NCBI RefSeq assembly: GCF_014199215.1
Contig: NZ_JACIJC010000004.1
Location: 186,001 to 250,000, forward strand
DNA from: Sphingobium boeckii
Lineage (GTDB): Bacteria; Pseudomonadota; Alphaproteobacteria; Sphingomonadales; Sphingomonadaceae
Direction of reading: 5' to 3'
Length of the DNA stretch: 64,000 nucleotides
Below the pieces are notes generated by a model. It did no database searches and had not been told where the DNA came from. It saw only the letters and a program-made list of their open reading frames with translations. Position 1 is the stretch's first letter, and each line of letters begins with the position of its first letter. Made by a program: the position numbers and the translations under genes. Below, in pieces: positions 1-64,000 of this stretch.

Positions 1-470
1 GCGCGCGGATCAGGGAGCGGATCGCTCGCCTGATAGATTTGCAGCAATGCGGTAGAGAGCGTGTAGCACAGCATCCGCGTATTCGCATTGTCGGTCGGCA
101 AGGTCGTGAACGCGCCCGCTTGCGTCGCGGGAAAAGCGGCCTGGCATGGCTTGGCATAAGCTGCCCCATTCTTCGCCTTGCTCACCTCTGCCTCAAGCAC
201 TTTGCCCCGCGCGCTGAGCTTCTGGAGCGTGGTCGGCTCGGCAATGCCGTTGAGCGAAGCGCCGAGTATCAGGAAATGCGCGGCCTGGTTGATCTGGTCG
301 AGCGTCATCTTGTCCGGGCCTTCCGCCGCGTTGAAGACCGCCATCTTCGCCGCATAACAGGTGGCCGCCTGCTCTTGCCGGTCCGCCGGAAGCGCAATTT
401 CGGGCGTGCCGTTGCAGCCCGACAGACCAAGCCCCGTTATAACTATTCCGGAAATCATCCTCCGCATCAT
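1..470 (-). CDS. Hypothetical lipoprotein, 3' end outside the window
   Basis: The reading frame is open from an ATG at 470 to the window edge (about 156 codons visible). A GGGGGAG ribosome site lies 5 bases before this ATG. The N-terminus is a short hydrophobic stretch ending in the lipobox LSGC (Cys19), so the product is probably secreted and lipid-anchored. The mature part has spaced cysteines and no domain that I recognise. It is predicted to be mostly helical and Ala/Gln-rich. It lies downstream of the prolyl oligopeptidase gene on the same strand with a 90-base gap, so it may be co-transcribed. The function is unknown. Confidence 0.7.
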   Translation of the reverse strand, partial: MMRRMISGIVITGLGLSGCNGTPEIALPADRQEQAATCYAAKMAVFNAAEGPDKMTLDQINQAAHFLILGASLNGIAEPTTLQKLSARGKVLEAEVSKAKNGAAYAKPCQAAFPATQAGAFTTLPTDNANTRMLCYTLSTALLQIYQASDPLPDPR

Positions 471-560
471 CGACACTCCCCCGCCCCGAATCATTTGATC
501 GAAGGGTGCGCCTGGGAACCTCGTTACGCAAGCGCTCCAAAAACGTCGATTTTCCGGGCT

Positions 561-2696
561 TTATGGATGGGCCGGTGCCTCACCCATCAATTTTTGCGCG
601 AAATAGGTCATCTGCAGCGCCTGAAGCCGGGCACCCTGCTGGATATCGGCATCGCCCGAATGCCCGCCTGCCGTATCCTCGTAGAACAGATAGGGCAGAC
701 CATATTCCTTCAGCCGCGCCGCGAATTTGCGGGCGTGCTGCGGGCCGACGCGATCGTCCTTGGTGGTCGTCCAGATATAAGGCTCGGGATAGGCGACGCC
801 CTTCTTGATATTCGCGTAAGGCGATATCTTTTCGAGAAACGCCTTTTCCGCCGGCACGCCCACGCTGCCATATTCATCCACCCAGGATGCGCCCGCCGCG
901 ATCTGCTCATAGCGGATCATGTCCAGCAGCGGCACCTGGATGGTGACCGCGCTCCAGAGATCGGGATGCTGATTGAACGCCACGCCCATCAGCAGCCCGC
1001 CATTGGAGCCACCATAGATGCCGAATTTCTGCGGGCTGGACAGCTTGCGCGCGAAGATGTCCTGCGCCACGGCGGCGAAATCATCGTAGATGATCTGCCG
1101 CTTGGTCTTGCGTCCTGCCTCATGCCAGGCCGGGCCGAACTCTCCGCCGCCCCGAATATTGGCAAGCACATAGCTGCCGCCGCGCTGCAGCCAGAGCTTG
1201 CCGATCGTGGCGGCGTAGCTGGGCGTCATCGAGACTTCGAAACCGCCGTAAGCGGTCATGATCGTCGGCGTGCTCCCATCAAGCGGAATGCCTTTCTTGT
1301 GCACGATGAAATAGGGGATCTTCGCGCCATCGGTGGAGACCGCCTCGAACTGCTCGACCACATGGGTAGACGCATCGAATTTCGCAGGCAGCGCCTTGAC
1401 CTGCTTCACGCTGGCCGCCGCAGTATCAACCGACCATAGCGTCGTCGGATCGAGAAAGCCGGTGACGTTGATATAGGCCAGATCCTTCTTGTCGGTCGAT
1501 GAGATCACACTGATGGAGGTGTTGTCCGGCAAGGCGAGCGGCTTGGAGGTCCAGCCTTTGCTGCCCGGCGTCAGCACCATCGCCCGGCCACGGACATTGT
1601 CCATGATCGTCAGGATCAGCCGCGATTTCGTGGGGGTCACACCCTCTACCGACTGGCGCGCATTGGGGGCGAACAGGATCACCGGCGAAAGATCGCCACC
1701 ATCCTGAATATCCTTCAGCGTCACTGCGGCGACGGCACCCGCCGGCACGGTCACGTCGCGCGTGGTCCAGTCTTCGCTGGTGGTGACGATCACCTGCCCG
1801 GCGACCATACCCGATAGCCGCGCCTTGCCCGGCAACGGCAATCGCTTCGGCCCCTCTGGCGATATCCAATAGGTCTCGTTGGTGAAAAAAGTCGTGCCGC
1901 GATAGATGAAGGCCGCACGATGGCCGCTGCCGTCGCTCAGCACAAAGGGTGCCGAGCCGACCTGATCCGCCGGATCACCGCGATAGATTTCCTCCGCCTG
2001 ATCAAGCGGCGCGCCACGCTTCACCGCTTTGACCACGAAGGGATAGCCGGAGGCCGTGAGGCTCCCCGCCCCCCAGTCGCGCGCCAGCAGCAATGTGTCC
2101 TGATCGAGCCAGGCCTCATTCTGCTTGGACGTGGGCAAGGTGAATCCCTTGTCCACGAACTGACCGGTGGAGAGATCGAACTCGCGGATCGTCACCGCAT
2201 CCTCGCCCCCATCGGAGAGATTGAGCAGGCACAGCCGCTCATCGGGATCGAGACAGGTTGCGCCTTTCCACACCCATTTCTTGCCCTCGGCCTTGGAGAG
2301 CGCATCCAGATCGAGGATCGTGGTCCATGCAGGGCTGGCCGAGGCATAGTCGGCCTCGGTGGTGTAACGCCAGATGCCCTGCGGATGCGCGGCGTCACGC
2401 CAGAAATTGAAGATGCGGCCGTTCAGCGGATTGGGATAGGGGATGCGGTCACTGGCCGACGCAATCGCCAGCGCCTCGCCGTAAAGCGCCTTGAAACGCG
2501 GATCATCCTGCAGCCGTTTGAGCGTCCGCGCATTCTCCGTTTCGACCCACGCCATCGCTTCGGGGCCGGTCCAGTCCTCCAGCCAGACATAGGGATCACC
2601 GGGAATGGACTTCACCGGGGCGGCGGGGGTTTGGGCATGGGATGACATAGTTGTGAAGGTAGAGAGCAAAGCGGCAGCGGCAAGGGCGATGCGCAT
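561..2696 (-). CDS. Secreted prolyl oligopeptidase (family S9)
   Basis: This 711-residue serine peptidase cleaves short peptides after proline. The start is ATG 2696 because AAGGAG lies 7 bases upstream and the protein then opens with a clean signal peptide (MRIALAAAALLSTF, cleavage near SHA-QTP). A longer frame to 2726 has no such site. The N-terminal half is the beta-propeller, beginning with the family hallmark DPYVWLED. The C-terminal half is the alpha/beta hydrolase, with nucleophile Ser564 in YGGSNGGLL, the acid in DDRV (near 648-649) and His679 in GGHSG. Length fits the family (about 700). It is probably periplasmic and feeds peptides to the branched-chain catabolic genes next to it. 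That link is an inference from position. Confidence 0.95.
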   Translation of the reverse strand: MRIALAAAALLSTFTTMSSHAQTPAAPVKSIPGDPYVWLEDWTGPEAMAWVETENARTLKRLQDDPRFKALYGEALAIASASDRIPYPNPLNGRIFNFWRDAAHPQGIWRYTTEADYASASPAWTTILDLDALSKAEGKKWVWKGATCLDPDERLCLLNLSDGGEDAVTIREFDLSTGQFVDKGFTLPTSKQNEAWLDQDTLLLARDWGAGSLTASGYPFVVKAVKRGAPLDQAEEIYRGDPADQVGSAPFVLSDGSGHRAAFIYRGTTFFTNETYWISPEGPKRLPLPGKARLSGMVAGQVIVTTSEDWTTRDVTVPAGAVAAVTLKDIQDGGDLSPVILFAPNARQSVEGVTPTKSRLILTIMDNVRGRAMVLTPGSKGWTSKPLALPDNTSISVISSTDKKDLAYINVTGFLDPTTLWSVDTAAASVKQVKALPAKFDASTHVVEQFEAVSTDGAKIPYFIVHKKGIPLDGSTPTIMTAYGGFEVSMTPSYAATIGKLWLQRGGSYVLANIRGGGEFGPAWHEAGRKTKRQIIYDDFAAVAQDIFARKLSSPQKFGIYGGSNGGLLMGVAFNQHPDLWSAVTIQVPLLDMIRYEQIAAGASWVDEYGSVGVPAEKAFLEKISPYANIKKGVAYPEPYIWTTTKDDRVGPQHARKFAARLKEYGLPYLFYEDTAGGHSGDADIQQGARLQALQMTYFAQKLMGEAPAHP

Positions 2697-2820
2697 GGAA
2701 ATTCTCCTTGGCGATATATGTCCCACATTGAACGATCGCGTGTAAATTCGATCTGGCTTTTTAATGCGCCATGACTGTCGATCATGTTAAATGCGATACA
2801 ATTGGAGAGGAAGCCAGAAG

Positions 2821-3276
2821 ATGCTGACGTTAACTAATTCGGTTTCACCGCAGCGAAATGGCCGCAGATGTTGCAGGCTCTCGACCATCATTGGCGCTAC
2901 ATTGCTATTCTCGACGCCGTTCAGTGCGATTGCTTGTCGCGCGCCGACGCAAGATTTCTATTCGAGCAGAGAGACGGCGGACCATGTCTTTGACGGTGTT
3001 TCAATCGCGCGCAAAAAATTAGTCGGTAACAGCCTTGGGATTTTCGATTCCGACATTAGAATAACTAAGGTTATTCGCGGCAAAAAATTACCAGCAATTT
3101 ATCGACTTCGTTGGTGGTCCGACGACGGCAGAGGAGGATGCGGACCGCCCGGCCCAGCCATCGAGAAAGGCGATAAGCTCCGCATCCATCTCAAAACCAT
3201 AAACGGCAGCTTGGTCGCTCAGGGCTGGTCAAAAATCGGGCCAAAGGGAGAGTTGATCCCTTGGCCCCAATATTGA
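2821..3276 (+). CDS. Small secreted hypothetical protein, AT-richer than neighbours
   Basis: The protein has 151 residues from ATG 2821, which follows the purine-rich GGAGAGGAAG; an earlier in-frame ATG at 2791 has no ribosome site. It has a long basic N-terminus, a hydrophobic stretch (about residues 21-37) and a likely cleavage near AIA-CRA, so it is probably exported. The mature part has cysteines around GGCGPPGP and many Lys/Ile/Asn codons (aaa, tta, att), clearly AT-richer than the flanking genes. It is the only plus-strand gene in a long minus-strand block and ends 11 bases from the end of bkdB. I do not recognise the family. Composition suggests recent acquisition. Confidence 0.6.
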   Translation: MLTLTNSVSPQRNGRRCCRLSTIIGATLLFSTPFSAIACRAPTQDFYSSRETADHVFDGVSIARKKLVGNSLGIFDSDIRITKVIRGKKLPAIYRLRWWSDDGRGGCGPPGPAIEKGDKLRIHLKTINGSLVAQGWSKIGPKGELIPWPQY

Positions 3277-3287
3277 CGGCATAATCC

Positions 3288-4577
3288 TCAATCCGCAAAC
3301 AGCAAAACCGGCGTCTCCAGCAGTTTGCGGACCGCCTGAACATAGCTCGCGGCATCCCAGCCATCGACCACGCGGTGATCGCAGGAGATGGAGATGTTCA
3401 TCAGCTTGGCCGCGACGATCTCGCCACCTCGGAACATCGGCCGCTCGATCACGCGATTGGGGCCGATGATCGCTACTTCGGGACGATTGATCACCGGCGT
3501 TGTCGCCACGCCGCCAAGCGGTCCGAGCGAGGTGATCGTGAAGGTCGATCCGCTCAATTCCTCGCTCTTCGCCTTGCCGATGCGCGCGGCTTCCGCCAGG
3601 CGGGTGATCTCGGTAGCGAGCTGCCACACATTGCGATCCTGCGCATCGCGGATCACGGGCACCATCAGGCCCGCATCGGTCTGCGTCGCCATGCCCAGAT
3701 GCACGCTGCCATGCCGCGTCACAACGCCCGCTTCGTCATCGTAGCGCGCGTTGATCATCGGAAAATCGGGGATCGCCTTGCAGATCGCGACGATCAGCAG
3801 CGGCAGCATCGTGAGTTTCGGGCGGCTCCCGCGATTGGCATTCAGATCCGCGCGCATCGCCTCCAGATCGGTGACGTCCACTTCCTCGACATAGGTGAAA
3901 TGCGGGATGTTACGCTTGGAAGCCTGCATATTCTCCGCAATGCGACGGCGCATCCCGATCACCTTGATCGGTTCGTCCGCGCGCCTGGCCGACGCGCCCG
4001 CTGCACGGAAACCCTGTGCGCTATTGTAGGTGAGATAGGCATCCAGATCAGCATGACGCACACGATCGGACTGCGCTTTCACATCCGCCAGATCGACGCC
4101 CAGCGCCCTGGCGCGATCGCGCACGGCGGGGGATGCGAGGATGTGTTTGGCGGCCGTTTTATCAACACCGCTTGTGTCGAGCGTAGTCGAGACACGTTCG
4201 GGTTGAGACGCCGGCGTCGGAGCAGGTGCCTCGACTTCGCTCGGCACGAACGGCTCAGGGGCAATCTCAGCCGCTTCAACAATCTCCACCGTCCCGGCAT
4301 CCGGCGTCTCGGCATCGATCCGTTCCTCCACCGAACCCTCGGTTTCGATCACCACCAGCATCGCGCCGATCGACACGACATCGCCGATCTCGCCCGCGAT
4401 CTCGATCACCTTGCCCGCCACCGGGGATTCCATCTCCACCGTGGCCTTGTCGGTCATCATGTCAGCGATCGGCTGATCCTCGGCGATCATATCGCCCGGC
4501 TTCACATGCCATGCGACGATCTCCGCCTCCGCAATGCCTTCGCCGATATCGGGCAATTTGAAAGTGAAAAGAGCCAT
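3288..4577 (-). CDS. bkdB: Branched-chain 2-oxo acid dehydrogenase E2 (dihydrolipoyl acyltransferase)
   Basis: E2 core of the 2-oxoisovalerate dehydrogenase complex, transferring the acyl group from lipoyl-lysine to CoA. The 429 residues comprise a lipoyl domain (1-80, lipoylated Lys44 in TDKATVEME), an acidic Ala/Pro linker, a peripheral subunit-binding domain (about 145-180, ASPAVRDRARALGVDL), and the catalytic acyltransferase domain with His401 in DHRVVDGWD. One lipoyl domain and the pairing with separate E1 alpha and beta genes favour a branched-chain rather than pyruvate complex. It is the last gene of bkdA1-bkdA2-bkdB; a repeat element occupies the gap to bkdA2. No E3 gene is adjacent. 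Confidence 0.94.
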   Translation of the reverse strand: MALFTFKLPDIGEGIAEAEIVAWHVKPGDMIAEDQPIADMMTDKATVEMESPVAGKVIEIAGEIGDVVSIGAMLVVIETEGSVEERIDAETPDAGTVEIVEAAEIAPEPFVPSEVEAPAPTPASQPERVSTTLDTSGVDKTAAKHILASPAVRDRARALGVDLADVKAQSDRVRHADLDAYLTYNSAQGFRAAGASARRADEPIKVIGMRRRIAENMQASKRNIPHFTYVEEVDVTDLEAMRADLNANRGSRPKLTMLPLLIVAICKAIPDFPMINARYDDEAGVVTRHGSVHLGMATQTDAGLMVPVIRDAQDRNVWQLATEITRLAEAARIGKAKSEELSGSTFTITSLGPLGGVATTPVINRPEVAIIGPNRVIERPMFRGGEIVAAKLMNISISCDHRVVDGWDAASYVQAVRKLLETPVLLFAD

Positions 4578-4590
4578 TACAAAAATCCCC

Positions 4591-4712
4591 GTTTGTCCCG
4601 AGCGAAGTCGAGGGACGTTTGAGTCTGGGAGAAGGTGTCTCGACTTTGTCGCATTGCGACGAAGTTTATCCCGAGCGCCTGCCTTGGCAGGCAGTCAAGG
4701 GGCTCGACACGA
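4591..4712. repeat. Interspersed palindromic repeat, GTTTGTCCC type, copy 1
   Basis: The gap between bkdB and bkdA2 is filled by a hairpin-rich repeat. It opens with GTTTGTCCCGAGCGAAGTCG running into AGGGACG (4591-4617), followed by more inverted segments including GCCTGCCTTGGCAGGC (4676-4691). The same words (GTTTGTCCCGAG, the GCCTGC..GCAGGC hairpin, GTCGAGGGACG) recur at 40066-40186. No open frame of interest lies in it. Confidence 0.75.
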
Positions 4713-4739
4713 ACCGAATAGGAGGAAGAACTCTGCATT

Positions 4740-5795
4740 TCATTCCTTCATGATTTTCTTGAGCGCCTCGGCGATGCGCACCGGGCCGGGGAAATAGGCC
4801 CATTCGAGGCTGTGGGGATAAGGCGTGTCGAAGCCGGTGACGCGCTCGATCGGGGCTTCGAGATGATAGAAGCAACGCTCCTGTACCAGGGCCGAAAGCT
4901 CCGCGCCGAAGCCCGATGTGCGCGTGGCTTCATGAACGATCATGCAGCGCCCGGTCTTCTTCACAGAGGCTTCGATCGTCTCGATATCGAGCGGGACGAG
5001 GGTGCGCAGATCAATGATCTCGGCATCCACGCCCAGTTCCTCGATCGTGGCAGCAACGACATGGACCATCGCGCCATAGCACAGGATCGTGAGCGCCTGC
5101 CCCGCCCGCACCACATTGGCCTTGCCCAGCGGGATCCTGTAATAGCCTTCGGGCACTTCACCTGCGGGGTGCGCGGACCAGTTGCGCGCAGGGCGATCAT
5201 AATGACCGTCGAACGGGCCGTTATAGATGCGCTTGGGTTCGAAGAAGATCGTCGGATCATTATCCTCGATCGCCGCGATCAGCAGACCCTTGGCATCGTA
5301 AGGCGTCGAGGGAATGACGGTCTTCACGCCGGACACATGGGTGAAGATGCCTTCGGGCGATTGGCTGTGCGTCTGTCCGCCGAAAATGCCGCCGCCGAAG
5401 GGCGAGCGCACCGTCATCGGCGCGATGAATTCGCCGGCCGAGCGATAGCGCAGCCGCGCGGCTTCCGAAACGAGCTGATCGAGCGCCGGATAGATATAGT
5501 CGGCAAACTGGATCTCGGGCACGGGGCGCAGGCCATAAGCGCCCATGCCCACCGCGACGCCGATTATGCCGCATTCGGTGATCGGCGTATCGAATACGCG
5601 GCGCTTGCCATATTTCTTCTGCAACCCGGCGGTTGCCCGAAACACGCCGCCGAAATAGCCGACATCCTCGCCCATCACGATCACGTCCGGATCGCGCGCC
5701 ATCATCACGTCCATGGCGGAATTGATCGCCTGGATCATGTTCATGCGCGTGGTGGGTTCGGCGGTTTCCACTGGATTTTCAGTTATATCGCTCAT
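4740..5795 (-). CDS. bkdA2: Branched-chain 2-oxo acid dehydrogenase E1 beta subunit
   Basis: Transketolase-type beta subunit that, with the alpha subunit, carries out thiamine-diphosphate-dependent decarboxylation of the 2-oxo acids from Val, Leu and Ile. The 351-residue length is normal. Visible family signatures are MGEDVGYFGGVFRAT near residue 41, the TPP-domain run PVPEIQFADYIYPALDQ, and the C-terminal transketolase domain with DLRTLVPLDIETI. The start at 5795 has GAGG 7 bases upstream. It is second in the bkd operon. Unusually, both gaps around it (161 bases to bkdB, 127 to bkdA1) are filled with interspersed palindromic repeats of two different types. Confidence 0.95.
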   Translation of the reverse strand: MSDITENPVETAEPTTRMNMIQAINSAMDVMMARDPDVIVMGEDVGYFGGVFRATAGLQKKYGKRRVFDTPITECGIIGVAVGMGAYGLRPVPEIQFADYIYPALDQLVSEAARLRYRSAGEFIAPMTVRSPFGGGIFGGQTHSQSPEGIFTHVSGVKTVIPSTPYDAKGLLIAAIEDNDPTIFFEPKRIYNGPFDGHYDRPARNWSAHPAGEVPEGYYRIPLGKANVVRAGQALTILCYGAMVHVVAATIEELGVDAEIIDLRTLVPLDIETIEASVKKTGRCMIVHEATRTSGFGAELSALVQERCFYHLEAPIERVTGFDTPYPHSLEWAYFPGPVRIAEALKKIMKE

Positions 5796-5806
5796 GCGAA
5801 CACCTC

Positions 5807-5899
5807 GTCATTCCCGCGCACGAGGGAATCCCGCTGCCTTTGTGTTGAAGCCGACAGACGAAGAAGGAGAAGCGGGATGCCCGCTTTCGCGAGGATGAC
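5807..5899. repeat. GTCA-hairpin-TCCCGCT paired repeat, copy A (inside the bkd operon)
   Basis: Two inverted arms (about 5807-5835 and 5871-5899) surround a 35-base filler. Each arm reads GTCA, then a CCCGCG-type hairpin, then TCCCGCT, pointing towards the other arm. It is the shortest kind of copy; related copies are at 19985, 35824 and 51431. It lies between the stop of bkdA1 and the start of bkdA2, so it will be transcribed and may influence the ratio of E1 subunits. Confidence 0.8.
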
Positions 5900-5922
5900 G
5901 AGAGAGGCGTGCACGAACATCG

Positions 5923-7209
5923 TCACAACCCCGCCGCTTTCTGCTCGTCCAGCATCTGCTGGCATTGCTCCTTCAGATGCCATGGCATATCCTCGAACAC
6001 GCCCTCGAACATCGTCTCGAACGGCTGGTTCAGACCATGCCCCAATATGCCGTTCTTTTCGGCTTCCTTGGCGGATGCCTTCACCAATTCGGCCAGTTCC
6101 AGGTCCATCGCGGCGTGGCGCGCATCATCCCATTCGCCCAGCAATATCAAATGCTGTTTCAGCCGCGCGATCGGATCACCCAGCGGCCAGTCAGCGCTCT
6201 CGTTCGCCGAACGATATTGGCCGGGATCGTCCGAGGTGGAATGCCCCTCGGCGCGATAGGTGAAATGCTCGATCAGCGTCGGCCCCTGATTGGTCCGCGC
6301 GCGCTCGGCCGCCCATTCGGTCGCGGCATAAACCGCCAGCGCATCGTTGCCGTCCACTCGCAGCCCGGCGATGCCATAGCCGATCGCGCGCGCGGCAAAG
6401 GTAGTCGATTCCGCGCCCGCAAAACCGGAAAAGGAGGAGATCGCCCATTGATTGTTCACGATGTTGAAGATCACGGGCGCGCGGTAGACGCTGGCGAAGG
6501 TGCAGGCGGAATGGAAATCGCCTTCCGCGGTGGAGCCTTCGCCGCACCATGTGGCGGCAATCCGCGTGTCGCCGCGCGAGGCGCTGGCCATCGCCCAGCC
6601 CACGGCCTGCGGATATTGCGTCGTCAGATTGCCGGAGATCGAAAAGAAGCTCGCATCACGCACCGAATACATGATCGGCAATTGCTTGCCCTGCAGCCGG
6701 TCGCCCTTGTTCGAATAGATCTGGTTCATCATATCGACCAGAGACCAGCCGCGCGCGATCAAGATGCCCTGCTGGCGATAGCTGGGGAAGCACATATCGT
6801 CTTTCTCCAGCGCGAAGGTCGCGGCGATCGCCACCGCCTCTTCGCCCAGGCACTTCATGTAGAAGCTGGTCTTGCCCTGCCGCTGCGCGCGAAACATGCG
6901 CTCGTCGAAAACGCGGGTCAGCGCCATCGCGCGGAGGATCGCCCGCAAGCGATCGGGGGAGAGCTTGGGATTCCAAGGCCCGACCGCCTGGCCGTCATCA
7001 TCCAGCACGCGGACGAGCGAATAAGCGAGTTCGTGGAAACTGTCCGGCCTGGCGTCGGCTTCCGGGCGGACGGCCACACCGGCGACGGGGATGAAGAGAT
7101 CGCTATAGTCCGCCGTGTCGCCGGGACGGAATTTGGGTTCGGGAACATGAAGCTCCAGCGGACTCAAATTGCGGCCTTCGCGCGCGCCGCTTCCAACCTC
7201 TGCGGTCAT
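5923..7209 (-). CDS. bkdA1: Branched-chain 2-oxo acid dehydrogenase E1 alpha subunit
   Basis: Thiamine-diphosphate-binding alpha subunit of the branched-chain complex, 428 residues. ATG 7209 is preferred over ATG 7218 because GAGG sits 9 bases before the former and directly against the latter. The TPP-binding motif is visible as GEGSTAEGDFHSA followed by VNNQWAIS, and the family feature FRAQRQGKTSFYM is present near residue 110. The N-terminal extension (about 60 residues with PEPKFRPGDTADYSD) is typical of bacterial branched-chain E1 alpha and not of pyruvate E1 alpha. It is the first gene of the bkd operon. A 12-base perfect palindrome lies 22 bases upstream of the start. Confidence 0.95.
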   Translation of the reverse strand: MTAEVGSGAREGRNLSPLELHVPEPKFRPGDTADYSDLFIPVAGVAVRPEADARPDSFHELAYSLVRVLDDDGQAVGPWNPKLSPDRLRAILRAMALTRVFDERMFRAQRQGKTSFYMKCLGEEAVAIAATFALEKDDMCFPSYRQQGILIARGWSLVDMMNQIYSNKGDRLQGKQLPIMYSVRDASFFSISGNLTTQYPQAVGWAMASASRGDTRIAATWCGEGSTAEGDFHSACTFASVYRAPVIFNIVNNQWAISSFSGFAGAESTTFAARAIGYGIAGLRVDGNDALAVYAATEWAAERARTNQGPTLIEHFTYRAEGHSTSDDPGQYRSANESADWPLGDPIARLKQHLILLGEWDDARHAAMDLELAELVKASAKEAEKNGILGHGLNQPFETMFEGVFEDMPWHLKEQCQQMLDEQKAAGL

Positions 7210-7230
7210 CCCGATCATCCTCTTTCAGCG

Positions 7231-7242
7231 CCCATTAATGGG
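7231..7242. promoter_or_regulatory. 12-bp perfect palindrome upstream of bkdA1
   Basis: CCCATTAATGGG is fully self-complementary and lies just upstream of the bkdA1 ribosome site, in an AT-rich leader. The position suits an operator, but there is no known regulator next to it and a single 12-mer could be chance. Confidence 0.25.
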
Positions 7243-7285
7243 TCAGCATTCCTACCCTATCCTTGTTATTATATTTCAAAGACGA

Positions 7286-7315
7286 TTGCCAGCGGACTTT
7301 TACATCCGCTGGCAA
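7286..7315 (-). terminator. Probable terminator after the M3 peptidase gene
   Basis: An 11-bp perfect stem (TTGCCAGCGGA and its complement) with an 8-base loop lies 8 bases past the dcp stop and before the bkd operon. The base of the stem is T-rich on the plus strand (TTTCGTTT) and only modestly T-rich on the minus strand (TCGTCTTTG). Confidence 0.6.
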
Positions 7316-7322
7316 TTTCGTT

Positions 7323-9485
7323 TCATTCGGTCGGAAATCCGCGCTTTTTGAGCAGCGCTTTCACGTCTGGGTCGCGGCCGCGAAACGCACGATAGGCTTC
7401 TGCCCGGTCGGTCTCATTCCCGGTGGACAAGAGAATCGCGCGGAATTTGTCCGCGGTCGCTTTGTCCCACGGGCTCCCCGCTTCGGTGAACGCCGCCCAG
7501 GTATCCGCATCCATGGTTTCGGACCAGAGATAGCTGTAATAGCCCGCTGAATAGCCATCGTCCGCGAACAGATGATTGAACTGCGGCAGGCGGTGACGCA
7601 TCACCATTTCCTTGGGCATCCCGATTTCCGCCAGCGTCGCCTTTTCGAAAGCCTTGGGATCGGTGACGGGCTGATCCCGATCATGGATCTTCATGTCGAG
7701 GATCGCGGACGACAGATATTCCACCGTTTCGAAACCCTGATTGAAGGTCGACGATTTCTCGATCTTGTCGACCAGCGCTTGCGGCATCGGTTCGCCCGTC
7801 TTGTAATGCTTGGCATATTGATCCAGCACGTCGCGGGTCAGCAGCCAATTCTCATTCACCTGGCTGGGATATTCCACGAAATCCCGGGGGGTTTCCGCCA
7901 GCGCCGGATAGTAGACGTCCTGCAAGAAATAATGGATGGCATGGCCGAATTCGTGAAACAGCGTGGTCGCATCGTCCAGGCTGATCAGCGTGGGCTCGCC
8001 CGCCCCGCCCTTCACGAAATTATTGTTGTTGGACGCCAGCACATTCTGTTCGCCGCCCAGCCCCTGCTGGCTGCGATAGGTGGTCATCCACGCGCCGGAG
8101 CGCTTGCCGGCACGCGCATAGCCATCGAAGTAGAACACGCCCACATTGGAGCCGTCGCGCTTGTCGGTCACCGCGAAGGTGCGGACATTGGGATCGAACA
8201 CCGGAATCTCTCCGGTGTTTTCCTTGAACGCCAGATCATAATTGCGCCCGGCCGCGTAAAAGGCACCCTGCAGGATATTGTTCAGTTCGAGATAGGGTTT
8301 GATCTCCCCCTCATCGAGATCATATTTCGCCTTGCGCACCTTCTCTGCATAGAAACGGTAATCCCAGGGCTCGATCGTGATCTTCGCGCCCTTCCCGCTC
8401 TTAGCTTCAGCGTCGGCGATCGCCTGCATGTCGGCCACTTCCTGATGCACCCGCGCCACCGCCGGTCCCCAGACACGCATCATCAGATCCATCGCCTTGG
8501 CCGGATCCTTCGCCATGGTGTCATCCATCCGATACCAGGCATGGTTCTTGAAGCCGAGCAGCTTGGCGCGATCGGAGCGCATCTTGAGGATCTTCACGAT
8601 CGTGGCATTGGTGTCATTCGCATTGCCATTGTCACCGCGATTGGTGAACGCACGCCACACTTTCTCGCGCAGCGCACGATTGGTGGACGCATTGAGCAGG
8701 GGCTGGACCGACGAGCGCGTGTTGACCACCACCCATTTGCCCGGCAATTTGCGCTCATCCGCCGCATCCTTGAGCGACGCGACGAAGCTGTCCGACAGGC
8801 CTGCCAGATCCGCCTTGTCATCGATCACGATCCACGTCTCTTCATCCGCCAGCACCTTCGCGCTGAAATCGGAGAAAGCGCCCGACAGATCCTGGTTGAT
8901 CTGCGTCACCTGCGCCTTTTGCGCGGGTGTCAGCAGCGCACCACGGCGGACGAACCCTTCATAATCGCGCTCGACGATACGGAGTTGTTCCGGCGTGAGC
9001 TTCAACGAGGCACGCTTGTCGTAAACCGCTTTATGGCGCTGGAAGAGCTTCTGATCGAGGTTGAATTCATCGAAAAACCCGGCGAGCTTCGGGCTCCATT
9101 CCTTGTCGATCGCCTGCACCTCGGCATTGGATTGATTGCTCACCTGGACGCCCCACAGGCCGAACAGGCGCGTCATCGTCTGCCCCGAAAGCTGCATCGC
9201 TTCGTTCACATTCTTGAAGGTGGCGGGTGACTCATCGTCACGGATTTTGTGCACCTCCGCGCGATATTCAGCCATCGCCGCCTCGAACGCTGCCGGAAAC
9301 AGGCTGGGCTGCATCTTGTCCCAGGGCGGAACCCCCTCAAACGGGCCGGTCCATTTGGCGAGCATGGGATTGTCGCTGGCGGGCACGGCCTTGGCGGCGG
9401 GCGCTGCGGTTTCGGCAAAAACGGTCACGGGCGCAGCCACGGCAAGCGACGATGCGCCCGCGGCAAGCAGGAAGAGGGTGCGCAA
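7323..9485 (-). CDS. dcp: Secreted M3-family peptidyl-dipeptidase
   Basis: Zinc metallopeptidase related to peptidyl-dipeptidase Dcp and oligopeptidase A, about 720 residues, removing dipeptides from C-termini. The zinc site HEFGHAIH is at about residues 511-518 with a downstream EYPSQVNENW segment carrying the third ligand. I place the start at TTG 9485: GGAG lies 7 bases upstream and translation from there gives a standard signal peptide (MRTLFLLAAGASSLAVAAP). The open frame extends to 9563 but contains no ATG before the mature protein. It shares strand and theme with the prolyl oligopeptidase, which suggests periplasmic peptide breakdown feeding the bkd pathway. Confidence 0.92.
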   Translation of the reverse strand: MRTLFLLAAGASSLAVAAPVTVFAETAAPAAKAVPASDNPMLAKWTGPFEGVPPWDKMQPSLFPAAFEAAMAEYRAEVHKIRDDESPATFKNVNEAMQLSGQTMTRLFGLWGVQVSNQSNAEVQAIDKEWSPKLAGFFDEFNLDQKLFQRHKAVYDKRASLKLTPEQLRIVERDYEGFVRRGALLTPAQKAQVTQINQDLSGAFSDFSAKVLADEETWIVIDDKADLAGLSDSFVASLKDAADERKLPGKWVVVNTRSSVQPLLNASTNRALREKVWRAFTNRGDNGNANDTNATIVKILKMRSDRAKLLGFKNHAWYRMDDTMAKDPAKAMDLMMRVWGPAVARVHQEVADMQAIADAEAKSGKGAKITIEPWDYRFYAEKVRKAKYDLDEGEIKPYLELNNILQGAFYAAGRNYDLAFKENTGEIPVFDPNVRTFAVTDKRDGSNVGVFYFDGYARAGKRSGAWMTTYRSQQGLGGEQNVLASNNNNFVKGGAGEPTLISLDDATTLFHEFGHAIHYFLQDVYYPALAETPRDFVEYPSQVNENWLLTRDVLDQYAKHYKTGEPMPQALVDKIEKSSTFNQGFETVEYLSSAILDMKIHDRDQPVTDPKAFEKATLAEIGMPKEMVMRHRLPQFNHLFADDGYSAGYYSYLWSETMDADTWAAFTEAGSPWDKATADKFRAILLSTGNETDRAEAYRAFRGRDPDVKALLKKRGFPTE

Positions 9486-9626
9486 GGCAATTCTCCGAAT
9501 AAGCGGTTTATGATGAGGTCGCGTTGGAGCGGCATGGGATGAACCTAGACTGGTTTTCGACAAACGGTCATGAAGGGACGATGAACCGCGACGATCGTGA
9601 TCATCGCGATCCGACGGCGTAACGCA

Positions 9627-10802
9627 TCAACTGAAGGCCTGTATCCCTGTGATGGCGCGGCCGAGGATGAGGGCGTGGATATCGTGGGTGCCTTCATAGG
9701 TGTTGACGGTCTCGAGATTGACGAGATGACGGATCACATGGAATTCGTCGGCGATGCCGTTGCCGCCGTGCATGTCGCGTGCGACGCGGGCGATGTCGAG
9801 CGCCTTGCCGCAATTGTTGCGCTTGATCAGGCTCACCATTTCGGGTGCCCATGTCCCGGCGTCGATATTGCGGCCGACCGCGAGCGCGGCCTGAAGACCC
9901 AGCGCGATCTCGGTCTGCATGTTGGCGAACTTCAATTGCGGGATCTGGTTGGCGGCGAGCGGCCGGCCGAACTGCTGGCGATCGAGCTGATATTGCCGTG
10001 CGCGCGCGAAGCAATCCTCGGCCGCGCCCATCGCGCCCCAGGCGATGCCGTAGCGCGCCTTGTTGAGGCAGCCGAACGGGCCGCCCAGGCCTTTGGCATT
10101 GGGCAGCAGGTTTGATTCGGGCACGAACACATCGTCCATCACGATCTCGCCGGTGATCGACGCCCGGAGCGACATCTTGCCCTCGATCTTGGGAAAGCTC
10201 AGCCCCTCCATCCCGCGCTCCAGGATGAAGCCGCGGATCACGCCGTCGAGCTTGGCCCAGACCACCGCGATATCCGCGATCGGGCTGTTGGTGATCCACA
10301 TCTTCGATCCCGACAGGCGATAGCCGCCATCGGCCACGATCGCCCGGGTCTTCATCCCCGCAGGATCGGACCCGGCATCGGGTTCGGTGAGGCCAAAGCA
10401 GCCCACAATCTCGCCCGAGGCCAGACGCGGCAGGTAATTCTGGCGCTGTTCCTCCGAACCATAAGCATGGATCGGGTGCATCACGAGCGATGATTGCACG
10501 CTCATCGCCGAGCGATAGCCCGAATCCACCCGCTCCACCGCGCGCGCCACCAGGCCGTAAGCCACATGGCTGACCCCCGCACAGCCATAGCCCTCGATCG
10601 TCGCGCCCAGCAGACCCAATGCCCCCAGTTCACTCATGATCTCGCGATCGAACCGCTCCTCGCGCGTCGCGCTGATCACCCGCGGCAGCAATTTCTCCTG
10701 CGCATAGGCCTCCGCCGTATCGCGCACCATCCGCTCATCCGCGCTCAACTGCGCATCCAGCAAAAACGGATCGTCCCAATGAAAAGGCGTGAACGCGGCC
10801 AT
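9627..10802 (-). CDS. gcdH: Glutaryl-CoA dehydrogenase
   Basis: Flavin-dependent oxidative decarboxylation of glutaryl-CoA to crotonyl-CoA in lysine and tryptophan breakdown. The 391 residues show the acyl-CoA dehydrogenase signatures [16 protein letters not shown] and [16 protein letters not shown], and the catalytic glutamate is Glu370 in [10 protein letters not shown]. The run [15 protein letters not shown] is characteristic of the GCDH branch. ATG 10802 follows GGAGAAATC. It is divergent from the thiolase gene across 139 bases, an arrangement that would allow shared control. Confidence 0.93.
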
Positions 10803-10941
10803 GATCGATTTCTCCAGTCGGCGAATATTTTATTGTCCCGCTATGCCGCAGCAAAACCCCCGCGCCAAGGGCCGCAGCTATGGTGAAACGCAGCGCAGAT
10901 CGCTAAGAACGCCCGCAAATCAAGCACAGACGGAAAATTCC

Positions 10942-12138
10942 ATGCGCGAAGCCGCGATCGTTTCCACTGCCCGCACCGGCATCGGCAAAGCCTATCGCGG
11001 CGCGTTTAACGCTACGGAAGCGCCTGCCCTTTCCGCGCATGTGGCGAAGGCCGCCATCGCGCGCGCAGGGATTGATCCGGCGCGAATCGAGGATGTCATC
11101 CTGGGCTGCGGCAATCAATGGGGGACGCACGCCGCAAATATCGGTCGCATGACCGTGCTAGCCGCCGGATTGCCGCATTCCATTGCGGGCATGGCGCTCG
11201 ATCGCAAATGCTCGTCCGGCCTGAACGCGATCGCGCAGGCCGCGCGGGCGATCATCGCCGGGGATAATGACGTGATGCTGGCGGGTGGCGTCGAATCCAT
11301 CTCGCTTACCATCAACAAGGATATGCCGCGTTTTGCGAACACATCCGTCACCGCGCAGGAGCCGAGCGCCTATATCCAGATGATCGAAACCGCAGAGATC
11401 GTCGCCGAACGCTATGGCATCACCCGCGAGGCGCAGGACCGTTTTTCGGCCCTCAGCCAGCAGCGCGCCGCCGCCGCGCAGGCTGCGGCCCGGTTCGATG
11501 AAGAGATCGTGCCGATCACGGTGGAGAAGCAGCTTTACGAAAAGGACGGCACGAAAGCGGGTGTGGAAACGGTGACGCTCGATCGCGACGAGGGCGTCCG
11601 CGCCGGCACCACTTATGAGGCATTGGCCGGCCTGAAACCCGTCTGGAAGGATGGAGAGTTCGTGAAGGAAGGCCAGTTCGTCACCGCGGGCAACGCCAGC
11701 CAGCTTTCGGACGGTGCCTCTGCACAGGTGCTCATGGAGCGAAGCCTGGCCGAAAAGGAAGGCCTGCCGATCCTGGGCCTCTATCGCGGCTTTCAGGTGG
11801 CGGGATGCCGCCCGGACGAAATGGGAATCGGTCCGGTCTTCGCCGTGCCCAGGCTGCTGGAACGTGCGGGCCTCAGCGTGGACGATATCGGTCTCTGGGA
11901 ATTGAACGAGGCCTTCGCCAGCCAGGCACTTTATTGCCGGGACACGCTGAAGATCGATCCCGAAAAGATCAATGTGGATGGCGGCGCGATCGCGATCGGC
12001 CATCCCTTCGGCATGACCGGATCACGCCTCGCCGGCCACGCCCTGATCGAAGGCAAGCGCCGCGGCGTGAAATATGTCGTCGTGTCGATGTGCATCGCCG
12101 GCGGCATGGGCGCGGCGGGATTGTTCGAAATCGTCTGA
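10942..12138 (+). CDS. Acetyl-CoA acyltransferase (thiolase)
   Basis: Thiolase of 398 residues that cleaves 3-ketoacyl-CoA with CoA or condenses acetyl-CoA. All three catalytic elements are seen: Cys90 in DRKCSSG, His354 in [10 protein letters not shown] and Cys384 in [15 protein letters not shown] 10942 gives the normal thiolase N-terminus ([20 protein letters not shown]); the longer open frame upstream has no family similarity. It is divergent from gcdH. The exact chain-length preference cannot be read from the sequence; similarity favours a degradative acyltransferase over a PHA-synthesis PhaA. Confidence 0.93.
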
Positions 12139-12145
12139 TTTAGTC

Positions 12146-12169
12146 CCCCTCCACGTCTTCGTGGAGGGG
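12146..12169. terminator. Bidirectional terminator hairpin
   Basis: A 10-bp perfect stem (CCCCTCCACG) with a TCTT loop lies between the convergent thiolase and FAH-family genes, 8 bases after the thiolase stop. There is no long T-run on either side. Confidence 0.6.
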
Positions 12170-12181
12170 ATCCGATTAGTG

Positions 12182-13186
12182 CTATCCGCCCACCGCCTGT
12201 TCGATCACGCCGAACAGCGGATGATGATGTTCGTCTTCCATCCAGATCCGCACAATATCGCCCGTTTTGAGAAAAGGCGTCACGGGCTTGCCGCCCTGGA
12301 TCGTCTCCACCGTGCGTAATTCCGCGATGCAGCTATAGCCGAGGCCACCCTGCGCGACGGGCTTGCCGGGGCCGCCATCGGCATCGCGATTGGAAACCGT
12401 GCCCGATCCGATGATCGTCCCCGCGCCGAGCGCACGAGTCTTGGCAGCGTGCGCGACCAGAGTGCCGAAATCGAAGGTCATGTCCACGCCTGCATCCGCA
12501 CGACCGAACGGCTCGCCATTGAGGTCGACCATCAGCGCGCCGTGCAATTTGCCATCCTTCCACCGATCACCCAGCGCCTCGGGTGTCACGAACACCGGTG
12601 ACATCGCACTGGCGGGCTTTGACTGGAAGAAGCCGAACCCCTTGGCGAGTTCGCCTGGGATCAGATTGCGCAGCGATACATCATTGGTGAGGCCGACCAA
12701 CCGGATCGCAGCCAGCGCCTCATCCCGACTGGCACCCTGCGGCACATCGCCGGTGACGACCACCACCTCGGCCTCCATATCACAACCCCAGGCCGCGTCC
12801 GCCAGCGGAATGGCATCGCGCGGCCCCAGAAACCCATCCGATCCGCCCTGATACATCAGCGGATCATGCCAGAAACTTTCCGGCATCTCGGCCGCGCGCG
12901 CCTGCCGCACCAAGGCGACATGGTTCACATAAGCCGAGCCATCCGCCCATTGATAGGCGCGCGGCAGCGGCGATGCCGCCTCGCGTTCATGAAAGCGCTC
13001 CTTGGGAATCGCATCATGCTCCAGATCGGTGGCAAGATTGCGCAGATCGAGCGACAGATGATCCCAATCGTCCAGCGCGGCCTGAAGCGTGGGCGCGATA
13101 TGGGCGGCATCGGCATAATAAGCGAGATCGTTGGACACCACGACGAGTTTCCCGTCACGACCTGATTTGAGGCTGGCCAGTTTCAT
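12182..13186 (-). CDS. Fumarylacetoacetate hydrolase family protein
   Basis: A 334-residue FAH-fold, metal-dependent hydrolase. The start at ATG 13186 has GGAGGGA at correct spacing, whereas ATG 13192 abuts it. Recognisable FAH features are the acidic metal-site region near DMEAEVVVVTGDVP, the run RLVGLTNDVSLRNLIPGELAKGF (written here as part of a longer block), and GTIIGSGTVSN. The N-terminal domain resembles that of bacterial fumarylacetoacetases acting at the last step of tyrosine breakdown, and the neighbours are all amino-acid or acyl-CoA catabolic genes. Without hmgA or maiA nearby the substrate stays provisional. Confidence 0.88.
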   Translation of the reverse strand: MKLASLKSGRDGKLVVVSNDLAYYADAAHIAPTLQAALDDWDHLSLDLRNLATDLEHDAIPKERFHEREAASPLPRAYQWADGSAYVNHVALVRQARAAEMPESFWHDPLMYQGGSDGFLGPRDAIPLADAAWGCDMEAEVVVVTGDVPQGASRDEALAAIRLVGLTNDVSLRNLIPGELAKGFGFFQSKPASAMSPVFVTPEALGDRWKDGKLHGALMVDLNGEPFGRADAGVDMTFDFGTLVAHAAKTRALGAGTIIGSGTVSNRDADGGPGKPVAQGGLGYSCIAELRTVETIQGGKPVTPFLKTGDIVRIWMEDEHHHPLFGVIEQAVGG

Positions 13187-13301
13187 ACGCATTCCCTCCA
13201 GAAGCCCGGTTGCTTCGTTTGATACGATTCGCAATCCGGTAACAATTGATACTAACCATGTCCACCTTGCCGTTACGGCATTGACGATAACGGAAAGCGA
13301 C

Positions 13302-13317
13302 TTGACCTTAACGTGAG
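13302..13317. promoter_or_regulatory. Candidate LiuR/MerR-type operator
   Basis: TTGACCTTAACGTGAG matches 13 of 16 positions of the palindrome TTGACGTTAACGTCAA, the style of site I associate with the MerR-family branched-chain/acyl-CoA catabolism regulator LiuR. It lies 55 bases upstream of the acyl-CoA dehydrogenase start and in the divergent gap shared with the FAH-family gene. A second palindrome, TGCCGTTACGGCA, is at 13268-13280. No merR gene is present in the window. Confidence 0.35.
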
Positions 13318-13372
13318 GACGGTATTCCCTACACGGCATAACAGACCATTTTTTCCGGAGAGGGAATAGCCC

Positions 13373-14527
13373 ATGTCACTCGATAACCTCGCGCGCACCG
13401 CATATAATGAAGATCATGAGGCTTTTCGCCAGACGGTCCGTCAATTCATGCAAAAGGAAGTCGCGCCCAATGCGGCAAGATGGGACGAAGACGGAGTCGT
13501 GCCCAAGGCGCTCTGGCCCAAGGCCGGCGCACTCGGCCTCCTCTGCCCCACCGTACCGGAAGAATATGGCGGCCTCGGTCTGGATTTCGGCTATAATGCG
13601 GTTGTTGACGAGGAAGCGGCCTATCATGGCGGCGTGACGCTGGGCTTCTCGCTCCATTCGGATATCGTCGCGGGCTACATCACCGCCTACGGATCGGAAG
13701 AGCAAAAGCAGCAATGGCTCCCGAAGCTCGTTTCCGGCGAGGCCATCACCGCGATCGCCATGACCGAGCCTGGCACGGGATCCGATCTTCAGGGGATGCG
13801 CACGACCGCGAAAAAGGATGGCAATCATTATGTCATCAACGGATCGAAAACCTACATCACGAACGGCCAGAATGCCGATCTGATCCTGGTCTGCGTCAAG
13901 ACCGATACGGAAATCGAACCCGCATGGAAGGGCGTCTCGGTCATCCTTGTCGAGGCGGATCGCCAGGGATTCAAGCGCGGGCGCAATCTGGACAAGATCG
14001 GAATGGACGCGGCCGACACATCCGAACTGTTCTTCGAAGACGTCCGCGTGCCGATGACCAATTGCCTCGGCGAAGAGGGACAGGGCTTCATCTATCTGAT
14101 GAGCGAATTGCCGCAGGAACGGCTTTCGATCGCCGTCTCGGCGCAGGCTGCGGCGCAAAAGGCCTTTGACGACACGGTGACCTTCACCAAGGAGCGCAAG
14201 GCTTTCGGCAAGCCGGTGTTCGATTTCCAGAATACCCGTTTCGTGCTGGCAGACCTCAAGTCAAAGCTCCAGGTGGGCTGGGCGCATCTGGATTGGGCGC
14301 TCAATCGCCACGCGACGAAAGCGCTGACCGCCGAGGAGGGGGCCGCCGCCAAGCTGTGGCACACCGATCTGCAATGGGAAGTGATGGACAAATGCCTCCA
14401 ACTCCATGGCGGCGCGGGCTATATGAACGAATATCCGATCGCTCGCGCCTGGCGCGCCGCGCGCGTGACGCGGATCTTCGGCGGCACGAACGAGATCATG
14501 AAGGAGTTGATCGGCCGCAAGTTATAG
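13373..14527 (+). CDS. Acyl-CoA dehydrogenase, long-chain (LCAD-like)
   Basis: Flavoprotein of 384 residues catalysing the first step of beta-oxidation. Visible signatures are AMTEPGTGSDLQG (130-141), TYITNGQNADLILV (160-173) and the C-terminal LHGGAGYMNEYPIAR. The canonical catalytic Glu of the YEGT motif is replaced: the sequence here is IFGGTNEIM, with Gly at that site. Instead SELPQER at 244-250 supplies a glutamate in the position used by long-chain and isovaleryl-CoA dehydrogenases. A GGAGAGGG ribosome site precedes ATG 13373. It is divergent from the FAH-family gene, with a candidate LiuR-like site between. Confidence 0.92.
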   Translation: MSLDNLARTAYNEDHEAFRQTVRQFMQKEVAPNAARWDEDGVVPKALWPKAGALGLLCPTVPEEYGGLGLDFGYNAVVDEEAAYHGGVTLGFSLHSDIVAGYITAYGSEEQKQQWLPKLVSGEAITAIAMTEPGTGSDLQGMRTTAKKDGNHYVINGSKTYITNGQNADLILVCVKTDTEIEPAWKGVSVILVEADRQGFKRGRNLDKIGMDAADTSELFFEDVRVPMTNCLGEEGQGFIYLMSELPQERLSIAVSAQAAAQKAFDDTVTFTKERKAFGKPVFDFQNTRFVLADLKSKLQVGWAHLDWALNRHATKALTAEEGAAAKLWHTDLQWEVMDKCLQLHGGAGYMNEYPIARAWRAARVTRIFGGTNEIMKELIGRKL

Positions 14528-14607
14528 AAGGGCGTCGAAATTCCATTGCAAGCGTTTGCGTCTCCTCTACCAAGACGCCTGACCACACGATGGAGTGAAA
14601 CGAACCC

Positions 14608-15537
14608 ATGCCCTCTGGATTGGCAGCCCTGCTCGACGATGTGGCGGGCATCGCGAAACTCGCGGCGTCTTCGCTGGATGATGTATCGGCGGCAGCCGGC
14701 AAGGCAGGGACCAAGGCGGCCGGGGTCGTGATCGATGACGCTGCGGTGACCCCGCGCTACGTGGTGGGCTTCACGCCCCAACGCGAACTGCCGATTATCG
14801 GCAAGATCGCCATGGGGTCGCTCAAGAACAAGCTGGTCTTGCTGCTGCCCGCCGCCATCGCCCTCAGCGCGCTCGCGCCCTGGGCGATCACCCCCATTCT
14901 CATGGTGGGCGGTGCCTATCTCTGTTTCGAGGGCGCGGAAAAGCTGATCGAATCCTTCAGCCCGCATGAAGAGACTGCGGACGCTGAAGACGAAGTGACC
15001 GACGATCCCGCGCATCTGGAGGCGCAGAAGGTCAGCGGCGCGATCCGCACCGATCTGATCCTGTCTGGCGAGATCATGGCGATCGCGCTCAACGATGTGG
15101 CGGATAAATCCTTGTGGGAGCAGGCGATCGTTCTCGCCGTGGTCGGCATATTGGTGACGATCGGCGTCTATGGCGTGGTCGCGCTGATCGTGAAGATGGA
15201 CGACATCGGCCTCCATCTGGCGGAAAAATCGAGTGCGGCGGCGCGGGCGATCGGACGCGGGCTGGTGAAGGCGATGCCCTATCTGCTCTCCGCCCTTTCC
15301 GTGATCGGCACGGCGGCGATGATCTGGGTTGGCGGCGGCATCATCGTCCATGGGATCGAACATTATGGCATGACCACCCTCCCGCATTTCATCCATCACA
15401 GCGCGGAGACCGCTGCGCACGCGTCTCCCGTAGCGCAGGGTCTGGTGGAATGGGCGGTCAACGCCATCGGTTCGGGCCTGTTGGGCGTGATCATCGGGGC
15501 GGCTATCACTTTCGTCGTTCACAAGATAAAGCATTGA
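14608..15537 (+). CDS. DUF808 (YedI-type) membrane protein
   Basis: A 309-residue inner-membrane protein of the DUF808/YedI family. The N-terminal signature MPSGLAALLDDVAGIAKLA is nearly invariant in the family, followed by VTPRYVVGFTPQRELPII. Hydrophobic segments are seen near 78-105, 170-195, 225-250 and 285-305. The family has no firm biochemical role. It is followed 36 bases later by the GAF histidine kinase, which may be co-transcribed. Confidence 0.9.
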   Translation: MPSGLAALLDDVAGIAKLAASSLDDVSAAAGKAGTKAAGVVIDDAAVTPRYVVGFTPQRELPIIGKIAMGSLKNKLVLLLPAAIALSALAPWAITPILMVGGAYLCFEGAEKLIESFSPHEETADAEDEVTDDPAHLEAQKVSGAIRTDLILSGEIMAIALNDVADKSLWEQAIVLAVVGILVTIGVYGVVALIVKMDDIGLHLAEKSSAAARAIGRGLVKAMPYLLSALSVIGTAAMIWVGGGIIVHGIEHYGMTTLPHFIHHSAETAAHASPVAQGLVEWAVNAIGSGLLGVIIGAAITFVVHKIKH

Positions 15538-15573
15538 ACACGCACAAAAAGTGCGTCCGAGGCGCTTGAATTC

Positions 15574-16749
15574 ATGAATGACACGATCAACAGCGATGTA
15601 GAAGCGATCGGCCGGATCGACGCGATTCCGGCGATCCTGGATGTCGCCTGTCGCGTCACCGGGCTGCGCTTCGCCGCCGTCGCCCGGGTGACCGAAAGCC
15701 GGTGGATCTGCTGCGCGGTGCGCGACGATATCGCACTGGGGCTGGTGCCCGGCGGCGAGCTTGAGATCGCAACCACCATCTGCGACGAAATCCGCGCTGG
15801 CGGGCAAGCGGTGATCATCGATCATGTCGCGGAGGACGTCGCCTGGAGCGGACATCACACGCCCAAGCTTTATGGCTTTCAAAGCTATATTTCCATGCCG
15901 ATCATCCTGCGCGACGGCAGCTTCTTCGGCACATTGTGCGCGCTCGATCCCGAGCCGGCCACGCTGTCCACGCCGGACATCATCTCCACCTTCAAGCTGT
16001 TTGCAGAGCTGATCGCGCTGCATCTGGAAAGCCAGTCGCGGCTGGCGCTGAGCGAGGCCGCGCTGCTCGATGCGCAGGAGACGGCCGAGCTGCGCGAACA
16101 GTTCATCGCGGTGCTGGGCCATGATCTGCGCAATCCGGTTGCGGCGATCGAAGCGGGCGCGGCCATGCTGGCCAAAGCGCCGCCCGACGAGAAATCGGCG
16201 CGGATCATTGCCATGGTGGAGGATAGCTGCAAGCGGATGACCGGCCTGATCGGCGATGTGCTCGATTTCGCACGGGGCCGGCTGGGCAGCGGATTGACGC
16301 TGGTCCGCCAGATCGACGGCGGGCTGCGGGCGGCGCTGGATCAGGTGGTGGTGGAAACGCGCGCAGCCTATCCGGGCCGCCAGATCGCGCGGCGTTTCGA
16401 TCTTCAGGAGCAGGTCGATTGCGATACGCAGCGCATCGCGCAATTGCTGGCGAATTTGCTGACCAACGCGCTGACCCATGGCGACAAGGACAGTGTGGTG
16501 CGGGCTTCGGCGGAAAGCCGCGGCGGTATTTTCACGCTCTCCGTCGTCAATCATGGCCAGCCCATCCCGTCGGACAAGCGCGCGCGCCTGTTCCAACCCT
16601 TCACCCGCATGGACGAGGGCCGTCCGCAGGGGCTTGGCCTTGGCCTCTATATCGTGTCCGCCATCGCCAAGGCCCATGGCGGCACGGTTGATGTCACCTC
16701 GACGGCGGCCGAAACCGTGTTCACTCTCACGATGCCGAATCGGGGCTAG
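15574..16749 (+). CDS. GAF-domain sensor histidine kinase
   Basis: Soluble histidine kinase of 391 residues. Residues 15-150 form a GAF domain (YISMPIILRDGSFFGTLCALD), followed by a HisKA dimerisation helix with phospho-acceptor His183 in GHDLRNPVAAIEAG, and an HATPase domain with the N box LLTNALTHGDKD and G box GLGLGLYIVSAI. No membrane segment is seen, so the input is cytosolic. There is no response regulator next to it. The product could act as an orphan sensor or phytochrome-like stress input; the ligand is unknown. Confidence 0.9.
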   Translation: MNDTINSDVEAIGRIDAIPAILDVACRVTGLRFAAVARVTESRWICCAVRDDIALGLVPGGELEIATTICDEIRAGGQAVIIDHVAEDVAWSGHHTPKLYGFQSYISMPIILRDGSFFGTLCALDPEPATLSTPDIISTFKLFAELIALHLESQSRLALSEAALLDAQETAELREQFIAVLGHDLRNPVAAIEAGAAMLAKAPPDEKSARIIAMVEDSCKRMTGLIGDVLDFARGRLGSGLTLVRQIDGGLRAALDQVVVETRAAYPGRQIARRFDLQEQVDCDTQRIAQLLANLLTNALTHGDKDSVVRASAESRGGIFTLSVVNHGQPIPSDKRARLFQPFTRMDEGRPQGLGLGLYIVSAIAKAHGGTVDVTSTAAETVFTLTMPNRG

Positions 16750-16818
16750 TTTCGGGCTGACAGCCCTGCCTTTTCGGATCGGCCTATCAGATATCCCCTC
16801 GACGAAAGGACCCCGGTC

Positions 16819-17646
16819 ATGAGCACGATCACCACCCAGGACGGCACCGAAATCTTCTACAAGGATTGGGGCGGCAAGGATGCCCAGCCCATCGTCTTCT
16901 CCCATGGCTGGCCGCTTTCGGCAGACGCCTGGGATCCGCAGATGGTGTTCTTCGCCGATCAGGGCTTTCGGACCATCGCGCATGACCGTCGCAGCCACGG
17001 GCGCTCGGCGCAGGTGTGGAATAACAACACCATGGATCAATATGGCGACGATCTGGGTGAGTTGCTCGATCAGCTCGATCTGAAGGATGCCATCCTGATC
17101 GGCCATTCCACCGGCGGCGGCGAAGTGACCCGCTTCCTCGGCCGCCACGGCACGAGCCGGATCGCCAAGGTGGTGCTGGTCGGCGCGGTCCCCCCGCTGA
17201 TGCTCAAGACCCAAGCCAATCCCGGCGGGCTGCCGATGGATGTGTTCGATGGCATCCGCAAGGGCACCTATGACAATCGCAGCCAGTTTTTTTACGATCT
17301 GACGACCCCCTTCTATGGCTATAATCGCGACGGCGCGGTCATTTCCGAAGGCGTGCGTCAGGAATTCTGGCGTGAGGGGATGCAGGGCGGCCTGAAAGGC
17401 CAGCTCGATTCGATCAAGGCGTTCTCCGAAAGCGATTTCACCGAGGATCTGAAAAAGATCGATGTGCCCACGCTGATCATCCATGGCGACGATGACCAGA
17501 TCGTGCCGATCGGTGCCTCCGCGCTGCTGTCATCCAAATTGGTCAAGGGCTCGATCCTCAAAATCTATGAGGGCAGCGCGCACGGGCTCGCCCAGATCGA
17601 GGCCGACCGCTTCAATGCCGACGTGCTGGGCTTCATCAAAGGCTGA
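16819..17646 (+). CDS. Alpha/beta hydrolase, non-haem chloroperoxidase/arylesterase type
   Basis: Serine hydrolase of 275 residues in the cofactor-free haloperoxidase group, which hydrolyse aryl esters and can form peracids. The nucleophile is Ser97 in IGHSTGGGE, the acid lies in HGDDDQIVP (224-226) and the base is His255 in EGSAHGL. The N-terminal [18 protein letters not shown] is typical of the group. AAAGGA lies 9 bases upstream of the start. It is followed immediately by a strong hairpin terminator. Confidence 0.92.
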
Positions 17647-17666
17647 ATCAACGCTCCCTCTCCCAA

Positions 17667-17690
17667 CCCTCTCCCCTGAAGGGGAGAGGG
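17667..17690. terminator. Terminator between convergent genes
   Basis: A 10-bp perfect stem (CCCTCTCCCC) with a TGAA loop is followed by CTTTTCT on the plus strand, 20 bases after the hydrolase stop. The nitroreductase gene ends just 7 bases beyond it on the other strand. Confidence 0.8.
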
Positions 17691-17696
17691 CTTTTC

Positions 17697-18362
17697 TCAT
17701 TCGTGAAACTGCGCCCATTGCTCCAGGGGTGCACGGTCGGTCCGCAACTGGTTGGCTGGTTCGGCCGCATCCTCAAACCCGATCGCCATCCCGCAAAACA
17801 GCATTCGTTCCGCTGGCGTCCCGAGAAACCCCCTCACCGTCTCGGGATACATCGCCCAGCATTCCTGCGGGCAGGTCGCCAGCCCCGCATCCACTGCGAG
17901 CAGCATGAAACTCTGCAGGAACATGCCGAGATCGGACCATTGCGGCGGCCCCATCTGGCGATCGACGGTGCAGAAGAGCGCGGCGGGCGCGCCGAAGAAC
18001 TGGAAATTGCGCGCGAACCACGCCCGCCGCGCCGCCTTGTCCTCCCGCGGGATGCCGATATGCGCATACATCGCCTCGCCCACGGCAAAGCGCCGATCGC
18101 GATAGGGGGCGGTCAATTTGGGCGGATAGATGTCATAGGCCGGTGTTTCACTGACGCCCGCCGCCAGCTTGTCCATCATCAGCGCCTTCAGCCGCGCCAT
18201 GGCTTCGCCCGTCACCACATCCACATGCCAAGGCTGGAGATTGCCCCCGCTCGGCGCGCGCGCCGCCTCTGCCAGCAGATCACCGATCTGTCCGGGATCG
18301 ACGGGTGTCGCGCGAAAGCCGCGAACCGACCGGCGGGCAAGCATGGCTTCACTCACATTCAT
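17697..18362 (-). CDS. Nitroreductase family flavoprotein
   Basis: FMN-dependent NAD(P)H oxidoreductase of 221 residues. The start is ATG 18362, preceded by GGGAGAG; upstream ATGs in the same frame have no site. Motifs are RRSVRGFRATPVD at the N-terminus (phosphate and FMN contacts), RAPSGGNLQPWH and a C-terminal GMAIGFED. It is convergent with the chloroperoxidase-like gene and divergent from the SDR gene. The substrate is unknown; this group reduces nitroaromatics and quinones in vitro. Confidence 0.9.
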   Translation of the reverse strand: MNVSEAMLARRSVRGFRATPVDPGQIGDLLAEAARAPSGGNLQPWHVDVVTGEAMARLKALMMDKLAAGVSETPAYDIYPPKLTAPYRDRRFAVGEAMYAHIGIPREDKAARRAWFARNFQFFGAPAALFCTVDRQMGPPQWSDLGMFLQSFMLLAVDAGLATCPQECWAMYPETVRGFLGTPAERMLFCGMAIGFEDAAEPANQLRTDRAPLEQWAQFHE

Positions 18363-18459
18363 ACGCTCTCTCCCGGCCATTCTTCCCCTTGACGTAAACG
18401 GCAATCATGGCATTGGATAGGGCATAATCAGAAACCGCGCCCATCAAGGAGAGGCCATC

Positions 18460-19245
18460 ATGAAGCTCGATTCCACCGTTTCCGCCGTCGTCACCGGCGG
18501 CGCCTCGGGCCTTGGCGCGGCGACCGTGCGTGCGCTCGCGGCCAAGGGCGTGAAGGTCGCCATCTTCGATCTGCAGACGGAGAAAGGCGAAGCGCTGGCA
18601 GCCGAGATCGGCGGCGTCTTTTGCGAGGTGAACGTCACATCGGACGAGAGCGTGGACGCCGGTTTGGAAAAAGCCCGCGCCGCGCACGGTCAGGAGCGCG
18701 TGCTCGTCAATTGCGCCGGCACGGGCAATGCGATCAAGACCGCCAGCCGCTCGCGCGAGGATGGGGCGATCAAGCATTTCCCGCTCGATGCGTTCAACTG
18801 GGTGATCCAGATCAATCTGGTCGGCACCTTCCGCTGCATCGCCAAATCGGCGGCGGGGATGCTGACGCTCGATCCGGCAGACGAGTTCGGCGAGCGCGGC
18901 GCGATCGTGAACACCGCGAGCGTGGCGGCGGAAGACGGTCAGGTGGGCCAGGCGGCTTATGCCGCATCCAAGGGCGGCGTGGTCGGCATGACCCTGCCGA
19001 TCGCGCGCGATCTGATGAACGAGGGCATCCGGGTGAACACCATCCTGCCGGGCATTTTCGATACCCCGCTGATGAAGGGCGCACCGGATAACGTGAAGGA
19101 TGCACTCGCAGCCTCGGTGCCCTTCCCCAAGCGCTTCGGCCAGCCCGTCGAATATGCCGCGCTGGCGCTGACGATGATCGAAACGAGCTATTTCAATGGC
19201 GAGGATGTACGGCTGGACGGCGGAATCCGGATGGCGCCGCGGTAA
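18460..19245 (+). CDS. 3-hydroxyacyl-CoA dehydrogenase, SDR type (HSD10-like)
   Basis: Short-chain dehydrogenase of 261 residues. The NAD-binding motif is TGGASGLG (12-19), and the catalytic triad is Ser154, Tyr167 and Lys171 (YAASK). It resembles the HSD17B10 group, which oxidises 3-hydroxyacyl-CoA and 2-methyl-3-hydroxybutyryl-CoA in isoleucine breakdown. That fits the nearby bkd, thiolase and acyl-CoA dehydrogenase genes. AAGGAGAGG precedes ATG 18460. It is the last intact gene before a decayed repeat-rich patch. Confidence 0.9.
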   Translation: MKLDSTVSAVVTGGASGLGAATVRALAAKGVKVAIFDLQTEKGEALAAEIGGVFCEVNVTSDESVDAGLEKARAAHGQERVLVNCAGTGNAIKTASRSREDGAIKHFPLDAFNWVIQINLVGTFRCIAKSAAGMLTLDPADEFGERGAIVNTASVAAEDGQVGQAAYAASKGGVVGMTLPIARDLMNEGIRVNTILPGIFDTPLMKGAPDNVKDALAASVPFPKRFGQPVEYAALALTMIETSYFNGEDVRLDGGIRMAPR

Positions 19246-19546
19246 TGTGGGTATCGTGCGCGGTGTGGGAACGACGGATTTAGGGGGAAAAGTGTCCACT
19301 TTTTGTGGCCCAAGATCCCAGTGTCTTTGACGCGCTCGCGATGCGTCGAAGCGTGTTGTTTTGTCGTTGAAGTGATGATTGTTTGGAGATGGCTGTGCGG
19401 AGGCAGAAAGCCCGTGCCGCGCTGGTAGCCGAAGCGGATGATGCGAGAAGCATATTTGGAGGCTATCACAGGCAGCGGGCTGTAGGACAGGGTGGGAATA
19501 AAAAGCGGCAGGCCAGCTAACGACCACTTGCGGACATGGCTTCATC
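19246..19546. other. Intergenic stretch without a recognisable gene
   Basis: About 300 bases between the SDR gene and the first repeat arm. It has lower GC than the flanks, with a short inverted run near 19288-19303 (AAAGTGTCCACTTTTTGTGG). I find no frame with family similarity or a ribosome site. It may be remnant sequence from an earlier insertion. Confidence 0.4.
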
Positions 19547-19586
19547 GTCATCCCGGACTTGATCCGGGATCCCGCTCTTTTTCAGG
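19547..19586 (+). repeat. Left arm of the GIY-YIG unit
   Basis: GTCA, stem TCCCGGA, loop CTTGA, stem TCCGGGA, then TCCCGCTCTTTTTCAGG. The outermost stem pair is T-A and the innermost is A-T, where the right arm has C-G and G-C. Confidence 0.8.
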
Positions 19587-19883
19587 CAAGCGTTTCGAAC
19601 ATATCGTGCCATTGGGCATTGCTCTGCTCGATCAGGGCAAACTTCCATTCCCGTCGCCAGCGCTTGATGCGCTTTTCATGGGGGCGATGCACTGAAGGAT
19701 ATCATCGCCGCGCTCCGCCCACACAAGTCGGGTTAGCCTATATCGCGTGCAGAAATCCGATCCCTCATTACGCCGATGCTGATAAATGCGGGCTGCAAGA
19801 TGCGTCGTGACACCGACATACATCGTGCCGCGATAACGATCGGCCATAATGTAGACCCAACCGCCTTTCCTTTCACTTCCCAT
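19582..19883 (-). pseudogene. GIY-YIG single-domain nuclease, frameshifted before the catalytic Glu
   Basis: From ATG 19883 the frame encodes a typical UPF0213-like GIY-YIG domain: GGWVYIM (GIY position), MYVGVT (YIG position) and the conserved Arg in AARIYQHR. At a run of five G (19680-19684, C on the coding strand) the frame is lost by the equivalent of one deleted base. The other frame continues as HEKRIKRWRREWKFALIE and ends at 19582. Restoring one base gives a complete 100-residue protein. The current product loses the metal-binding glutamate and would be inactive. The gene fits tightly between two inverted repeat arms. A sequencing error in the homopolymer is possible, but the neighbouring gene is also broken. 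Confidence 0.8.
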
Positions 19884-19891
19884 ACGCAAAA

Positions 19892-19931
19892 CTTGAAGAA
19901 AAGCGGGACCCCGGGTCAAGCCCGGGGTGAC
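19892..19931 (-). repeat. Right arm of the GIY-YIG unit
   Basis: Read on the minus strand: GTCA, stem CCCCGGG, loop CTTGA, stem CCCGGGG, then TCCCGCTTTTCTTCAAG. It is the inverted partner of 19547-19586. Confidence 0.8.
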
Positions 19932-19984
19932 GAGGAAGGTGAGCGTGATACCAAAACCCGACAGTCCGCTTCCCACCATTTTCC

Positions 19985-20143
19985 GTCATTCCCGCGAACG
20001 CGGGAATCCCGCTTCTTTCTCCGCGGCTTCGCGTCTCCGCGCGAACCTCTTAATGTTCACGCGGAGACGCAGAGAAGCAAAGAGGAAGGAGAGAAGAACG
20101 AAGGAAGAAGCAGAAGCGGGATTCCCGCTTTCGTGGGAATGAC
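19985..20143. repeat. GTCA-hairpin-TCCCGCT paired repeat, copy B (with internal cassette)
   Basis: A 159-base element starting 54 bases from the GIY-YIG unit. Outer arms 19985-20014 and 20114-20143 each read GTCA, TTCCC-type hairpin, TCCCGCTT. The interior carries a second inverted pair, GCGTCTCCGCGCGAAC at 20031-20046 and its complement at 20055-20070 (15 of 16 pairs), with an 8-base loop. Copy C at 35824 has the same nested plan. Confidence 0.85.
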
Positions 20144-20170
20144 GGGTTTGGTGTGTCTCCAAATTGCCTT

Positions 20171-20760
20171 TCAATCCACGAACCCCGGCGCCCTTTTCTC
20201 CATATTCGCCATCACGCTTCGATCTGGTTGGGTGTGCGGAGCACCGCTTTCTGCGCCGCGCTTTCGGCCAGCAGCGCCGTCGCCGCATCCTGATCCGCTG
20301 CGTCATTATACAGCCGCTTGGCACCGCGGATCGCTTGCGGGTTCTTGCTGGCGATCTCGCGTGCGAGGGCCAGTGCCTCGGCATGAGGATCGTCGGCCAG
20401 CCGGGTCACGAAGCCCAGATGCAGCGCCTCCGCCCCGGTAAATTCCCTGTTGGTATAAGTCAGTTCGCGCAGCACATCATCGCGCACCAGGGTCCGCCAC
20501 AAAGCCACGCCGCCCATATCGGGCACCAGCCCCCATTTCATCTCCATGATCGACAGGCGCGTGGCGGGATGGGCGATGCGGATGTCCGCGCCGGACATGA
20601 TCTGGAAGCCGCCACCGAAAGCGAGGCCGTGCACCGCGCGCGATCACCGGCACGGGCAAGGTGCGCCAGCCCCAGGCGACATGCTTGCCATATCCCGTCC
20701 GGCGGAGAAACGCGGCCCTCGCCCCACAGCACCGCGGCGCGCAGGCCGGGATTTTCGTTC
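20171..20760 (-). pseudogene. Enoyl-CoA hydratase (crotonase) family, several frameshifts
   Basis: Fragments of one crotonase lie in three frames on the minus strand. From upstream: NENPGLRAAVLWGEGR (about 20712-20760), then in another frame GYGKHVAWGWRTLPVPVIA, then in a third VHGLAFGGGFQIMSGADIRI through RTPNQIEA with an early stop at 20212. The normal end, VMANMEKRAPGFVD, follows one base out of frame and stops at 20171. The N-terminal third and the segment around the first oxyanion-hole residues (the usual FCSGLD region) are missing. It needs at least three frameshifts and a deletion to explain, so this is real decay. It probably once served the acyl-CoA catabolic set upstream. Confidence 0.85.
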
Positions 20761-21024
20761 ATATGGCCCACGGGTTGCGTGCCGGGCTTTATCGAGGATT
20801 TGTCAGGCGGGAGGTCTCCGCATCCCGACTCAAGAGACGCAGAAGCGAACTCCCGCAGAGCTTTGGCGACAACATGCCAAAATCCGATGAGTAAGGGCCT
20901 TCGGGATGGCTCGAAGGACTGATTGTAGCACCGCGCACCGCGCACCGCGCATTGCTTGAGACGGATCACCGCCACGCTCGTCTTTATCTTGCAAGAGAAT
21001 CGGCACAAACTCGACAAGCAGGCC

Positions 21025-22344
21025 TCAGGCCCCCGCCTTTTTCGGTGCCTCGCTCACCAGCAATTTATCGATCTTGCGCCCGTCCATATCCATGATCTCG
21101 AAACGCCAGCCCTTATAGGTGAAGCGCTCGCCCACGGTGGGCAGATGGCGGACCACCGCCAGCGTGAGGCCGGCCACGGTCGCATAATCCCGGTCTTCGG
21201 GCAGGTCGATGCAGAGCTTGTCCGCCAGCGCGTCCGCGGCCATCGAGCCGGAAACGAGGAAAGAACCATCCTCGCGCTCCACCAGCGCGGGATCGGTGCC
21301 CAGATCGGCGTCGGAGGCGAACTCGCCCGCGATCGCGATCAGCAGATCGGCCGGGGTGACCAGTCCTTCGAAATGGCCATATTCATCGTGCACCAGCGCC
21401 ATCGGGACATCCGCCATGCGCAGCGCATCCAGCGCATCCATCGCATCGATATGATCGGGCAGCACGGGTGCCTTGCGCATCAGCGCGCGCAGATCGAGCG
21501 GCTCGCCACGGATCATGGCGGAGACGATGTCACGCGCCTGCATCACGCCGATGATCTCATCCACCGACGCCTCGGCCACGGGAAAGCGGGTATGCGGGGT
21601 TTCGAGCAGGAAGGCGCGCACCGCATCCGCGTCGCTATCGGCGTCGATCCAGTCCACATCGGTGCGCGGAGTCATGATCTCGCGCACAGGGCGATCCGCC
21701 AGCCGCACCACGCCAGAGATGATCGCGCGCTCGCTTTCCTCGATCACGCCGGATTTGCTCGCCTCGGCCACGATCAGGTGCAATTCTTCCGCCGTCACAT
21801 GATTTTCGGATTCGCGGTTCATCCGCAGCAGATGAAAGATCAGCGCGCTCGATTTATCGAGCAGCCAGACCAGCGGCATGGTGATCTTCGAAAGCCACAG
21901 CATCGGCGTGGCCATGATCGCCGCGATCGGCTCGGGCGACCGCAATGCGAATTGCTTGGGAACGAGTTCGCCCACGATGAGCGAGGCATAAGTGGTGATT
22001 ACGATGACGACGGCAAAGCCCACTTCGTCAGCGCTCGCCGCCGGCACGCCCAGCATTTCCAGGCGCGCGCCCACAGGCCCGCCGAGACTCGATCCGGAAT
22101 AGGCACCCGCCATGATGCCGATCAGCGTGATGCCGATCTGCACGGTGGAAAGGAAGCGGCCGGGATCCTCCGCCAGCGTCAGCGCGCGCCGCGCGCCATA
22201 GCGCCCGGCCTTTTCCATCGCCTGCAGCCGTGGTTTGCGGGCGGAGACGATGGCGAGTTCGGACATGGCGAACACGCCGTTGAGCGCGATCAGCGCCAGG
22301 ATGATCGCGACGTCAGACCAGGGAAAGGGAGGGAGCGGTGCCAT
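21025..22344 (-). CDS. CNNM/CorC-HlyC family membrane protein (DUF21, two CBS, CorC_HlyC)
   Basis: A 439-residue inner-membrane protein. Residues 1-200 form the DUF21 transmembrane domain (about four hydrophobic helices, with the SELAIVSARKPRLQAM family run), 210-330 a CBS pair (VREIMTPRTDVDWID, VMQARDIVSA), and the C-terminus a CorC_HlyC domain (DYATVAGLTLAVVRHLP, RFEIMDMDGRKIDKLLV). Members are linked to magnesium or cobalt handling; older names call them hemolysins. ATG 22344 follows AGGGGG at about 10 bases; a longer frame begins within the upstream gap without support. Confidence 0.92.
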   Translation of the reverse strand: MAPLPPFPWSDVAIILALIALNGVFAMSELAIVSARKPRLQAMEKAGRYGARRALTLAEDPGRFLSTVQIGITLIGIMAGAYSGSSLGGPVGARLEMLGVPAASADEVGFAVVIVITTYASLIVGELVPKQFALRSPEPIAAIMATPMLWLSKITMPLVWLLDKSSALIFHLLRMNRESENHVTAEELHLIVAEASKSGVIEESERAIISGVVRLADRPVREIMTPRTDVDWIDADSDADAVRAFLLETPHTRFPVAEASVDEIIGVMQARDIVSAMIRGEPLDLRALMRKAPVLPDHIDAMDALDALRMADVPMALVHDEYGHFEGLVTPADLLIAIAGEFASDADLGTDPALVEREDGSFLVSGSMAADALADKLCIDLPEDRDYATVAGLTLAVVRHLPTVGERFTYKGWRFEIMDMDGRKIDKLLVSEAPKKAGA

Positions 22345-22499
22345 GGGTGCAAACCCCCTATAGCGGCGATTCTTGCAATGCCACAACAACCGCCTCATCA
22401 AAGGTTCAGTGCGGAGGCGGAACAATGCGTTTCGGTGGTGGTTTTACTGCCGGAGTTCCCGTCGTATCCGCCGGGAGAGGACCAATAAAGGGAAGCAAT

Positions 22500-23180
22500 A
22501 TGCGTATTTCATCGAAATTCGGCGCGGCGGCGATGATCGCCATTCTTACCACCACAGCGGCGTGCACCACGGATCCGAACACGGGCAAGAAGACCATTTC
22601 CAAGGCGGCAATCGGCGGCATCGGCGGCGCATTGGGCGGCTATCTCCTGGGTGATCTCGTCGGCGGCAAGCGCGACCGGACCGAGAAGATCGTGGGTGCC
22701 GGCATCGGTGCGCTGGCGGGTGCAGGCGTCGGCTATTACATGGATGAGCAGGAAAAGAAGCTGCGCGAGCAGACCGCGGGCACCGATGTGGAGGTGATCC
22801 GCCAAGGTGACGAACTATTGCTCAACATGCCATCAGGCGTGACGTTCGATACCAACAGTTATTCAGTGAAGCCCGAATTCCGCAGCACGCTGGATCAGGT
22901 GGCGAGCACGCTGAACCAGTATAACAAGACCTATATCGACGTTTACGGTCACACTGATTCCACCGGCAGCGATGCCATTAACAATCCGCTTTCGCAGAAC
23001 CGCGCACGCGCGGTTGCTAATTATCTGGAAACCCGCGGCGTAACCGCGGCGCGCGTCGGCACCCAGGGCTTTGGCTCCACCCGTCCGGTGGCCACCAACA
23101 GCACCAATGAGGGTCGCCAGGCCAATCGTCGCGTGGAAATCAAGATCGTCCCGCTGACCGAGAATGACGTGCGCGGCTGA
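22500..23180 (+). CDS. OmpA-family lipoprotein with glycine zipper (YiaD-like)
   Basis: A 226-residue outer-membrane lipoprotein. A signal peptide ends at a lipobox-like TTAAC (Cys22). Residues 40-85 are a glycine-zipper 2TM segment (GGIGGALGGYLLGDLVGG and AGIGALAGAGVGYYMDE). Residues 105-225 are an OmpA-type peptidoglycan-binding domain, with the hallmark YGHTDSTGSDAINNPLSQNRA and NRRVEIKI. AGGGAAG lies just upstream of ATG 22500. It probably tethers the outer membrane to the wall. A strong hairpin follows. Confidence 0.93.
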   Translation: MRISSKFGAAAMIAILTTTAACTTDPNTGKKTISKAAIGGIGGALGGYLLGDLVGGKRDRTEKIVGAGIGALAGAGVGYYMDEQEKKLREQTAGTDVEVIRQGDELLLNMPSGVTFDTNSYSVKPEFRSTLDQVASTLNQYNKTYIDVYGHTDSTGSDAINNPLSQNRARAVANYLETRGVTAARVGTQGFGSTRPVATNSTNEGRQANRRVEIKIVPLTENDVRG

Positions 23181-23188
23181 TGAAATCG

Positions 23189-23224
23189 TCGCCCCTCCGC
23201 CGGCCCGTGCCGGCGGAGGGGCGA
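23189..23224 (+). terminator. Strong hairpin terminator after the OmpA-like gene
   Basis: A 16-bp perfect stem (TCGCCCCTCCGCCGGC) with a CCGT loop, 8 bases past the stop codon. No T-run follows; the DNA downstream is A-rich. Confidence 0.7.
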
Positions 23225-23320
23225 TCCGCAAAAACATTCCCGACCGCGCTTGTTACAAGTCGGTAACTTTTCCTGCCGTTCCCGCTTTCAAAAAGCCGAT
23301 CGCCCCGCTAGAGGCGAAAA

Positions 23321-24694
23321 ATGAGCACGAAAACGGTATCCAGTGAGAGCGATCCGGTCATCGAGAACCGGGATCAGCTCATCGGCGCATTCGCCAAGGG
23401 TGAAAAGCCGCCCGAACGCTGGCGCATTGGCACCGAGCATGAGAAATTTGTCTATTGGCACAAGGATCATCGCGCGCCCTCCTATGAGGAGCCCGGTGGC
23501 ATCCATGCGCTGCTCGTGGCGCTCACCAAATTCGGCTGGGAACCGATTTATGAGGGCGAGAGTATCATCGCGCTCTCCGGTCCCGACGGCAATGTATCCC
23601 TCGAACCGGCCGGGCAACTCGAGCTTTCGGGCGCACCGCTGGAAAATCTGCACGAAACCTGCGCGGAGACGGGGCGTCATCTGGAGCAGGTGAAATCGGT
23701 GGGCGACCGGCTCGGCTTCGGAATGCTGGGTCTGGGCATGTGGCCGGACAAGACCCGTGCCGAATTGCCGATCATGCCCAAGGGCCGCTACGAGATCATG
23801 CTGCGCCACATGCCCCGCGTCGGCACCTTGGGGCTGGATATGATGCTGCGCACCTGCACCATCCAGGTCAATCTCGATTATGAAACCGAGAGCGATATGG
23901 CCAAGAAGTTTCGTGTGGGCCTGGCGCTCCAGCCGCTCGCCACCGCGCTTTTCGCCAATTCGCCCTTCACCGAAGGCAAGCCCAACGGCTTCCTCAGTTA
24001 TCGCAGCCACATCTGGTCCGACACCGATCCCGCGCGCACCGGCATGTTGCCCTTCGTGTTCGAAGACGGCTTTGGCTATGAGCGCTATGCCGACTATGCG
24101 CTCGATGTGCCGATGTATTTCGTCTATCGCGACGGGAAGTATATCGACGCCTCGGGCCTCAGCTTCCGCGATTTTCTCAAGGGCAAGCTCTCGGTTTTGC
24201 CGGGCGAACTGCCCACGATTTCGGACTGGAACGATCATCTTTCCACCGCCTTCCCCGAAGTGCGGTTGAAGAGCTTCCTCGAGATGCGCGGCGCGGATGG
24301 CGGCCGCTGGAACAAAATCTGCGCGCTCCCGGCTCTGTGGGTCGGCCTGCTCTATGACGGCACCGCGCTGGATGCCGCATGGGATGTCGTCAAGAGCTGG
24401 ACGATGGAAGAGCGCCAGGCGCTGCGCGATGCCGTGCCGAAAATGGGCCTTGATGCTCCGATCGCAGGCGGCCGGACGTTGGGCGATATCGCCGCCGAAG
24501 TGGTCGATATTGCGGGTGCCGGGCTGACGGCGCGGGCGCGCTTCAACGCATCGGGCGACAATGAAAGCGGCTTCCTCGATCCCCTGCGCGAAACCGCCCG
24601 CACCCGCAAAGTCCCCGCCCAGCGCCTGCTCGATCGCTATCACGGCGAATGGAAGGGCGACATCAGCAAGGTCTATGAGGAGTTCAGCTTCTAG
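23321..24694 (+). CDS. gshA: Glutamate-cysteine ligase, plant/alphaproteobacterial type
   Basis: First enzyme of glutathione synthesis, joining Glu and Cys with ATP, 457 residues, cytosolic. Distinctive runs are RIGTEHEKFVYW (substrate and Mg site, residues 35-46), LEPAGQLELSGAPLE and TCTIQVNLDYETESDMAKKFR. This type is common in alphaproteobacteria and plants and unlike the E. coli enzyme. The start at 23321 follows AGAGGCGAAAA. Glutathione synthetase (gshB) is not in the window. Confidence 0.95.
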   Translation: MSTKTVSSESDPVIENRDQLIGAFAKGEKPPERWRIGTEHEKFVYWHKDHRAPSYEEPGGIHALLVALTKFGWEPIYEGESIIALSGPDGNVSLEPAGQLELSGAPLENLHETCAETGRHLEQVKSVGDRLGFGMLGLGMWPDKTRAELPIMPKGRYEIMLRHMPRVGTLGLDMMLRTCTIQVNLDYETESDMAKKFRVGLALQPLATALFANSPFTEGKPNGFLSYRSHIWSDTDPARTGMLPFVFEDGFGYERYADYALDVPMYFVYRDGKYIDASGLSFRDFLKGKLSVLPGELPTISDWNDHLSTAFPEVRLKSFLEMRGADGGRWNKICALPALWVGLLYDGTALDAAWDVVKSWTMEERQALRDAVPKMGLDAPIAGGRTLGDIAAEVVDIAGAGLTARARFNASGDNESGFLDPLRETARTRKVPAQRLLDRYHGEWKGDISKVYEEFSF

Positions 24695-24745
24695 CGCGGG
24701 ACGATCGGGCTGGCCTGACATCCAAAACCCTGCCATCTCCCAAAG

Positions 24746-25081
24746 ATGATCAAAGCTGCCATCCCGGTCATCGCGCTGCTGCTCGTCAGCGCCTGCGCGG
24801 AAAAGACGTGCGCTGCGCCACGCGCCAATTGGGCGAAAAACGAGCCGTTTGATGATGTGCTTGCGCTCGACAAGCATGACCGGATCCTGTGGAACGGGCA
24901 GATCACATCCTTCGAGCGTCTGCGTGACACGCTGAACAAGGCGGATGCCCAGGCCCATGTCGTGCGTCTGATCCCCGCCGCGGGCACAAGCTGCGAGATG
25001 ATCGAAAAGGTGCGGCTCGCGATGGATAGATCGCTGTCTTGCGGTCAGCGCCGCTGCCTGGAGACCGCGGCGGGCCAGTGA
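24746..25081 (+). CDS. Small hypothetical lipoprotein
   Basis: 111 residues from ATG 24746, 51 bases after gshA. The N-terminus MIKAAIPVIALLLVSAC is a lipoprotein signal with Cys17. The mature part carries three further cysteines near the C-terminus (TSCEMI, SLSCGQRRC) and a short segment, AQAHVVRLIPAAGTSCEMI, that looks like the ExbD/TolR periplasmic fold, though I do not press this. Codon use fits the neighbours and a terminator follows, so it appears to be a real gene, possibly in one transcript with gshA. Confidence 0.65.
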   Translation: MIKAAIPVIALLLVSACAEKTCAAPRANWAKNEPFDDVLALDKHDRILWNGQITSFERLRDTLNKADAQAHVVRLIPAAGTSCEMIEKVRLAMDRSLSCGQRRCLETAAGQ

Positions 25082-25091
25082 AAACACGGTT

Positions 25092-25123
25092 GCCCCGGAC
25101 CTGGGGACAGGGCCGGGGCTTTC
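25092..25123 (+). terminator. Rho-independent terminator
   Basis: A hairpin with outer stem GCCCCGG/CCGGGGC and inner stem CCTG/CAGG, loop GGGA, followed by TTTCC, 11 bases after the small lipoprotein stop. Confidence 0.75.
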
Positions 25124-25233
25124 CAGTCAAACGTGAGGTCGCAATTCACGCCCGCATGGGTTCGCAGTGATTATCTGACTAGGGCACGGCGCGCCGATTC
25201 GCAGTCCTCCGGCGGGGACATCAGCAGACAGGA

Positions 25234-26547
25234 TTATTCGGCGGGCATCGTCCCTGGTTTCGAGGGACGCCCCGTCACCCAGCGGATTAGCCGGGGTATG
25301 GCACCATTGCGCGCCATCCACGCGGCATAGGCGCGATAGATGGGATCGGTGCCGAGATGCCGTTCCTCCGTCCGTGCGCGCCAATAATAGACGCCGCTGA
25401 CCACGCCCAGAATGATCGTGTTGCGCACGGCATCGATGATGCTGCCGTTGGCTGCCAGAAACGGCAAGGTGGAGAGCCACCAGAAGAGGTTTTTCGACAG
25501 ATAGGCCGGGTGCTTGCTCCAGGCATAAGGGCCGTGGGTGAGGATGCCCCGATGCGTGAGATTGGAGAAGCGCAGGCCGAATGCGACGGTGGCCCAGGCG
25601 TAGACGCCGGTGAGCGCCACGAGCACCGCGCCGACCATTACGATCAGCGCGGGATACATCGCAAACCACTGCGCCCAATCCGCTGTGCCGGGATGATAAT
25701 CCAGCGGCCCGCCATCGCCCATCAGGGTGAACGGCGGATAGCAGATCAGCGCCGCGGTCCATCCCGCAGCATAGGGATTGGCCGAGCGGATGTGCGCATC
25801 CAGCGGTTTCATCGTGAGCACATAGCCCACGGTGGCGAAGGCCACGTCGATCACGAACATCGCCGCGATCATCCAGCGGATCAGCGCCAGCGGGCTGGCC
25901 GCCATCTCCGCCGCGGGCGTGCGCACGATCTCTCCGAAGCCGCCGGGCACGATTGACAGCATGAACGCCAGGAAAAACCCCTTCACTGCCCAGGCGCGGA
26001 AGTGATCGTGAAGCAGCGCGCGATCCGGTGCGCCCGTGCCGGTAAGCCATTGGCCGAAAGCATATGCCCCGTCGCGCGGCTCTTTCAGCCGCCGGTCTAT
26101 CCAGAGGATATAAGGGATGGATAGTCCCGCCAGCCAGGGCGCTGCGGCAGTGAACAACTCCATCGAAAACAGATATTGGCCCTGCCAATACCAGCGCGCG
26201 ACGCCATAGACGATCGCGATCACGCCCCATGTCGCCCATAATCCCGCGATCTTGATGAGGCTGATATCCAGAGAATCGCGCAGCGGGCGCGGTGGGCCGC
26301 TCCAATCCAGACCCGTTTCGACATGGTGGTGCACCTTGTCGACCAGCAGGGACCAGAGCACCATCGGCAGCCCGCAAGCCGCGATGCCGACGAGCGCGGA
26401 CCAGCTTCCATCCATGCCATAATGCCGCGCGATCAGCACCCAGGAAACCAATCCGGCCAGCCCGGCCAGCCCGACTCCCCCGCTGACCGCCGAGCGCGGA
26501 CGCATATCGATGGCCGCTTCGGCGACGATCCGGGTCTCGGCATTCAT
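25234..26547 (-). CDS. Polytopic ICMT-like (isoprenylcysteine/phospholipid methyltransferase family) protein
   Basis: A 437-residue membrane protein with about eight to nine hydrophobic helices. The C-terminal third has the ICMT/PEMT-like signature: RGILTHGPYAWSKHPAYL (near 345), then a helix and EERHLGTDPIYRAYAAW, matching the SAM-binding end of this family. The N-terminal half is an extra membrane domain without a family name that I recognise. The substrate may be a lipid or lipid-linked cysteine. The gene stands 72 bases downstream of the histidine kinase gene on the same strand, so co-transcription with the EF-hand/two-component cluster is possible. Confidence 0.75.
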   Translation of the reverse strand: MNAETRIVAEAAIDMRPRSAVSGGVGLAGLAGLVSWVLIARHYGMDGSWSALVGIAACGLPMVLWSLLVDKVHHHVETGLDWSGPPRPLRDSLDISLIKIAGLWATWGVIAIVYGVARWYWQGQYLFSMELFTAAAPWLAGLSIPYILWIDRRLKEPRDGAYAFGQWLTGTGAPDRALLHDHFRAWAVKGFFLAFMLSIVPGGFGEIVRTPAAEMAASPLALIRWMIAAMFVIDVAFATVGYVLTMKPLDAHIRSANPYAAGWTAALICYPPFTLMGDGGPLDYHPGTADWAQWFAMYPALIVMVGAVLVALTGVYAWATVAFGLRFSNLTHRGILTHGPYAWSKHPAYLSKNLFWWLSTLPFLAANGSIIDAVRNTIILGVVSGVYYWRARTEERHLGTDPIYRAYAAWMARNGAIPRLIRWVTGRPSKPGTMPAE

Positions 26548-26619
26548 GCTGTCGGGATAAGCGAAAATGGTAAGTATTTGCTTAGCTCGCTCCGTGAATC
26601 CGGAGGCAATGGTTTCACC

Positions 26620-28008
26620 CTAAGCGGGCAACCACAGCGTCGCACGAAGACCGCCACCGGCGCGGTTCGCCAAAGTCAGCCGCCCACCATGCTGGACAAG
26701 GATCGCCTTGGCGAGCGCTAGGCCAAGACCCGTTCCGCCGGTTTCGCGGCTGCGCGATTCCTCCATCCGCGCGAACGGCTCGAACATCGCCTCGATCCGG
26801 TCCTCGGGAATGCCCGGCCCGTCGTCGTCGATCACGATGGCGATGCCGCCATCCTGCCGTTCGATTCCCACACGCGCCCGCGCGCCGTATTTCACTGCAT
26901 TGTCGATCACGTTCCGCAGCGCGCGGGTGATCAGCGTGGGGCGGATGGTCACCGTGGTGCGGTCTGCCTCCTCCAGCGTGACATCAGCACCCAATATCTG
27001 AAAATCGTCCGCCACCTGATCGAGCAGCGCCGCGAGATCCACCTTGGTCTCGCCTTCTTTCGGGCGGCCGAGGCGCGCAAGCGACAGGATATCATCAAGC
27101 GTGCGGTTCATCTCTTCGATCGTGCCGACCATCCGCTCGCGCTCATCCTCATCCTCCATCCCCTCGACGCGGACGCGAAGCGAGGCCAGCGGCGTGCGCA
27201 GATCATGACCGATCGCGCCCAGCATCCGATCCTTTTCATCGAGCAGCGCGGCGATGCGGGTACGCATCCCGTTATACGCCACGATCAGCCGGCGGACGTC
27301 AGAAGGGCCGCTCTCGGGCACGGCGATGCTGTCTTCAGCGCTGCGGAAGGATTCGACCGCGCCGGTCAATGCCTTCAGCGGCCGCGCCATCCGTCGTCCC
27401 AGCCACAATACGGGGACCAGGACCACGCCATACAGGATGAGCGTCTGCACCAGCAGCCAGCCCATGAAACGCGGATCGTTGGACGGGAGCCGCCCGATCG
27501 CATTGACCCAATGGCCGGGTGAAACCTGTGCCGAAATGAGCAAATGAGATTTCCCGCCGCGATCGTCGCCATCGCCCTCTTCACGGCGTGATGGTTCCGG
27601 CCGGTCCATCCGGCGGTCCGGACGGACATCCGATTCCGCGGCGGCGACGCTGAGATAACCGATGCCCAGTTCATCGAGCGCACCGCGCGCACGCTGCGCC
27701 ACATCGGGCCGCGCCTTCATATCGGGCGTAACAACAACGGCTTCGGAAACGAAGACGTTGCGACGAAGCTGGCGCGGTCCGCGCTGCCGCTCCACCTGCA
27801 GGCCGGAACGATCGCGCTCGATCGCGTCGGCCAAGCGCGCAATGGTGGGCACGCTGGTCTGGGTGAGCACCAGCCGGTCTCGCTCGCGCACCAGAAGACC
27901 GAAATTGATCGCCTGCGCCACCAGCAGCGCCAGCGCCACCAGCAACGCAAGCTGGCCGATCAGGCTGCCGGGCCAGAACCGCTTCACTGGCGGGTCACGT
28001 CTGCGCAT
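26620..28008 (-). CDS. Membrane sensor histidine kinase, partner of the OmpR-type regulator
   Basis: 462 residues: membrane helix 15-41, a periplasmic domain (42-185) with a charged Arg/Asp/Glu-rich stretch at 128-152, second helix 186-204, HAMP, HisKA with His268 in GHDLRTPLASLRVR, and an HATPase domain (NVIDNAVKYG, DDDGPGIPEDR, GTGLGLALAKAI). The frame overlaps the end of the response regulator gene by 25 bases from ATG 28008. A GTG at 27987 overlaps the regulator stop as GTGA and is a realistic alternative start. Either way translation is probably coupled. The acidic periplasmic stretch could suit a cation signal. Confidence 0.93.
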   Translation of the reverse strand: MRRRDPPVKRFWPGSLIGQLALLVALALLVAQAINFGLLVRERDRLVLTQTSVPTIARLADAIERDRSGLQVERQRGPRQLRRNVFVSEAVVVTPDMKARPDVAQRARGALDELGIGYLSVAAAESDVRPDRRMDRPEPSRREEGDGDDRGGKSHLLISAQVSPGHWVNAIGRLPSNDPRFMGWLLVQTLILYGVVLVPVLWLGRRMARPLKALTGAVESFRSAEDSIAVPESGPSDVRRLIVAYNGMRTRIAALLDEKDRMLGAIGHDLRTPLASLRVRVEGMEDEDERERMVGTIEEMNRTLDDILSLARLGRPKEGETKVDLAALLDQVADDFQILGADVTLEEADRTTVTIRPTLITRALRNVIDNAVKYGARARVGIERQDGGIAIVIDDDGPGIPEDRIEAMFEPFARMEESRSRETGGTGLGLALAKAILVQHGGRLTLANRAGGGLRATLWLPA

Positions 28009-28703
28009 AAGGTATAGCCGCCGCCCCAGACCGTCTTGATGAAGGTCGGGTTCTTCGCATCGGGTTCGATCTTGCGACGAAGACGGCTGATCTGGTTATC
28101 GATGGCGCGATCGAACGCATTGGCCTCTCGCCCCTGCGTGATATCCAGAAGCTGATCGCGGCTGAGCACCTGATTGGGCCGCGTCACCAGTGCCAGCAGC
28201 AGATTATATTCGCCCGTGCTGAGCGGTATCGAAACCCCGTCCATGTCCACCAGCGTGCGCTCCGCCGCCTTCAGCACCCACCCGGCAAAAGCGTAGCTCG
28301 CGCTTTCCGGCGCATGTTGGCGCACCCCGCCATTGCCGGCGCGGCGCAGGATCACCTTGATCCGCGCGATCAGTTCGCGCGGCGAAAACGGCTTCAGCAC
28401 ATAATCGTCCGCGCCCATTTCAAGGCCGACGATCCGATCGGTCTCTTCGCTGCGCGCGGTCAGCAGGATCACGGGGATCTCCCCGGTCTCGCGGATATGG
28501 CGGCACAGGCTGAGGCCGTCCTCGCCCGGCATCATGATATCGAGAACGACCAGATCGATCGCATAACCCGCCAGGCGCTGACGCGCTGTCGCGGCATCGC
28601 CCACGGCCGTGACGCGAAATCCGTTTTTCTGGAGATAGGTGGCCAGCGGTTCGCGGATGGAGCGTTCGTCGTCGACGAGCAGGAGATGGGGTCTGTCTGT
28701 CAT
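27984..28703 (-). CDS. OmpR-family response regulator
   Basis: 239 residues: receiver domain 1-120 with Asp11/Asp12, phospho-acceptor Asp55 (VVLDIMMPGEDG) and Lys104 (LKPFSPRE), then a winged-helix DNA-binding domain with the recognition and wing segments NAFDRAIDNQISRLRRKIE and IKTVWGGGYTL. ATG 28703 is the normal start; the longer frame reaches back into a hairpin. It lies between the EF-hand gene and the sensor kinase gene. A 28-bp perfect palindrome just upstream could limit read-through from the EF-hand gene. Confidence 0.95.
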   Translation of the reverse strand: MTDRPHLLLVDDERSIREPLATYLQKNGFRVTAVGDAATARQRLAGYAIDLVVLDIMMPGEDGLSLCRHIRETGEIPVILLTARSEETDRIVGLEMGADDYVLKPFSPRELIARIKVILRRAGNGGVRQHAPESASYAFAGWVLKAAERTLVDMDGVSIPLSTGEYNLLLALVTRPNQVLSRDQLLDITQGREANAFDRAIDNQISRLRRKIEPDAKNPTFIKTVWGGGYTLCADVTRQ

Positions 28704-28726
28704 GAGCGATTCCGGTCTTGGCGAAA

Positions 28727-28754
28727 GGGCGGGTGGCTTGCAAGCCACCCGCCC
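28727..28754. terminator. 28-bp perfect palindrome between EF-hand and response-regulator genes
   Basis: GGGCGGGTGGCTTG and its exact complement abut with no spacer and are followed by TTTCG on the minus strand. It lies 16 bases after the EF-hand stop and 23 bases before the regulator start, so it may act as a partial terminator within the operon or as an operator. Confidence 0.6.
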
Positions 28755-28769
28755 CTCTTCGCATTATGC

Positions 28770-29375
28770 TTACTCGCCCTTTTCCTGGGCGCGCTGGGCC
28801 TTCCATTCGGCACGCATCGCCTCATGCGCCGCCTTGCGCTCGTCCGGCGTCACCTTGCCGTCCTTATTGGCATCCTGCTTGTCGAACGTCGCGACGGCGT
28901 GCGCCCGCTGCTCTGCGAGCGTGATCGCGCCATCCTTATCGGCATCGACCGCCATCATCCCGCCTGGACCGCGGCCATGGCCCTTGCCCATCATGCCATG
29001 ATGACCACCCTTCCCGCCGCCGCGGCCCCAATGCCCGGGTCCGCGTTCGCCGTCGCCCCGCGCGCCGCGCATTTCCATGCGCTTGTCGCCCGCAGCGTCG
29101 AATTCAGCGCGTGTGATCTGGCCGCTCTTGTCGGCATCCATGGTGGCAAAGCGCGCATCGGCACGCGCCTTCTGCGCCGCGCTGCGATCCGCCGGGGTCA
29201 GCTTGCCATCCTTGTCGATGTCCTTGGCCACAAACCGCGCGTCGGCCTTGGCGATCACCTCCGCCTTTGTGACGGTGGCGGTGCGGTCGATCACGCCGCC
29301 GGGTGCCGCAATCGCGATTCCGCCAGCCATGAGCAGCGCAGCGAGGCTCGAACCGATGATGATTTTCTTTTTCAT
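28770..29375 (-). CDS. Periplasmic EF-hand protein with Gly/His/Met-rich linker
   Basis: A 201-residue exported protein. It has a signal peptide (MKKKIIIGSSLAALLMAGGIAIAAP) and four EF-hand-like loops starting at about residues 52 (DIDKDGKLT), 80 (DADKSGQIT), 144 (DADKDGAIT) and 168 (DANKDGKVT). Between loops 2 and 3, residues 113-141 are rich in Gly, His and Met (GHHGMMGKGHGRGPGGMM), a composition seen in copper- or nickel-binding proteins. GGAGAG precedes ATG 29375. It is directly upstream of a response regulator and sensor kinase on the same strand, suggesting a calcium or metal-linked sensing system. Calcium binding follows from the loops; the metal role of the linker is inference. Confidence 0.9.
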   Translation of the reverse strand: MKKKIIIGSSLAALLMAGGIAIAAPGGVIDRTATVTKAEVIAKADARFVAKDIDKDGKLTPADRSAAQKARADARFATMDADKSGQITRAEFDAAGDKRMEMRGARGDGERGPGHWGRGGGKGGHHGMMGKGHGRGPGGMMAVDADKDGAITLAEQRAHAVATFDKQDANKDGKVTPDERKAAHEAMRAEWKAQRAQEKGE

Positions 29376-29499
29376 GTTTACTCTCCGAAAAACGGACAAG
29401 CGATGTGCTTGCATGGGTGTCTTATGGAGCGGGGGTGTCGCGCAAATATGCCAGCCGACAGGAATATTGTCGCAAACTGTCGCAATGGCTGCGTGCTTT

Positions 29500-29573
29500 T
29501 GGAGCGGGTAGCGGGGATCGAACCCGCATCACAAGCTTGGAAGGCTAGTGCTCTACCATTGAGCTATACCCGC
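29500..29573 (-). tRNA. tRNA-Gly(UCC): tRNA-Gly (anticodon UCC)
   Basis: A 74-base cloverleaf on the minus strand. The acceptor arm GCGGGTA pairs with TACCCGC, the discriminator is T and CCA is encoded. The anticodon loop is CTTCCAA, giving UCC, and the T-loop contains GGTTCGATCC. There is no intron. No integrase or duplicated tRNA end is nearby, so it does not mark an island here. Confidence 0.97.
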
Positions 29574-29580
29574 AAAATCA

Positions 29581-29610
29581 AGGGCTTGGGCATGATTTTC
29601 ACCAAGCCCT
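29581..29610 (-). promoter_or_regulatory. Hairpin just upstream of tRNA-Gly
   Basis: AGGGCTTGG and its complement form a 9-bp stem with a 12-base loop. On the minus strand it is followed by TGATTTT and then the first base of the tRNA. It could be a terminator for upstream antisense transcription or a structured leader that is processed away. Confidence 0.4.
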
Positions 29611-31074
<1,464 letters not shown>

Positions 31075-31090
31075 GGTCGGGGCCGCGCTT

Positions 31091-31774
31091 TCATCCACGC
31101 GTTCCGCTGTGCTCCGGGCCAGGGGCGGCAACCGGGGGATAGAGGGACCATGGCCCCGCGGAAGAGCGATCGCCCGGCGGCATCCGCGCGCGATCATTGG
31201 CGGAGGCGATCAGCCGATCGAGCAGACGCTGTCCGAACAGCCATGCGCCCACATCGGACTCGGCGTTGATATGACCCAGCGCGCCTACATCCACGAAATG
31301 GCTGCCCCAGAATTTGGCCATGCTGTGAGACCGGTCGATCGAGGCATAGGGATCATCGCGGCTGGCGACCACAACGGACGGGAACGGCAGGCTGACCTTC
31401 GGCACCGGGCCAAAGCCGCCGACCGCCTGGCAGGCGTCGTTGCGGTCGCAATCGGGCGGCGCGACCAGCAGCGCGCCGGCCACCGGCCAGCCATAAGGCT
31501 GCCCCTCCAGCGCCGCCCACCAGGCCACCGCAAGGCAACCCAGGCTGTGTGCCACCAGGATCACGGGTGCCGGCGCCATCTTGATCGCATGATCCAGCTT
31601 GGTCACCCAGCTATTGCGCCGGGGCGAGGCCCACATGCCGAGATCGACGCGATCGCAATCGCCGCGTGTCCGCTCCCAGATGCTTTGCCAATGGGTCGGT
31701 CCTGAACTGTTCAGTCCGGGTATTGTGAGCACCAGCGGGGTGGTTCCCCGACCGGCAAAATCCGCTTCAGACAT
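31091..31774 (-). CDS. RBBP9/YdeN-type serine hydrolase
   Basis: Small alpha/beta hydrolase of 227 residues in the RBBP9/YdeN family. It begins with the family run LTIPGLNSSGPTHWQSIWE; the nucleophile is in VAHSLGCLAVAWW, the acid in ASRDDPYAS and the base in GALGHINAESDVG. AAGGAG lies 6 bases before ATG 31774; ATG 31777 is possible but too close. Function in bacteria is unclear. It is convergent with mreB and downstream of the Rrf2 gene on the same strand. Confidence 0.9.
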   Translation of the reverse strand: MSEADFAGRGTTPLVLTIPGLNSSGPTHWQSIWERTRGDCDRVDLGMWASPRRNSWVTKLDHAIKMAPAPVILVAHSLGCLAVAWWAALEGQPYGWPVAGALLVAPPDCDRNDACQAVGGFGPVPKVSLPFPSVVVASRDDPYASIDRSHSMAKFWGSHFVDVGALGHINAESDVGAWLFGQRLLDRLIASANDRARMPPGDRSSAGPWSLYPPVAAPGPEHSGTRG

Positions 31775-31906
31775 CATGCGCTCCTTCCTTGGTGAAAGGC
31801 GCCCGACCATCCGTTGAGTCGCGCCGTTATAGCGCAAGAAATAGACTCTACTGATTTAGTTGACAATGACTTATAGCCCAGATGTGCGGCGTTTGCGCCG
31901 GGCCGA

Positions 31907-32323
31907 TCAGCCTATTGGAATGGGGTCGGCCAGGGTAATCTTATCAAGGACTTGCGCTGTTTCGTCACGCACGCGCAGCATCAATTCGCGCAGCCGGCAT
32001 TTCTCTTCTTCAAGACAATTCTTGCAGGTTTCATGGGCATAGCGGCTGGCGCAGGGGACCAGGGCGAGCGAGCCGCGGGTGATCCTCACGATATCCCCAT
32101 AGCTAACATCCACGGGGGACAGCGCGAGCCAATAGCCGCCATCCTTGCCACGCATCGTGGCGACCAGACCCGCGCGGCTCATCTCCGAGAGAATGACCGT
32201 GAGAAACTTGGCCGGAATGTTTTGCGCGGTGGCGATTTCGGTCAACTGGATCGGGCCTTGGCCGAAATGATCCGCCAGGTGCTGCAGTGCGCGGATTGTA
32301 TAGCGGGTCCGTTGAGAAAGCAT
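31907..32323 (-). CDS. Rrf2-family transcription regulator with four C-terminal cysteines
   Basis: A 138-residue winged-helix regulator. The N-terminal MLSQRTRYTIRALQHLA and the HTH run IPAKFLTVILSEMSRAGLV are typical of Rrf2. The dimerisation region holds Cys91, Cys100, Cys103 and Cys109, enough to bind an Fe-S cluster as in IscR, NsrR or RirA, although the spacing (8, 2, 5) is not that of IscR. It is divergent from the GMC oxidoreductase, which also carries a ferredoxin-like cysteine motif, so it may control that gene in response to iron, NO or redox state. Confidence 0.92.
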   Translation of the reverse strand: MLSQRTRYTIRALQHLADHFGQGPIQLTEIATAQNIPAKFLTVILSEMSRAGLVATMRGKDGGYWLALSPVDVSYGDIVRITRGSLALVPCASRYAHETCKNCLEEEKCRLRELMLRVRDETAQVLDKITLADPIPIG

Positions 32324-32471
32324 GGCGTTTCATGAATCACCCGCGCTGCAATTGCAACCATATCAGACATCGGTGTCAGCGGTCCTGCCTTCACCCTTTG
32401 CCCGGCGGGCGACCGATGTTATGCGCTTGCCCATAATAACCTCCGGGTCGCGCCACATCGGGGGATTTTTG

Positions 32472-34478
32472 ATGGGACGGCCGTTCAACGCGATTCACGC
32501 GCTCATATTGCGCAAGATGACCGAAACCTTTTTCCATGGCAGGACCATGGCGATCACCCCGCATGAGGTGATCGAGAACATGCAGGATCAGTTTTCAAAT
32601 ATCGAGGGCGACAAGCCCCAAGAGATTGGCTGGACGATCCTGGCGCTGGGCCTCGTGCTGGGCGGCCCGCTCTTCATCTGGGGCAGCCCGGCCTTCCGCC
32701 GCCGCCGGATCGAAAAGCGGCTTCAAAATACCAAGGTGAATGTGCTGCAGGATCTCGCCCGGCTGCGCGGCATCATCTATGCGGGCTATTATGGTCATTG
32801 GCAGGGCAATGACCAGGATGACAATATCGACAATCCGGTGTTGAACGCGATCGGCTATACCCTGCCCAAACACCGCGATCGCACCCAGACTGGCGACCTG
32901 GAGATCAAATATATCCCCGGCCGCGATCTCACCCACACCGCGTTTATCGGCCATGATGCCGTGCCCGCCGAAACCGACATCATCGTGATCGGATCGGGCG
33001 CAGGCGGCGGCACGGCGGCAGCCGAACTGGCGCGATACGGCCATAAGGTGCTGATCGTGGAGGCCGGACCACATTATCCCTCCTCGCGGATCACGCATGA
33101 GGAAAAGCGCATGACCGCGCGGCTGTTCGTGGATGGCGCGATCCAGAGCAGCACGGACAATGATCTGATCGTGTTCCAGGGCCGCTGCGTCGGCGGATCG
33201 ACCGTGATCAACAATGGCATCTGTTTGCGGGTGAAGCAGCCCGGCCATATCCATCCCGATGCGCAGGATGTGGTGGCCAAATGGCATCAGTTGGGCGCGC
33301 CGATCGATCCCCGGGCGCTCGATGCCTCTTATGACGCCGTTGAGCAGGCCATGGGGATCGGCACCATCGCCCAGCGATCGGGCCGGATGAACGGCAATCA
33401 TCTGATGCGCGGATGGCAGGCCCATGCCGCGCTCAAGAGCGATCCGATGGATGCCAATGCGCCCTATGGCTGGTTCCGCAAGAATTGGGGCCGGGCGAAC
33501 AGCGCGGAAGAATGCGTCTATTGCGGCTATTGCAACACCGGCTGCCCTTATGGCCGCAAGAACGGGATGCCCCAATCCCGGCTGCGCGACGCGGTGCGGG
33601 ACGGCGCGCGGATCATGTGTGATGCCAAGGCCAGCGAGATCCGCTGGAAGCCGCGCCATGCCGACGGATCGCGAACCGCGGACGGCGTGGCGATCACGCT
33701 GGAAGACGGTCGCCGCCGCTATATTCGCGCGCGCAAGGGCGTGGTGGTGGCCGCGGGTACGCTCGCGTCGAGCCGGCTGCTGCGCGACAGCGGCGTGGCG
33801 GGTGCCGGCACCGGCATTTCGCTCAACATCGCCTGCCCCGTGGTGGCCCTGATGCCGGAAAACGCGCCGCAAAGGGCGTGGGATGAGGATCAGATGACGA
33901 CCTATGTCGATCGCGGCGATTTCCTGCTCGAATCCCATTTCCAGCCACCGATGAGCATGGCGAGCCTCGTCCCCGGCTGGTTCGAGGGGCATTTCGACCG
34001 GATGCACCATTACAATCGGCTGGCCTCAGCCGGAGTGCTCTTCCCCGCCGACCGGCGCGGGCAATTGGCGGGGGACCGGCTGCGCTTCAAGCTGGACCGC
34101 GAGGTGGACCTGCCCGTGTTGCGCAGCGCGCTCGCCACATTGTGCAAGGTGCATTTCGCGGCGGGCGCGCTGGAGGTGTATCCTGCCCTTTCCCGCGGCC
34201 AGACGGTCACGCGGGATATGGATGTGGATGCCTTCATGGATGACCATATCAACGAGCCCGATGACGTCACTCTGTCCAGTTCCCACCCCCAGGGCGGCAA
34301 CGCCATCGGTATCGATCCCGAAAACAGCGTGATCGGGATGGATTTCAAGGTCCACGGAACCCGCAATGTGATGGTGACCGACGCCAGCGTGATGCCGAGC
34401 TGCATCCGCGTGAACGCGCAACTGACGACCATGGCGATGACCCATTACGCCACCGGCCGGCATGATCCGTTTGCGTAA
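32472..34478 (+). CDS. GMC-family FAD oxidoreductase with CxxCxxCxxxCP motif
   Basis: A flavoprotein of 668 residues. I start at ATG 32472 (GGGGGA 6 bases upstream); a longer frame begins inside the divergent Rrf2 gene. Residues 1-80 include a hydrophobic segment (IGWTILALGLVLGGPLFIWGS), so it is probably membrane-associated. The FAD motif is IVIGSGAGGGTAAAELARYG with EAG 20 residues later. Cys348, Cys351, Cys354 and Cys358-Pro form a spacing like that of [4Fe-4S] ferredoxins. The C-terminal half holds the GMC domain (SSHPQGGNAIGID, VTDASVMPSCIRVN). Relatives oxidise long-chain alcohols or sterols; the substrate is unknown here. Confidence 0.9.
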   Translation: MGRPFNAIHALILRKMTETFFHGRTMAITPHEVIENMQDQFSNIEGDKPQEIGWTILALGLVLGGPLFIWGSPAFRRRRIEKRLQNTKVNVLQDLARLRGIIYAGYYGHWQGNDQDDNIDNPVLNAIGYTLPKHRDRTQTGDLEIKYIPGRDLTHTAFIGHDAVPAETDIIVIGSGAGGGTAAAELARYGHKVLIVEAGPHYPSSRITHEEKRMTARLFVDGAIQSSTDNDLIVFQGRCVGGSTVINNGICLRVKQPGHIHPDAQDVVAKWHQLGAPIDPRALDASYDAVEQAMGIGTIAQRSGRMNGNHLMRGWQAHAALKSDPMDANAPYGWFRKNWGRANSAEECVYCGYCNTGCPYGRKNGMPQSRLRDAVRDGARIMCDAKASEIRWKPRHADGSRTADGVAITLEDGRRRYIRARKGVVVAAGTLASSRLLRDSGVAGAGTGISLNIACPVVALMPENAPQRAWDEDQMTTYVDRGDFLLESHFQPPMSMASLVPGWFEGHFDRMHHYNRLASAGVLFPADRRGQLAGDRLRFKLDREVDLPVLRSALATLCKVHFAAGALEVYPALSRGQTVTRDMDVDAFMDDHINEPDDVTLSSSHPQGGNAIGIDPENSVIGMDFKVHGTRNVMVTDASVMPSCIRVNAQLTTMAMTHYATGRHDPFA

Positions 34479-34512
34479 CAGTGTTGATACGCCGTAATTT
34501 TATGTCATAGAC

Positions 34513-35370
34513 ATGCCCATGAGCGAAAGATTTATCCTGACCCTGAGCTGCCCGGATGAGCGCGGCATCGTCGCGGCCGTGGCCGGTTTTCTGGCGGGGC
34601 AGGATTGCAACATCCTGGAATCCGCGCAGTTCGACGATCTGGAAACCGGCCGCTTCTTCCTGCGGATGCTGTTCACCAGCGAAGCGGGCGTCAGCGGGGA
34701 GACCCTGCGCGCCGCCTTTGGCGCGATCGCGCGGCGCTATGCGATGGACTGGCATATCAACGACGCGACGCACCGCCCGCGCACCTTCCTGCTCGTCTCC
34801 AAATTCGGCCATTGCCTGCATGATCTGCTCTATCGGCACGAGATCGGCGCGCTGCCAATCCACATTGCCGGGATCGTCTCCAACCATGTGGATTTCCGCG
34901 GCGTGGCGGAAGCGCGCGGCATTCCCTTCCACCACATTCCCGTGCCCAGGGATGGCAAGGCGGAGGCTGAAGCACAGTTGTTCGATCTGTTCGAGCGCGA
35001 ACAGGGCGAACTCGTGATCCTCGCACGCTATATGCAGGTGCTGTCCGACGACCTATCCGCCAGGCTGGCGGGCCGCGCGATCAATATCCATCACAGCTTC
35101 CTGCCCAGCTTCAAGGGCGCGAAACCCTATCACCAGGCGCACGCCCGCGGCGTGAAGCTGATCGGCGCCACCGCCCATTATGTGACGCCCGATCTGGATG
35201 AAGGCCCGATCATCGAGCAGGAAGCGATCCGCGTCGATCATGGCATGAGCGCGGACGAAATGGTCGCCGCCGGCCGCGACGTGGAAACGGTGGTGCTGGC
35301 CCGCGCGGTGACCTGGCACGCGGAGCGGCGGGTATTGCTGAATGGCAGCCGGACAGTCGTGTTTCGGTAG
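34513..35370 (+). CDS. purU: Formyltetrahydrofolate deformylase
   Basis: Hydrolyses 10-formyl-THF to formate and THF, balancing one-carbon pools, 285 residues. Residues 6-85 are an ACT domain (LTLSCPDERGIVAAVAGFLA) that senses Met/Gly. Residues 90-285 are the formyltransferase fold with catalytic Asn191 and His193 in NIHHSFLPSF and Asp229 in TPDLDEGPII. The run KFGHCLHDLLYR is a PurU hallmark distinguishing it from PurN. Start could be ATG 34513 or 34519. It follows the GMC gene by 34 bases. Confidence 0.95.
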   Translation: MPMSERFILTLSCPDERGIVAAVAGFLAGQDCNILESAQFDDLETGRFFLRMLFTSEAGVSGETLRAAFGAIARRYAMDWHINDATHRPRTFLLVSKFGHCLHDLLYRHEIGALPIHIAGIVSNHVDFRGVAEARGIPFHHIPVPRDGKAEAEAQLFDLFEREQGELVILARYMQVLSDDLSARLAGRAINIHHSFLPSFKGAKPYHQAHARGVKLIGATAHYVTPDLDEGPIIEQEAIRVDHGMSADEMVAAGRDVETVVLARAVTWHAERRVLLNGSRTVVFR

Positions 35371-35442
35371 ATTTGGTTGGCCATCATTGCCCATGCGGGA
35401 AAGCGGACTATCTGAAATCGACCATTTTTGGTCATGGCACAC

Positions 35443-35766
35443 CTAAAGCATCAGCCAATTAACAAGGCCGGCACCCACTAGGAGAACAAGGGCGCATCCC
35501 CAGATTGGGATGGGAGTTCCGTCGTCGTAACCACCTGTCTCGACAAACCGGCGAACTTCCAGCCTTTGCCGCACGGCGTATTTCTCATCCCGAGCGCGAA
35601 TATCTGCGTCGTCGAGATAGTGATGCACGGCCTCCGGCGTAGCGTCGATAGGAAGCTGCTGCTGAAGCTCGCTGGCCAGCCGTTCTACTTCCGACCAGTC
35701 GGCAGGCTCCTGCTCTTCGACCGCCAGAATAACAGCCAAGCGGCGGCAAAGCTCGTCCATATCCAT
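35443..35766 (-). CDS. Small hypothetical protein with C-terminal membrane anchor
   Basis: About 107 residues from ATG 35766 (ATG 35760 is an alternative). The N-terminal 75 residues are acidic and helical (EEQEPADWSEVERLASELQQQL) and the last 20 form a hydrophobic tail (WGCALVLLVGAGLVNWLML), suggesting a tail-anchored protein. The family is not recognised. Composition is somewhat AT-richer than its neighbours, and a nested repeat element begins 57 bases upstream of the start. Confidence 0.55.
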   Translation of the reverse strand: MDMDELCRRLAVILAVEEQEPADWSEVERLASELQQQLPIDATPEAVHHYLDDADIRARDEKYAVRQRLEVRRFVETGGYDDGTPIPIWGCALVLLVGAGLVNWLML

Positions 35767-35823
35767 AGGCGAAAAACTACCGGCAGAACTATTCACACGC
35801 AACGTCTGCTCTCCACCAATTCC

Positions 35824-35979
35824 GTCATTTCCGCACACGCGGGAATTCCGCAGTCGTCTCCGCGTCGTCGCGTCTCCGCGCGAACCTCCTTATGTTCACG
35901 CGGAGACGCAGAGGCGCGAAGAGGAAGGGAAGAGATGAACAGCAGGACGAAGCTGGATTCCCGCGTGCGCTGGAATGAC
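35824..35979. repeat. GTCA-hairpin paired repeat, copy C (with internal cassette)
   Basis: A 156-base element with the same nested plan as copy B. The outer arms begin with GTCATTTCCGC at 35824 and end with TGGAATGAC at 35979. The inner inverted pair GCGTCTCCGCGCGAAC is at 35870-35885 and its partner at 35894-35909, identical to copy B except for the loop. The outer arms are more degenerate than in copy B. Confidence 0.8.
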
Positions 35980-36126
35980 AAATGGCGTGTAGCGCGCGGT
36001 TGGCCTGAGCCGCCTCACCCGCTGACCGCCCATTCCTGTCTGGCGGACATCGGCCAAAGGTCACACTAGGGTCACACTTGAAACCAATTTTCTGTCGCAT
36101 TTTGCAGGATGATTTTACCCTGCTTC

Positions 36127-36197
36127 GTCATTGCGAGCGCAGCGAAGCAATCCAGCGATGGCCCGACAATGGATTGCTTCGCTGCGCTCGCAACGAC
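36127..36197. repeat. GTCATTGCGAGCG-type inverted repeat pair
   Basis: The arms 36127-36155 and 36170-36197 are nearly exact inverted copies. Each reads GTCA (GTCG in the right arm), then TTGCGAGCGCAGCGAAGCAA, then TCCA, and the spacer is 14 bases. The layout follows the same GTCA-hairpin-TCC rule as the CCCGC family. Confidence 0.85.
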
Positions 36198-36364
36198 GGA
36201 TGATGGTTCGGGCTCGTACTCTCAGGCTCCAAAGCCGAAAGATCGGGCGCTTCCTTGTTCGACGATTTCAAAAAGCCGCGCCGATTGAAGCAGATCAGGC
36301 CGCTGTAGGACAGCGATAAAAGACGGCGGCGCGGGACTGGCGACGGCTTAATTTACATTTAACC

Positions 36365-36452
36365 GTCATGCTGAACTTGTTTCAGCATCCATTTTTCCAC
36401 GCGGACAATGGTCGTGACTTTGAAATGGACCCTGAAACACGTTCAGGGTGAC
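36365..36452. repeat. GTCATGCTGAA-type inverted repeat pair
   Basis: Left arm 36365-36392 is GTCA, stem TGCTGAA/TTTCAGCA around CTTG, then TCCAT. The right arm, inverted, is GTCA, stem CCCTGAA/TTTCAGGG, then TCCAT, ending near 36452. The arms keep the frame GTCA...TCCAT but differ in the stem, where the outer pair T-A changes with C-G. Confidence 0.8.
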
Positions 36453-36561
36453 GATCACGTTCTACCAACGTGAACCTGACCGAGTCTATCGAACGCCTTC
36501 TTTACTGTGTCCGAGCGGAAGGAAAGGCGTCGACACACTCGATCCGAACGGTTGGTAGCTT

Positions 36562-37719
36562 TCAGCCGAACATCGTCCGTGCGGCGGTCATGCGGGCGAT
36601 CCCGGCATCCAGCGTCTCATCCTTTTTGGCGAAACAGAGGCGTATGACCGATCCAACCGGGTTATCTGCATAGAATGCCGAGACCGGTATCGCCGCCACG
36701 CCGCCTTCGCGCACCAGCATCTGGCAGAAGGTTTCGTCATCCATATGTATGCCCGAGGCGGGGAGATCGACCGAAAGGAAATAGGTGGCGGCGCTGGGCA
36801 GGACATGCCAGCCGCCTGTCTGCAATCCCGCGGTCAGCCGATTGCGCGCGCGGGCAAAATCGGCGCGCATCGCGGTGAAATAGGCGTCGTCCTTGCCCAG
36901 ACCGTAAGCGATGGCAGTTTGCAGATTGGGCGGCGTCGTGAAGGTGAGGAACTGGTGCGCCCTGGCGATTGCGCGGGTTAGCGCGGGCGCGGCGCACATC
37001 CAGCCGACCTTCCAGCCGGTGAGCGAGAAAATCTTGCCGCCCGATCCGATCTTCACTGTGCGATCGCGCATTCCCGGCAGCGCCATGATCGGCTGGTGCG
37101 CAGCCCCATCGAAGATCACATGCTCCCACACTTCGTCCGCAATCGCCACGGCATCGTGCCGCACGATCCATTCGGACAGCAGCGCCAGATCCTCTGCCGG
37201 CCAGATCGTGCCAATGGGATTGACCGGATTATTGAGGATGACCAGCCGGGTCTTGTCCGTAAACGCGTCCGCCAGCGCCTCGGCGGTCAGCCGCCAGTGC
37301 GGCGGTTCGAGCCGGATGAAGCGCGGCACGCCCCCGGCGCGCAGCACCAGCGGCAGATAGGCATCATACATGGGCTGGATCAGCACGACCTCGTCGCCCG
37401 GAGAGACCAGAGCCAGGATCGCCGCGGCCAGCGCCTCGGTCGCCCCCGAGGTGACCGTCACCTCGCGCTCCCAATCCAGATCCATGCCCTGATGCCGGCG
37501 ATAATGATCGGCCACCGCCTGTCGCAAGACCGGCAGGCCGGCCATGGGCGGATATTGGTTTGAGCCTTCGGTCAGCGCGCGGGCGGCCGCCGCCACCACA
37601 TCGGACGGGCCGTTCGAATCGGGAAAGCCCTGCCCCAGATTGATCGCGCCGGTTTCGCGTGCGAGGCCGGACATGATTTCGAAAATGGTGGTAGGCATGG
37701 TGGCGTAGAGCGGGTTCAT
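36562..37719 (-). CDS. Class I/II aminotransferase
   Basis: PLP-dependent aminotransferase of 385 residues. Asp195 (ADEVWEHVIF) and the PLP lysine Lys229 (GSGGKIFSLTGWKVGW) are visible, with NNPVNPIGTIW as the substrate-contact loop. The N-terminal TIFEIMSGLARETGAINLGQG resembles YbdL/kynurenine-oxoglutarate aminotransferases that use methionine or aromatic amino acids. AGGA stands 5 bases before ATG 37719, so this start is favoured over 37725. The exact substrate is not determined. Confidence 0.92.
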   Translation of the reverse strand: MNPLYATMPTTIFEIMSGLARETGAINLGQGFPDSNGPSDVVAAAARALTEGSNQYPPMAGLPVLRQAVADHYRRHQGMDLDWEREVTVTSGATEALAAAILALVSPGDEVVLIQPMYDAYLPLVLRAGGVPRFIRLEPPHWRLTAEALADAFTDKTRLVILNNPVNPIGTIWPAEDLALLSEWIVRHDAVAIADEVWEHVIFDGAAHQPIMALPGMRDRTVKIGSGGKIFSLTGWKVGWMCAAPALTRAIARAHQFLTFTTPPNLQTAIAYGLGKDDAYFTAMRADFARARNRLTAGLQTGGWHVLPSAATYFLSVDLPASGIHMDDETFCQMLVREGGVAAIPVSAFYADNPVGSVIRLCFAKKDETLDAGIARMTAARTMFG

Positions 37720-37822
37720 GCCCATCCTGATACGCCTTTCCGGCCGGCGCGGGAATCGCTTAGCGCGGGATGACTTTGCCCTGAGCCGTCATTGCGACGG
37801 TTCAAGCGCATATCATCAAAAG

Positions 37823-38689
37823 CTAGCGGGCGAACAATGCCGCGCCAAACTCGCGGATGCTCTCGCCAATGTCCGCACGCTCCAGCGCGATGGCCATATT
37901 GGCTTTCACATAGCCTGCCTTGTCGCCGCAATCATAGCGGCGGCCGTCGAAGGTGACACCGTGGAAGGGCTGGTCGCCGATCATCACGGCCATGGCGTCG
38001 GTCAACTGGATCTCCCCGCCCGCGCCCTTCTCCTGCGTTTCCAGCACGCGCATCACTTCAGGCTGAAGAATGTAGCGGCCGATCACGCTGAGATTGGACG
38101 GTGACGTGCCGGGCTTGGGCTTTTCGACCAGACCCTTCACCTCGGTAAGCGCGCCATCGCGCGTGCCCGGCGTGATGATGCCATATTGATGCGTCTGATC
38201 ATCGGGCACTTCCTGCGCGCAGATCAGATTGCCACCGGTGCGCTCATAGGCCGCAATCATCTGCTTGAGGCAGCCGGGCTGGCCGACCATGAAATCATCC
38301 GCGAGCAGCACGGCGAACGGTTCGTCGCCCACGATATCGCGCGCGCACCAGACGGCATGGCCCAGACCCATTGGTTCCTGCTGACGGACATAGGCCACAT
38401 TGCCCGGCTTCAGGCGGGTGGCGTCAAGAATTTCGAGCGATTTGCCGCGCGAAGACATGGTGTGTTCGAGCTCATAGGCGATGTCGAAATGATCTTCGAT
38501 CGCAGACTTGCCCCGCCCGGTGACGAAGATCATCTGTTCGATCCCGGCCTCGATCGCCTCGTCCACCGCATATTGGATCAGCGGACGATCGACGATGGGC
38601 AGCATCTCCTTGGGGATCGCCTTGGTGGCCGGCAGAAATCGCGTTCCAAGACCACCCACCGGAAAAACCGCTTTACGCACACGCTTCAT
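37823..38689 (-). CDS. galU: UTP-glucose-1-phosphate uridylyltransferase
   Basis: Makes UDP-glucose for envelope polysaccharides and galactose interconversion, 288 residues. The nucleotide-binding start is VFPVGGLGTRFLPATKAIPKEM, followed by PLIQYAVDEAIEAG and LADDFMVGQPGCLKQM. GGGGG is directly upstream of ATG 38689. Length and motifs match bacterial GalU closely. It is separate from the aminotransferase by about 100 bases. Confidence 0.96.
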   Translation of the reverse strand: MKRVRKAVFPVGGLGTRFLPATKAIPKEMLPIVDRPLIQYAVDEAIEAGIEQMIFVTGRGKSAIEDHFDIAYELEHTMSSRGKSLEILDATRLKPGNVAYVRQQEPMGLGHAVWCARDIVGDEPFAVLLADDFMVGQPGCLKQMIAAYERTGGNLICAQEVPDDQTHQYGIITPGTRDGALTEVKGLVEKPKPGTSPSNLSVIGRYILQPEVMRVLETQEKGAGGEIQLTDAMAVMIGDQPFHGVTFDGRRYDCGDKAGYVKANMAIALERADIGESIREFGAALFAR

Positions 38690-38831
38690 GATACCCCCAA
38701 AGGCACAGGATCAAGACCGACGCATTTTGTTGCGCCGCACAAATATTGTCAAATCGCTATAGCAGCGATTTATCGCCAGAAATTTAACGCTGTCGCCGCT
38801 TCTTCAATAAGCCGCGATGGCCGAACCGCAA

Positions 38832-39755
38832 TCACGGCCCGGCGCGGACTGCCGCGATTTCAGCCTCGATCAGCGCAACGCGCTTCTTCCACCGCAAATG
38901 GGTGGAGTCCGAGAGGATGCCATGGCCATGCGCCTTGCCGAACCGCGCCCAGAATAGCGGCGCGGCCTCCAGCCGATAGCCCGCAGAAGCAAGCAGACGG
39001 ATGGAAAAACGGTCCGCTTCCACCTCCGTCTCGCGGATGCGGCGCGCGTCCTTGCCCAGAATGGCCTTGCGCGAGACCCCCTGGGCATTCAGCGTTTCCG
39101 GGTGTTTCAGGATATTGTGCGCCAGTTCGTGCGCGACGATCACCGCAATCTCATCATCACCATCGGCAAAGGCGAGCAATCCGGCGTCCACCTCCACATA
39201 GCGCCCGTTCGCACCCGCGCTAAAGCCGGGCGAGGATTTGACCTGGAAGCGCGAGGCGCAGGCGGGAACGCCCTGAAGCGTGACCGAGAGATTTTGGCCG
39301 GCACGCTCCAGATCCAGATGCACCGGCCCGGCGACGAGCGCGGTTTCCAACCGATCCAGCACCGCGGCCATGCGATCAAACCCCGGCCCCGCCGCCAATG
39401 GCAAGGCCGCGCCGTTCAACGCCTTCACCGAATCATTGGCGCGAATGCCCGCACGATCGGCGGGCGATCCGGCGATCACGCCCGTCACGCCCGGCGCAGC
39501 GCCCAGCGCGAACAGCACTGCAGCAGAAGCCCGGAAATCAGCGCCATATTGTTCGATTCCCTGGAGCAGCAGACCGCTGGCGGGCTGACGGCGATCGCAC
39601 ATGCCGACATTGGCGGTGGCGAGGCGATAACCGACGCGGGACAGCGCCATATCCATCGCCTGAAGCGCGGTGAGCGTGGCGCGCGCATCCGTTTTGGCGG
39701 CTGCCGCGGGATGGGCCGAGAGCAAGAGCAACAGACCGAGGGAGGAGCATTTCAT
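38832..39755 (-). CDS. Secreted M48 metallopeptidase with PDZ domain
   Basis: 307 residues with a signal peptide (MKCSSLGLLLLLSAHPAAAA). Residues 80-165 look like a PDZ domain (GVIAGSPADRAGIRANDSVKALNG). The zinc site is H209ELAH213 with the third ligand Glu244 in ETEVEADRF. The arrangement of PDZ before peptidase differs from BepA (which has TPR repeats) and fits small periplasmic M48 proteins of sphingomonads. The target is unknown; a role in envelope quality control is plausible. It is divergent from a short plus-strand gene. Confidence 0.88.
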   Translation of the reverse strand: MKCSSLGLLLLLSAHPAAAAKTDARATLTALQAMDMALSRVGYRLATANVGMCDRRQPASGLLLQGIEQYGADFRASAAVLFALGAAPGVTGVIAGSPADRAGIRANDSVKALNGAALPLAAGPGFDRMAAVLDRLETALVAGPVHLDLERAGQNLSVTLQGVPACASRFQVKSSPGFSAGANGRYVEVDAGLLAFADGDDEIAVIVAHELAHNILKHPETLNAQGVSRKAILGKDARRIRETEVEADRFSIRLLASAGYRLEAAPLFWARFGKAHGHGILSDSTHLRWKKRVALIEAEIAAVRAGP

Positions 39756-39861
39756 GACCCTGCTCTAATCCAGTGCGACCGCTGTCGTCATGCTGAATAA
39801 GAGCGGGCGCGATGGATCGGGGGATGCTATCGCCGCGTCCGATCTTCAGGAGGAGCCAATC

Positions 39862-40041
39862 ATGGCCGAACGCTTCGAACGCCACCGCCAGCCCTGGACT
39901 TCGGACGAAATCCAGAAGCTCCACCGCCTCGCCGCCAAGGGGATGCCGCTCAAATCCATGGCCAAGGCGCTGACCCGGAGCGAGGAATCGATCCAGGCGC
40001 GCGCGAAGGAGGATGGGCTGAAGATTTCCAAGCTGCGGTGA
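39862..40041 (+). CDS. Short SANT/HTH-like protein, 59 residues
   Basis: A strong AGGAGG site lies 6 bases before ATG 39862. The protein MAERFERHRQPWTSDEIQKL... is basic with a tryptophan-containing helix, and KALTRSEESIQARAKEDGL resembles the third helix of a Myb/SANT or HTH fold. It is a small protein type that I recall as common in alphaproteobacteria, with no assigned role. Its start is 106 bases from that of the M48 gene on the opposite strand. Confidence 0.7.
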   Translation: MAERFERHRQPWTSDEIQKLHRLAAKGMPLKSMAKALTRSEESIQARAKEDGLKISKLR

Positions 40042-40065
40042 ACGGGGGGAGTATCCCTTAACACC

Positions 40066-40186
40066 GTTTGTCCCGAGCCCTTCGGCTGCCTGCAAGGCAG
40101 GCGCTCAGGATAAACTTCGGCATGGGCCGAAGTCGAGGGACGTCCGCCCCACGCACCCACGTCCCTCGACTTCGCTAGGGACAAAC
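40066..40186. repeat. Interspersed palindromic repeat, GTTTGTCCC type, copy 2
   Basis: The outer inverted ends are GTTTGTCCCGAG at 40066 and GGGACAAAC at 40178-40186. The inside holds GCCTGCAAGGCAGGC and CTTCGGCATGGGCCGAAG hairpins and two GTCGAGGGACG/CGTCCCTCGAC segments. It lies between two convergent genes and may also terminate transcription. Confidence 0.8.
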
Positions 40187-40201
40187 GGTCTGGGAGGCGG
40201 T

Positions 40202-41683
40202 TTAAGCCGACCCCAGCACCGATTTCATCGCGACATCCCAACCCGCCAGCCGCGCGCCGCGCGCATCTGTGGCCATCTGGGGCGCAAAGCGATCGACCGC
40301 CCCGCGCATGGCGGCGGCATCCTCCAGCGAAGCGAACAGCCCGGCCCCCACCCCGGCCAGCATCGCCGCCCCCATCGCGGTGGTCTCCGCCATGGCGGGG
40401 CGCTCAACCGTGAGATCGAGCATATCCGCCAGATCCTGCGCCATCCAGTCATTGGCGACCATGCCACCATCGATACGCAGCGCCTGCCAGTCCGCGCCAT
40501 CGGCGGCGAAGGCGGCTTTCAGATCATGCGTCTGATGCGCCATCGCCTCCAACGCGGCGCGCATGATATGCGCGCGTCCGGTGGAGAAGCTGAGGCCGGA
40601 AATGGCGGCGCGCGCGCGCGGCTCCCAATGCGGCGCGCCCAGGCCGGACAGCGCGGGGACGAGATAGACGCCGCCATTATCCGGAACGGACCGGGCCAGC
40701 GCTTCGCTGTCGGCGGCGTGGGCGACCAGCTTCAGTTCATCCCGGAGCCACTGGATCAGGCTCCCGGCCACGAACACCGATCCCTCCAGCGCATAATGGC
40801 GCTCGCCATTCAATTGCCAGCAGATCGTGGAAAGCAGCCGGTGCCGCGATTGGGGGAGTTTCCGTCCGGTGGTGGTCAGCACGAATGCGCCGGTGCCGAA
40901 GGTCGCCTTGGTCTGGCCGGGGCTGAGGCAGGCCTGGCCGATCGTTGCCGCCTGCTGATCGCCCGCCATGCCCGTGATCGGGATGGCCGCACCAAACAGC
41001 GCGGGATCCGTGGTGCCGATCGCGCCCGCGCAATCGACGATTTCGGGCAAGATGGCGCGCGGGACGCCGAACAGATCGAGCAGGCCATCGTCCCAGCCGC
41101 TGGACCCGATCGCCATCAGCGCGGTGCGCGAGGCATTGGTGGCATCCGACACATGCGCGCCGCCCGTCAGCCGGAACACGAGATAGCTCTCCACCGTGCC
41201 CACCGCGAGATGCGCGCCCGCTTCTTTCAATTGCGACCAGTGTTCGAGCGCCCAGCCGATCTTGCTGCCCGAAAAATAGGGATCGAGCAGCAGCCCGGTC
41301 TTGGCCTGAAGCCCCGGCTCCTGCCCTTCTGCCTTCAGCGTGGCGCAGCGATCGGCGGTGCGCCGATCCTGCCAGACGATTGCAGGTGCCAGCGGTTCGC
41401 CGGTGCGGCGATCCCAGAAGACGATGGTTTCGCGCTGGTTGGTGATGCCGATCCCGGCCACCTTGTCTGCGCCGCCGGCCTTTTCGACCATGGCGCGCGC
41501 GCATTCCAGCGTGAGCGTCCAGATTTCGGCGGCGTCATGCTCGACCAGGCCGGGCGCGGGATAATGCTGGGTCAACGGCCGCTGCGCGCTGCCAAGGACG
41601 GTGCCGTCGGCGGCGAACAGCATGGCGCGGGTGGACGTGGTGCCTTCGTCTATGACGAGGATCTTATCGGCAAGTCTCTCCAT
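40202..41683 (-). CDS. glpK: Glycerol kinase
   Basis: FGGY-family kinase that phosphorylates glycerol with ATP, 493 residues. Motifs are KILVIDEGTTSTRAMLF at the N-terminus, TNQRETIVFWDRRTGEP, GMAGDQQAATIGQ and the FGGY run ALEAMAHQTHDLKAAF. ATG 41683 gives the usual family start; ATG 41698 is an alternative. There is no glpF, glpD or glpR nearby, so it appears to stand alone. A hairpin separates it from the YbjN gene. Confidence 0.95.
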   Translation of the reverse strand: MERLADKILVIDEGTTSTRAMLFAADGTVLGSAQRPLTQHYPAPGLVEHDAAEIWTLTLECARAMVEKAGGADKVAGIGITNQRETIVFWDRRTGEPLAPAIVWQDRRTADRCATLKAEGQEPGLQAKTGLLLDPYFSGSKIGWALEHWSQLKEAGAHLAVGTVESYLVFRLTGGAHVSDATNASRTALMAIGSSGWDDGLLDLFGVPRAILPEIVDCAGAIGTTDPALFGAAIPITGMAGDQQAATIGQACLSPGQTKATFGTGAFVLTTTGRKLPQSRHRLLSTICWQLNGERHYALEGSVFVAGSLIQWLRDELKLVAHAADSEALARSVPDNGGVYLVPALSGLGAPHWEPRARAAISGLSFSTGRAHIMRAALEAMAHQTHDLKAAFAADGADWQALRIDGGMVANDWMAQDLADMLDLTVERPAMAETTAMGAAMLAGVGAGLFASLEDAAAMRGAVDRFAPQMATDARGARLAGWDVAMKSVLGSA

Positions 41684-41728
41684 GCCGCCATCAACCACAA
41701 GTGATCACGATGCGGAAGAGGTATGAGC

Positions 41729-41754
41729 CCCTCTCCCCCTGAAGGGGGAGAGGG
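41729..41754. terminator. Hairpin terminator between ybjN-like gene and glpK
   Basis: An 11-bp perfect stem (CCCTCTCCCCC) with a TGAA loop, right after the YbjN stop. It has the same sequence style as the hairpin at 17667-17690. Confidence 0.65.
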
Positions 41755-41756
41755 AG

Positions 41757-42266
41757 CTAAGCCTCTCCGCGCGTCTCGATCAAGGCAGCCGCTATGGCCT
41801 CCTGCGGGCTTTTGCCGCCCCAGAGGACGAACTGGAACACCGGATAGAAGCGCTCGCATTCGTCGATCGCGGTTTCCACCAGAAGCTCCGCCTGCTCCAG
41901 CGACAGAGAATAATCATCCTGCCCTTCGAGCAGGACCGCGTGGCGGAACAGGATGATGCCGCTGGATGACCACAATTCGAAATGGCCGAGCCAGAGCTGT
42001 TCGTTGATCAGGCCCAGCGTTTCATAGAGCGGCCCGCGCTTTTCGGGGATGGCCTTGATATCGGGCAGCGCGAGAAACTGCAGCACGCGATCATCCTCGC
42101 GCCAGACGGCGCGCAGCTCGTATTTCGTCCAGCTCCCGTCCATGCTGGCGATGATCTCGTCCTCGCCGACCTTTTCATAGGTCCAGCCATGCGCGCTGAA
42201 ATAGGCTTCCAGCATGTCGATCGGCGCACCATTATCCCGCGCCGATTCAAATTCATCCAACGTCAT
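41757..42266 (-). CDS. YbjN domain-containing protein
   Basis: 169 residues of the YbjN fold, a type III secretion chaperone-like domain. Family features are the N-terminal LEAYFSAHGWTYEKV, LRAVWREDDRVLQFLALPD and GLINEQLWLGHFELWS. Overexpression of E. coli YbjN alters motility and stress responses, but the biochemical role is unknown. ATG 42266. It is the last gene of a minus-strand run that includes ubiK, tspO and the RND pump, with 115 bases between it and ubiK. Confidence 0.9.
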   Translation of the reverse strand: MTLDEFESARDNGAPIDMLEAYFSAHGWTYEKVGEDEIIASMDGSWTKYELRAVWREDDRVLQFLALPDIKAIPEKRGPLYETLGLINEQLWLGHFELWSSSGIILFRHAVLLEGQDDYSLSLEQAELLVETAIDECERFYPVFQFVLWGGKSPQEAIAAALIETRGEA

Positions 42267-42381
42267 TCAATTGCCCCGAAGGCCCCAGATGACAGAAATG
42301 GTGCAGCCGACCGCCCCGGATGACAAGGCGAATCGGCTGCAACGAGCGAAAAAACTGTGGATGAATCGATGAGAGACGCCT

Positions 42382-42675
42382 TCAGATTTTCGGCTTGGGC
42401 GTCTTTTTCGGAGCGGTCTTGATCGCGACGGGAACCGCCTTGCCCTCAAGCGCATCGAGCCTCAGACGCAGCGCATCAGCCTCATCGCGCGCCGCGGCAG
42501 CCATGGCCTTGACCGCTTCGAACTCATCGCGGCTGACGAAATCGAGCCCGCCCATCCATTCGCGCGCCTTTTCCCGCGCAGAGGCCTCAGCCTCACGCCC
42601 GACGCCCGCCAGCGTCCCGGCAGCGCCGTTGATAAATTTCGCGAAATCTTCAAAAATCCGGTTTTCAGACTGCAT
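42382..42675 (-). CDS. ubiK: UbiK-family accessory factor (BMFP domain)
   Basis: 97 residues from ATG 42675 with GGGAG 7 bases upstream. UbiK helps assemble the soluble ubiquinone-synthesis complex. The family run MQSENRIFEDFAKFINGAAG, the helix REKAREWMGGLDFVSRDEFEAV and a C-terminal coiled coil (ARDEADALRLRLDALE) followed by a Lys/Pro tail are clear. It lies 32 bases downstream of tspO on the same strand. The longer upstream open frame is not part of the protein. Confidence 0.9.
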   Translation of the reverse strand: MQSENRIFEDFAKFINGAAGTLAGVGREAEASAREKAREWMGGLDFVSRDEFEAVKAMAAAARDEADALRLRLDALEGKAVPVAIKTAPKKTPKPKI

Positions 42676-42707
42676 TGTCCGGCTCCCAATAACGGCGTGT
42701 ACCCTTG

Positions 42708-43262
42708 CTAAAGGTCTATCTGGGTCTTGGGGACGTTCGGCACAAGAGCCTCGGCCTGCGGATTGAGCAGATCGATCTGGTAATTCAGGATCGAAGCAAA
42801 GCTGATCCACACCAGATAGGGCACCATCAGCCAGGCCGCCGCCTTACGCACGCGGCCGAAGGCGAAGGTGGTCGCGATCGCCAGGATCAGCATGGCGATG
42901 ATGATCCAGAAGGCGGTGCTGACCTGATGCGCCGCGAAAAACACCGGCGACCAGCTTAGATTCACGATGAACTGGATGATGAAAAGGGCGATGGCCAGGC
43001 CGCGACCGCGCGCGCGGCGGGCATTGAGGATCATGGCGAGGGCGAGCCCCATCAGCAGATAAAGCGTGGTCCACACCACACCGAACACCCAGCCGGGCGG
43101 CATGATCTCAGGCTTGATCAGTGCATCGAACCAGGCATTGCCATAGCCCGAATTGGACAGGCGACCGGAGGCGACACCAAGGAGCAGAACAGCGGGAACG
43201 GCAAGCATGGCCCAACGCGCATAGGACCAACGCAACTGACCGGGAGACGCAAGTTCGCTCAA
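42708..43262 (-). CDS. tspO: TspO/MBR-family membrane protein
   Basis: A five-helix outer- or inner-membrane protein that binds porphyrins and related ligands, about 184 residues. Family runs are KPEIMPPGWVFGVVWTTLYLLMG, LNLSW-like VNLSWSPVFFAAH, and VPYLVWISFASILNYQI. The start is uncertain: TTG 43262 has AAGGAA at good spacing, but GTG 43268 and a TTG at 43280 that overlaps the RND pump stop are possible. In all cases the gene is coupled to the efflux pump gene. Porphyrin or haem transport and stress response are plausible roles. Confidence 0.9.
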   Translation of the reverse strand: MSELASPGQLRWSYARWAMLAVPAVLLLGVASGRLSNSGYGNAWFDALIKPEIMPPGWVFGVVWTTLYLLMGLALAMILNARRARGRGLAIALFIIQFIVNLSWSPVFFAAHQVSTAFWIIIAMLILAIATTFAFGRVRKAAAWLMVPYLVWISFASILNYQIDLLNPQAEALVPNVPKTQIDL

Positions 43263-43276
43263 TGCCACTTCCTTCC

Positions 43277-46200
43277 TCAATGAACCGGCTGGGAATCTCC
43301 AAGCGCGGCGTCCAATTCGCGTCCGACGGCTTCGGGCGAACCCGTATATCGCGCCAGACGACTATAAAGAATAGGGATAAGAAACAGTGTAATGAATGTG
43401 GCGATCGAAACGCCGAACACGATCACGATGCCGATCGCCGTGCGCGATGCCGCGCCGGCACCGCCCACGATCACCAGCGGCACCGCGCCCATCACGGTGG
43501 CGATCGACGTCATCAGGATCGGGCGGAGGCGGCGGGCGGAGGCCTGGCGGATGGCATCCGCGATTTCCACGCCTTCATCGCGCAACTGATTGGCAAATTC
43601 CACGATGAGGATGCCATTTTTGGCGGCAAGGCCGACCAGCATGACGATACCGATCTGACTGTAGAGATTGATCGTCTGCCCCGTCAGCGCCAGCCCGACC
43701 ACACCGCCGGCGACGGCGAGCGGCACCGTGGCGATGATGACCAGCGGATGGACGAAGCTTTCGAACTGGGCGGCGAGCACCAGGAAAATGATGGCGATGG
43801 TGAGCCCGAAGACGATCCAGATGGAGCCACCGGTTTCCTTGAAGGCCTGGCTCTGGCCGCGATAGCCGACAGCCGTCACCTCCGGAGAATTGGCCGCCTG
43901 CGTCTCGAGGAAGGTCAGCGCCTCACCCAGCGAATAGCCCGGTGCCAGAGCACCCTGCAGCGTGATCGCGCGCATCTTCTGAAACCGCCCCAGATCGCGC
44001 GGCCCGGCGGTTTCCCGGGTGGTGACCAGATTGGAGAGCGGGATAAGATCGCCCGACCGGCCCCGCACATAGATTTGCGACAAATTCTGAAGACCGGCGC
44101 GGTCGGCTGCGTCGGCCTGCACGATCACGCGATATTCCTCGCCGCGATCGAGATAGGTGGAGACGCGCCGCGATCCGAGCAGCGATTGCAGCGCCGCGCT
44201 CACGTCCGAGATGGAAACACCCAGATCGCCCGCACGCGCGGTGTTCACCTCGACGCGGAGTTGCGGTTTGGTTTCCTTATAATCCGAATCGAGATTGACG
44301 ATGCCGGGGTTGCTGGCCGCAGCCGCCATGATCCGGTCACGCGCCACCACCAGCTCTTCATAACTATTGCCCGCGATCACGAAGCTGATCGGATTGTTAC
44401 TGCCGCGACCACCGATCGGCGCGCGCACGCTGGCATTGCCGCGCACTGCGGGCTGATTGCGCAGCACGCGATTGACCTGATCGGCCACATCCTGCGTCGT
44501 CCGCGTGCGTTCTTCCCAGGGCTTGAGAAACAGTGTGTAGCCGCCGCTGTTGAAATCATCGCTCGTGCCGCTGAAATTGGCCGGCGTGCGTGAAATAATG
44601 CCCGATACGGTGCCTTCATCCACCATCGGCATCATCTGCGTCAACGCCTGCGACACATAGCGATCCATGGTATCGAAGCCGGTGCCCTCGGGCGCGGATA
44701 TGTTCACCTGAACGATGCCCATGTCTTCCGAAGGGATCAGTTCGGACTTCATCAGCGTGAAGAGCCCGCCGGCACCCACCACGAACAAAGCCGTAAGGAT
44801 CATGACGATCGTCGGCTTGGCGACCACCTTGTTCAGCCGATTGGCATAGCCATTTTCGAGCCGCTGGAAATGATGATCGATCCAGCGTGTAAAGCGGCCG
44901 CGCTCCTGCTTCCTGAGCAGCTTGGAACAGAGCATCGGGGCCAGGCTGAGCGCCAGAAAGCCCGAAAAACCGATGGCTGCGATCATCGCCACCGCCAGCT
45001 CGCGGAACAGCAGGCCCGTCTGCCCGGCCAAGAACATCACCGGCACGAAGACCGCACACACCACCAGCGTGGTAGAAATGACGGCAAAGCCGACCTGCCG
45101 GGTGCCCTTGAACGCTGCGATCAGCGGCGGCTCTCCCTCTTCGATCCGGTGATAGACGTTTTCGAGCACGACAATGGCGTCATCCACAACAAGGCCAATA
45201 GCGAGCACCATGGCGAGCAGCGTCAGCAGATTGATCGAAAAGCCGGCCATCCACAGCACGGTGAACGCGCTGAGCAGGCAGATCGGCACCGTAACCGCGG
45301 GTATCAGCGTGGCCCGGGCATTGCCGAGAAACAGGAAAATCACGAGCACCACGAGGACCGCCGCCTCCAGCAACGTCTCCCACACACGATCGATCGCCCG
45401 GCTGATGAACAGCGCGTCATCCGCGCCGACCCCGATCGTCATGCCCGCCGGCAAATTCGCCTTCATGGCTTCGGCTTCGGCCTTGGCGCGATCGGCCACT
45501 TCCAGCGTATTGGCGCCCGACTGGCGAACGATCCCGAGCCCGACCGCCTGTTTGCCGTTCAGCCTGAACTGCTGATAGGGATTTTCCGGGCCTTGCTCGA
45601 CCCGCGCCACATCCCCCAGGCGCACCAGATAGCCATTGGCACCACGCCCGATGACGAGGTTCATAAAATCCGCGGGCGTGGAGAATGCGCGCTCGACCCG
45701 GAGCGTGACGTTCTGATCCTTGGATTCGAGGCGTCCGGCAGGAAGCTCGACATTCTGGTTGCGCAGCGCGGTTTCCACGTCAGCCGGCGTCAGGCGGAAT
45801 GCGGCCAGCCGCTCGGGCTTCATCCACACGCGCATGGAGGGGCGCGCCTCGCCGCCGACGAACACCCGCGCCACACCGTCGATCGACGAAAAGCGGTCTA
45901 TCAGAGTGCGGTCGGCATAGTCGCTGAGCTGCAGCTTGGTCCATCCTGGCTTGGAGACGATGAAGAACAGGATGGGAGACGCATCCGCATCGGTTTTGCG
46001 GACCTCGGGCGCAAGCGCCTCTTCGGGCAAATCCTCCACCGCGCTCGCGACCCGATCGCGCACGTCGTTCGCCGCGGATTCGATATCGCGGCCCGGATTG
46101 AACTCGACGGTGATATCGGATTGGCCATCACGCGATCGCGAGGTGATGGCCAAAATACCCTCGATGCCGGCGAGCTGCTCTTCCAGAACCTGGGTGATGC

Positions 46201-46384
46201 GGGATTCGACCACGCTGGCCGCAGCACCGGTATAAGTGGTCTGGACCGAGACCACAGGCGGATCGGTATCAGGATATTCGCGGATCGACAGGCTGAAATA
46301 GGCGACGATACCGACGATGCAGAGCAGGATGGCGATGACCGTGGCGAAGACAGGCCGGCGGACCGAGAGATCGGAAAGCTGCAT
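43277..46384 (-). CDS. RND efflux pump inner-membrane transporter (HAE1/AcrB type)
   Basis: A proton-driven trimeric exporter of 1035 residues. Signs are the N-terminal MQLSDLSVRRPVFATVIAIL, 12 hydrophobic helices in two halves with large periplasmic loops, the proton-relay Asp pair in GLVVDDAIVVLENV, and GAVPLVIVGGAGAASR near the end. The adaptor gene is 11 bases upstream; no outer-membrane factor is present, so TolC-like protein must come from elsewhere. It resembles MexK/MdtC-like or MuxC-like pumps more than AcrB proper. The substrate is unknown. Confidence 0.95.
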   Translation of the reverse strand: MQLSDLSVRRPVFATVIAILLCIVGIVAYFSLSIREYPDTDPPVVSVQTTYTGAAASVVESRITQVLEEQLAGIEGILAITSRSRDGQSDITVEFNPGRDIESAANDVRDRVASAVEDLPEEALAPEVRKTDADASPILFFIVSKPGWTKLQLSDYADRTLIDRFSSIDGVARVFVGGEARPSMRVWMKPERLAAFRLTPADVETALRNQNVELPAGRLESKDQNVTLRVERAFSTPADFMNLVIGRGANGYLVRLGDVARVEQGPENPYQQFRLNGKQAVGLGIVRQSGANTLEVADRAKAEAEAMKANLPAGMTIGVGADDALFISRAIDRVWETLLEAAVLVVLVIFLFLGNARATLIPAVTVPICLLSAFTVLWMAGFSINLLTLLAMVLAIGLVVDDAIVVLENVYHRIEEGEPPLIAAFKGTRQVGFAVISTTLVVCAVFVPVMFLAGQTGLLFRELAVAMIAAIGFSGFLALSLAPMLCSKLLRKQERGRFTRWIDHHFQRLENGYANRLNKVVAKPTIVMILTALFVVGAGGLFTLMKSELIPSEDMGIVQVNISAPEGTGFDTMDRYVSQALTQMMPMVDEGTVSGIISRTPANFSGTSDDFNSGGYTLFLKPWEERTRTTQDVADQVNRVLRNQPAVRGNASVRAPIGGRGSNNPISFVIAGNSYEELVVARDRIMAAAASNPGIVNLDSDYKETKPQLRVEVNTARAGDLGVSISDVSAALQSLLGSRRVSTYLDRGEEYRVIVQADAADRAGLQNLSQIYVRGRSGDLIPLSNLVTTRETAGPRDLGRFQKMRAITLQGALAPGYSLGEALTFLETQAANSPEVTAVGYRGQSQAFKETGGSIWIVFGLTIAIIFLVLAAQFESFVHPLVIIATVPLAVAGGVVGLALTGQTINLYSQIGIVMLVGLAAKNGILIVEFANQLRDEGVEIADAIRQASARRLRPILMTSIATVMGAVPLVIVGGAGAASRTAIGIVIVFGVSIATFITLFLIPILYSRLARYTGSPEAVGRELDAALGDSQPVH

Positions 46385-46395
46385 CCTCGGCCGCT

Positions 46396-47445
46396 CTAAT
46401 TGCGCGCCGCGGCCGGCTTCGCATTCTGCGCGCCCGCCAGGCTGACCTTCATGCCGTCCGCCAGCTTGACCACGCCTTCGGTCACGATCCGCTGGCCGGG
46501 ACTGAGGCCTTGCAGAATCTCGACGACGCCATTCTGCCGCGCCCCGATCTTGACCGGCGCACGCTTTACCTTGCCGCCTTCACCGATCAGGAAGACATAG
46601 CTCTGATTGGCCTCCCCCACGATGGCGAGTTCGGGCACGGACACGGCGTTGCGGGCGGCGGATTCCACCGTCACGGTCAGCAACATACCGGGCTTCAGCA
46701 GCCTTTCGGGATTGGGCAGGATCGCACGGACGGTGACCGCGCGGGTCTCCGCATTCACCACCGGATCGATGCTCTCGATCACGCCGCGAAAAGGTTTGCC
46801 GGGATAGGCCGCGGCGATGGCGGCGATCGCCTGCCCGGGCGCGAGCGAGGCCAGCAGCGTCTCGGGCACCGAGAAATCCAGCTTGATCCGCGAAACATCG
46901 CTGATCGTGGCGATCTCCGTGCCCGCCGTCACGATGGCACCCAGAGAGATATTGCGCAGGGACAGCCAGCCGCCAAAGGGCGCGCGGATCACGCGATCGT
47001 CGATCGAGGCGCGCGCGGACGATGCCGAGGCGCGCGCCGCGCCCGCCAGCGCAACCTGCGTATCAACCGCCGCCTTGGTCGCGAAGCCACGCGCCTTGAG
47101 CTGTTCGAGGCGGCCCAATTGCAGATCGGCCTCCCGCTGCCGCGCGGCGGCCTCGGCCAGGGAGGCGTCTTCCTGCCCCAGCGCCAGCACCGCGACCACC
47201 TGCCCCGCGCCGACATAGCCGCCATCGCGGAAATTCAGCTTGGTGATCCGTTCGGTCACGGGCGCGGCGAGGATCACCTGCTCATTCGCCAAGGCGGTGC
47301 CCACCGCATCGATGCGATCCACGAAACGCTGGCTGGTAACGGCCTCTGCCTTCACCAAAGGCGCATCCGGCGTTTTCGCGCCCTTGTCGCCGCCACAGGC
47401 AGCGAGAAGCGCGATCGGGAGAAAGGCGATTATTGTGAGACGCAT
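46396..47445 (-). CDS. RND efflux periplasmic adaptor lipoprotein
   Basis: Membrane-fusion protein of 349 residues linking the pump to an outer-membrane channel. ATG 47445 gives a lipoprotein signal (LLAACGG, Cys16). The lipoyl/barrel-sandwich halves surround a short hairpin (AEAAARQREADLQLGRLEQL), then a beta-barrel and a membrane-proximal domain (SYVFLIGEGGKVKRAPVKIG). The short hairpin is typical of MdtA/MexH-like adaptors. It is the first gene of adaptor-pump-tspO-ubiK. Confidence 0.94.
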   Translation of the reverse strand: MRLTIIAFLPIALLAACGGDKGAKTPDAPLVKAEAVTSQRFVDRIDAVGTALANEQVILAAPVTERITKLNFRDGGYVGAGQVVAVLALGQEDASLAEAAARQREADLQLGRLEQLKARGFATKAAVDTQVALAGAARASASSARASIDDRVIRAPFGGWLSLRNISLGAIVTAGTEIATISDVSRIKLDFSVPETLLASLAPGQAIAAIAAAYPGKPFRGVIESIDPVVNAETRAVTVRAILPNPERLLKPGMLLTVTVESAARNAVSVPELAIVGEANQSYVFLIGEGGKVKRAPVKIGARQNGVVEILQGLSPGQRIVTEGVVKLADGMKVSLAGAQNAKPAAARN

Positions 47446-47510
47446 AGGGATCGCAGCTATCGCGAGGGCGAATGATTGGCAAGCGCGGGACTTGTCGCAA
47501 TTTGTCGCAA

Positions 47511-48234
<724 letters not shown>

Positions 48235-48242
<8 letters not shown>

Positions 48243-48642
48243 GGAAAGGGTTCGTGATGCGGAGACGGCCGTCGATGAGAAGGCCATGGTGCATGTCTTC
48301 CGACCACAGCACGTCGCATTCCGCGGACAATGCCGCGGCAATCATCAGCGCATCGAAGAATGACACTTGATAACGGTCCGCAATCGCCAGACCATGCTCG
48401 TGTACATCTGTTCCTATTGGAATCACATTGAAACAGAAACCTCTGATAAGGGCGATGGATTCCGATACCTCGGCCCAAGACATGCCCAATTTCCGGCTTG
48501 CCACATGCGCAAACTCATTGAGTGCCTGAACGCTGATCACGTCGGCCGATGCCATGATGTCCTTGGCCGGCTGTGCCTTTTTGTCTTGGGAAAAAGCGTA
48601 GATTAGGATGTTTGTATCCAGGCAAGCCCGGTCAGCGGGCAT
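48235..48642 (-). CDS. vapC: VapC-type PIN-domain toxin
   Basis: A 135-residue PIN ribonuclease. The four acidic metal ligands are visible: Asp9 (LDTNILIYAF), Glu43 (LNEFAHV), Asp97 (SFFDALMIAAAL) and Asp116 (LWSEDM). Such toxins cleave tRNA or rRNA when the antitoxin is lost. It overlaps vapB by 11 bases upstream and tlyA by 8 bases downstream, making a tightly coupled trio. Intact length; no sign of decay. Confidence 0.93.
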
Positions 48643-48862
48643 TGGCTTCTTCTCGATCGAATTTCCAACCCTTGGGCAGAGGTTTGGATAGCGCCCTCAT
48701 GCGTGCAAACACCGACTCGCGATCAACGGGTTTGGGCGTAATCTTGAGTTTTCCGTCTTCAGCAGACACATCAAGATCATCTCCTTCCTTGATGTTAAGC
48801 GCGCGCGCGACATCGGCGGGGATACGGACGGCGAGGCTGTTGCCCCATTTGGCGACCTGCAT
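48632..48862 (-). CDS. vapB: VapB/AbrB-type antitoxin
   Basis: 76 residues from ATG 48862, with GGAG 6 bases upstream. The SpoVT-AbrB DNA-binding domain is MQVAKWGNSLAVRIPADVAR with KEGDDLDVSAEDGKLKITP; the C-terminal tail (SVFARMRALSKPLPKGWKFD) should wrap the PIN toxin. The frame overlaps vapC, as usual for type II pairs. The protein is expected to repress its own promoter; a candidate operator is not obvious by eye. Confidence 0.93.
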   Translation of the reverse strand: MQVAKWGNSLAVRIPADVARALNIKEGDDLDVSAEDGKLKITPKPVDRESVFARMRALSKPLPKGWKFDREEANAR

Positions 48863-48917
48863 GGCGGACTCCACGGATATACAGCGAGCCGCCATGTATA
48901 TCATGCGCCGCGCATTC

Positions 48918-51413
48918 TTACAATTCGCGCAACGCCCGTGCGGGCCGCGCCGCCAGCGCCGGAAGCGCGCCGAGAAGGCCGATGCCCAGCGTGAGCACAG
49001 CGCCGGTGGCGAGCGTGATCAGCACCACGGCCCAATCCGTCGCCCAATCCAGATCGAGCACCTGGGTGACCACATACCAGCCCGCAATGCTCCCGATCAG
49101 CAGCGCGACCGCGGCCACGATCAGCGCGAGGACGAGATATTCGAGCGCCTGCGAGGCCAGCACCTGCCGCCGCGTCGCACCGAGCAGCTTGAGCAGAACC
49201 GCATCATAGATGCGCGACCGGCGCGAGGCGGCGATGGCACCGATCAGCACGGCGATCCCGGCGGCGACCGCCACCGAGGCCGCAGCGCGGACCGCGGTGG
49301 AAAGCTGACCCAGAAGATCGCCCACCTGCGTGATCACATCCTTCACGCGGATCATCGAGACCGAGGGAAATTCGTTGCTGACCGCGCGGCTGAGCGCGGC
49401 TTCGCGATCCGCCGGCAGGCCGATCGTCGCCATGAAGCTGTGGGGGGCGCCTTCCAATGTGCCGGGCGAAAAGACCATGACGAAATTGAAGCCCATCGTA
49501 TCCCAATTGATCTCCCTGAGCGACGCGATCTTTGCGGTGATCTCAACGCCGAGCACCGAAACAGTGATCGTATCGCCCACGCCGATGTTCAGAATTTCGG
49601 CGGCGCGCTGATCGAGCGAAACCAGCGGCGGGCCGGCATAATCGGCGGGCCACCATTGACCAGCGACGATGCGGCTGCCCTCCGGCACTTCTGCAGCATA
49701 GGTCAGGCCGCGATCGCCGCGGAGAATCCATGCGCCTTCGGGAATGGTCTTCATATCCTGAACACGCGTCTCGCCCACCGCGACGACCGGGCCGCGCAGC
49801 GACGGGACCGTGGTGATGTCCGCGCCCGGCGCCTGTTGCGCCAGGATCTGCTTGAAGCGGCCGATCTCGTCGACCGGGATATCGAGCGCGAAGAAGCTGG
49901 GTGCCTTGGCCGGCACGGTGCGCTCGATCTGGCCGGAGAGATTGGTTTCGATGACGGCGAGCGTGACGAAGAGCGTGAGCCCCAGGCCGAGCGCGACGAC
50001 CAGGCGGTCCGTCTGCGCGCCTGGCCGGTGCAGATTGGCGAGCGCCAGCCGGATCAGAGGACGGCGCGGGCGCGGCAGGATCGAGGCGATGCGGCGGACG
50101 GCCCAGCCCAGTGCGTAAAGCAAGGCCAGCATCGCGAGCGCGGCGGCGACAAAGCCCGCCGCAAACAGCGGCTCCCGCGCCGTCCCGATCGCGAGCGCCA
50201 CGATGAGCGCGGCGGAGAGCGCGACGGCGATGAGCGTCCGTGCGGGCGGGCGGGCCATCGGCTCCACCCCGCCCCGGAACAGCGATCCCGCGGGCACGGC
50301 CCGCGCGCGGGCGAGCGGGATGAGCGCGAAGACGGTGGCGATCAGAACCCCATAAGCCGCGCTCACCAGCAGAGGCAGCGGATAAACCGCGAGACGCGGC
50401 GCGACCGGCAGCGCATTCCCGGCGATGCTGGTGACCAGCCAAGGCACGAGCGCACCGATCGCCAGCCCGGCGAGAATGCCGCCCGCCGCGACGACCGCGA
50501 TCTGAATCACATGGATGCGAAAGATCATGGCGGACGACGCCCCGAGCGTCTTCAGCGTGGCGATGCCGCTGCGCTTGCCTTCGAGCCATGAGGCCACGCC
50601 ATTGCCGACACCGATGCCGGCGACGACCAAGGCCGCCAGCCCAACCAGCGACAGGAATTGTCCCAGCCGCTCGATGAAACGCCGCGTGCCGGGCGCGCCA
50701 TTGGTGCGATCCTGCACTTCCCAGCCAGCGCTGGGAAATTGCTTCTGGAATGCCAGGCCGAGCGCGGCAGGGTCCGCCGCGGCCGGCAGCTTGATCCGGT
50801 AGCGACTGTTGAAAAGGCTGCCCGGCTGGATCAGATTGGTCGCCGCCATACCGTCCAGATCGACCAAGGCCGCGGGGCCGAGCGCGAACCCCTCACCCAC
50901 CCGATCCGGTTCGTCTGCGATCAGGCCGATGATCTTCAACTCGGCATCGCCGAAGCGGATCATCCCCCCGACTTTCAGATCGAGCTTCTCGGCCAGTGCG
51001 GGCGCGATCGCGATCTGCCGTCCCTTGGGCCGCGGGGCGAGCGCACCGGGGGCCATTTTGAAGGTACCATAAAGCGGCCAGGCGGTGTCCACCCCCTTCA
51101 GCTCGGCCAGCACGCTTTGGCCGCCATCGGGACGCGCAGCCATGGCGCGCAAACGAACAGATTCGGAAACCCGACCAACCCTGTCGAACGCGGCCCGCTC
51201 CACCGGATCCGCCGCGCGCTGGACGATCCGCATCTCGAGATCGCCGCCCAGGATCTCCTGGCCGCGCGCCGAAAGTTCAGCCACGATCGCGGAGGAGAGA
51301 CTGCCGACGCCCGCGAGCGCCGCGACGCCGAGGAGCAGACAGATGGCGAGCAGCCGCAAGCCTTTCAGGCCGCCACGGAGGTCTCGGAGCGCCAGCCGGA
51401 GGGAGAGGTTCAT
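48918..51413 (-). CDS. FtsX-like ABC permease (YbbP-type)
   Basis: An 831-residue permease with 10 hydrophobic segments, two FtsX-type modules and two large periplasmic domains. It begins MNLSLRLALRDLRGGLKGLR, and has the KTLGASSAMIFRIHVIQIAV and LLGATRRQVLASQALEYLVLAL coupling runs. With the adjacent YbbA-type ATPase and the tesA esterase it reproduces the tesA-ybbA-ybbP set of many proteobacteria, thought to handle lipids or hydrophobic compounds at the envelope. A paired repeat lies between it and the ATPase gene. Confidence 0.92.
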   Translation of the reverse strand: MNLSLRLALRDLRGGLKGLRLLAICLLLGVAALAGVGSLSSAIVAELSARGQEILGGDLEMRIVQRAADPVERAAFDRVGRVSESVRLRAMAARPDGGQSVLAELKGVDTAWPLYGTFKMAPGALAPRPKGRQIAIAPALAEKLDLKVGGMIRFGDAELKIIGLIADEPDRVGEGFALGPAALVDLDGMAATNLIQPGSLFNSRYRIKLPAAADPAALGLAFQKQFPSAGWEVQDRTNGAPGTRRFIERLGQFLSLVGLAALVVAGIGVGNGVASWLEGKRSGIATLKTLGASSAMIFRIHVIQIAVVAAGGILAGLAIGALVPWLVTSIAGNALPVAPRLAVYPLPLLVSAAYGVLIATVFALIPLARARAVPAGSLFRGGVEPMARPPARTLIAVALSAALIVALAIGTAREPLFAAGFVAAALAMLALLYALGWAVRRIASILPRPRRPLIRLALANLHRPGAQTDRLVVALGLGLTLFVTLAVIETNLSGQIERTVPAKAPSFFALDIPVDEIGRFKQILAQQAPGADITTVPSLRGPVVAVGETRVQDMKTIPEGAWILRGDRGLTYAAEVPEGSRIVAGQWWPADYAGPPLVSLDQRAAEILNIGVGDTITVSVLGVEITAKIASLREINWDTMGFNFVMVFSPGTLEGAPHSFMATIGLPADREAALSRAVSNEFPSVSMIRVKDVITQVGDLLGQLSTAVRAAASVAVAAGIAVLIGAIAASRRSRIYDAVLLKLLGATRRQVLASQALEYLVLALIVAAVALLIGSIAGWYVVTQVLDLDWATDWAVVLITLATGAVLTLGIGLLGALPALAARPARALREL

Positions 51414-51430
51414 GAAAGCCCCAATCTCCC

Positions 51431-51515
51431 GTCATTCCCGCGAAAGCCGGAATCCCGCTGCCTTAATGGGTCGGAGCGAAAAAAGAAGCGGGATCCCCGC
51501 TTTCGCGAGGATGAC
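51431..51515. repeat. GTCA-hairpin-TCCCGCT paired repeat, copy D (inside the ybb operon)
   Basis: 85 bases between the ATPase stop and the permease start. The left arm (51431-51459) and the inverted right arm (51487-51515) both read GTCA, CCCGCG-type hairpin, TCCCGCT. The filler is 27 bases, related in size to copy A at 5807 but different in sequence. Confidence 0.8.
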
Positions 51516-51528
51516 GTTGAAATACCCG

Positions 51529-52221
51529 TCACGCCGCCACCCGATCCGCCACGATCGCGCCGTCGCGCATCTCCACGATGCGGCTGCAGCGGACGCCCAG
51601 CGCCTGATCATGGGTAATCACGATCAGGGTCGCGCCGGTGTCGCGCTGGCGTTCGAAGAGCAGGTCCATGATCGACGAACCGGTGGCCGCATCCAGATTG
51701 CCCGTAGGTTCATCGGCAAAGAGGATCGCGGGGCGCGGGGCGATGGCGCGGGCGATCGCCACACGCTGCTGCTCGCCGCCCGAAAGCTGGACGGGATAAT
51801 GGCCGGTGCGATGCCCCAGCCCCACTGATTCCAGTTCGACGCGCGCGCGATCGAAGGCATCGTCCACGCCAGCCAGTTCAAGCGGCACCGCCACATTCTC
51901 CAATGCGGTCATCGTCGGGAGCAAATGGAAGCTCTGCAGCACGATTCCAATGCGGCCACGCCGGGCGAGCGCCAGGCCATCTTCATCCAGCGCGCCGAAA
52001 TCCTTGCCCGCCACCTCGATGCTCCCCCCGCTCGCGCGTTCCAGCCCGGCCAGCACCGCCATGAGCGAGGACTTCCCCGATCCCGAAGGCCCGAGCAGCG
52101 CCAGGCTCTCGCCCCGCGCGACTTCGAGATCGATGCCGCGAAGAATCTGCACCTGTGTGGAGCCCTGCCCCAATGCCAGGGTGACATTGCGGGCGCGGAT
52201 CACGATATCGGTCTGTGTCAT
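51529..52221 (-). CDS. ABC transporter ATPase (YbbA-type)
   Basis: A 230-residue ATPase. Walker A is GPSGSGKS (44-51), the Q loop is VLQSFHLLPTMTA, the signature LSGGEQQRVAIARA, Walker B AILFADEPTGNLDAATG and the H switch ITHD. This is the LolD/MacB-like subtype that works with FtsX permeases. ATG 52221 is the only in-frame ATG giving a normal start; no clear ribosome site is seen. It is divergent from tesA with 18 bases between starts, so promoters overlap. Confidence 0.93.
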   Translation of the reverse strand: MTQTDIVIRARNVTLALGQGSTQVQILRGIDLEVARGESLALLGPSGSGKSSLMAVLAGLERASGGSIEVAGKDFGALDEDGLALARRGRIGIVLQSFHLLPTMTALENVAVPLELAGVDDAFDRARVELESVGLGHRTGHYPVQLSGGEQQRVAIARAIAPRPAILFADEPTGNLDAATGSSIMDLLFERQRDTGATLIVITHDQALGVRCSRIVEMRDGAIVADRVAA

Positions 52222-52239
52222 AGATGGGAGTTCGTATCC

Positions 52240-52890
52240 GTGGGAAAGATGTTCAGTGCATATGGGTGGCCGCGGCGGATTGTCCATCTCGCCCTGCTCA
52301 TTGTTTTGGGGGCGACGACCCCCGCCTTCGCCCAGCAGAAACTGGTCGTGGCGTTTGGCGACAGCCTGATGGCGGGTTACGGATTGAAGCCCGCGGAATC
52401 CTTTCCCGCGCAATTGCAGGCGTCGCTCAACCGCGGCGGCGTGAAGGCGCGGGTGCACAATGCCGGGGTATCGGGTGACACCAGCGCCGCGGGCAAGGCG
52501 CGACTGGCCTGGGTGCTGAACAGTTTGAAGGCCAAGCCCGATCTGGTGATTCTGGAGTTGGGCGCCAATGACATGCTGCGCGGGATCAAGCCCGCGCAGA
52601 CCCGGGCCAATCTGGATGCGATGATCGTGGAACTGAAGCGCCGCGGCATCCGCGTGCTCCTGGCGGGAATGCTCTCCGCCCCCAATATGGGCGCGGCCTA
52701 TCGCGGGCAATTCGATCCGATCTTTCCGCAGCTCGCAAAGAAGCACGGCGTGGCGCTTTATCCCTTTTTCATGAAGGGCGTGACGGGCAACCGGGCGCTG
52801 CTGCTGAAGGACGGGATGCACCCGACCGCCGCGGGCGTGGGCATCGTGGTGCGCGGGATCCTGCCGATGGTGAGGGCGGGGCTGCGGTAG
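52240..52890 (+). CDS. tesA: Periplasmic SGNH esterase/thioesterase TesA
   Basis: Arylesterase/acyl-CoA thioesterase I of the GDSL family, 216 residues from GTG 52240 (GGGAG 9 bases upstream) or 213 from ATG 52249. A signal peptide ends near AFA-QQ. Counting from the ATG, Ser39 (VAFGDSLMAGYGL) is the nucleophile, GANDMLRG is block III, and Asp188/His191 (DGMHP) complete the triad. Gene order next to the YbbA/YbbP genes is conserved in many bacteria. A single GTCA-type hairpin follows the stop. Confidence 0.93.
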   Translation: MGKMFSAYGWPRRIVHLALLIVLGATTPAFAQQKLVVAFGDSLMAGYGLKPAESFPAQLQASLNRGGVKARVHNAGVSGDTSAAGKARLAWVLNSLKAKPDLVILELGANDMLRGIKPAQTRANLDAMIVELKRRGIRVLLAGMLSAPNMGAAYRGQFDPIFPQLAKKHGVALYPFFMKGVTGNRALLLKDGMHPTAAGVGIVVRGILPMVRAGLR

Positions 52891-52899
52891 CCCATTTTT

Positions 52900-52925
52900 G
52901 TCCTTCCCGCGCAGGCGGGAATGAC
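52900..52925. repeat. Solo GTC-type hairpin after tesA
   Basis: GTCCTTCCCGC and GCGGGAATGAC flank a GCAG loop (10 of 11 pairs), followed by a T-run at 52931-52935. It looks like a single half unit of the GTCA-CCCGC repeat and may serve as the tesA terminator. Confidence 0.6.
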
Positions 52926-52940
52926 GCGGATTTTTACCCG

Positions 52941-54038
52941 CTAAGGCCGATGATTGGCGATCACCGCCCGGGTCACGGCCTGCATCAGGCTCTGCCGCTC
53001 CGGAATCGACTTGCGCGTGGCCCCGATCATCACCGCCACCGCATAGTCCGTGCCGTCGGGTGCCGTCAGGATGCCGACATCGTTGAAACCCGTCGCACGG
53101 CCCTGCAATTCCTGACCGGTGCCGGTCTTGTGGCCGAAGGTCCAGCCCGGGGACAGGCCGCCGCGCAGACGCTGCGGCCCTGTCTTGGAGGCGCGCATGA
53201 TGGCGACAAGCTGCAACGTGGAGGAACGCGACAGCAGATCGCCGCGCTGCAGCTTCACCAGCGCATTGACGATGCCCACGGGCGTTGCGCCGTCGATCGG
53301 ATCGGCGAGATAGGCCTCAAGCGCCTTTTGCCGCTTGTCCATCGGCAGGTTCGCGCGGGCCGTGTAAAAGGCATTGCCCTGCGAATATTCCTGTTTCCAT
53401 TCGATCCCGGCGATGCGGGACTGGAGCAGGCGTTCGCCGGGGCCGAAGCGGATTTCCTCGATCCGCTTTTCCGCGAAGAACCGCCGCACCGCTTCAGGCC
53501 CGCCGATGGTGCGCAGCAGACTGTCATTGGCGGTGTTATCGCTGGCGGTCATCGACCGGCCAAACAGGCCGGCGACCGATGTGGCATAGCCATCTGCACC
53601 GACAAGGCTGCGGATCGGCTGGTGAAACACCGTGAGATCCTCTTTCTTCACCACCACCGGATCGCTCATCGCCACCTTCTTGCGATCGACCTGATCGAGC
53701 AAGGTGGCGGCCACCCACAGCTTCGACACGCTCTGCTGCGGATATTTGCGATAACCATCAAACTGGATCGTCCAGGGCTGATCCATGCGACGGATCGCGA
53801 TGCCCACCTGCCCATCAAAGCCAGCGCCGAGCGACTGGACCACGGCATTCAGCGCGCGCGGCGCTTCGGCGGGGCGCGGCTGCGCCACGGGGGCGAAGCG
53901 CACGGGCGGCGGGATATGCGCTGGTGCCTGGGTGCGGGCAGGCGGAATGACGCGCGACGAGCAACCAGCAAGGCCGGTGAGCGCCATCAAAGCCATGACG
54001 ACGCCGCGCCATGCGCCGAACCGCGTCCTCCCCACCAT
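52941..54038 (-). CDS. Class A beta-lactamase-like serine hydrolase, lipoprotein
   Basis: A penicillin-binding fold protein of about 365 residues. From ATG 54038 it has a lipoprotein signal (TGLAGC, Cys26) and a Pro/Ala-rich spacer to residue 60. The motifs are Ser103-Val-Ser-Lys106, SDN at 166-168 and KTG at 304-306, all in normal order. A candidate general base Glu lies in the 190-203 region (RIEEIRFGPGERLL) but I cannot align it surely. Longer starts at 54068 or 54071 are possible. There is no AmpR-type regulator next to it, so it is probably a chromosomal intrinsic enzyme or related hydrolase. Confidence 0.85.
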   Translation of the reverse strand: MVGRTRFGAWRGVVMALMALTGLAGCSSRVIPPARTQAPAHIPPPVRFAPVAQPRPAEAPRALNAVVQSLGAGFDGQVGIAIRRMDQPWTIQFDGYRKYPQQSVSKLWVAATLLDQVDRKKVAMSDPVVVKKEDLTVFHQPIRSLVGADGYATSVAGLFGRSMTASDNTANDSLLRTIGGPEAVRRFFAEKRIEEIRFGPGERLLQSRIAGIEWKQEYSQGNAFYTARANLPMDKRQKALEAYLADPIDGATPVGIVNALVKLQRGDLLSRSSTLQLVAIMRASKTGPQRLRGGLSPGWTFGHKTGTGQELQGRATGFNDVGILTAPDGTDYAVAVMIGATRKSIPERQSLMQAVTRAVIANHRP

Positions 54039-54220
54039 AGGCAAACCTGCTACACCGTAGTTCAACATCAACCCTTTGCCCGTTTTCCGAATATCGGAAA
54101 CGTCTAAGCTAACCCCTTAAGCTGAATAGCAACTGTCTGGCCCGGCACAACCGGTTGCAGCGCGGCACCAGCGCGACGAACCGAGTCGAACGCATTTTAT
54201 GGCCGCCGGCTTTCGACCGT

Positions 54221-56380
54221 TCAAAAACCGATCCGGCCCGAAATGCCATAGGTGCGCGGCTCGCCGCGTTCGACCGCGCGGGTCTGGAAGAAATCGATGA
54301 TGCGGTTATCGATCCAGCTTTCGTTGAACAGATTGCGCGCCCATAGCGCCAGCGACCAGCGTTCTCCACCACCAAACAGTTCGATCCGCCCGTCCACCAG
54401 ATGACGCGCGTCGAGCTTTTCATCGGGCCGGTTTTCCGGGCCGGAAAAAGCGCCGGAGCGGTAGCTCCAATTGGCCGAGACCGTCAGCGCCCCGCCGATC
54501 GCATCCACCGGCATTTCATAAGCGGCATTGGCGGAGGTGGTGAGCCGCGGCGCATAGGGTGCGCGCTTGCCAGCGAAATCCACGCCGGGCGCGCCTTCGG
54601 GAAAACTGTCGAAACCAGCCTGGGCATAACCGATGTCCGCGCCGATCGTGAGGCCTGAGGCGGGGGCGACCGCGAGGCTCGCCTCGCCCCCCCAGGTGCT
54701 GAGCTGCGCCGCATTGCGCAGGCTGATCGCGGTCTGCCCCTGCCCCAGATCGACGAACTGATTGATTTGATAGTGTTCGTAAACGGCATAGAAGCCGGCA
54801 AGACTATAGCGGATGCGCCGATCCTGCGTTTCCCCTTTCAGCCCGATTTCGAACGCATCGACGCTCTCGGTCTTGAAATCGATGCCGCGCGCAAATTGCA
54901 TGGCGTTGACGAAATCCACGTTCCAACCGCCGCTTTTGAAGCCGCGCGTATATTTGGCGTAGACATTGGCCTGATCGGACAGCGCGTAGGTGAGCCCGAT
55001 CGAGGGATCGAGACTGCTTTCGCCGCGGCTGTCGTTGAAATCGGAAAAATTGGCGAGACCGAAGATCGCCGGGCCGAACGTGTCATAATCGCGCAGCCTC
55101 AGCCACTCATGCGTATAGCGCAGCCCCGCATTCAGCGTGAGTGCGTGCGTGATCGCCCAATCGGCATGACCGAACAGCGCGGCCGAGCGACGCTTGATCC
55201 GCGCACTCACTTGCGCGGCAGGACCGACCGGCAGGCCCAGGCCGACGAGCGCCACCTGCGTGCCGCCCGATGCCGTGCGCAACGTCTTTGAATTTTCATC
55301 GAAATAATAGACCCCGGCCACCGCTTTGACCGGGCTGTCATCATCCAGCGCAATGCGAATTTCCTGGCTGAACTGATCGAATACGTCATGAAAACGCGAT
55401 GCGAACAAATCGAGCGGGATGAAATCAAGATCGCTCGTGCGACGCCAATCGATATGCCTGACGCCGCTGATCGCTGTTAGCGTCAACGCGTCGGAAAGGT
55501 CTGTGACCAGGGTTGCCGACCCGCCCACCACCTCGACATCTTGATCCGGCACGCGATTGAACGGGGTATCGAACGCGCCGGGCAACGGTGTCGGCCCGGT
55601 GCCGAACGTGTCCGTAATCGGCTCGCCGACCATTTTGCGGGTGTCGTCCCGGCTGTAATCTGCGGTGAGCGTGAGCACGGTGCGTCCGCCCAGCGCGGCG
55701 CGCAATTGCGCGCGCGCCGTATCGCGATCGATATTGTCGAGATCGTCGCCCGTGGGGACGTTCAGCGTGAAACCATTGCGCTCCCGATGCGATCCCGAGA
55801 TGCGCAGCGCGACGCCCGCGGCCAGAGGGAGATTGATCCCGCCCTTGATCTCGTAAAGCTGCTTGCTGCCATAGCCCGCCTCGATCCAGCCCCCCAGATC
55901 CGGCCCCGGCTGCTTCGTGACGATGCTGACCGCCCCCGAAACGGTGTTGCGCCCGAAAAGCTGTCCCTGCGGCCCACGCAGCACCTCGACCCGCTCCACA
56001 TCGAGCGTATCCTGATTCACCGCGGCGAACTGGCCCGCATAGACGCCGTCGACATAGACCCCTGCGCGCGTGGTGAATCCGATATTGCGCCCGCCGCCGC
56101 CGACGCCGCGGATGAGCACGGTATCGATCGCGCCGCCGCGCAGGAGCGCGAAATTGGGAATGAGCCGGCTGATATCGCGGAGATCGGCGGCGCGCGTGCG
56201 GGCCAATTCCTCAGCGCCCACTACGCTCATGGAAATGGGAACGTCCTTCAGCGCCTGTTCGCGCTTCTGCGCCGTCACCACGATCTCGCCCAGCGCCGCG
56301 CCGGGCGCAGGCTCCTGGGCAAGAAGATCTACGGGCATCAACGATGCGGTGGCGATCAGCATGGCCCTTATGCCGAACAT
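54221..56380 (-). CDS. TonB-dependent receptor
   Basis: A 719-residue outer-membrane gated barrel. It has a signal peptide (cleavage near LLA-QEP), a TonB box-like GEIVVTAQKREQALKDVPIS, a plug domain (LIRGVGGGGRNIGFTT, VLRGPQGQLFGRNTVSGAV) and a beta-barrel ending in Phe (GISGRIGF). GAGGG precedes ATG 56380. It is 100 bases downstream of glucokinase on the same strand, so a sugar-linked substrate is possible, but plug and barrel similarity is to the general sphingomonad receptor group. The substrate is not known. Confidence 0.93.
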   Translation of the reverse strand: MFGIRAMLIATASLMPVDLLAQEPAPGAALGEIVVTAQKREQALKDVPISMSVVGAEELARTRAADLRDISRLIPNFALLRGGAIDTVLIRGVGGGGRNIGFTTRAGVYVDGVYAGQFAAVNQDTLDVERVEVLRGPQGQLFGRNTVSGAVSIVTKQPGPDLGGWIEAGYGSKQLYEIKGGINLPLAAGVALRISGSHRERNGFTLNVPTGDDLDNIDRDTARAQLRAALGGRTVLTLTADYSRDDTRKMVGEPITDTFGTGPTPLPGAFDTPFNRVPDQDVEVVGGSATLVTDLSDALTLTAISGVRHIDWRRTSDLDFIPLDLFASRFHDVFDQFSQEIRIALDDDSPVKAVAGVYYFDENSKTLRTASGGTQVALVGLGLPVGPAAQVSARIKRRSAALFGHADWAITHALTLNAGLRYTHEWLRLRDYDTFGPAIFGLANFSDFNDSRGESSLDPSIGLTYALSDQANVYAKYTRGFKSGGWNVDFVNAMQFARGIDFKTESVDAFEIGLKGETQDRRIRYSLAGFYAVYEHYQINQFVDLGQGQTAISLRNAAQLSTWGGEASLAVAPASGLTIGADIGYAQAGFDSFPEGAPGVDFAGKRAPYAPRLTTSANAAYEMPVDAIGGALTVSANWSYRSGAFSGPENRPDEKLDARHLVDGRIELFGGGERWSLALWARNLFNESWIDNRIIDFFQTRAVERGEPRTYGISGRIGF

Positions 56381-56480
56381 GATGTCATTCCCTCGCGAAC
56401 GGCTATGCTGCCCGATATACCCATTTGGCTGGCGGCCTATACCTTCGAAAGCCTTACCATTCTAATCAATTTGCGCGGCG

Positions 56481-57512
56481 TTACCGATGCGCTTCGGCAT
56501 AAGCCGCAGCAGCCCCGTAAAGCCCCGGTTGAGCATAGGTGATCAGCTTCACCGGGATGGCCGCCATCATCGCTTCGAAACGGCCCTTGGCGGTAAATCG
56601 CTCGGCAAAGCCCGATTGCGCCAGATGATCGGCGATGCGCAGGCCAAGCCCACCTGCAATCACCACGCCCTGCGCGCCCTGCGCCAGCGCGATATCGCCT
56701 GACACCGCGCCGAGCGAGAGGCAAAACCGATCCAGCGCGGCGGCGGCGAGACTGTCTCCGCCTTCCATCGCCATCGTCCACAGGCTCTTGTCATCGCGCG
56801 TTTCTACCGAGCGGCCTTCGATCGCGGCCAGCGCCTCATAGAAATTGACGAGGCCGGGGCCGGATACGAGGCGCTCCGCGGAAACACGACGATAGCGCGT
56901 GCGCATCCGCGCCAATATGGCGTCCTCCAGCGGATCGAGCGGCGCGAAATCGATATGCCCGCCCTCCGTCTCGCTCACGAAATAGCGCCCGTCGCGGCGC
57001 AGCACATGTGCGACACCGAGGCCGGTGCCGGGGCCGACGATGGAAATCGTGCCATTGGCGGGAAAGGCCGTATCGGGGCCGCACAGATGGCGGAAATGCT
57101 CCGGCCCCAATTGCGCCGCGGCATGGGCCACCGCGCCGAAATCATTGACCAGCACATGACTGTCCACCCCCAGCTTTTCGGGGATCAGCGCCGGCCGGAT
57201 GATCCAGGGATTGTTGGTGAGCTTGATCACGTCTCCGGTGATCGGGCTGGCGATCGCTATGCCCGCGGCGCGCGGCAGGGGCCGGCCGATCTCGGACGCG
57301 AAATGCTCCCATGCCGTCTGGAAGCTGGCGTGTTCGGCGGACTTGAGCGTGACTGGCTCGCCGATCTCAGCGACCCGGCCCCGCGCCACCCGGGCAATGG
57401 CGAAACGGGCATGGGTGCCTCCGATATCGACGGCGACGATCTCGGTCATCGCACCGGCACCGGCGTTGGCGGCCGGAACGGACTCCGGGCTGGCGATCGG
57501 CTGCATGGCCAT
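56481..57512 (-). CDS. glk: Glucokinase
   Basis: ROK-unrelated, proteobacterial Glk of 343 residues that phosphorylates glucose with ATP. Motifs are VAVDIGGTHARFAIARV, GPGTGLGVAHVLRRDG and the sugar-binding SETEGGHIDFAP. AAGGAA precedes ATG 57512; an internal ATG at 57449 aligns with the usual family start but lacks a ribosome site, so a short N-terminal extension is likely. It is upstream of the TonB receptor gene. Confidence 0.93.
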   Translation of the reverse strand: MAMQPIASPESVPAANAGAGAMTEIVAVDIGGTHARFAIARVARGRVAEIGEPVTLKSAEHASFQTAWEHFASEIGRPLPRAAGIAIASPITGDVIKLTNNPWIIRPALIPEKLGVDSHVLVNDFGAVAHAAAQLGPEHFRHLCGPDTAFPANGTISIVGPGTGLGVAHVLRRDGRYFVSETEGGHIDFAPLDPLEDAILARMRTRYRRVSAERLVSGPGLVNFYEALAAIEGRSVETRDDKSLWTMAMEGGDSLAAAALDRFCLSLGAVSGDIALAQGAQGVVIAGGLGLRIADHLAQSGFAERFTAKGRFEAMMAAIPVKLITYAQPGLYGAAAAYAEAHR

Positions 57513-57682
57513 GATGGTAATTTCCTTGCGTCCCGTCCTAAGCCGGTCTGTCTAGCGCGCTTCCCGCGCGGCGCAAGTCGCTGGACCGCTGGCCGCTTTG
57601 CGCGTGAGAAATGTAAATTCCGATGGACCTCGTTGCGCAACCGTAGTCACCTGCGCGCACATTCCCGAATCGGAGAAAAGCC

Positions 57683-58147
57683 ATGACCCTCATCATCTTC
57701 GCGCTCCTGATCGGCATCATCGCCGGGCTTCGCGCTATGACCGCGCCTGCCGCGGTTGCCTGGGCTGCGCATTGCGGCTGGATCGCGCTTGAAGGCACGC
57801 CGCTGGCCTGGCTCGGCTATGCCTGGACGCCCTGGATCTTCACCGTGCTGGCGCTGGGCGAACTGGTGACCGATCAACTGCCCTCCACCCCCAGCCGCAA
57901 GGTGCCGCCGCAATTCGGCGCGCGGATCGTGCTGGGCGGCCTGAGCGGTGGGGCGATCGGCGCTTCGGGCGGAATGCTGGTGGCGGGCGTGATCGCCGGG
58001 ATCGTGGGCGCTGTGATCGGCACGCTGGGCGGCGCGGCCGGCCGCGCGAAGCTGGCGCAGGGCTTCGGCCGCGATCTGCCTGCCGCGATCACCGAAGATG
58101 TCATCGCCATCGGCGGCGCATTGCTGATCGTATCGGCGCTGGCATGA
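57683..58147 (+). CDS. DUF4126 membrane protein
   Basis: 154 residues with four hydrophobic segments (5-30, 48-65, 85-118, 133-153). The N-terminal run LIGIIAGLRAMTAPAAVAWA and the Gly-rich GASGGMLVAGVIAGIVGAVIG fit DUF4126. Function is unknown. The stop overlaps the start of the flavin disulfide reductase as ATGA, so the two are co-translated and probably work together. Confidence 0.88.
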   Translation: MTLIIFALLIGIIAGLRAMTAPAAVAWAAHCGWIALEGTPLAWLGYAWTPWIFTVLALGELVTDQLPSTPSRKVPPQFGARIVLGGLSGGAIGASGGMLVAGVIAGIVGAVIGTLGGAAGRAKLAQGFGRDLPAAITEDVIAIGGALLIVSALA

Positions 58148-59526
58148 ACCGCCGCTTCGACGCGATCATCATCGGTGCCGGCCAGGCCGGGCCGCCGCTG
58201 GCCAGCCGCCTGACCGCGGCGGGGATGACGGTGGCGCTGATCGAGCGCAAGCTCTTCGGCGGCACCTGCGTCAACACCGGCTGTATGCCCACCAAGACGC
58301 TGGTCGCCAGCGCCTATGCCGCGCATCTGGCGCGCCGCGCCGCCGATTATGGCGTTGAGATCGCGGGCGGCATCGGCATCGACATGGCGAAGGTGAAGGC
58401 GCGCGCCGACACGGTTTCGTTCAACGCGCGCACGGGCGTGGAAACGATGCTGAAATCGATGGACCTTTGCACCGTGTTCGAAGGCCATGCGCGCTTCGAG
58501 GGGCCGGATAGCGTCAGCATCGGCGGCGAGACGATCCGCGCGGAACGCATCTTCATCAATGTGGGCGGGCGCGCCGCCGTGCCCGATATGCCGGGCGTGA
58601 ACGAGGTGCCGTTCCTGACCAACACGTCAATGCTGGCGCTGGAGACATTGCCCGAACATCTGGTGGTGATCGGCGGCAGCTATATCGGGCTGGAATTCGC
58701 CCAAATGTATCGCCGTTTCGGCAGCCGGGTGACCATCGTGGAGAAAGGCCCGCGGCTGATCGGGCGCGAGGATGAAGACGTGTCCGCCGCGGTGCGCGCG
58801 ATCCTGGAGGCGGAGGGGATCACGATCCGCACGGGCGCGGAGTGCATCAGTTTCGAACCGCATGATGCGGGCGTTTCGGTGGGCGTGGATTGCCACGACG
58901 GCAGCCCGCGCGAGATCGGATCACACGCGTTGCTCGCCGTGGGGCGGACGCCGAACACGCAGGATCTGGAGCTGGACAAGGCGGGCGTGGTCATGGATGC
59001 ACGCGACTTTATCCAGGTGGACGAGCAATTGCGCACCAATGTGCCCGGGATCTGGGCGATGGGCGATTGCAACGGCCGCGGTGCCTTCACCCACACGGCA
59101 TACAATGATTTCGAGATCGTGGCGGCCAATCTGCTGGACGGCGACGACCGCAAGTTGAGCGACCGGATCACCGCTTATGCGCTATATATCGATCCCCCGC
59201 TCGGCCGCGTGGGCATGAGCGAGGCGGAGGCGCGCAAATCGGGGCGGCCGCTGCTCATCTCCACCCGCCCGATGACACGCGTGGGCCGGGCTGTGGAAAA
59301 AGGTGAGACGCAGGGCTTCATGAAGGCGATCGCGGACGCGGAGACGAAACAACTGCTGGGCGCGGCGATCCTGGGCGTCAGCGGCGACGAGGCGGTGCAC
59401 GGCCTGATCGACCTGATCTACACCAAGCAACCCTATACCGTGATCCAGCGCAGCGTGCCGATCCATCCCACCGTATCGGAATTGCTGCCCACTTTGCTCG
59501 GCGATCTGAAGCCGGCAACGGTCTGA
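58144..59526 (+). CDS. FAD pyridine nucleotide-disulfide oxidoreductase (mercuric reductase-like)
   Basis: A 460-residue flavoenzyme. The FAD site is AIIIGAGQAGPPLASRL, the redox pair is Cys42/Cys47 (GGTCVNTGCMPTK), the NAD(P)H site is VVIGGSYIGLEFAQMY, the second FAD contact is GIWAMGDCNG, and the dimer-domain base is His in IHPTVSE. The C-terminal vicinal cysteines and N-terminal metal domain of true MerA are absent. It is closer to the SthA/MerA-like uncharacterised group. It is coupled by ATGA overlap to the DUF4126 gene. Confidence 0.9.
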   Translation: MNRRFDAIIIGAGQAGPPLASRLTAAGMTVALIERKLFGGTCVNTGCMPTKTLVASAYAAHLARRAADYGVEIAGGIGIDMAKVKARADTVSFNARTGVETMLKSMDLCTVFEGHARFEGPDSVSIGGETIRAERIFINVGGRAAVPDMPGVNEVPFLTNTSMLALETLPEHLVVIGGSYIGLEFAQMYRRFGSRVTIVEKGPRLIGREDEDVSAAVRAILEAEGITIRTGAECISFEPHDAGVSVGVDCHDGSPREIGSHALLAVGRTPNTQDLELDKAGVVMDARDFIQVDEQLRTNVPGIWAMGDCNGRGAFTHTAYNDFEIVAANLLDGDDRKLSDRITAYALYIDPPLGRVGMSEAEARKSGRPLLISTRPMTRVGRAVEKGETQGFMKAIADAETKQLLGAAILGVSGDEAVHGLIDLIYTKQPYTVIQRSVPIHPTVSELLPTLLGDLKPATV

Positions 59527-59529
59527 GCG

Positions 59530-59560
59530 GATCCGGACCCGTCATCGACGGGTCCGGATC
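59530..59560. terminator. Bidirectional terminator hairpin
   Basis: A 14-bp perfect stem (GATCCGGACCCGTC) with an ATC loop, between the convergent reductase and siderophore-receptor genes. No T-run follows. Confidence 0.7.
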
Positions 59561-59574
59561 GGCATCAGGCCCGC

Positions 59575-61767
59575 TTACATGTCGATCGAAGCCGACAGCT
59601 TGAAGGTGCGTGGCCCGCCCTGCAGCAGTGCGTTCGAGAAGGAATCATAAGCCGACGCCCAATAGCGCTTGTTGGCGACGTTATCGACGTTGAAGCGCAG
59701 CGTGAGCGGGTGATCCCCGACCAATGCGACATAACGCGCGCCGAGATCGAAGCGGGTCCAGCCCTTCAATTCCAGCGTGTTTGCGGCATCCACCATCTGC
59801 TTTCCGGTGTTGACCACCCGCCCCGTCAGCGTCGCCGCCGGCAGGAAGGGCAGATCCCATTCCACATTGGCATTCACCGTATAATCAGGCACGCCTTTTG
59901 CCTTGAGGCCGTTCAGGCTGGCGTCGATCATATCGCGCTGCTTGGCCTGGGTGAAGGACGCGCCTGCGATCAGACGCAGGCCATCGACCGGCTCGCCATC
60001 CAGGCTGAACTCGACGCCGCGGTTCCGCTGCTTGCCGAAGATGCCGAAAACCACATTCCCCGGAATGGCCGTATCCGGCACGGACCCGGTGCTTGGCTGC
60101 TGGGTCTGATAGACGGCCACGGCGGCGTTGAACCGACCAAAACCGAGCTTGCCGCCAAGCTCATATTGCGTTGTTTTGTAGGGCGCGAAGACATCGCCGC
60201 CGTTACTGACGGGGGCCGTGCCGACAGCCAGGGGCGCGGTCGGCCCCTGCGCCAGACCCTGGATACGATTGGCATAGAGGGACAGGCCTTCGACCGGCTT
60301 GATCACCAGACCAACGACCGGGGTCACGGCATTCTCATCATATTCCGTCACCAGCGATCCATCGCCATAGGAATAGGATTTGAGGTTCATCGTCTGCAGG
60401 CGGAGACCCGCGGTGAGCAGGATGCGATCATCCCAGAAGCCCAAAGTGTCGGACGCGAAAACGCTGCCCAGACGCGTGCGGCTGACGGCAAAGGGATCGT
60501 CCAGATCGCCGCCGACGAATACGGAACCGGGCAGCGGCACGGTCGGCGTATTATAGAGATTGGTGGCATAGGGGGTGAAGCCGGGGCCGGGATACAGGAA
60601 GTCATAGCCATTGCGGTTGACCTGCCAGATCTGCGACCCGCCGATATTGATTTCATGGCTGATGCCGCCGCCCGCCAGCTTGACGCGCAGACCAGCCGTG
60701 GCCGCTTCATTGTTATCGGTGCGTGGCACATAGAGACCGCTGCCGGTCGCCGCGCCGGTGGTCACGTCGGTGAGCGTGATCCCATCGTAAATGCCCTGTT
60801 CCGAACCGTCGCGGGCACCGAATGAGGCGTAGAGCATGGCGTTGTCGGCCAGATCATATTCGGCGCGCGAGATGCCGAACACATCGCGCAAGGTGGAGTA
60901 AGACCAGGGCTGATTGTAATTCGCGTCCGCGCTCGGCACATCGGGAATGGCAGTCACGCCAAAGCCCAGCGTCACCTTCGAGCGCAGGTTGCGCACCTTG
61001 AAGCGCTGATAGGCGACGTCGAGCGACAGGCGCAGTTTCTCGCCGCGATAATCGAAGCCAGCGCCGATCACGGCGGAGCTATGATATTCATCGTCCACGC
61101 TGATGTCGCCCGCCCGGTAAGCGGCATTGATCCGCACGCCGAACGCCTCCGCCTCTCCAAAGCGGCGGCCCATATCGACGCTGCCGCCGAAATGGCCGGT
61201 GCCGCTGTAATTGGCCGTGAGGCGCGTGAGCGGTTTGTCTTCGGCGTGCTTGAGCGTGAGATTGACGCTACCGCCCAAGCCGGTCCCGCTGGGGGCCGCA
61301 CCATTCAGGAACGCGCTGGCACCATTCAGCACCTGCACCTGATCATAGAGTTCGGGCGCGACCAACTGGCGCGGGGTGATGCCATATAGCCCTTCGAGCC
61401 CGACATCCTCGCCAAACAGGGGGAAGCCGCGGATGATGAACACTTCGGCGGCATTGCCAAAGCCCAGGCTGGTGCGGATCGACGGATCATTCTCCAGCAC
61501 TTGGCCCAGCGTCTGCGGCTGTTGATTGAGGATCAACGCGCTATTGTAGCTCTTCACATTGAACGGCACATCGGACGCCGGCTTGTCTCCCAGCACGCCG
61601 ACGCCGCCGCTGCGCGACACCTGGGTCTGGTTTCCCTGCTGCGCGGTCACGATGATCTCATTGGCGCTCTCGGCAGGCGCAGCACCTTCCTGCGCGTGGA
61701 GCGGTACAATCGCGATCAATGCGGATCCGGCCAGCGCGGCCATGCGGATCAAGTGGCGGTGTGTCAT
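59575..61767 (-). CDS. TonB-dependent siderophore receptor
   Basis: An outer-membrane receptor of 730 residues from ATG 61767 (AAGGGA 8 bases upstream). A signal peptide ends near LHA-QEG, a TonB box-like EIIVTAQQG follows, and the plug domain carries VFIIRGFPLFGEDVGLEG and VLNGASAFLNGAAPSGTGLGG, the style of FhuA/FepA-like siderophore receptors. The barrel ends LSASIDM. It is the third gene of the PepSY-small protein-receptor operon with a Fur-like box upstream, so ferric siderophore uptake is the best guess. Confidence 0.93.
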   Translation of the reverse strand: MTHRHLIRMAALAGSALIAIVPLHAQEGAAPAESANEIIVTAQQGNQTQVSRSGGVGVLGDKPASDVPFNVKSYNSALILNQQPQTLGQVLENDPSIRTSLGFGNAAEVFIIRGFPLFGEDVGLEGLYGITPRQLVAPELYDQVQVLNGASAFLNGAAPSGTGLGGSVNLTLKHAEDKPLTRLTANYSGTGHFGGSVDMGRRFGEAEAFGVRINAAYRAGDISVDDEYHSSAVIGAGFDYRGEKLRLSLDVAYQRFKVRNLRSKVTLGFGVTAIPDVPSADANYNQPWSYSTLRDVFGISRAEYDLADNAMLYASFGARDGSEQGIYDGITLTDVTTGAATGSGLYVPRTDNNEAATAGLRVKLAGGGISHEINIGGSQIWQVNRNGYDFLYPGPGFTPYATNLYNTPTVPLPGSVFVGGDLDDPFAVSRTRLGSVFASDTLGFWDDRILLTAGLRLQTMNLKSYSYGDGSLVTEYDENAVTPVVGLVIKPVEGLSLYANRIQGLAQGPTAPLAVGTAPVSNGGDVFAPYKTTQYELGGKLGFGRFNAAVAVYQTQQPSTGSVPDTAIPGNVVFGIFGKQRNRGVEFSLDGEPVDGLRLIAGASFTQAKQRDMIDASLNGLKAKGVPDYTVNANVEWDLPFLPAATLTGRVVNTGKQMVDAANTLELKGWTRFDLGARYVALVGDHPLTLRFNVDNVANKRYWASAYDSFSNALLQGGPRTFKLSASIDM

Positions 61768-61815
61768 TTTATCATTCCCTTTATTCAAAATTCATACGGC
61801 AGAGCCGCAATCTGG

Positions 61816-62004
61816 TCAGTATTTCCGATATTTCAGCGCCCAGCCGATCACGATCACGGGGACGGCGAGCGTCACCCAGGAGATCGCATCGCGGATGCCG
61901 TCGCCGGTGAGCGCGCTCACCAGGCCCATGATGCTGAGTAAGGCGATCGCCAGCGGCATCGCGAAGATGGCGCGGAGCGGTTTGCGGACGGGTCGACGGC
62001 TCAT
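61816..62004 (-). CDS. Small two-helix membrane protein in the iron operon
   Basis: 62 residues from ATG 62004, which overlaps the PepSY stop (ATGA). The N-terminus is basic (MSRRPVRKPLRAIF), followed by two hydrophobic helices (about 14-34 and 41-57) and a KYRKY tail. Similar small proteins, often unnamed, lie between PepSY proteins and siderophore receptors. It could assist PepSY or receptor assembly; the role is unknown. Confidence 0.75.
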   Translation of the reverse strand: MSRRPVRKPLRAIFAMPLAIALLSIMGLVSALTGDGIRDAISWVTLAVPVIVIGWALKYRKY

Positions 62005-63164
62005 TCCGCAGGCACCGCGACGCCACCGGTCTCGACTTCGCGCACGCGCGCGTCCAGCGTCGAACGGCGCTTGCCCAGCCACAGATACAGCCCGCTGCCC
62101 AGCACCACGATCGTCGCCAGATCGAGCAACGCCCAGAGGATCTTGAGCGGCAGCGCGCCATAGTCGCCAAAATGGAGCGGCTGGGACAGGAGCAGCGCCT
62201 GCACATACCAGGGCAAGGGCCGAATATCGGTGAGTACGCCGGTTTGGGCGTCGATCAGCGCGGGGGTCAGCATCCGCTTGGTCAGCGGCGTATCGCCCTG
62301 CAGGAACACCGCATAATGATGCTTGCTGCTGAACGCACCGCCGGGGAAGGCCACGAATTGCGGACGATTGCCGGGCGCGGCGCGCTTGGCGGACTCCACC
62401 GCAGCATTGATCGAGCCCAGGCGGCCCGGCGGCGGCGGTGGCTGGTCCCTGTATGCCCCGGTCATCTCCGCAAGTTCGCTCGCCTGCCAGAGCTGGATGA
62501 TCGGCGTGGCGAGCGTGTTGATCACCCCGGTCACCCCGACGACGCTGGCCCAGGCGAGGCTCACGATGCCGAGCAGATTATGATAATCGAGCCATTTCAC
62601 GCGCCGGCTGCGCGATACGCGAACCGTGCCGAAATCGAGCTTGCGCATGAACGGCGCGTAGAGAACGACGCCCGAAACGATGGCCACGAAGAAGAGCAGC
62701 CCCATCAGACCCAGGAAGAGCATACCGGGGAGCCCCAGAAACATGTCGGTGTGAAGCTGGAGGATGAAGTGCATCACCCCGTCCACCGTCTGCGCTTCCC
62801 CCGCCGGGGCGCTGATCAAATCGCCCGTGACGCGATCGAACGACTGAAAATACATGTCGGCTTCGGGCGAGTCGGGCCGCGGTCCGGTTGTGATGTTCAC
62901 CACCGGGCGGTCTTCGTCGAAACTCAGGAACAGGCCCACCTCACCCGGACGACGCTCAAGCGCGGAGGCCATCACGCGATCGAGGCTGAGCAATGGCGCA
63001 TCGGATGCCGCCGCCAATGCTTCATGTCCGCCGGCGAGTTCATCAATTTCATGGTGGAAAATCAACGGCAAGCCGGTGACGCAGAGCATCAGCAAAAACA
63101 GCGTGCAGACGATGCTCGTCCATTTATGCACCAGATACCACGCACGGATAGCGCCGCGGCTCAT
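62001..63164 (-). CDS. PepSY-associated membrane protein (iron-regulated type)
   Basis: 387 residues with four main membrane helices. The N-terminal AWYLVHKWTSIVCTLFLLML and LIFHHEIDEL carry the histidines of the PepSY_TM family; the periplasmic region includes the PepSY fold (ALERRPGEVGLFLSFDED). HTDMFLGLPGMLFLGLMGL and VKWLDYHNLLGIVSLAWA hold further helix histidines. Members are linked to ferric-siderophore reduction at the inner membrane. ATG 63164 is chosen over upstream frames. It is first in the operon, with a Fur-like box 22 bases upstream. Confidence 0.92.
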   Translation of the reverse strand: MSRGAIRAWYLVHKWTSIVCTLFLLMLCVTGLPLIFHHEIDELAGGHEALAAASDAPLLSLDRVMASALERRPGEVGLFLSFDEDRPVVNITTGPRPDSPEADMYFQSFDRVTGDLISAPAGEAQTVDGVMHFILQLHTDMFLGLPGMLFLGLMGLLFFVAIVSGVVLYAPFMRKLDFGTVRVSRSRRVKWLDYHNLLGIVSLAWASVVGVTGVINTLATPIIQLWQASELAEMTGAYRDQPPPPPGRLGSINAAVESAKRAAPGNRPQFVAFPGGAFSSKHHYAVFLQGDTPLTKRMLTPALIDAQTGVLTDIRPLPWYVQALLLSQPLHFGDYGALPLKILWALLDLATIVVLGSGLYLWLGKRRSTLDARVREVETGGVAVPAE

Positions 63165-63186
63165 CGCCCGTATTCCCGGCCCGATT

Positions 63187-63206
63187 GCATAATGAATGTC
63201 ATTTGC
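63187..63206. promoter_or_regulatory. Fur box-like operator
   Basis: The sequence GCATAATGAATGTCATTTGC contains the inverted pair AATGA..TCATT, close to the classical Fur box pattern. It lies just upstream of the PepSY gene and about 105 bases upstream of the divergent phasin gene. Together with the siderophore receptor downstream this supports iron repression by Fur. Confidence 0.65.
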
Positions 63207-63310
63207 AAAAGCCCATAAGGGAACACTAGGAGTCGATGCAATAGCTATGCAATGATAGGGAACCGAAAGCCGCGATGCGCGCTTTGGAGAGAGATCGAGA
63301 GGAACGAGCG

Positions 63311-63613
63311 ATGGCAGACGACAAAGCACAGGGCATGGGCGACGCAATCAAGGCGTCAGGGACGAAGATCGCCGAGAATAGCGCGACCGTCAGCCTGAAA
63401 ATGCTTGATTATGCGGAGCAGAATACGCGCGAAGCCTTTGCGGCGATGCGCGCCGCCGCCGGTGCCACCAGCCTCAGCGAAGTGCTGAAAGTGCAGGGCG
63501 ATTTCATCCGCGAACAGGGCGGACGCAGCATGACCCAGGCGCGCGAGATCGGTGAACTGATCGCCGCATTCGGCAAGACCGCCGTATCGCCGTTGACCGG
63601 CAAGAAGGACTAA
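63311..63613 (+). CDS. Phasin family protein
   Basis: 100 residues from ATG 63311, preceded by GAGAGGAACG. The phasin-type helix run LDYAEQNTREAFAAMRAAAGATSLSEVLKVQ is clear (shown here in shorter pieces: SLKMLDYAEQNTREAF and SEVLKVQGDFIREQ). Phasins coat polyhydroxyalkanoate granules; small ones may also act as chaperones. PHA synthase is not in the window. The stop overlaps that of the convergent AraC gene. Confidence 0.9.
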   Translation: MADDKAQGMGDAIKASGTKIAENSATVSLKMLDYAEQNTREAFAAMRAAAGATSLSEVLKVQGDFIREQGGRSMTQAREIGELIAAFGKTAVSPLTGKKD

Positions 63614-64000
63614 ATCTCGGCCATCAATTCCGGGCGCGCGCGCAATCGCGCCGCGTCCGCAATGGGCGGGGCACCGAACAGACGACGATATTCGCGGCTG
63701 AATTGAGAGGGGCTGTCATAGCCCACCTCATGCCCCGCCGTGGCCGCGTCCATGCCAGCGCCCAGGATGAGCTGCCGGGCTTCCTGCAGCCTGATCTGTT
63801 TTTGATATTGCAGCGGGCTCATCGCCGTGACCGCCTTGAAATGCTCATGCAGCGCAGAGGTGCTCATCCGCGCTTCTTCCGCCACGCGCCCGATCGTAAA
63901 CGGCTGCGCATAATTCCGCCGGATCCAGCCGATTGCGCGATTGACCTGATTGAGCCGGCTATCCGCCACCGCGATGGCGCGCGCCTGATCCTTCTGATCA
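63610..64000 (-). CDS. AraC-family transcription regulator, N-terminus outside the window
   Basis: 130 C-terminal residues are visible and the frame stays open to the window edge. Both helix-turn-helix motifs of the AraC domain are seen: TIGRVAEEARMSTSALHEHFK and AGHEVGYDSPSQFSREYRRLFG. The linker ADSRLNQVNRAIGWIRRNY fits the group with an AraC_N sensing domain upstream, which must lie beyond position 64000. It overlaps the phasin stop codon by three bases on the other strand. Confidence 0.9.
   Translation of the reverse strand, partial: DQKDQARAIAVADSRLNQVNRAIGWIRRNYAQPFTIGRVAEEARMSTSALHEHFKAVTAMSPLQYQKQIRLQEARQLILGAGMDAATAGHEVGYDSPSQFSREYRRLFGAPPIADAARLRARPELMAEI

Follow-up and report, generated by a model that had tools for sequence, protein, structure and literature searches.

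Single-domain GIY-YIG nuclease genes and inverted CGTC-tagged hairpin repeats occur together across Pseudomonadota

A family of genes for single-domain GIY-YIG nucleases and inverted, CGTC-tagged hairpins go together across Pseudomonadota, and the nuclease lineages tend to have a stem and a loop of their own. The locus under study lies in a 64,000-nucleotide stretch of the Sphingobium boeckii genome (the window), where an earlier note, made from the letters alone, had recorded a GIY-YIG gene within inverted hairpin arms at positions 19547-19931; this observation is partly confirmed here, with corrections. Among the matches listed, the gene is found within the long head-to-head pairs of such hairpins and is absent from the short ones. 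The evidence favours a nuclease that specifically recognises its hairpin as what links the two. We lean towards reading the window locus as a degenerate copy of an autonomous CGTC-REP element, whose nuclease would recognise its own hairpins in single-stranded DNA and cause their copying or movement, the short pairs being derivatives.

The CGTC superfamily of REPs was defined by Di Nocera, De Gregorio and Rocco in 2013, apparently without a dedicated transposase, and is reported there from all alphaproteobacterial orders and five phyla (PMC3733652). A gene that lies inside CGTC REPs, varies with them and, for two repeat types, is numerically tied to them makes the question of the missing transposase directly testable. 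If our reading is true, the REP/REPIN way of life would have arisen a second time, independently and on another catalytic fold, and the many matched enzyme-hairpin pairs would offer a genomic setting for finding single-strand nucleases of chosen specificity.

The element of the window and its sister copies

The two arms (Table 1), aligned over 40 bases, are identical at 33 of them and enclose a gene with a PF01541 domain. All seven differences are transitions, four of which form two paired stem changes (T-A to C-G at the second stem pair and A-T to G-C at the loop), in agreement with the earlier description of two compensatory changes. Folded as single-stranded DNA, each arm gives a stem of 8 bp closed by a CTTGA loop, at -8.5 and -10.4 kcal/mol (z-scores -3.05 and -2.64); the loop had been read correctly, but the stem length of 7 bp given before omitted the outer A-T pair. 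A query made of the 30 leading bases of arm A, with up to 3 mismatches allowed, matched arm A alone (0 expected), and a looser pattern matched arm A and arm B (0.08 expected).

Table 1. Positions, in the window, of the parts of the GIY-YIG element and of the gene-less hairpin pairs
Feature	Position	Strand	Remarks
Unit common to three genome copies (C4, C5, C7)	19521..19978	.	extends 25 and 46 bases past the two tags
Arm A	19546..19576	+	CGTC tag, 8-bp stem, CTTGA loop, CCCGCT tail
GIY-YIG nuclease gene, UPF0213/Slx1-like, single domain	19582..19883	-	PF01541; frame-broken near 19680
Arm B	19902..19932	-	inverted partner, anatomy as arm A, two compensatory stem changes
Head-to-head pair with filler	19984..20144	.	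different CGTC hairpin (GNAN loop); adjoins the element
Head-to-head filler pair	5806-5900		GNAN loop
Head-to-head filler pair	35823-35980		GNAN loop
Head-to-head filler pair	51430-51516		GNAN loop
Head-to-head pair	36364..36453	.	CTGAA-CTTGT-TTCAG type, REPIN-like

The reading frame of the window gene is broken: the N-terminal and the C-terminal portion of the protein are encoded in different frames, with a 2-base length difference from the intact, open-frame copy on contig C5 (locus L005); the C7 copy of the unit shows the same 2-base difference. In this genome of 4.03 Mb and 14 contigs, the three copies lie at unrelated sites and have about 458 bases in common. Arms of the window type that end in CCCGCT number six genome-wide, all of them in the three full GIY-YIG copies (three head-to-head pairs), and no short gene-less pair of the exact CCCGCT-tail type was found in this genome; since all six arms belong to full copies in unrelated places, gene and arms seem to have travelled together. 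One further copy of the bare arm A hairpin is on C3, where it forms a short inverted pair, with CCA as its tail and a partner that has decayed.

A profile search located PF01541 at nine places in the genome. Two further intact single-domain genes, on C1 and C2, are bounded by inverted arms whose hairpins differ in type (CCCGC-GCAG-GCGGG and CTGAA-CTTGT-TTCAG), and a more distant gene (L002, C5:338478-338693) has inverted arms of another make that agree at 30 of 30 bases. The flanks of two longer GIY-YIG genes, L009 and L001, scored just 8.0 and 8.5 in the arm test described below, from which UvrC (L006) was left out for having too little flank. In L001 (C2:168254-168463), the GIY-YIG domain is in frame with an apparent SPOUT RNA methyltransferase. 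This fusion may be the insertion scar of a mobile GIY-YIG unit rather than a designed fusion. A GIY-YIG/SPOUT-type fusion of this sort has been reported in Erythrobacter (PMC1564403).

The proteins of the window family are single-domain and 99-136 amino acids long, with PF01541 alone over the Pfam cut-off and hence no intron, intein or DNA-binding module by that search; one protein (P0002) has a sub-threshold match to T5orf172, and NCBIfam returned no family for the four family proteins given. Residues Y9, Y20, R30, E67, K71 and N86 (L003 numbering) are 98-100% conserved in 157 intact relatives, and include the active-site Tyr, Tyr, Arg and Glu (Y9, Y20, R30, E67) established for the GIY-YIG fold. 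A model of the relative L043 (pLDDT 93.5) had as best PDB matches the UPF0213 protein 1zg2 (E 1.5e-3, TM 0.55) and Slx1-Slx4 (E 2.8e-3, TM 0.58), with no match in the PDB at an E under 0.001; Slx1 is described as a structure-selective nuclease of branched DNA. The median dN/dS was 0.34 over 4110 unsaturated pairs and 0.53 over 157 pairs with dS below 0.9, into which distant pairs are mixed; among the matches listed, eight close pairs (dN below 0.25) gave 0.10-0.26. By an automatic test, at most 24 of the 181 copies tested are broken or partial, an upper figure because the open-frame L005 was counted among the broken copies.

Arms and nucleases across genomes

Inverted arms were sought by local alignment of 200 or 250 bases upstream of each gene with the reverse complement of the downstream bases, using score thresholds of 16 and 20 and, as controls, shifted positions in the same loci. 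A profile built from three of the S. boeckii proteins had matches in 54 of the 118 genomes of the order Sphingomonadales. Among the census loci with full flanks, 91 of 105 reached a score of 16 and 78 of 105 reached 20, leaving 14 of 105 below 16, against 1 of 696 shifted positions (L121-L200) and 8 of 3591 (other set). The flank check proposed in the earlier note for GIY-YIG genes of this order hence came out as predicted. Matched arms reached 20 in 80 of 114 cases versus 118 of 1358 mismatched pairings. Two loci, L070 and L186, were dropped for short flanks, and ten (L007, L008, L011, L040, L201, L203, L209, L210, L213 and L216) were dropped as duplicates in the anatomy, tree and nearest-relative counts.

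Beyond this census, 56 of the 76 usable loci from the named GTDB set (best 80 of 394) reached 16, and a phylum-wide draw found the family in 113 of 397 genomes. The threshold of 16 was reached by 26 of 35 loci from other alphaproteobacterial orders (controls 3 of 504) and by 19 of 30 from Pseudomonadota outside the Alphaproteobacteria (controls 0 of 436), fractions that may be optimistic since the loci tested outside the order were best matches plus 40 hand-picked from the list. Loci under 80 bits are left out of the main-clade counts, and five Sphingomonadales loci out of the out-of-order count. For a second GIY-YIG clade (query P0004), 12 of 30 loci reached 16, in a set that holds some duplicates and with a count lowered because the query overruns the arm in some loci. 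This more distant clade (L002, L198-L200, L204-L228) often lies within inverted arms of the CGTTCGTCCTGAGC..GTCGAAGGAC type.

Novosphingobium aromaticivorans, Sinorhizobium meliloti and Azospirillum lipoferum are among the species named in PMC3733652. The family gene lies within inverted CGTC arms in these three, with scores of 29, 26 and 39.5 versus control maxima of 9.5-11, and in a Rhodopseudomonas palustris locus, with a score of 42.5. The Neisseria gonorrhoeae relative (41.9% identity) is surrounded by 16 dRS3-like repeats that form an array of 3.3 kb (at most 5 mismatches in 24), so the arm test is uninformative there: its score of 22.5 compares with own controls of up to 25.5 and was not counted as an arm pair. 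Weak scores were obtained for Planktothrix (16) and Spirosoma (14). The Planktothrix agardhii relative (L263, plasmid NZ_LR882964.1; control maximum 11.5) lies between an MmeI-type restriction gene and the DISARM gene drmA.

Anatomy was scored in the 186 loci of the main clade, which have a tagged hairpin on both sides in 99 cases, on one side in 47 and on neither in 40; shifted controls have one on both sides in 4 of 858. Of the 198 arms at the 99 two-sided loci, 149 have the tag CGTC and 36 TGTC, and the loop has the form CTTGN in 117 and GNAN in 69, in a scan whose score favours just such tags and loops; their tails include CCA in 105 and CCC in 36. When the reward for tag and loop was removed, CGTC was still the commonest tag, and CTTGA, CTTGT, GAAA and GAAG were the commonest loops. 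The inner stems of the left and right arms are identical in 83 of the 99 elements, as compared to 12.6% under random pairing.

Arm type follows the nuclease, which is the outcome of the arm-versus-nuclease comparison that had been suggested. In tests that remove host kinship only partly, and in which related genomes are not independent points, the loop class required 12 changes on the protein tree versus at least 20 in 200 shuffles, and the arm class 35 changes versus at least 59 in 200 shuffles. Under the same limits, the nearest relative in another genus had the same arm class in 63 of 97 cases (shuffled mean 12.4, maximum 29 in 1000), some of the misses being A/G variants of one stem. For the 12 genomes with several arm classes, the nearest relative from another genus gave the exact class in 16 of 31 cases and the loop type in 28 of 31; one genome, G074, holds six family genes with five arm classes.

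Gene-less pairs, repeat number and mobility

Head-to-head pairs of two repeat types fall, among the matches listed, into two sizes, 43-146 bases (n = 42) and 340-439 bases (n = 12); the GIY-YIG gene is inside all 12 of these long pairs and none of the 42 short ones, one listed place (G112) being omitted from the count. Full elements and gene-less pairs were also compared outward of the tag. In the 226 arms of full elements, A or G comes first in 88%, and C is scarce over about 12 bases, accounting for 11% of positions 1-12 versus 31% of positions 14-40. Fifteen short pairs at a distance of over 350 bases from any recorded GIY-YIG match gave 90% for the first base, and 17% versus 30% for C, in a small sample drawn from nine loci, with seven of the pairs in L078; without L078 (16 arms) the figures are 88%, and 12% versus 29%. 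On these similar figures, full elements and gene-less pairs share an end bias.

The four filler pairs of the window have CGTC or TGTC tags, a CCCGCT tail in six of eight arms and a GNAN-type hairpin, so that they mostly join the tail of one arm type to the hairpin of another. The earlier note had listed four copies, A-D, as keeping the same arms as the element; our four pairs were matched to these copies without coordinates from the note. On that matching, the tag and, in six of eight arms, the tail agree with the claim, whereas stem and loop differ.

The number of further repeats was compared between genomes with and without a gene bearing the given arm type, counting those with at least 5 further copies among the 118 genomes. 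For type B (CTGAA-CTTGT-TTCAG) these were 9 of 12 genomes with the gene versus 3 of 106 without (P 5e-9), or 11 of 20 versus 1 of 98 (P 2e-9) when genomes were classed by protein; for type C (CCCGC-GNAN-GCGGG), 8 of 14 versus 6 of 104 (P 9e-6). The relation between repeat number and gene that had been predicted was borne out for these two types and was equivocal for the window's own, with 1 of 4 versus 1 of 114 (P 0.067); a rank test for the window type gave P 9e-9, with two of the three elements of its own genome unsubtracted. In S. boeckii, the other repeat types reach at least 39 and 54 copies, the latter being type C.

Two genomes of the order, G065 with 109 type-C repeats and G010 with 46, hold orphan populations of this type, and four more genomes without a type-C gene have 6-13 repeats. 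These counts speak against the model; a deeper search for missing genes listed no additional candidate of type C in G065, and in G010 no member of the family at all. Past activity may explain these orphans, by analogy with REPs in strains devoid of RAYT; REPs are reported to persist in strains that lost theirs (PMC3733652).

The GIY-YIG elements are multi-copy and locus-polymorphic. In two further genomes of the genus, relatives can be aligned from one arm to the other. Seven Sphingobium plasmid records (four read) carry a full element in the spacer that separates fnrL from a response-regulator gene. Where these relatives hold the full element, the TomTYG64 plasmid (L257) has an exact solo hairpin tagged at both ends, and the TomTYG74 plasmid (L256) one with mismatches; such solo hairpins are as deletion between direct half-stem copies in the two arms would leave them. 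The element is absent from TomTYG72, TomTYG65 (where another hairpin is found) and S. herbicidovorans. These plasmid alleles are losses or absences, not proven insertions: no clean insertion site was found among them, the junctions being unclean and the gene-less sites differing otherwise too. None was found either among genus relatives of the window locus, where the one spacer read (G119) was too divergent. In L247 (G118 C3:1375392-1375631), from one of the two genomes of the genus with relatives aligned arm to arm, an internally deleted copy keeps both arms and the two gene ends; it is a natural step from a full element to a short pair.

No clear target-site duplication was seen among the three genome copies, which share 25 and 46 bases beyond the tags. 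These outer stretches (19521-19545 and 19933-19978) hold GTCCGCAA and AGTCCGCTTCCCACC, the latter varied on C5, and similar outer motifs flank the G110 copies with different arms (L132, L181). Counts of 6-mers gave nothing clear by way of a conserved outer motif; a pattern search found GTCCGCAA in 6 of 245 outward flanks versus 3 of 3853 controls.

Interpretation and known systems

The mechanism that we propose takes ssDNA recognition, cutting near the tag, and copying or movement from the RAYT analogy and from reported work on Ssn nucleases (see below). The nuclease would recognise its own arms as single-strand hairpins and cut beside the CGTC tag when the DNA becomes single-stranded during replication, recombination or uptake, and cutting would lead to the unit being copied or moved, with or without the gene. 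The gene-less short pairs would then be non-autonomous derivatives mobilised in trans, like REPINs by RAYT, and the window and C7 copies, whose frames are broken, would rely on the intact one on C5. Counting against this reading are the outcome of the search for a target-site duplication or a clean insertion junction, the orphan type-C populations, the 14 census loci below 16, the finding of no exact-tail short pair in the window's genome, the equivocal repeat count of the window type and, in genomes with several arm classes, an exact class match in no more than 16 of 31. A wider claim, for which our confidence falls a little short of even, is that the mobilising enzymes missing from the CGTC REP superfamily as a whole are single-domain GIY-YIG nucleases. 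They would do for a class of hairpin-ended, single-strand mobile elements what the HUH enzyme RAYT does for GTAG REPs, with non-autonomous REPIN-like offspring across Pseudomonadota, dRS3 included.

The main rival to an autonomous element is a housekeeping nuclease of the Ssn type, whose recognition of ssDNA hairpins would modulate DNA uptake or recombination, the repeats being selected as its sites and the cassette moving by homologous recombination. The work reported on Ssn in Neisseria and the place of the gonococcal relative, inside its dRS3-like array, suit this account, as do the homology that the arms offer for recombination and the solo hairpins of the two Sphingobium plasmids; broken or partial copies, numbering up to 24 of 181, the six genes with five arm classes in G074, the copies at unrelated sites and the end bias that short pairs share with full elements all speak against it, and we consider it rather unlikely. 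GIY-YIG is also a classical homing fold, and a parasitic gene could have cut and entered head-to-head pairs made by another agent, which would place it in the spacer of such a pair, as observed, and would leave pairs such as the one on C3, with the bare arm A hairpin and another tail. Homing into pre-existing repeats is nevertheless judged highly unlikely, since gene and arms seem to have moved as one: all six window-tail arms are in the three full copies, and the genome holds no exact gene-less pair; Pfam, moreover, shows no domain beyond GIY-YIG over the cut-off.

Some genomes are rich in CGTC REPs (S. boeckii has 54 copies of type C); the repeats could flank many genes by sheer frequency between genes, and the GIY-YIG gene would then be nothing special. 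Such hitch-hiking or chance is rejected by the shifted-position and mismatched-pair controls given above (1 of 696 and 8 of 3591 at a score of 16; 80 of 114 versus 118 of 1358 at 20), arm type moreover following the protein across genera, and we assign it a very small probability. For the autonomous element, the RAYT-like pairing of a GIY-YIG enzyme with GTCA-hairpin repeats that the earlier note had put forward stands with respect to the flanks, the arm type and two of three repeat types, but not with respect to filler pairs of the same type as the element.

Regarding known systems, Chenal et al. reportedly described, in Nature Communications in 2025, Ssn GIY-YIG nucleases of ssDNA with cognate dispersed repeats (NTS) in Neisseria; many Ssn homologues are said to have in silico sequence specificities of their own, and the stress is reportedly on ssDNA cleavage and natural transformation in Neisseria. 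The family studied here resembles Ssn, as reported, in the GIY-YIG domain, the cognate dispersed repeat and homologues with sequences of their own. We know of no mobile-element reading in the Ssn work, nor of a link from it to the CGTC REP superfamily. In the light of this work, we treat enzyme-repeat recognition as probably known and already published, and the former statement that no description of such a pairing was known has probably been overtaken. What we rate as new is the connection with the CGTC REP superfamily, an element structure resembling that of REPINs, and the co-variation and copy-number evidence.

UPF0213 and prokaryotic Slx1-like proteins have the fold and size of the nuclease described here (Dunin-Horkawicz et al. 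2006, PMC1564403). That survey predicts roles in repair or restriction and raises the question of whether there are molecular parasites among other GIY-YIG members; its consulted parts make no mention of flanking repeats, whereas here inverted arms flank the gene. No paper linking GIY-YIG to REPs was found among the matches listed from open-licence PMC.

The CGTC-tagged REPs of PMC3733652 are like the arms described here in their CGTC tag, their 8-9 bp stem starting with A and their loop of 4 or 5 bases, and the window arms, with a CGTC tag, a stem in the 8-9 bp range and a loop of 4-5 bases, fall within that description. These REPs are mostly head-to-head dimers, centred on alphaproteobacteria and inclusive of the Neisseria dRS3. 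They differ from the window arms in having a CCA-like tail, where the latter have CCC, and that paper found no transposase gene associated with them, whereas here a GIY-YIG gene lies between the arms. RAYT/TnpA-REP systems share with the present element a gene between inverted, tetranucleotide-tagged hairpins, short head-to-head derivatives and lineage-specific hairpins (PMC3733652), and the location of a gene within inverted REPs of a repeat family, by which a REPtron/RAYT is recognised, is what we find here. They differ in enzyme and tag, RAYT being an HUH tyrosine transposase that goes with a GTAG tag, and the element described here combining a GIY-YIG nuclease with CGTC.
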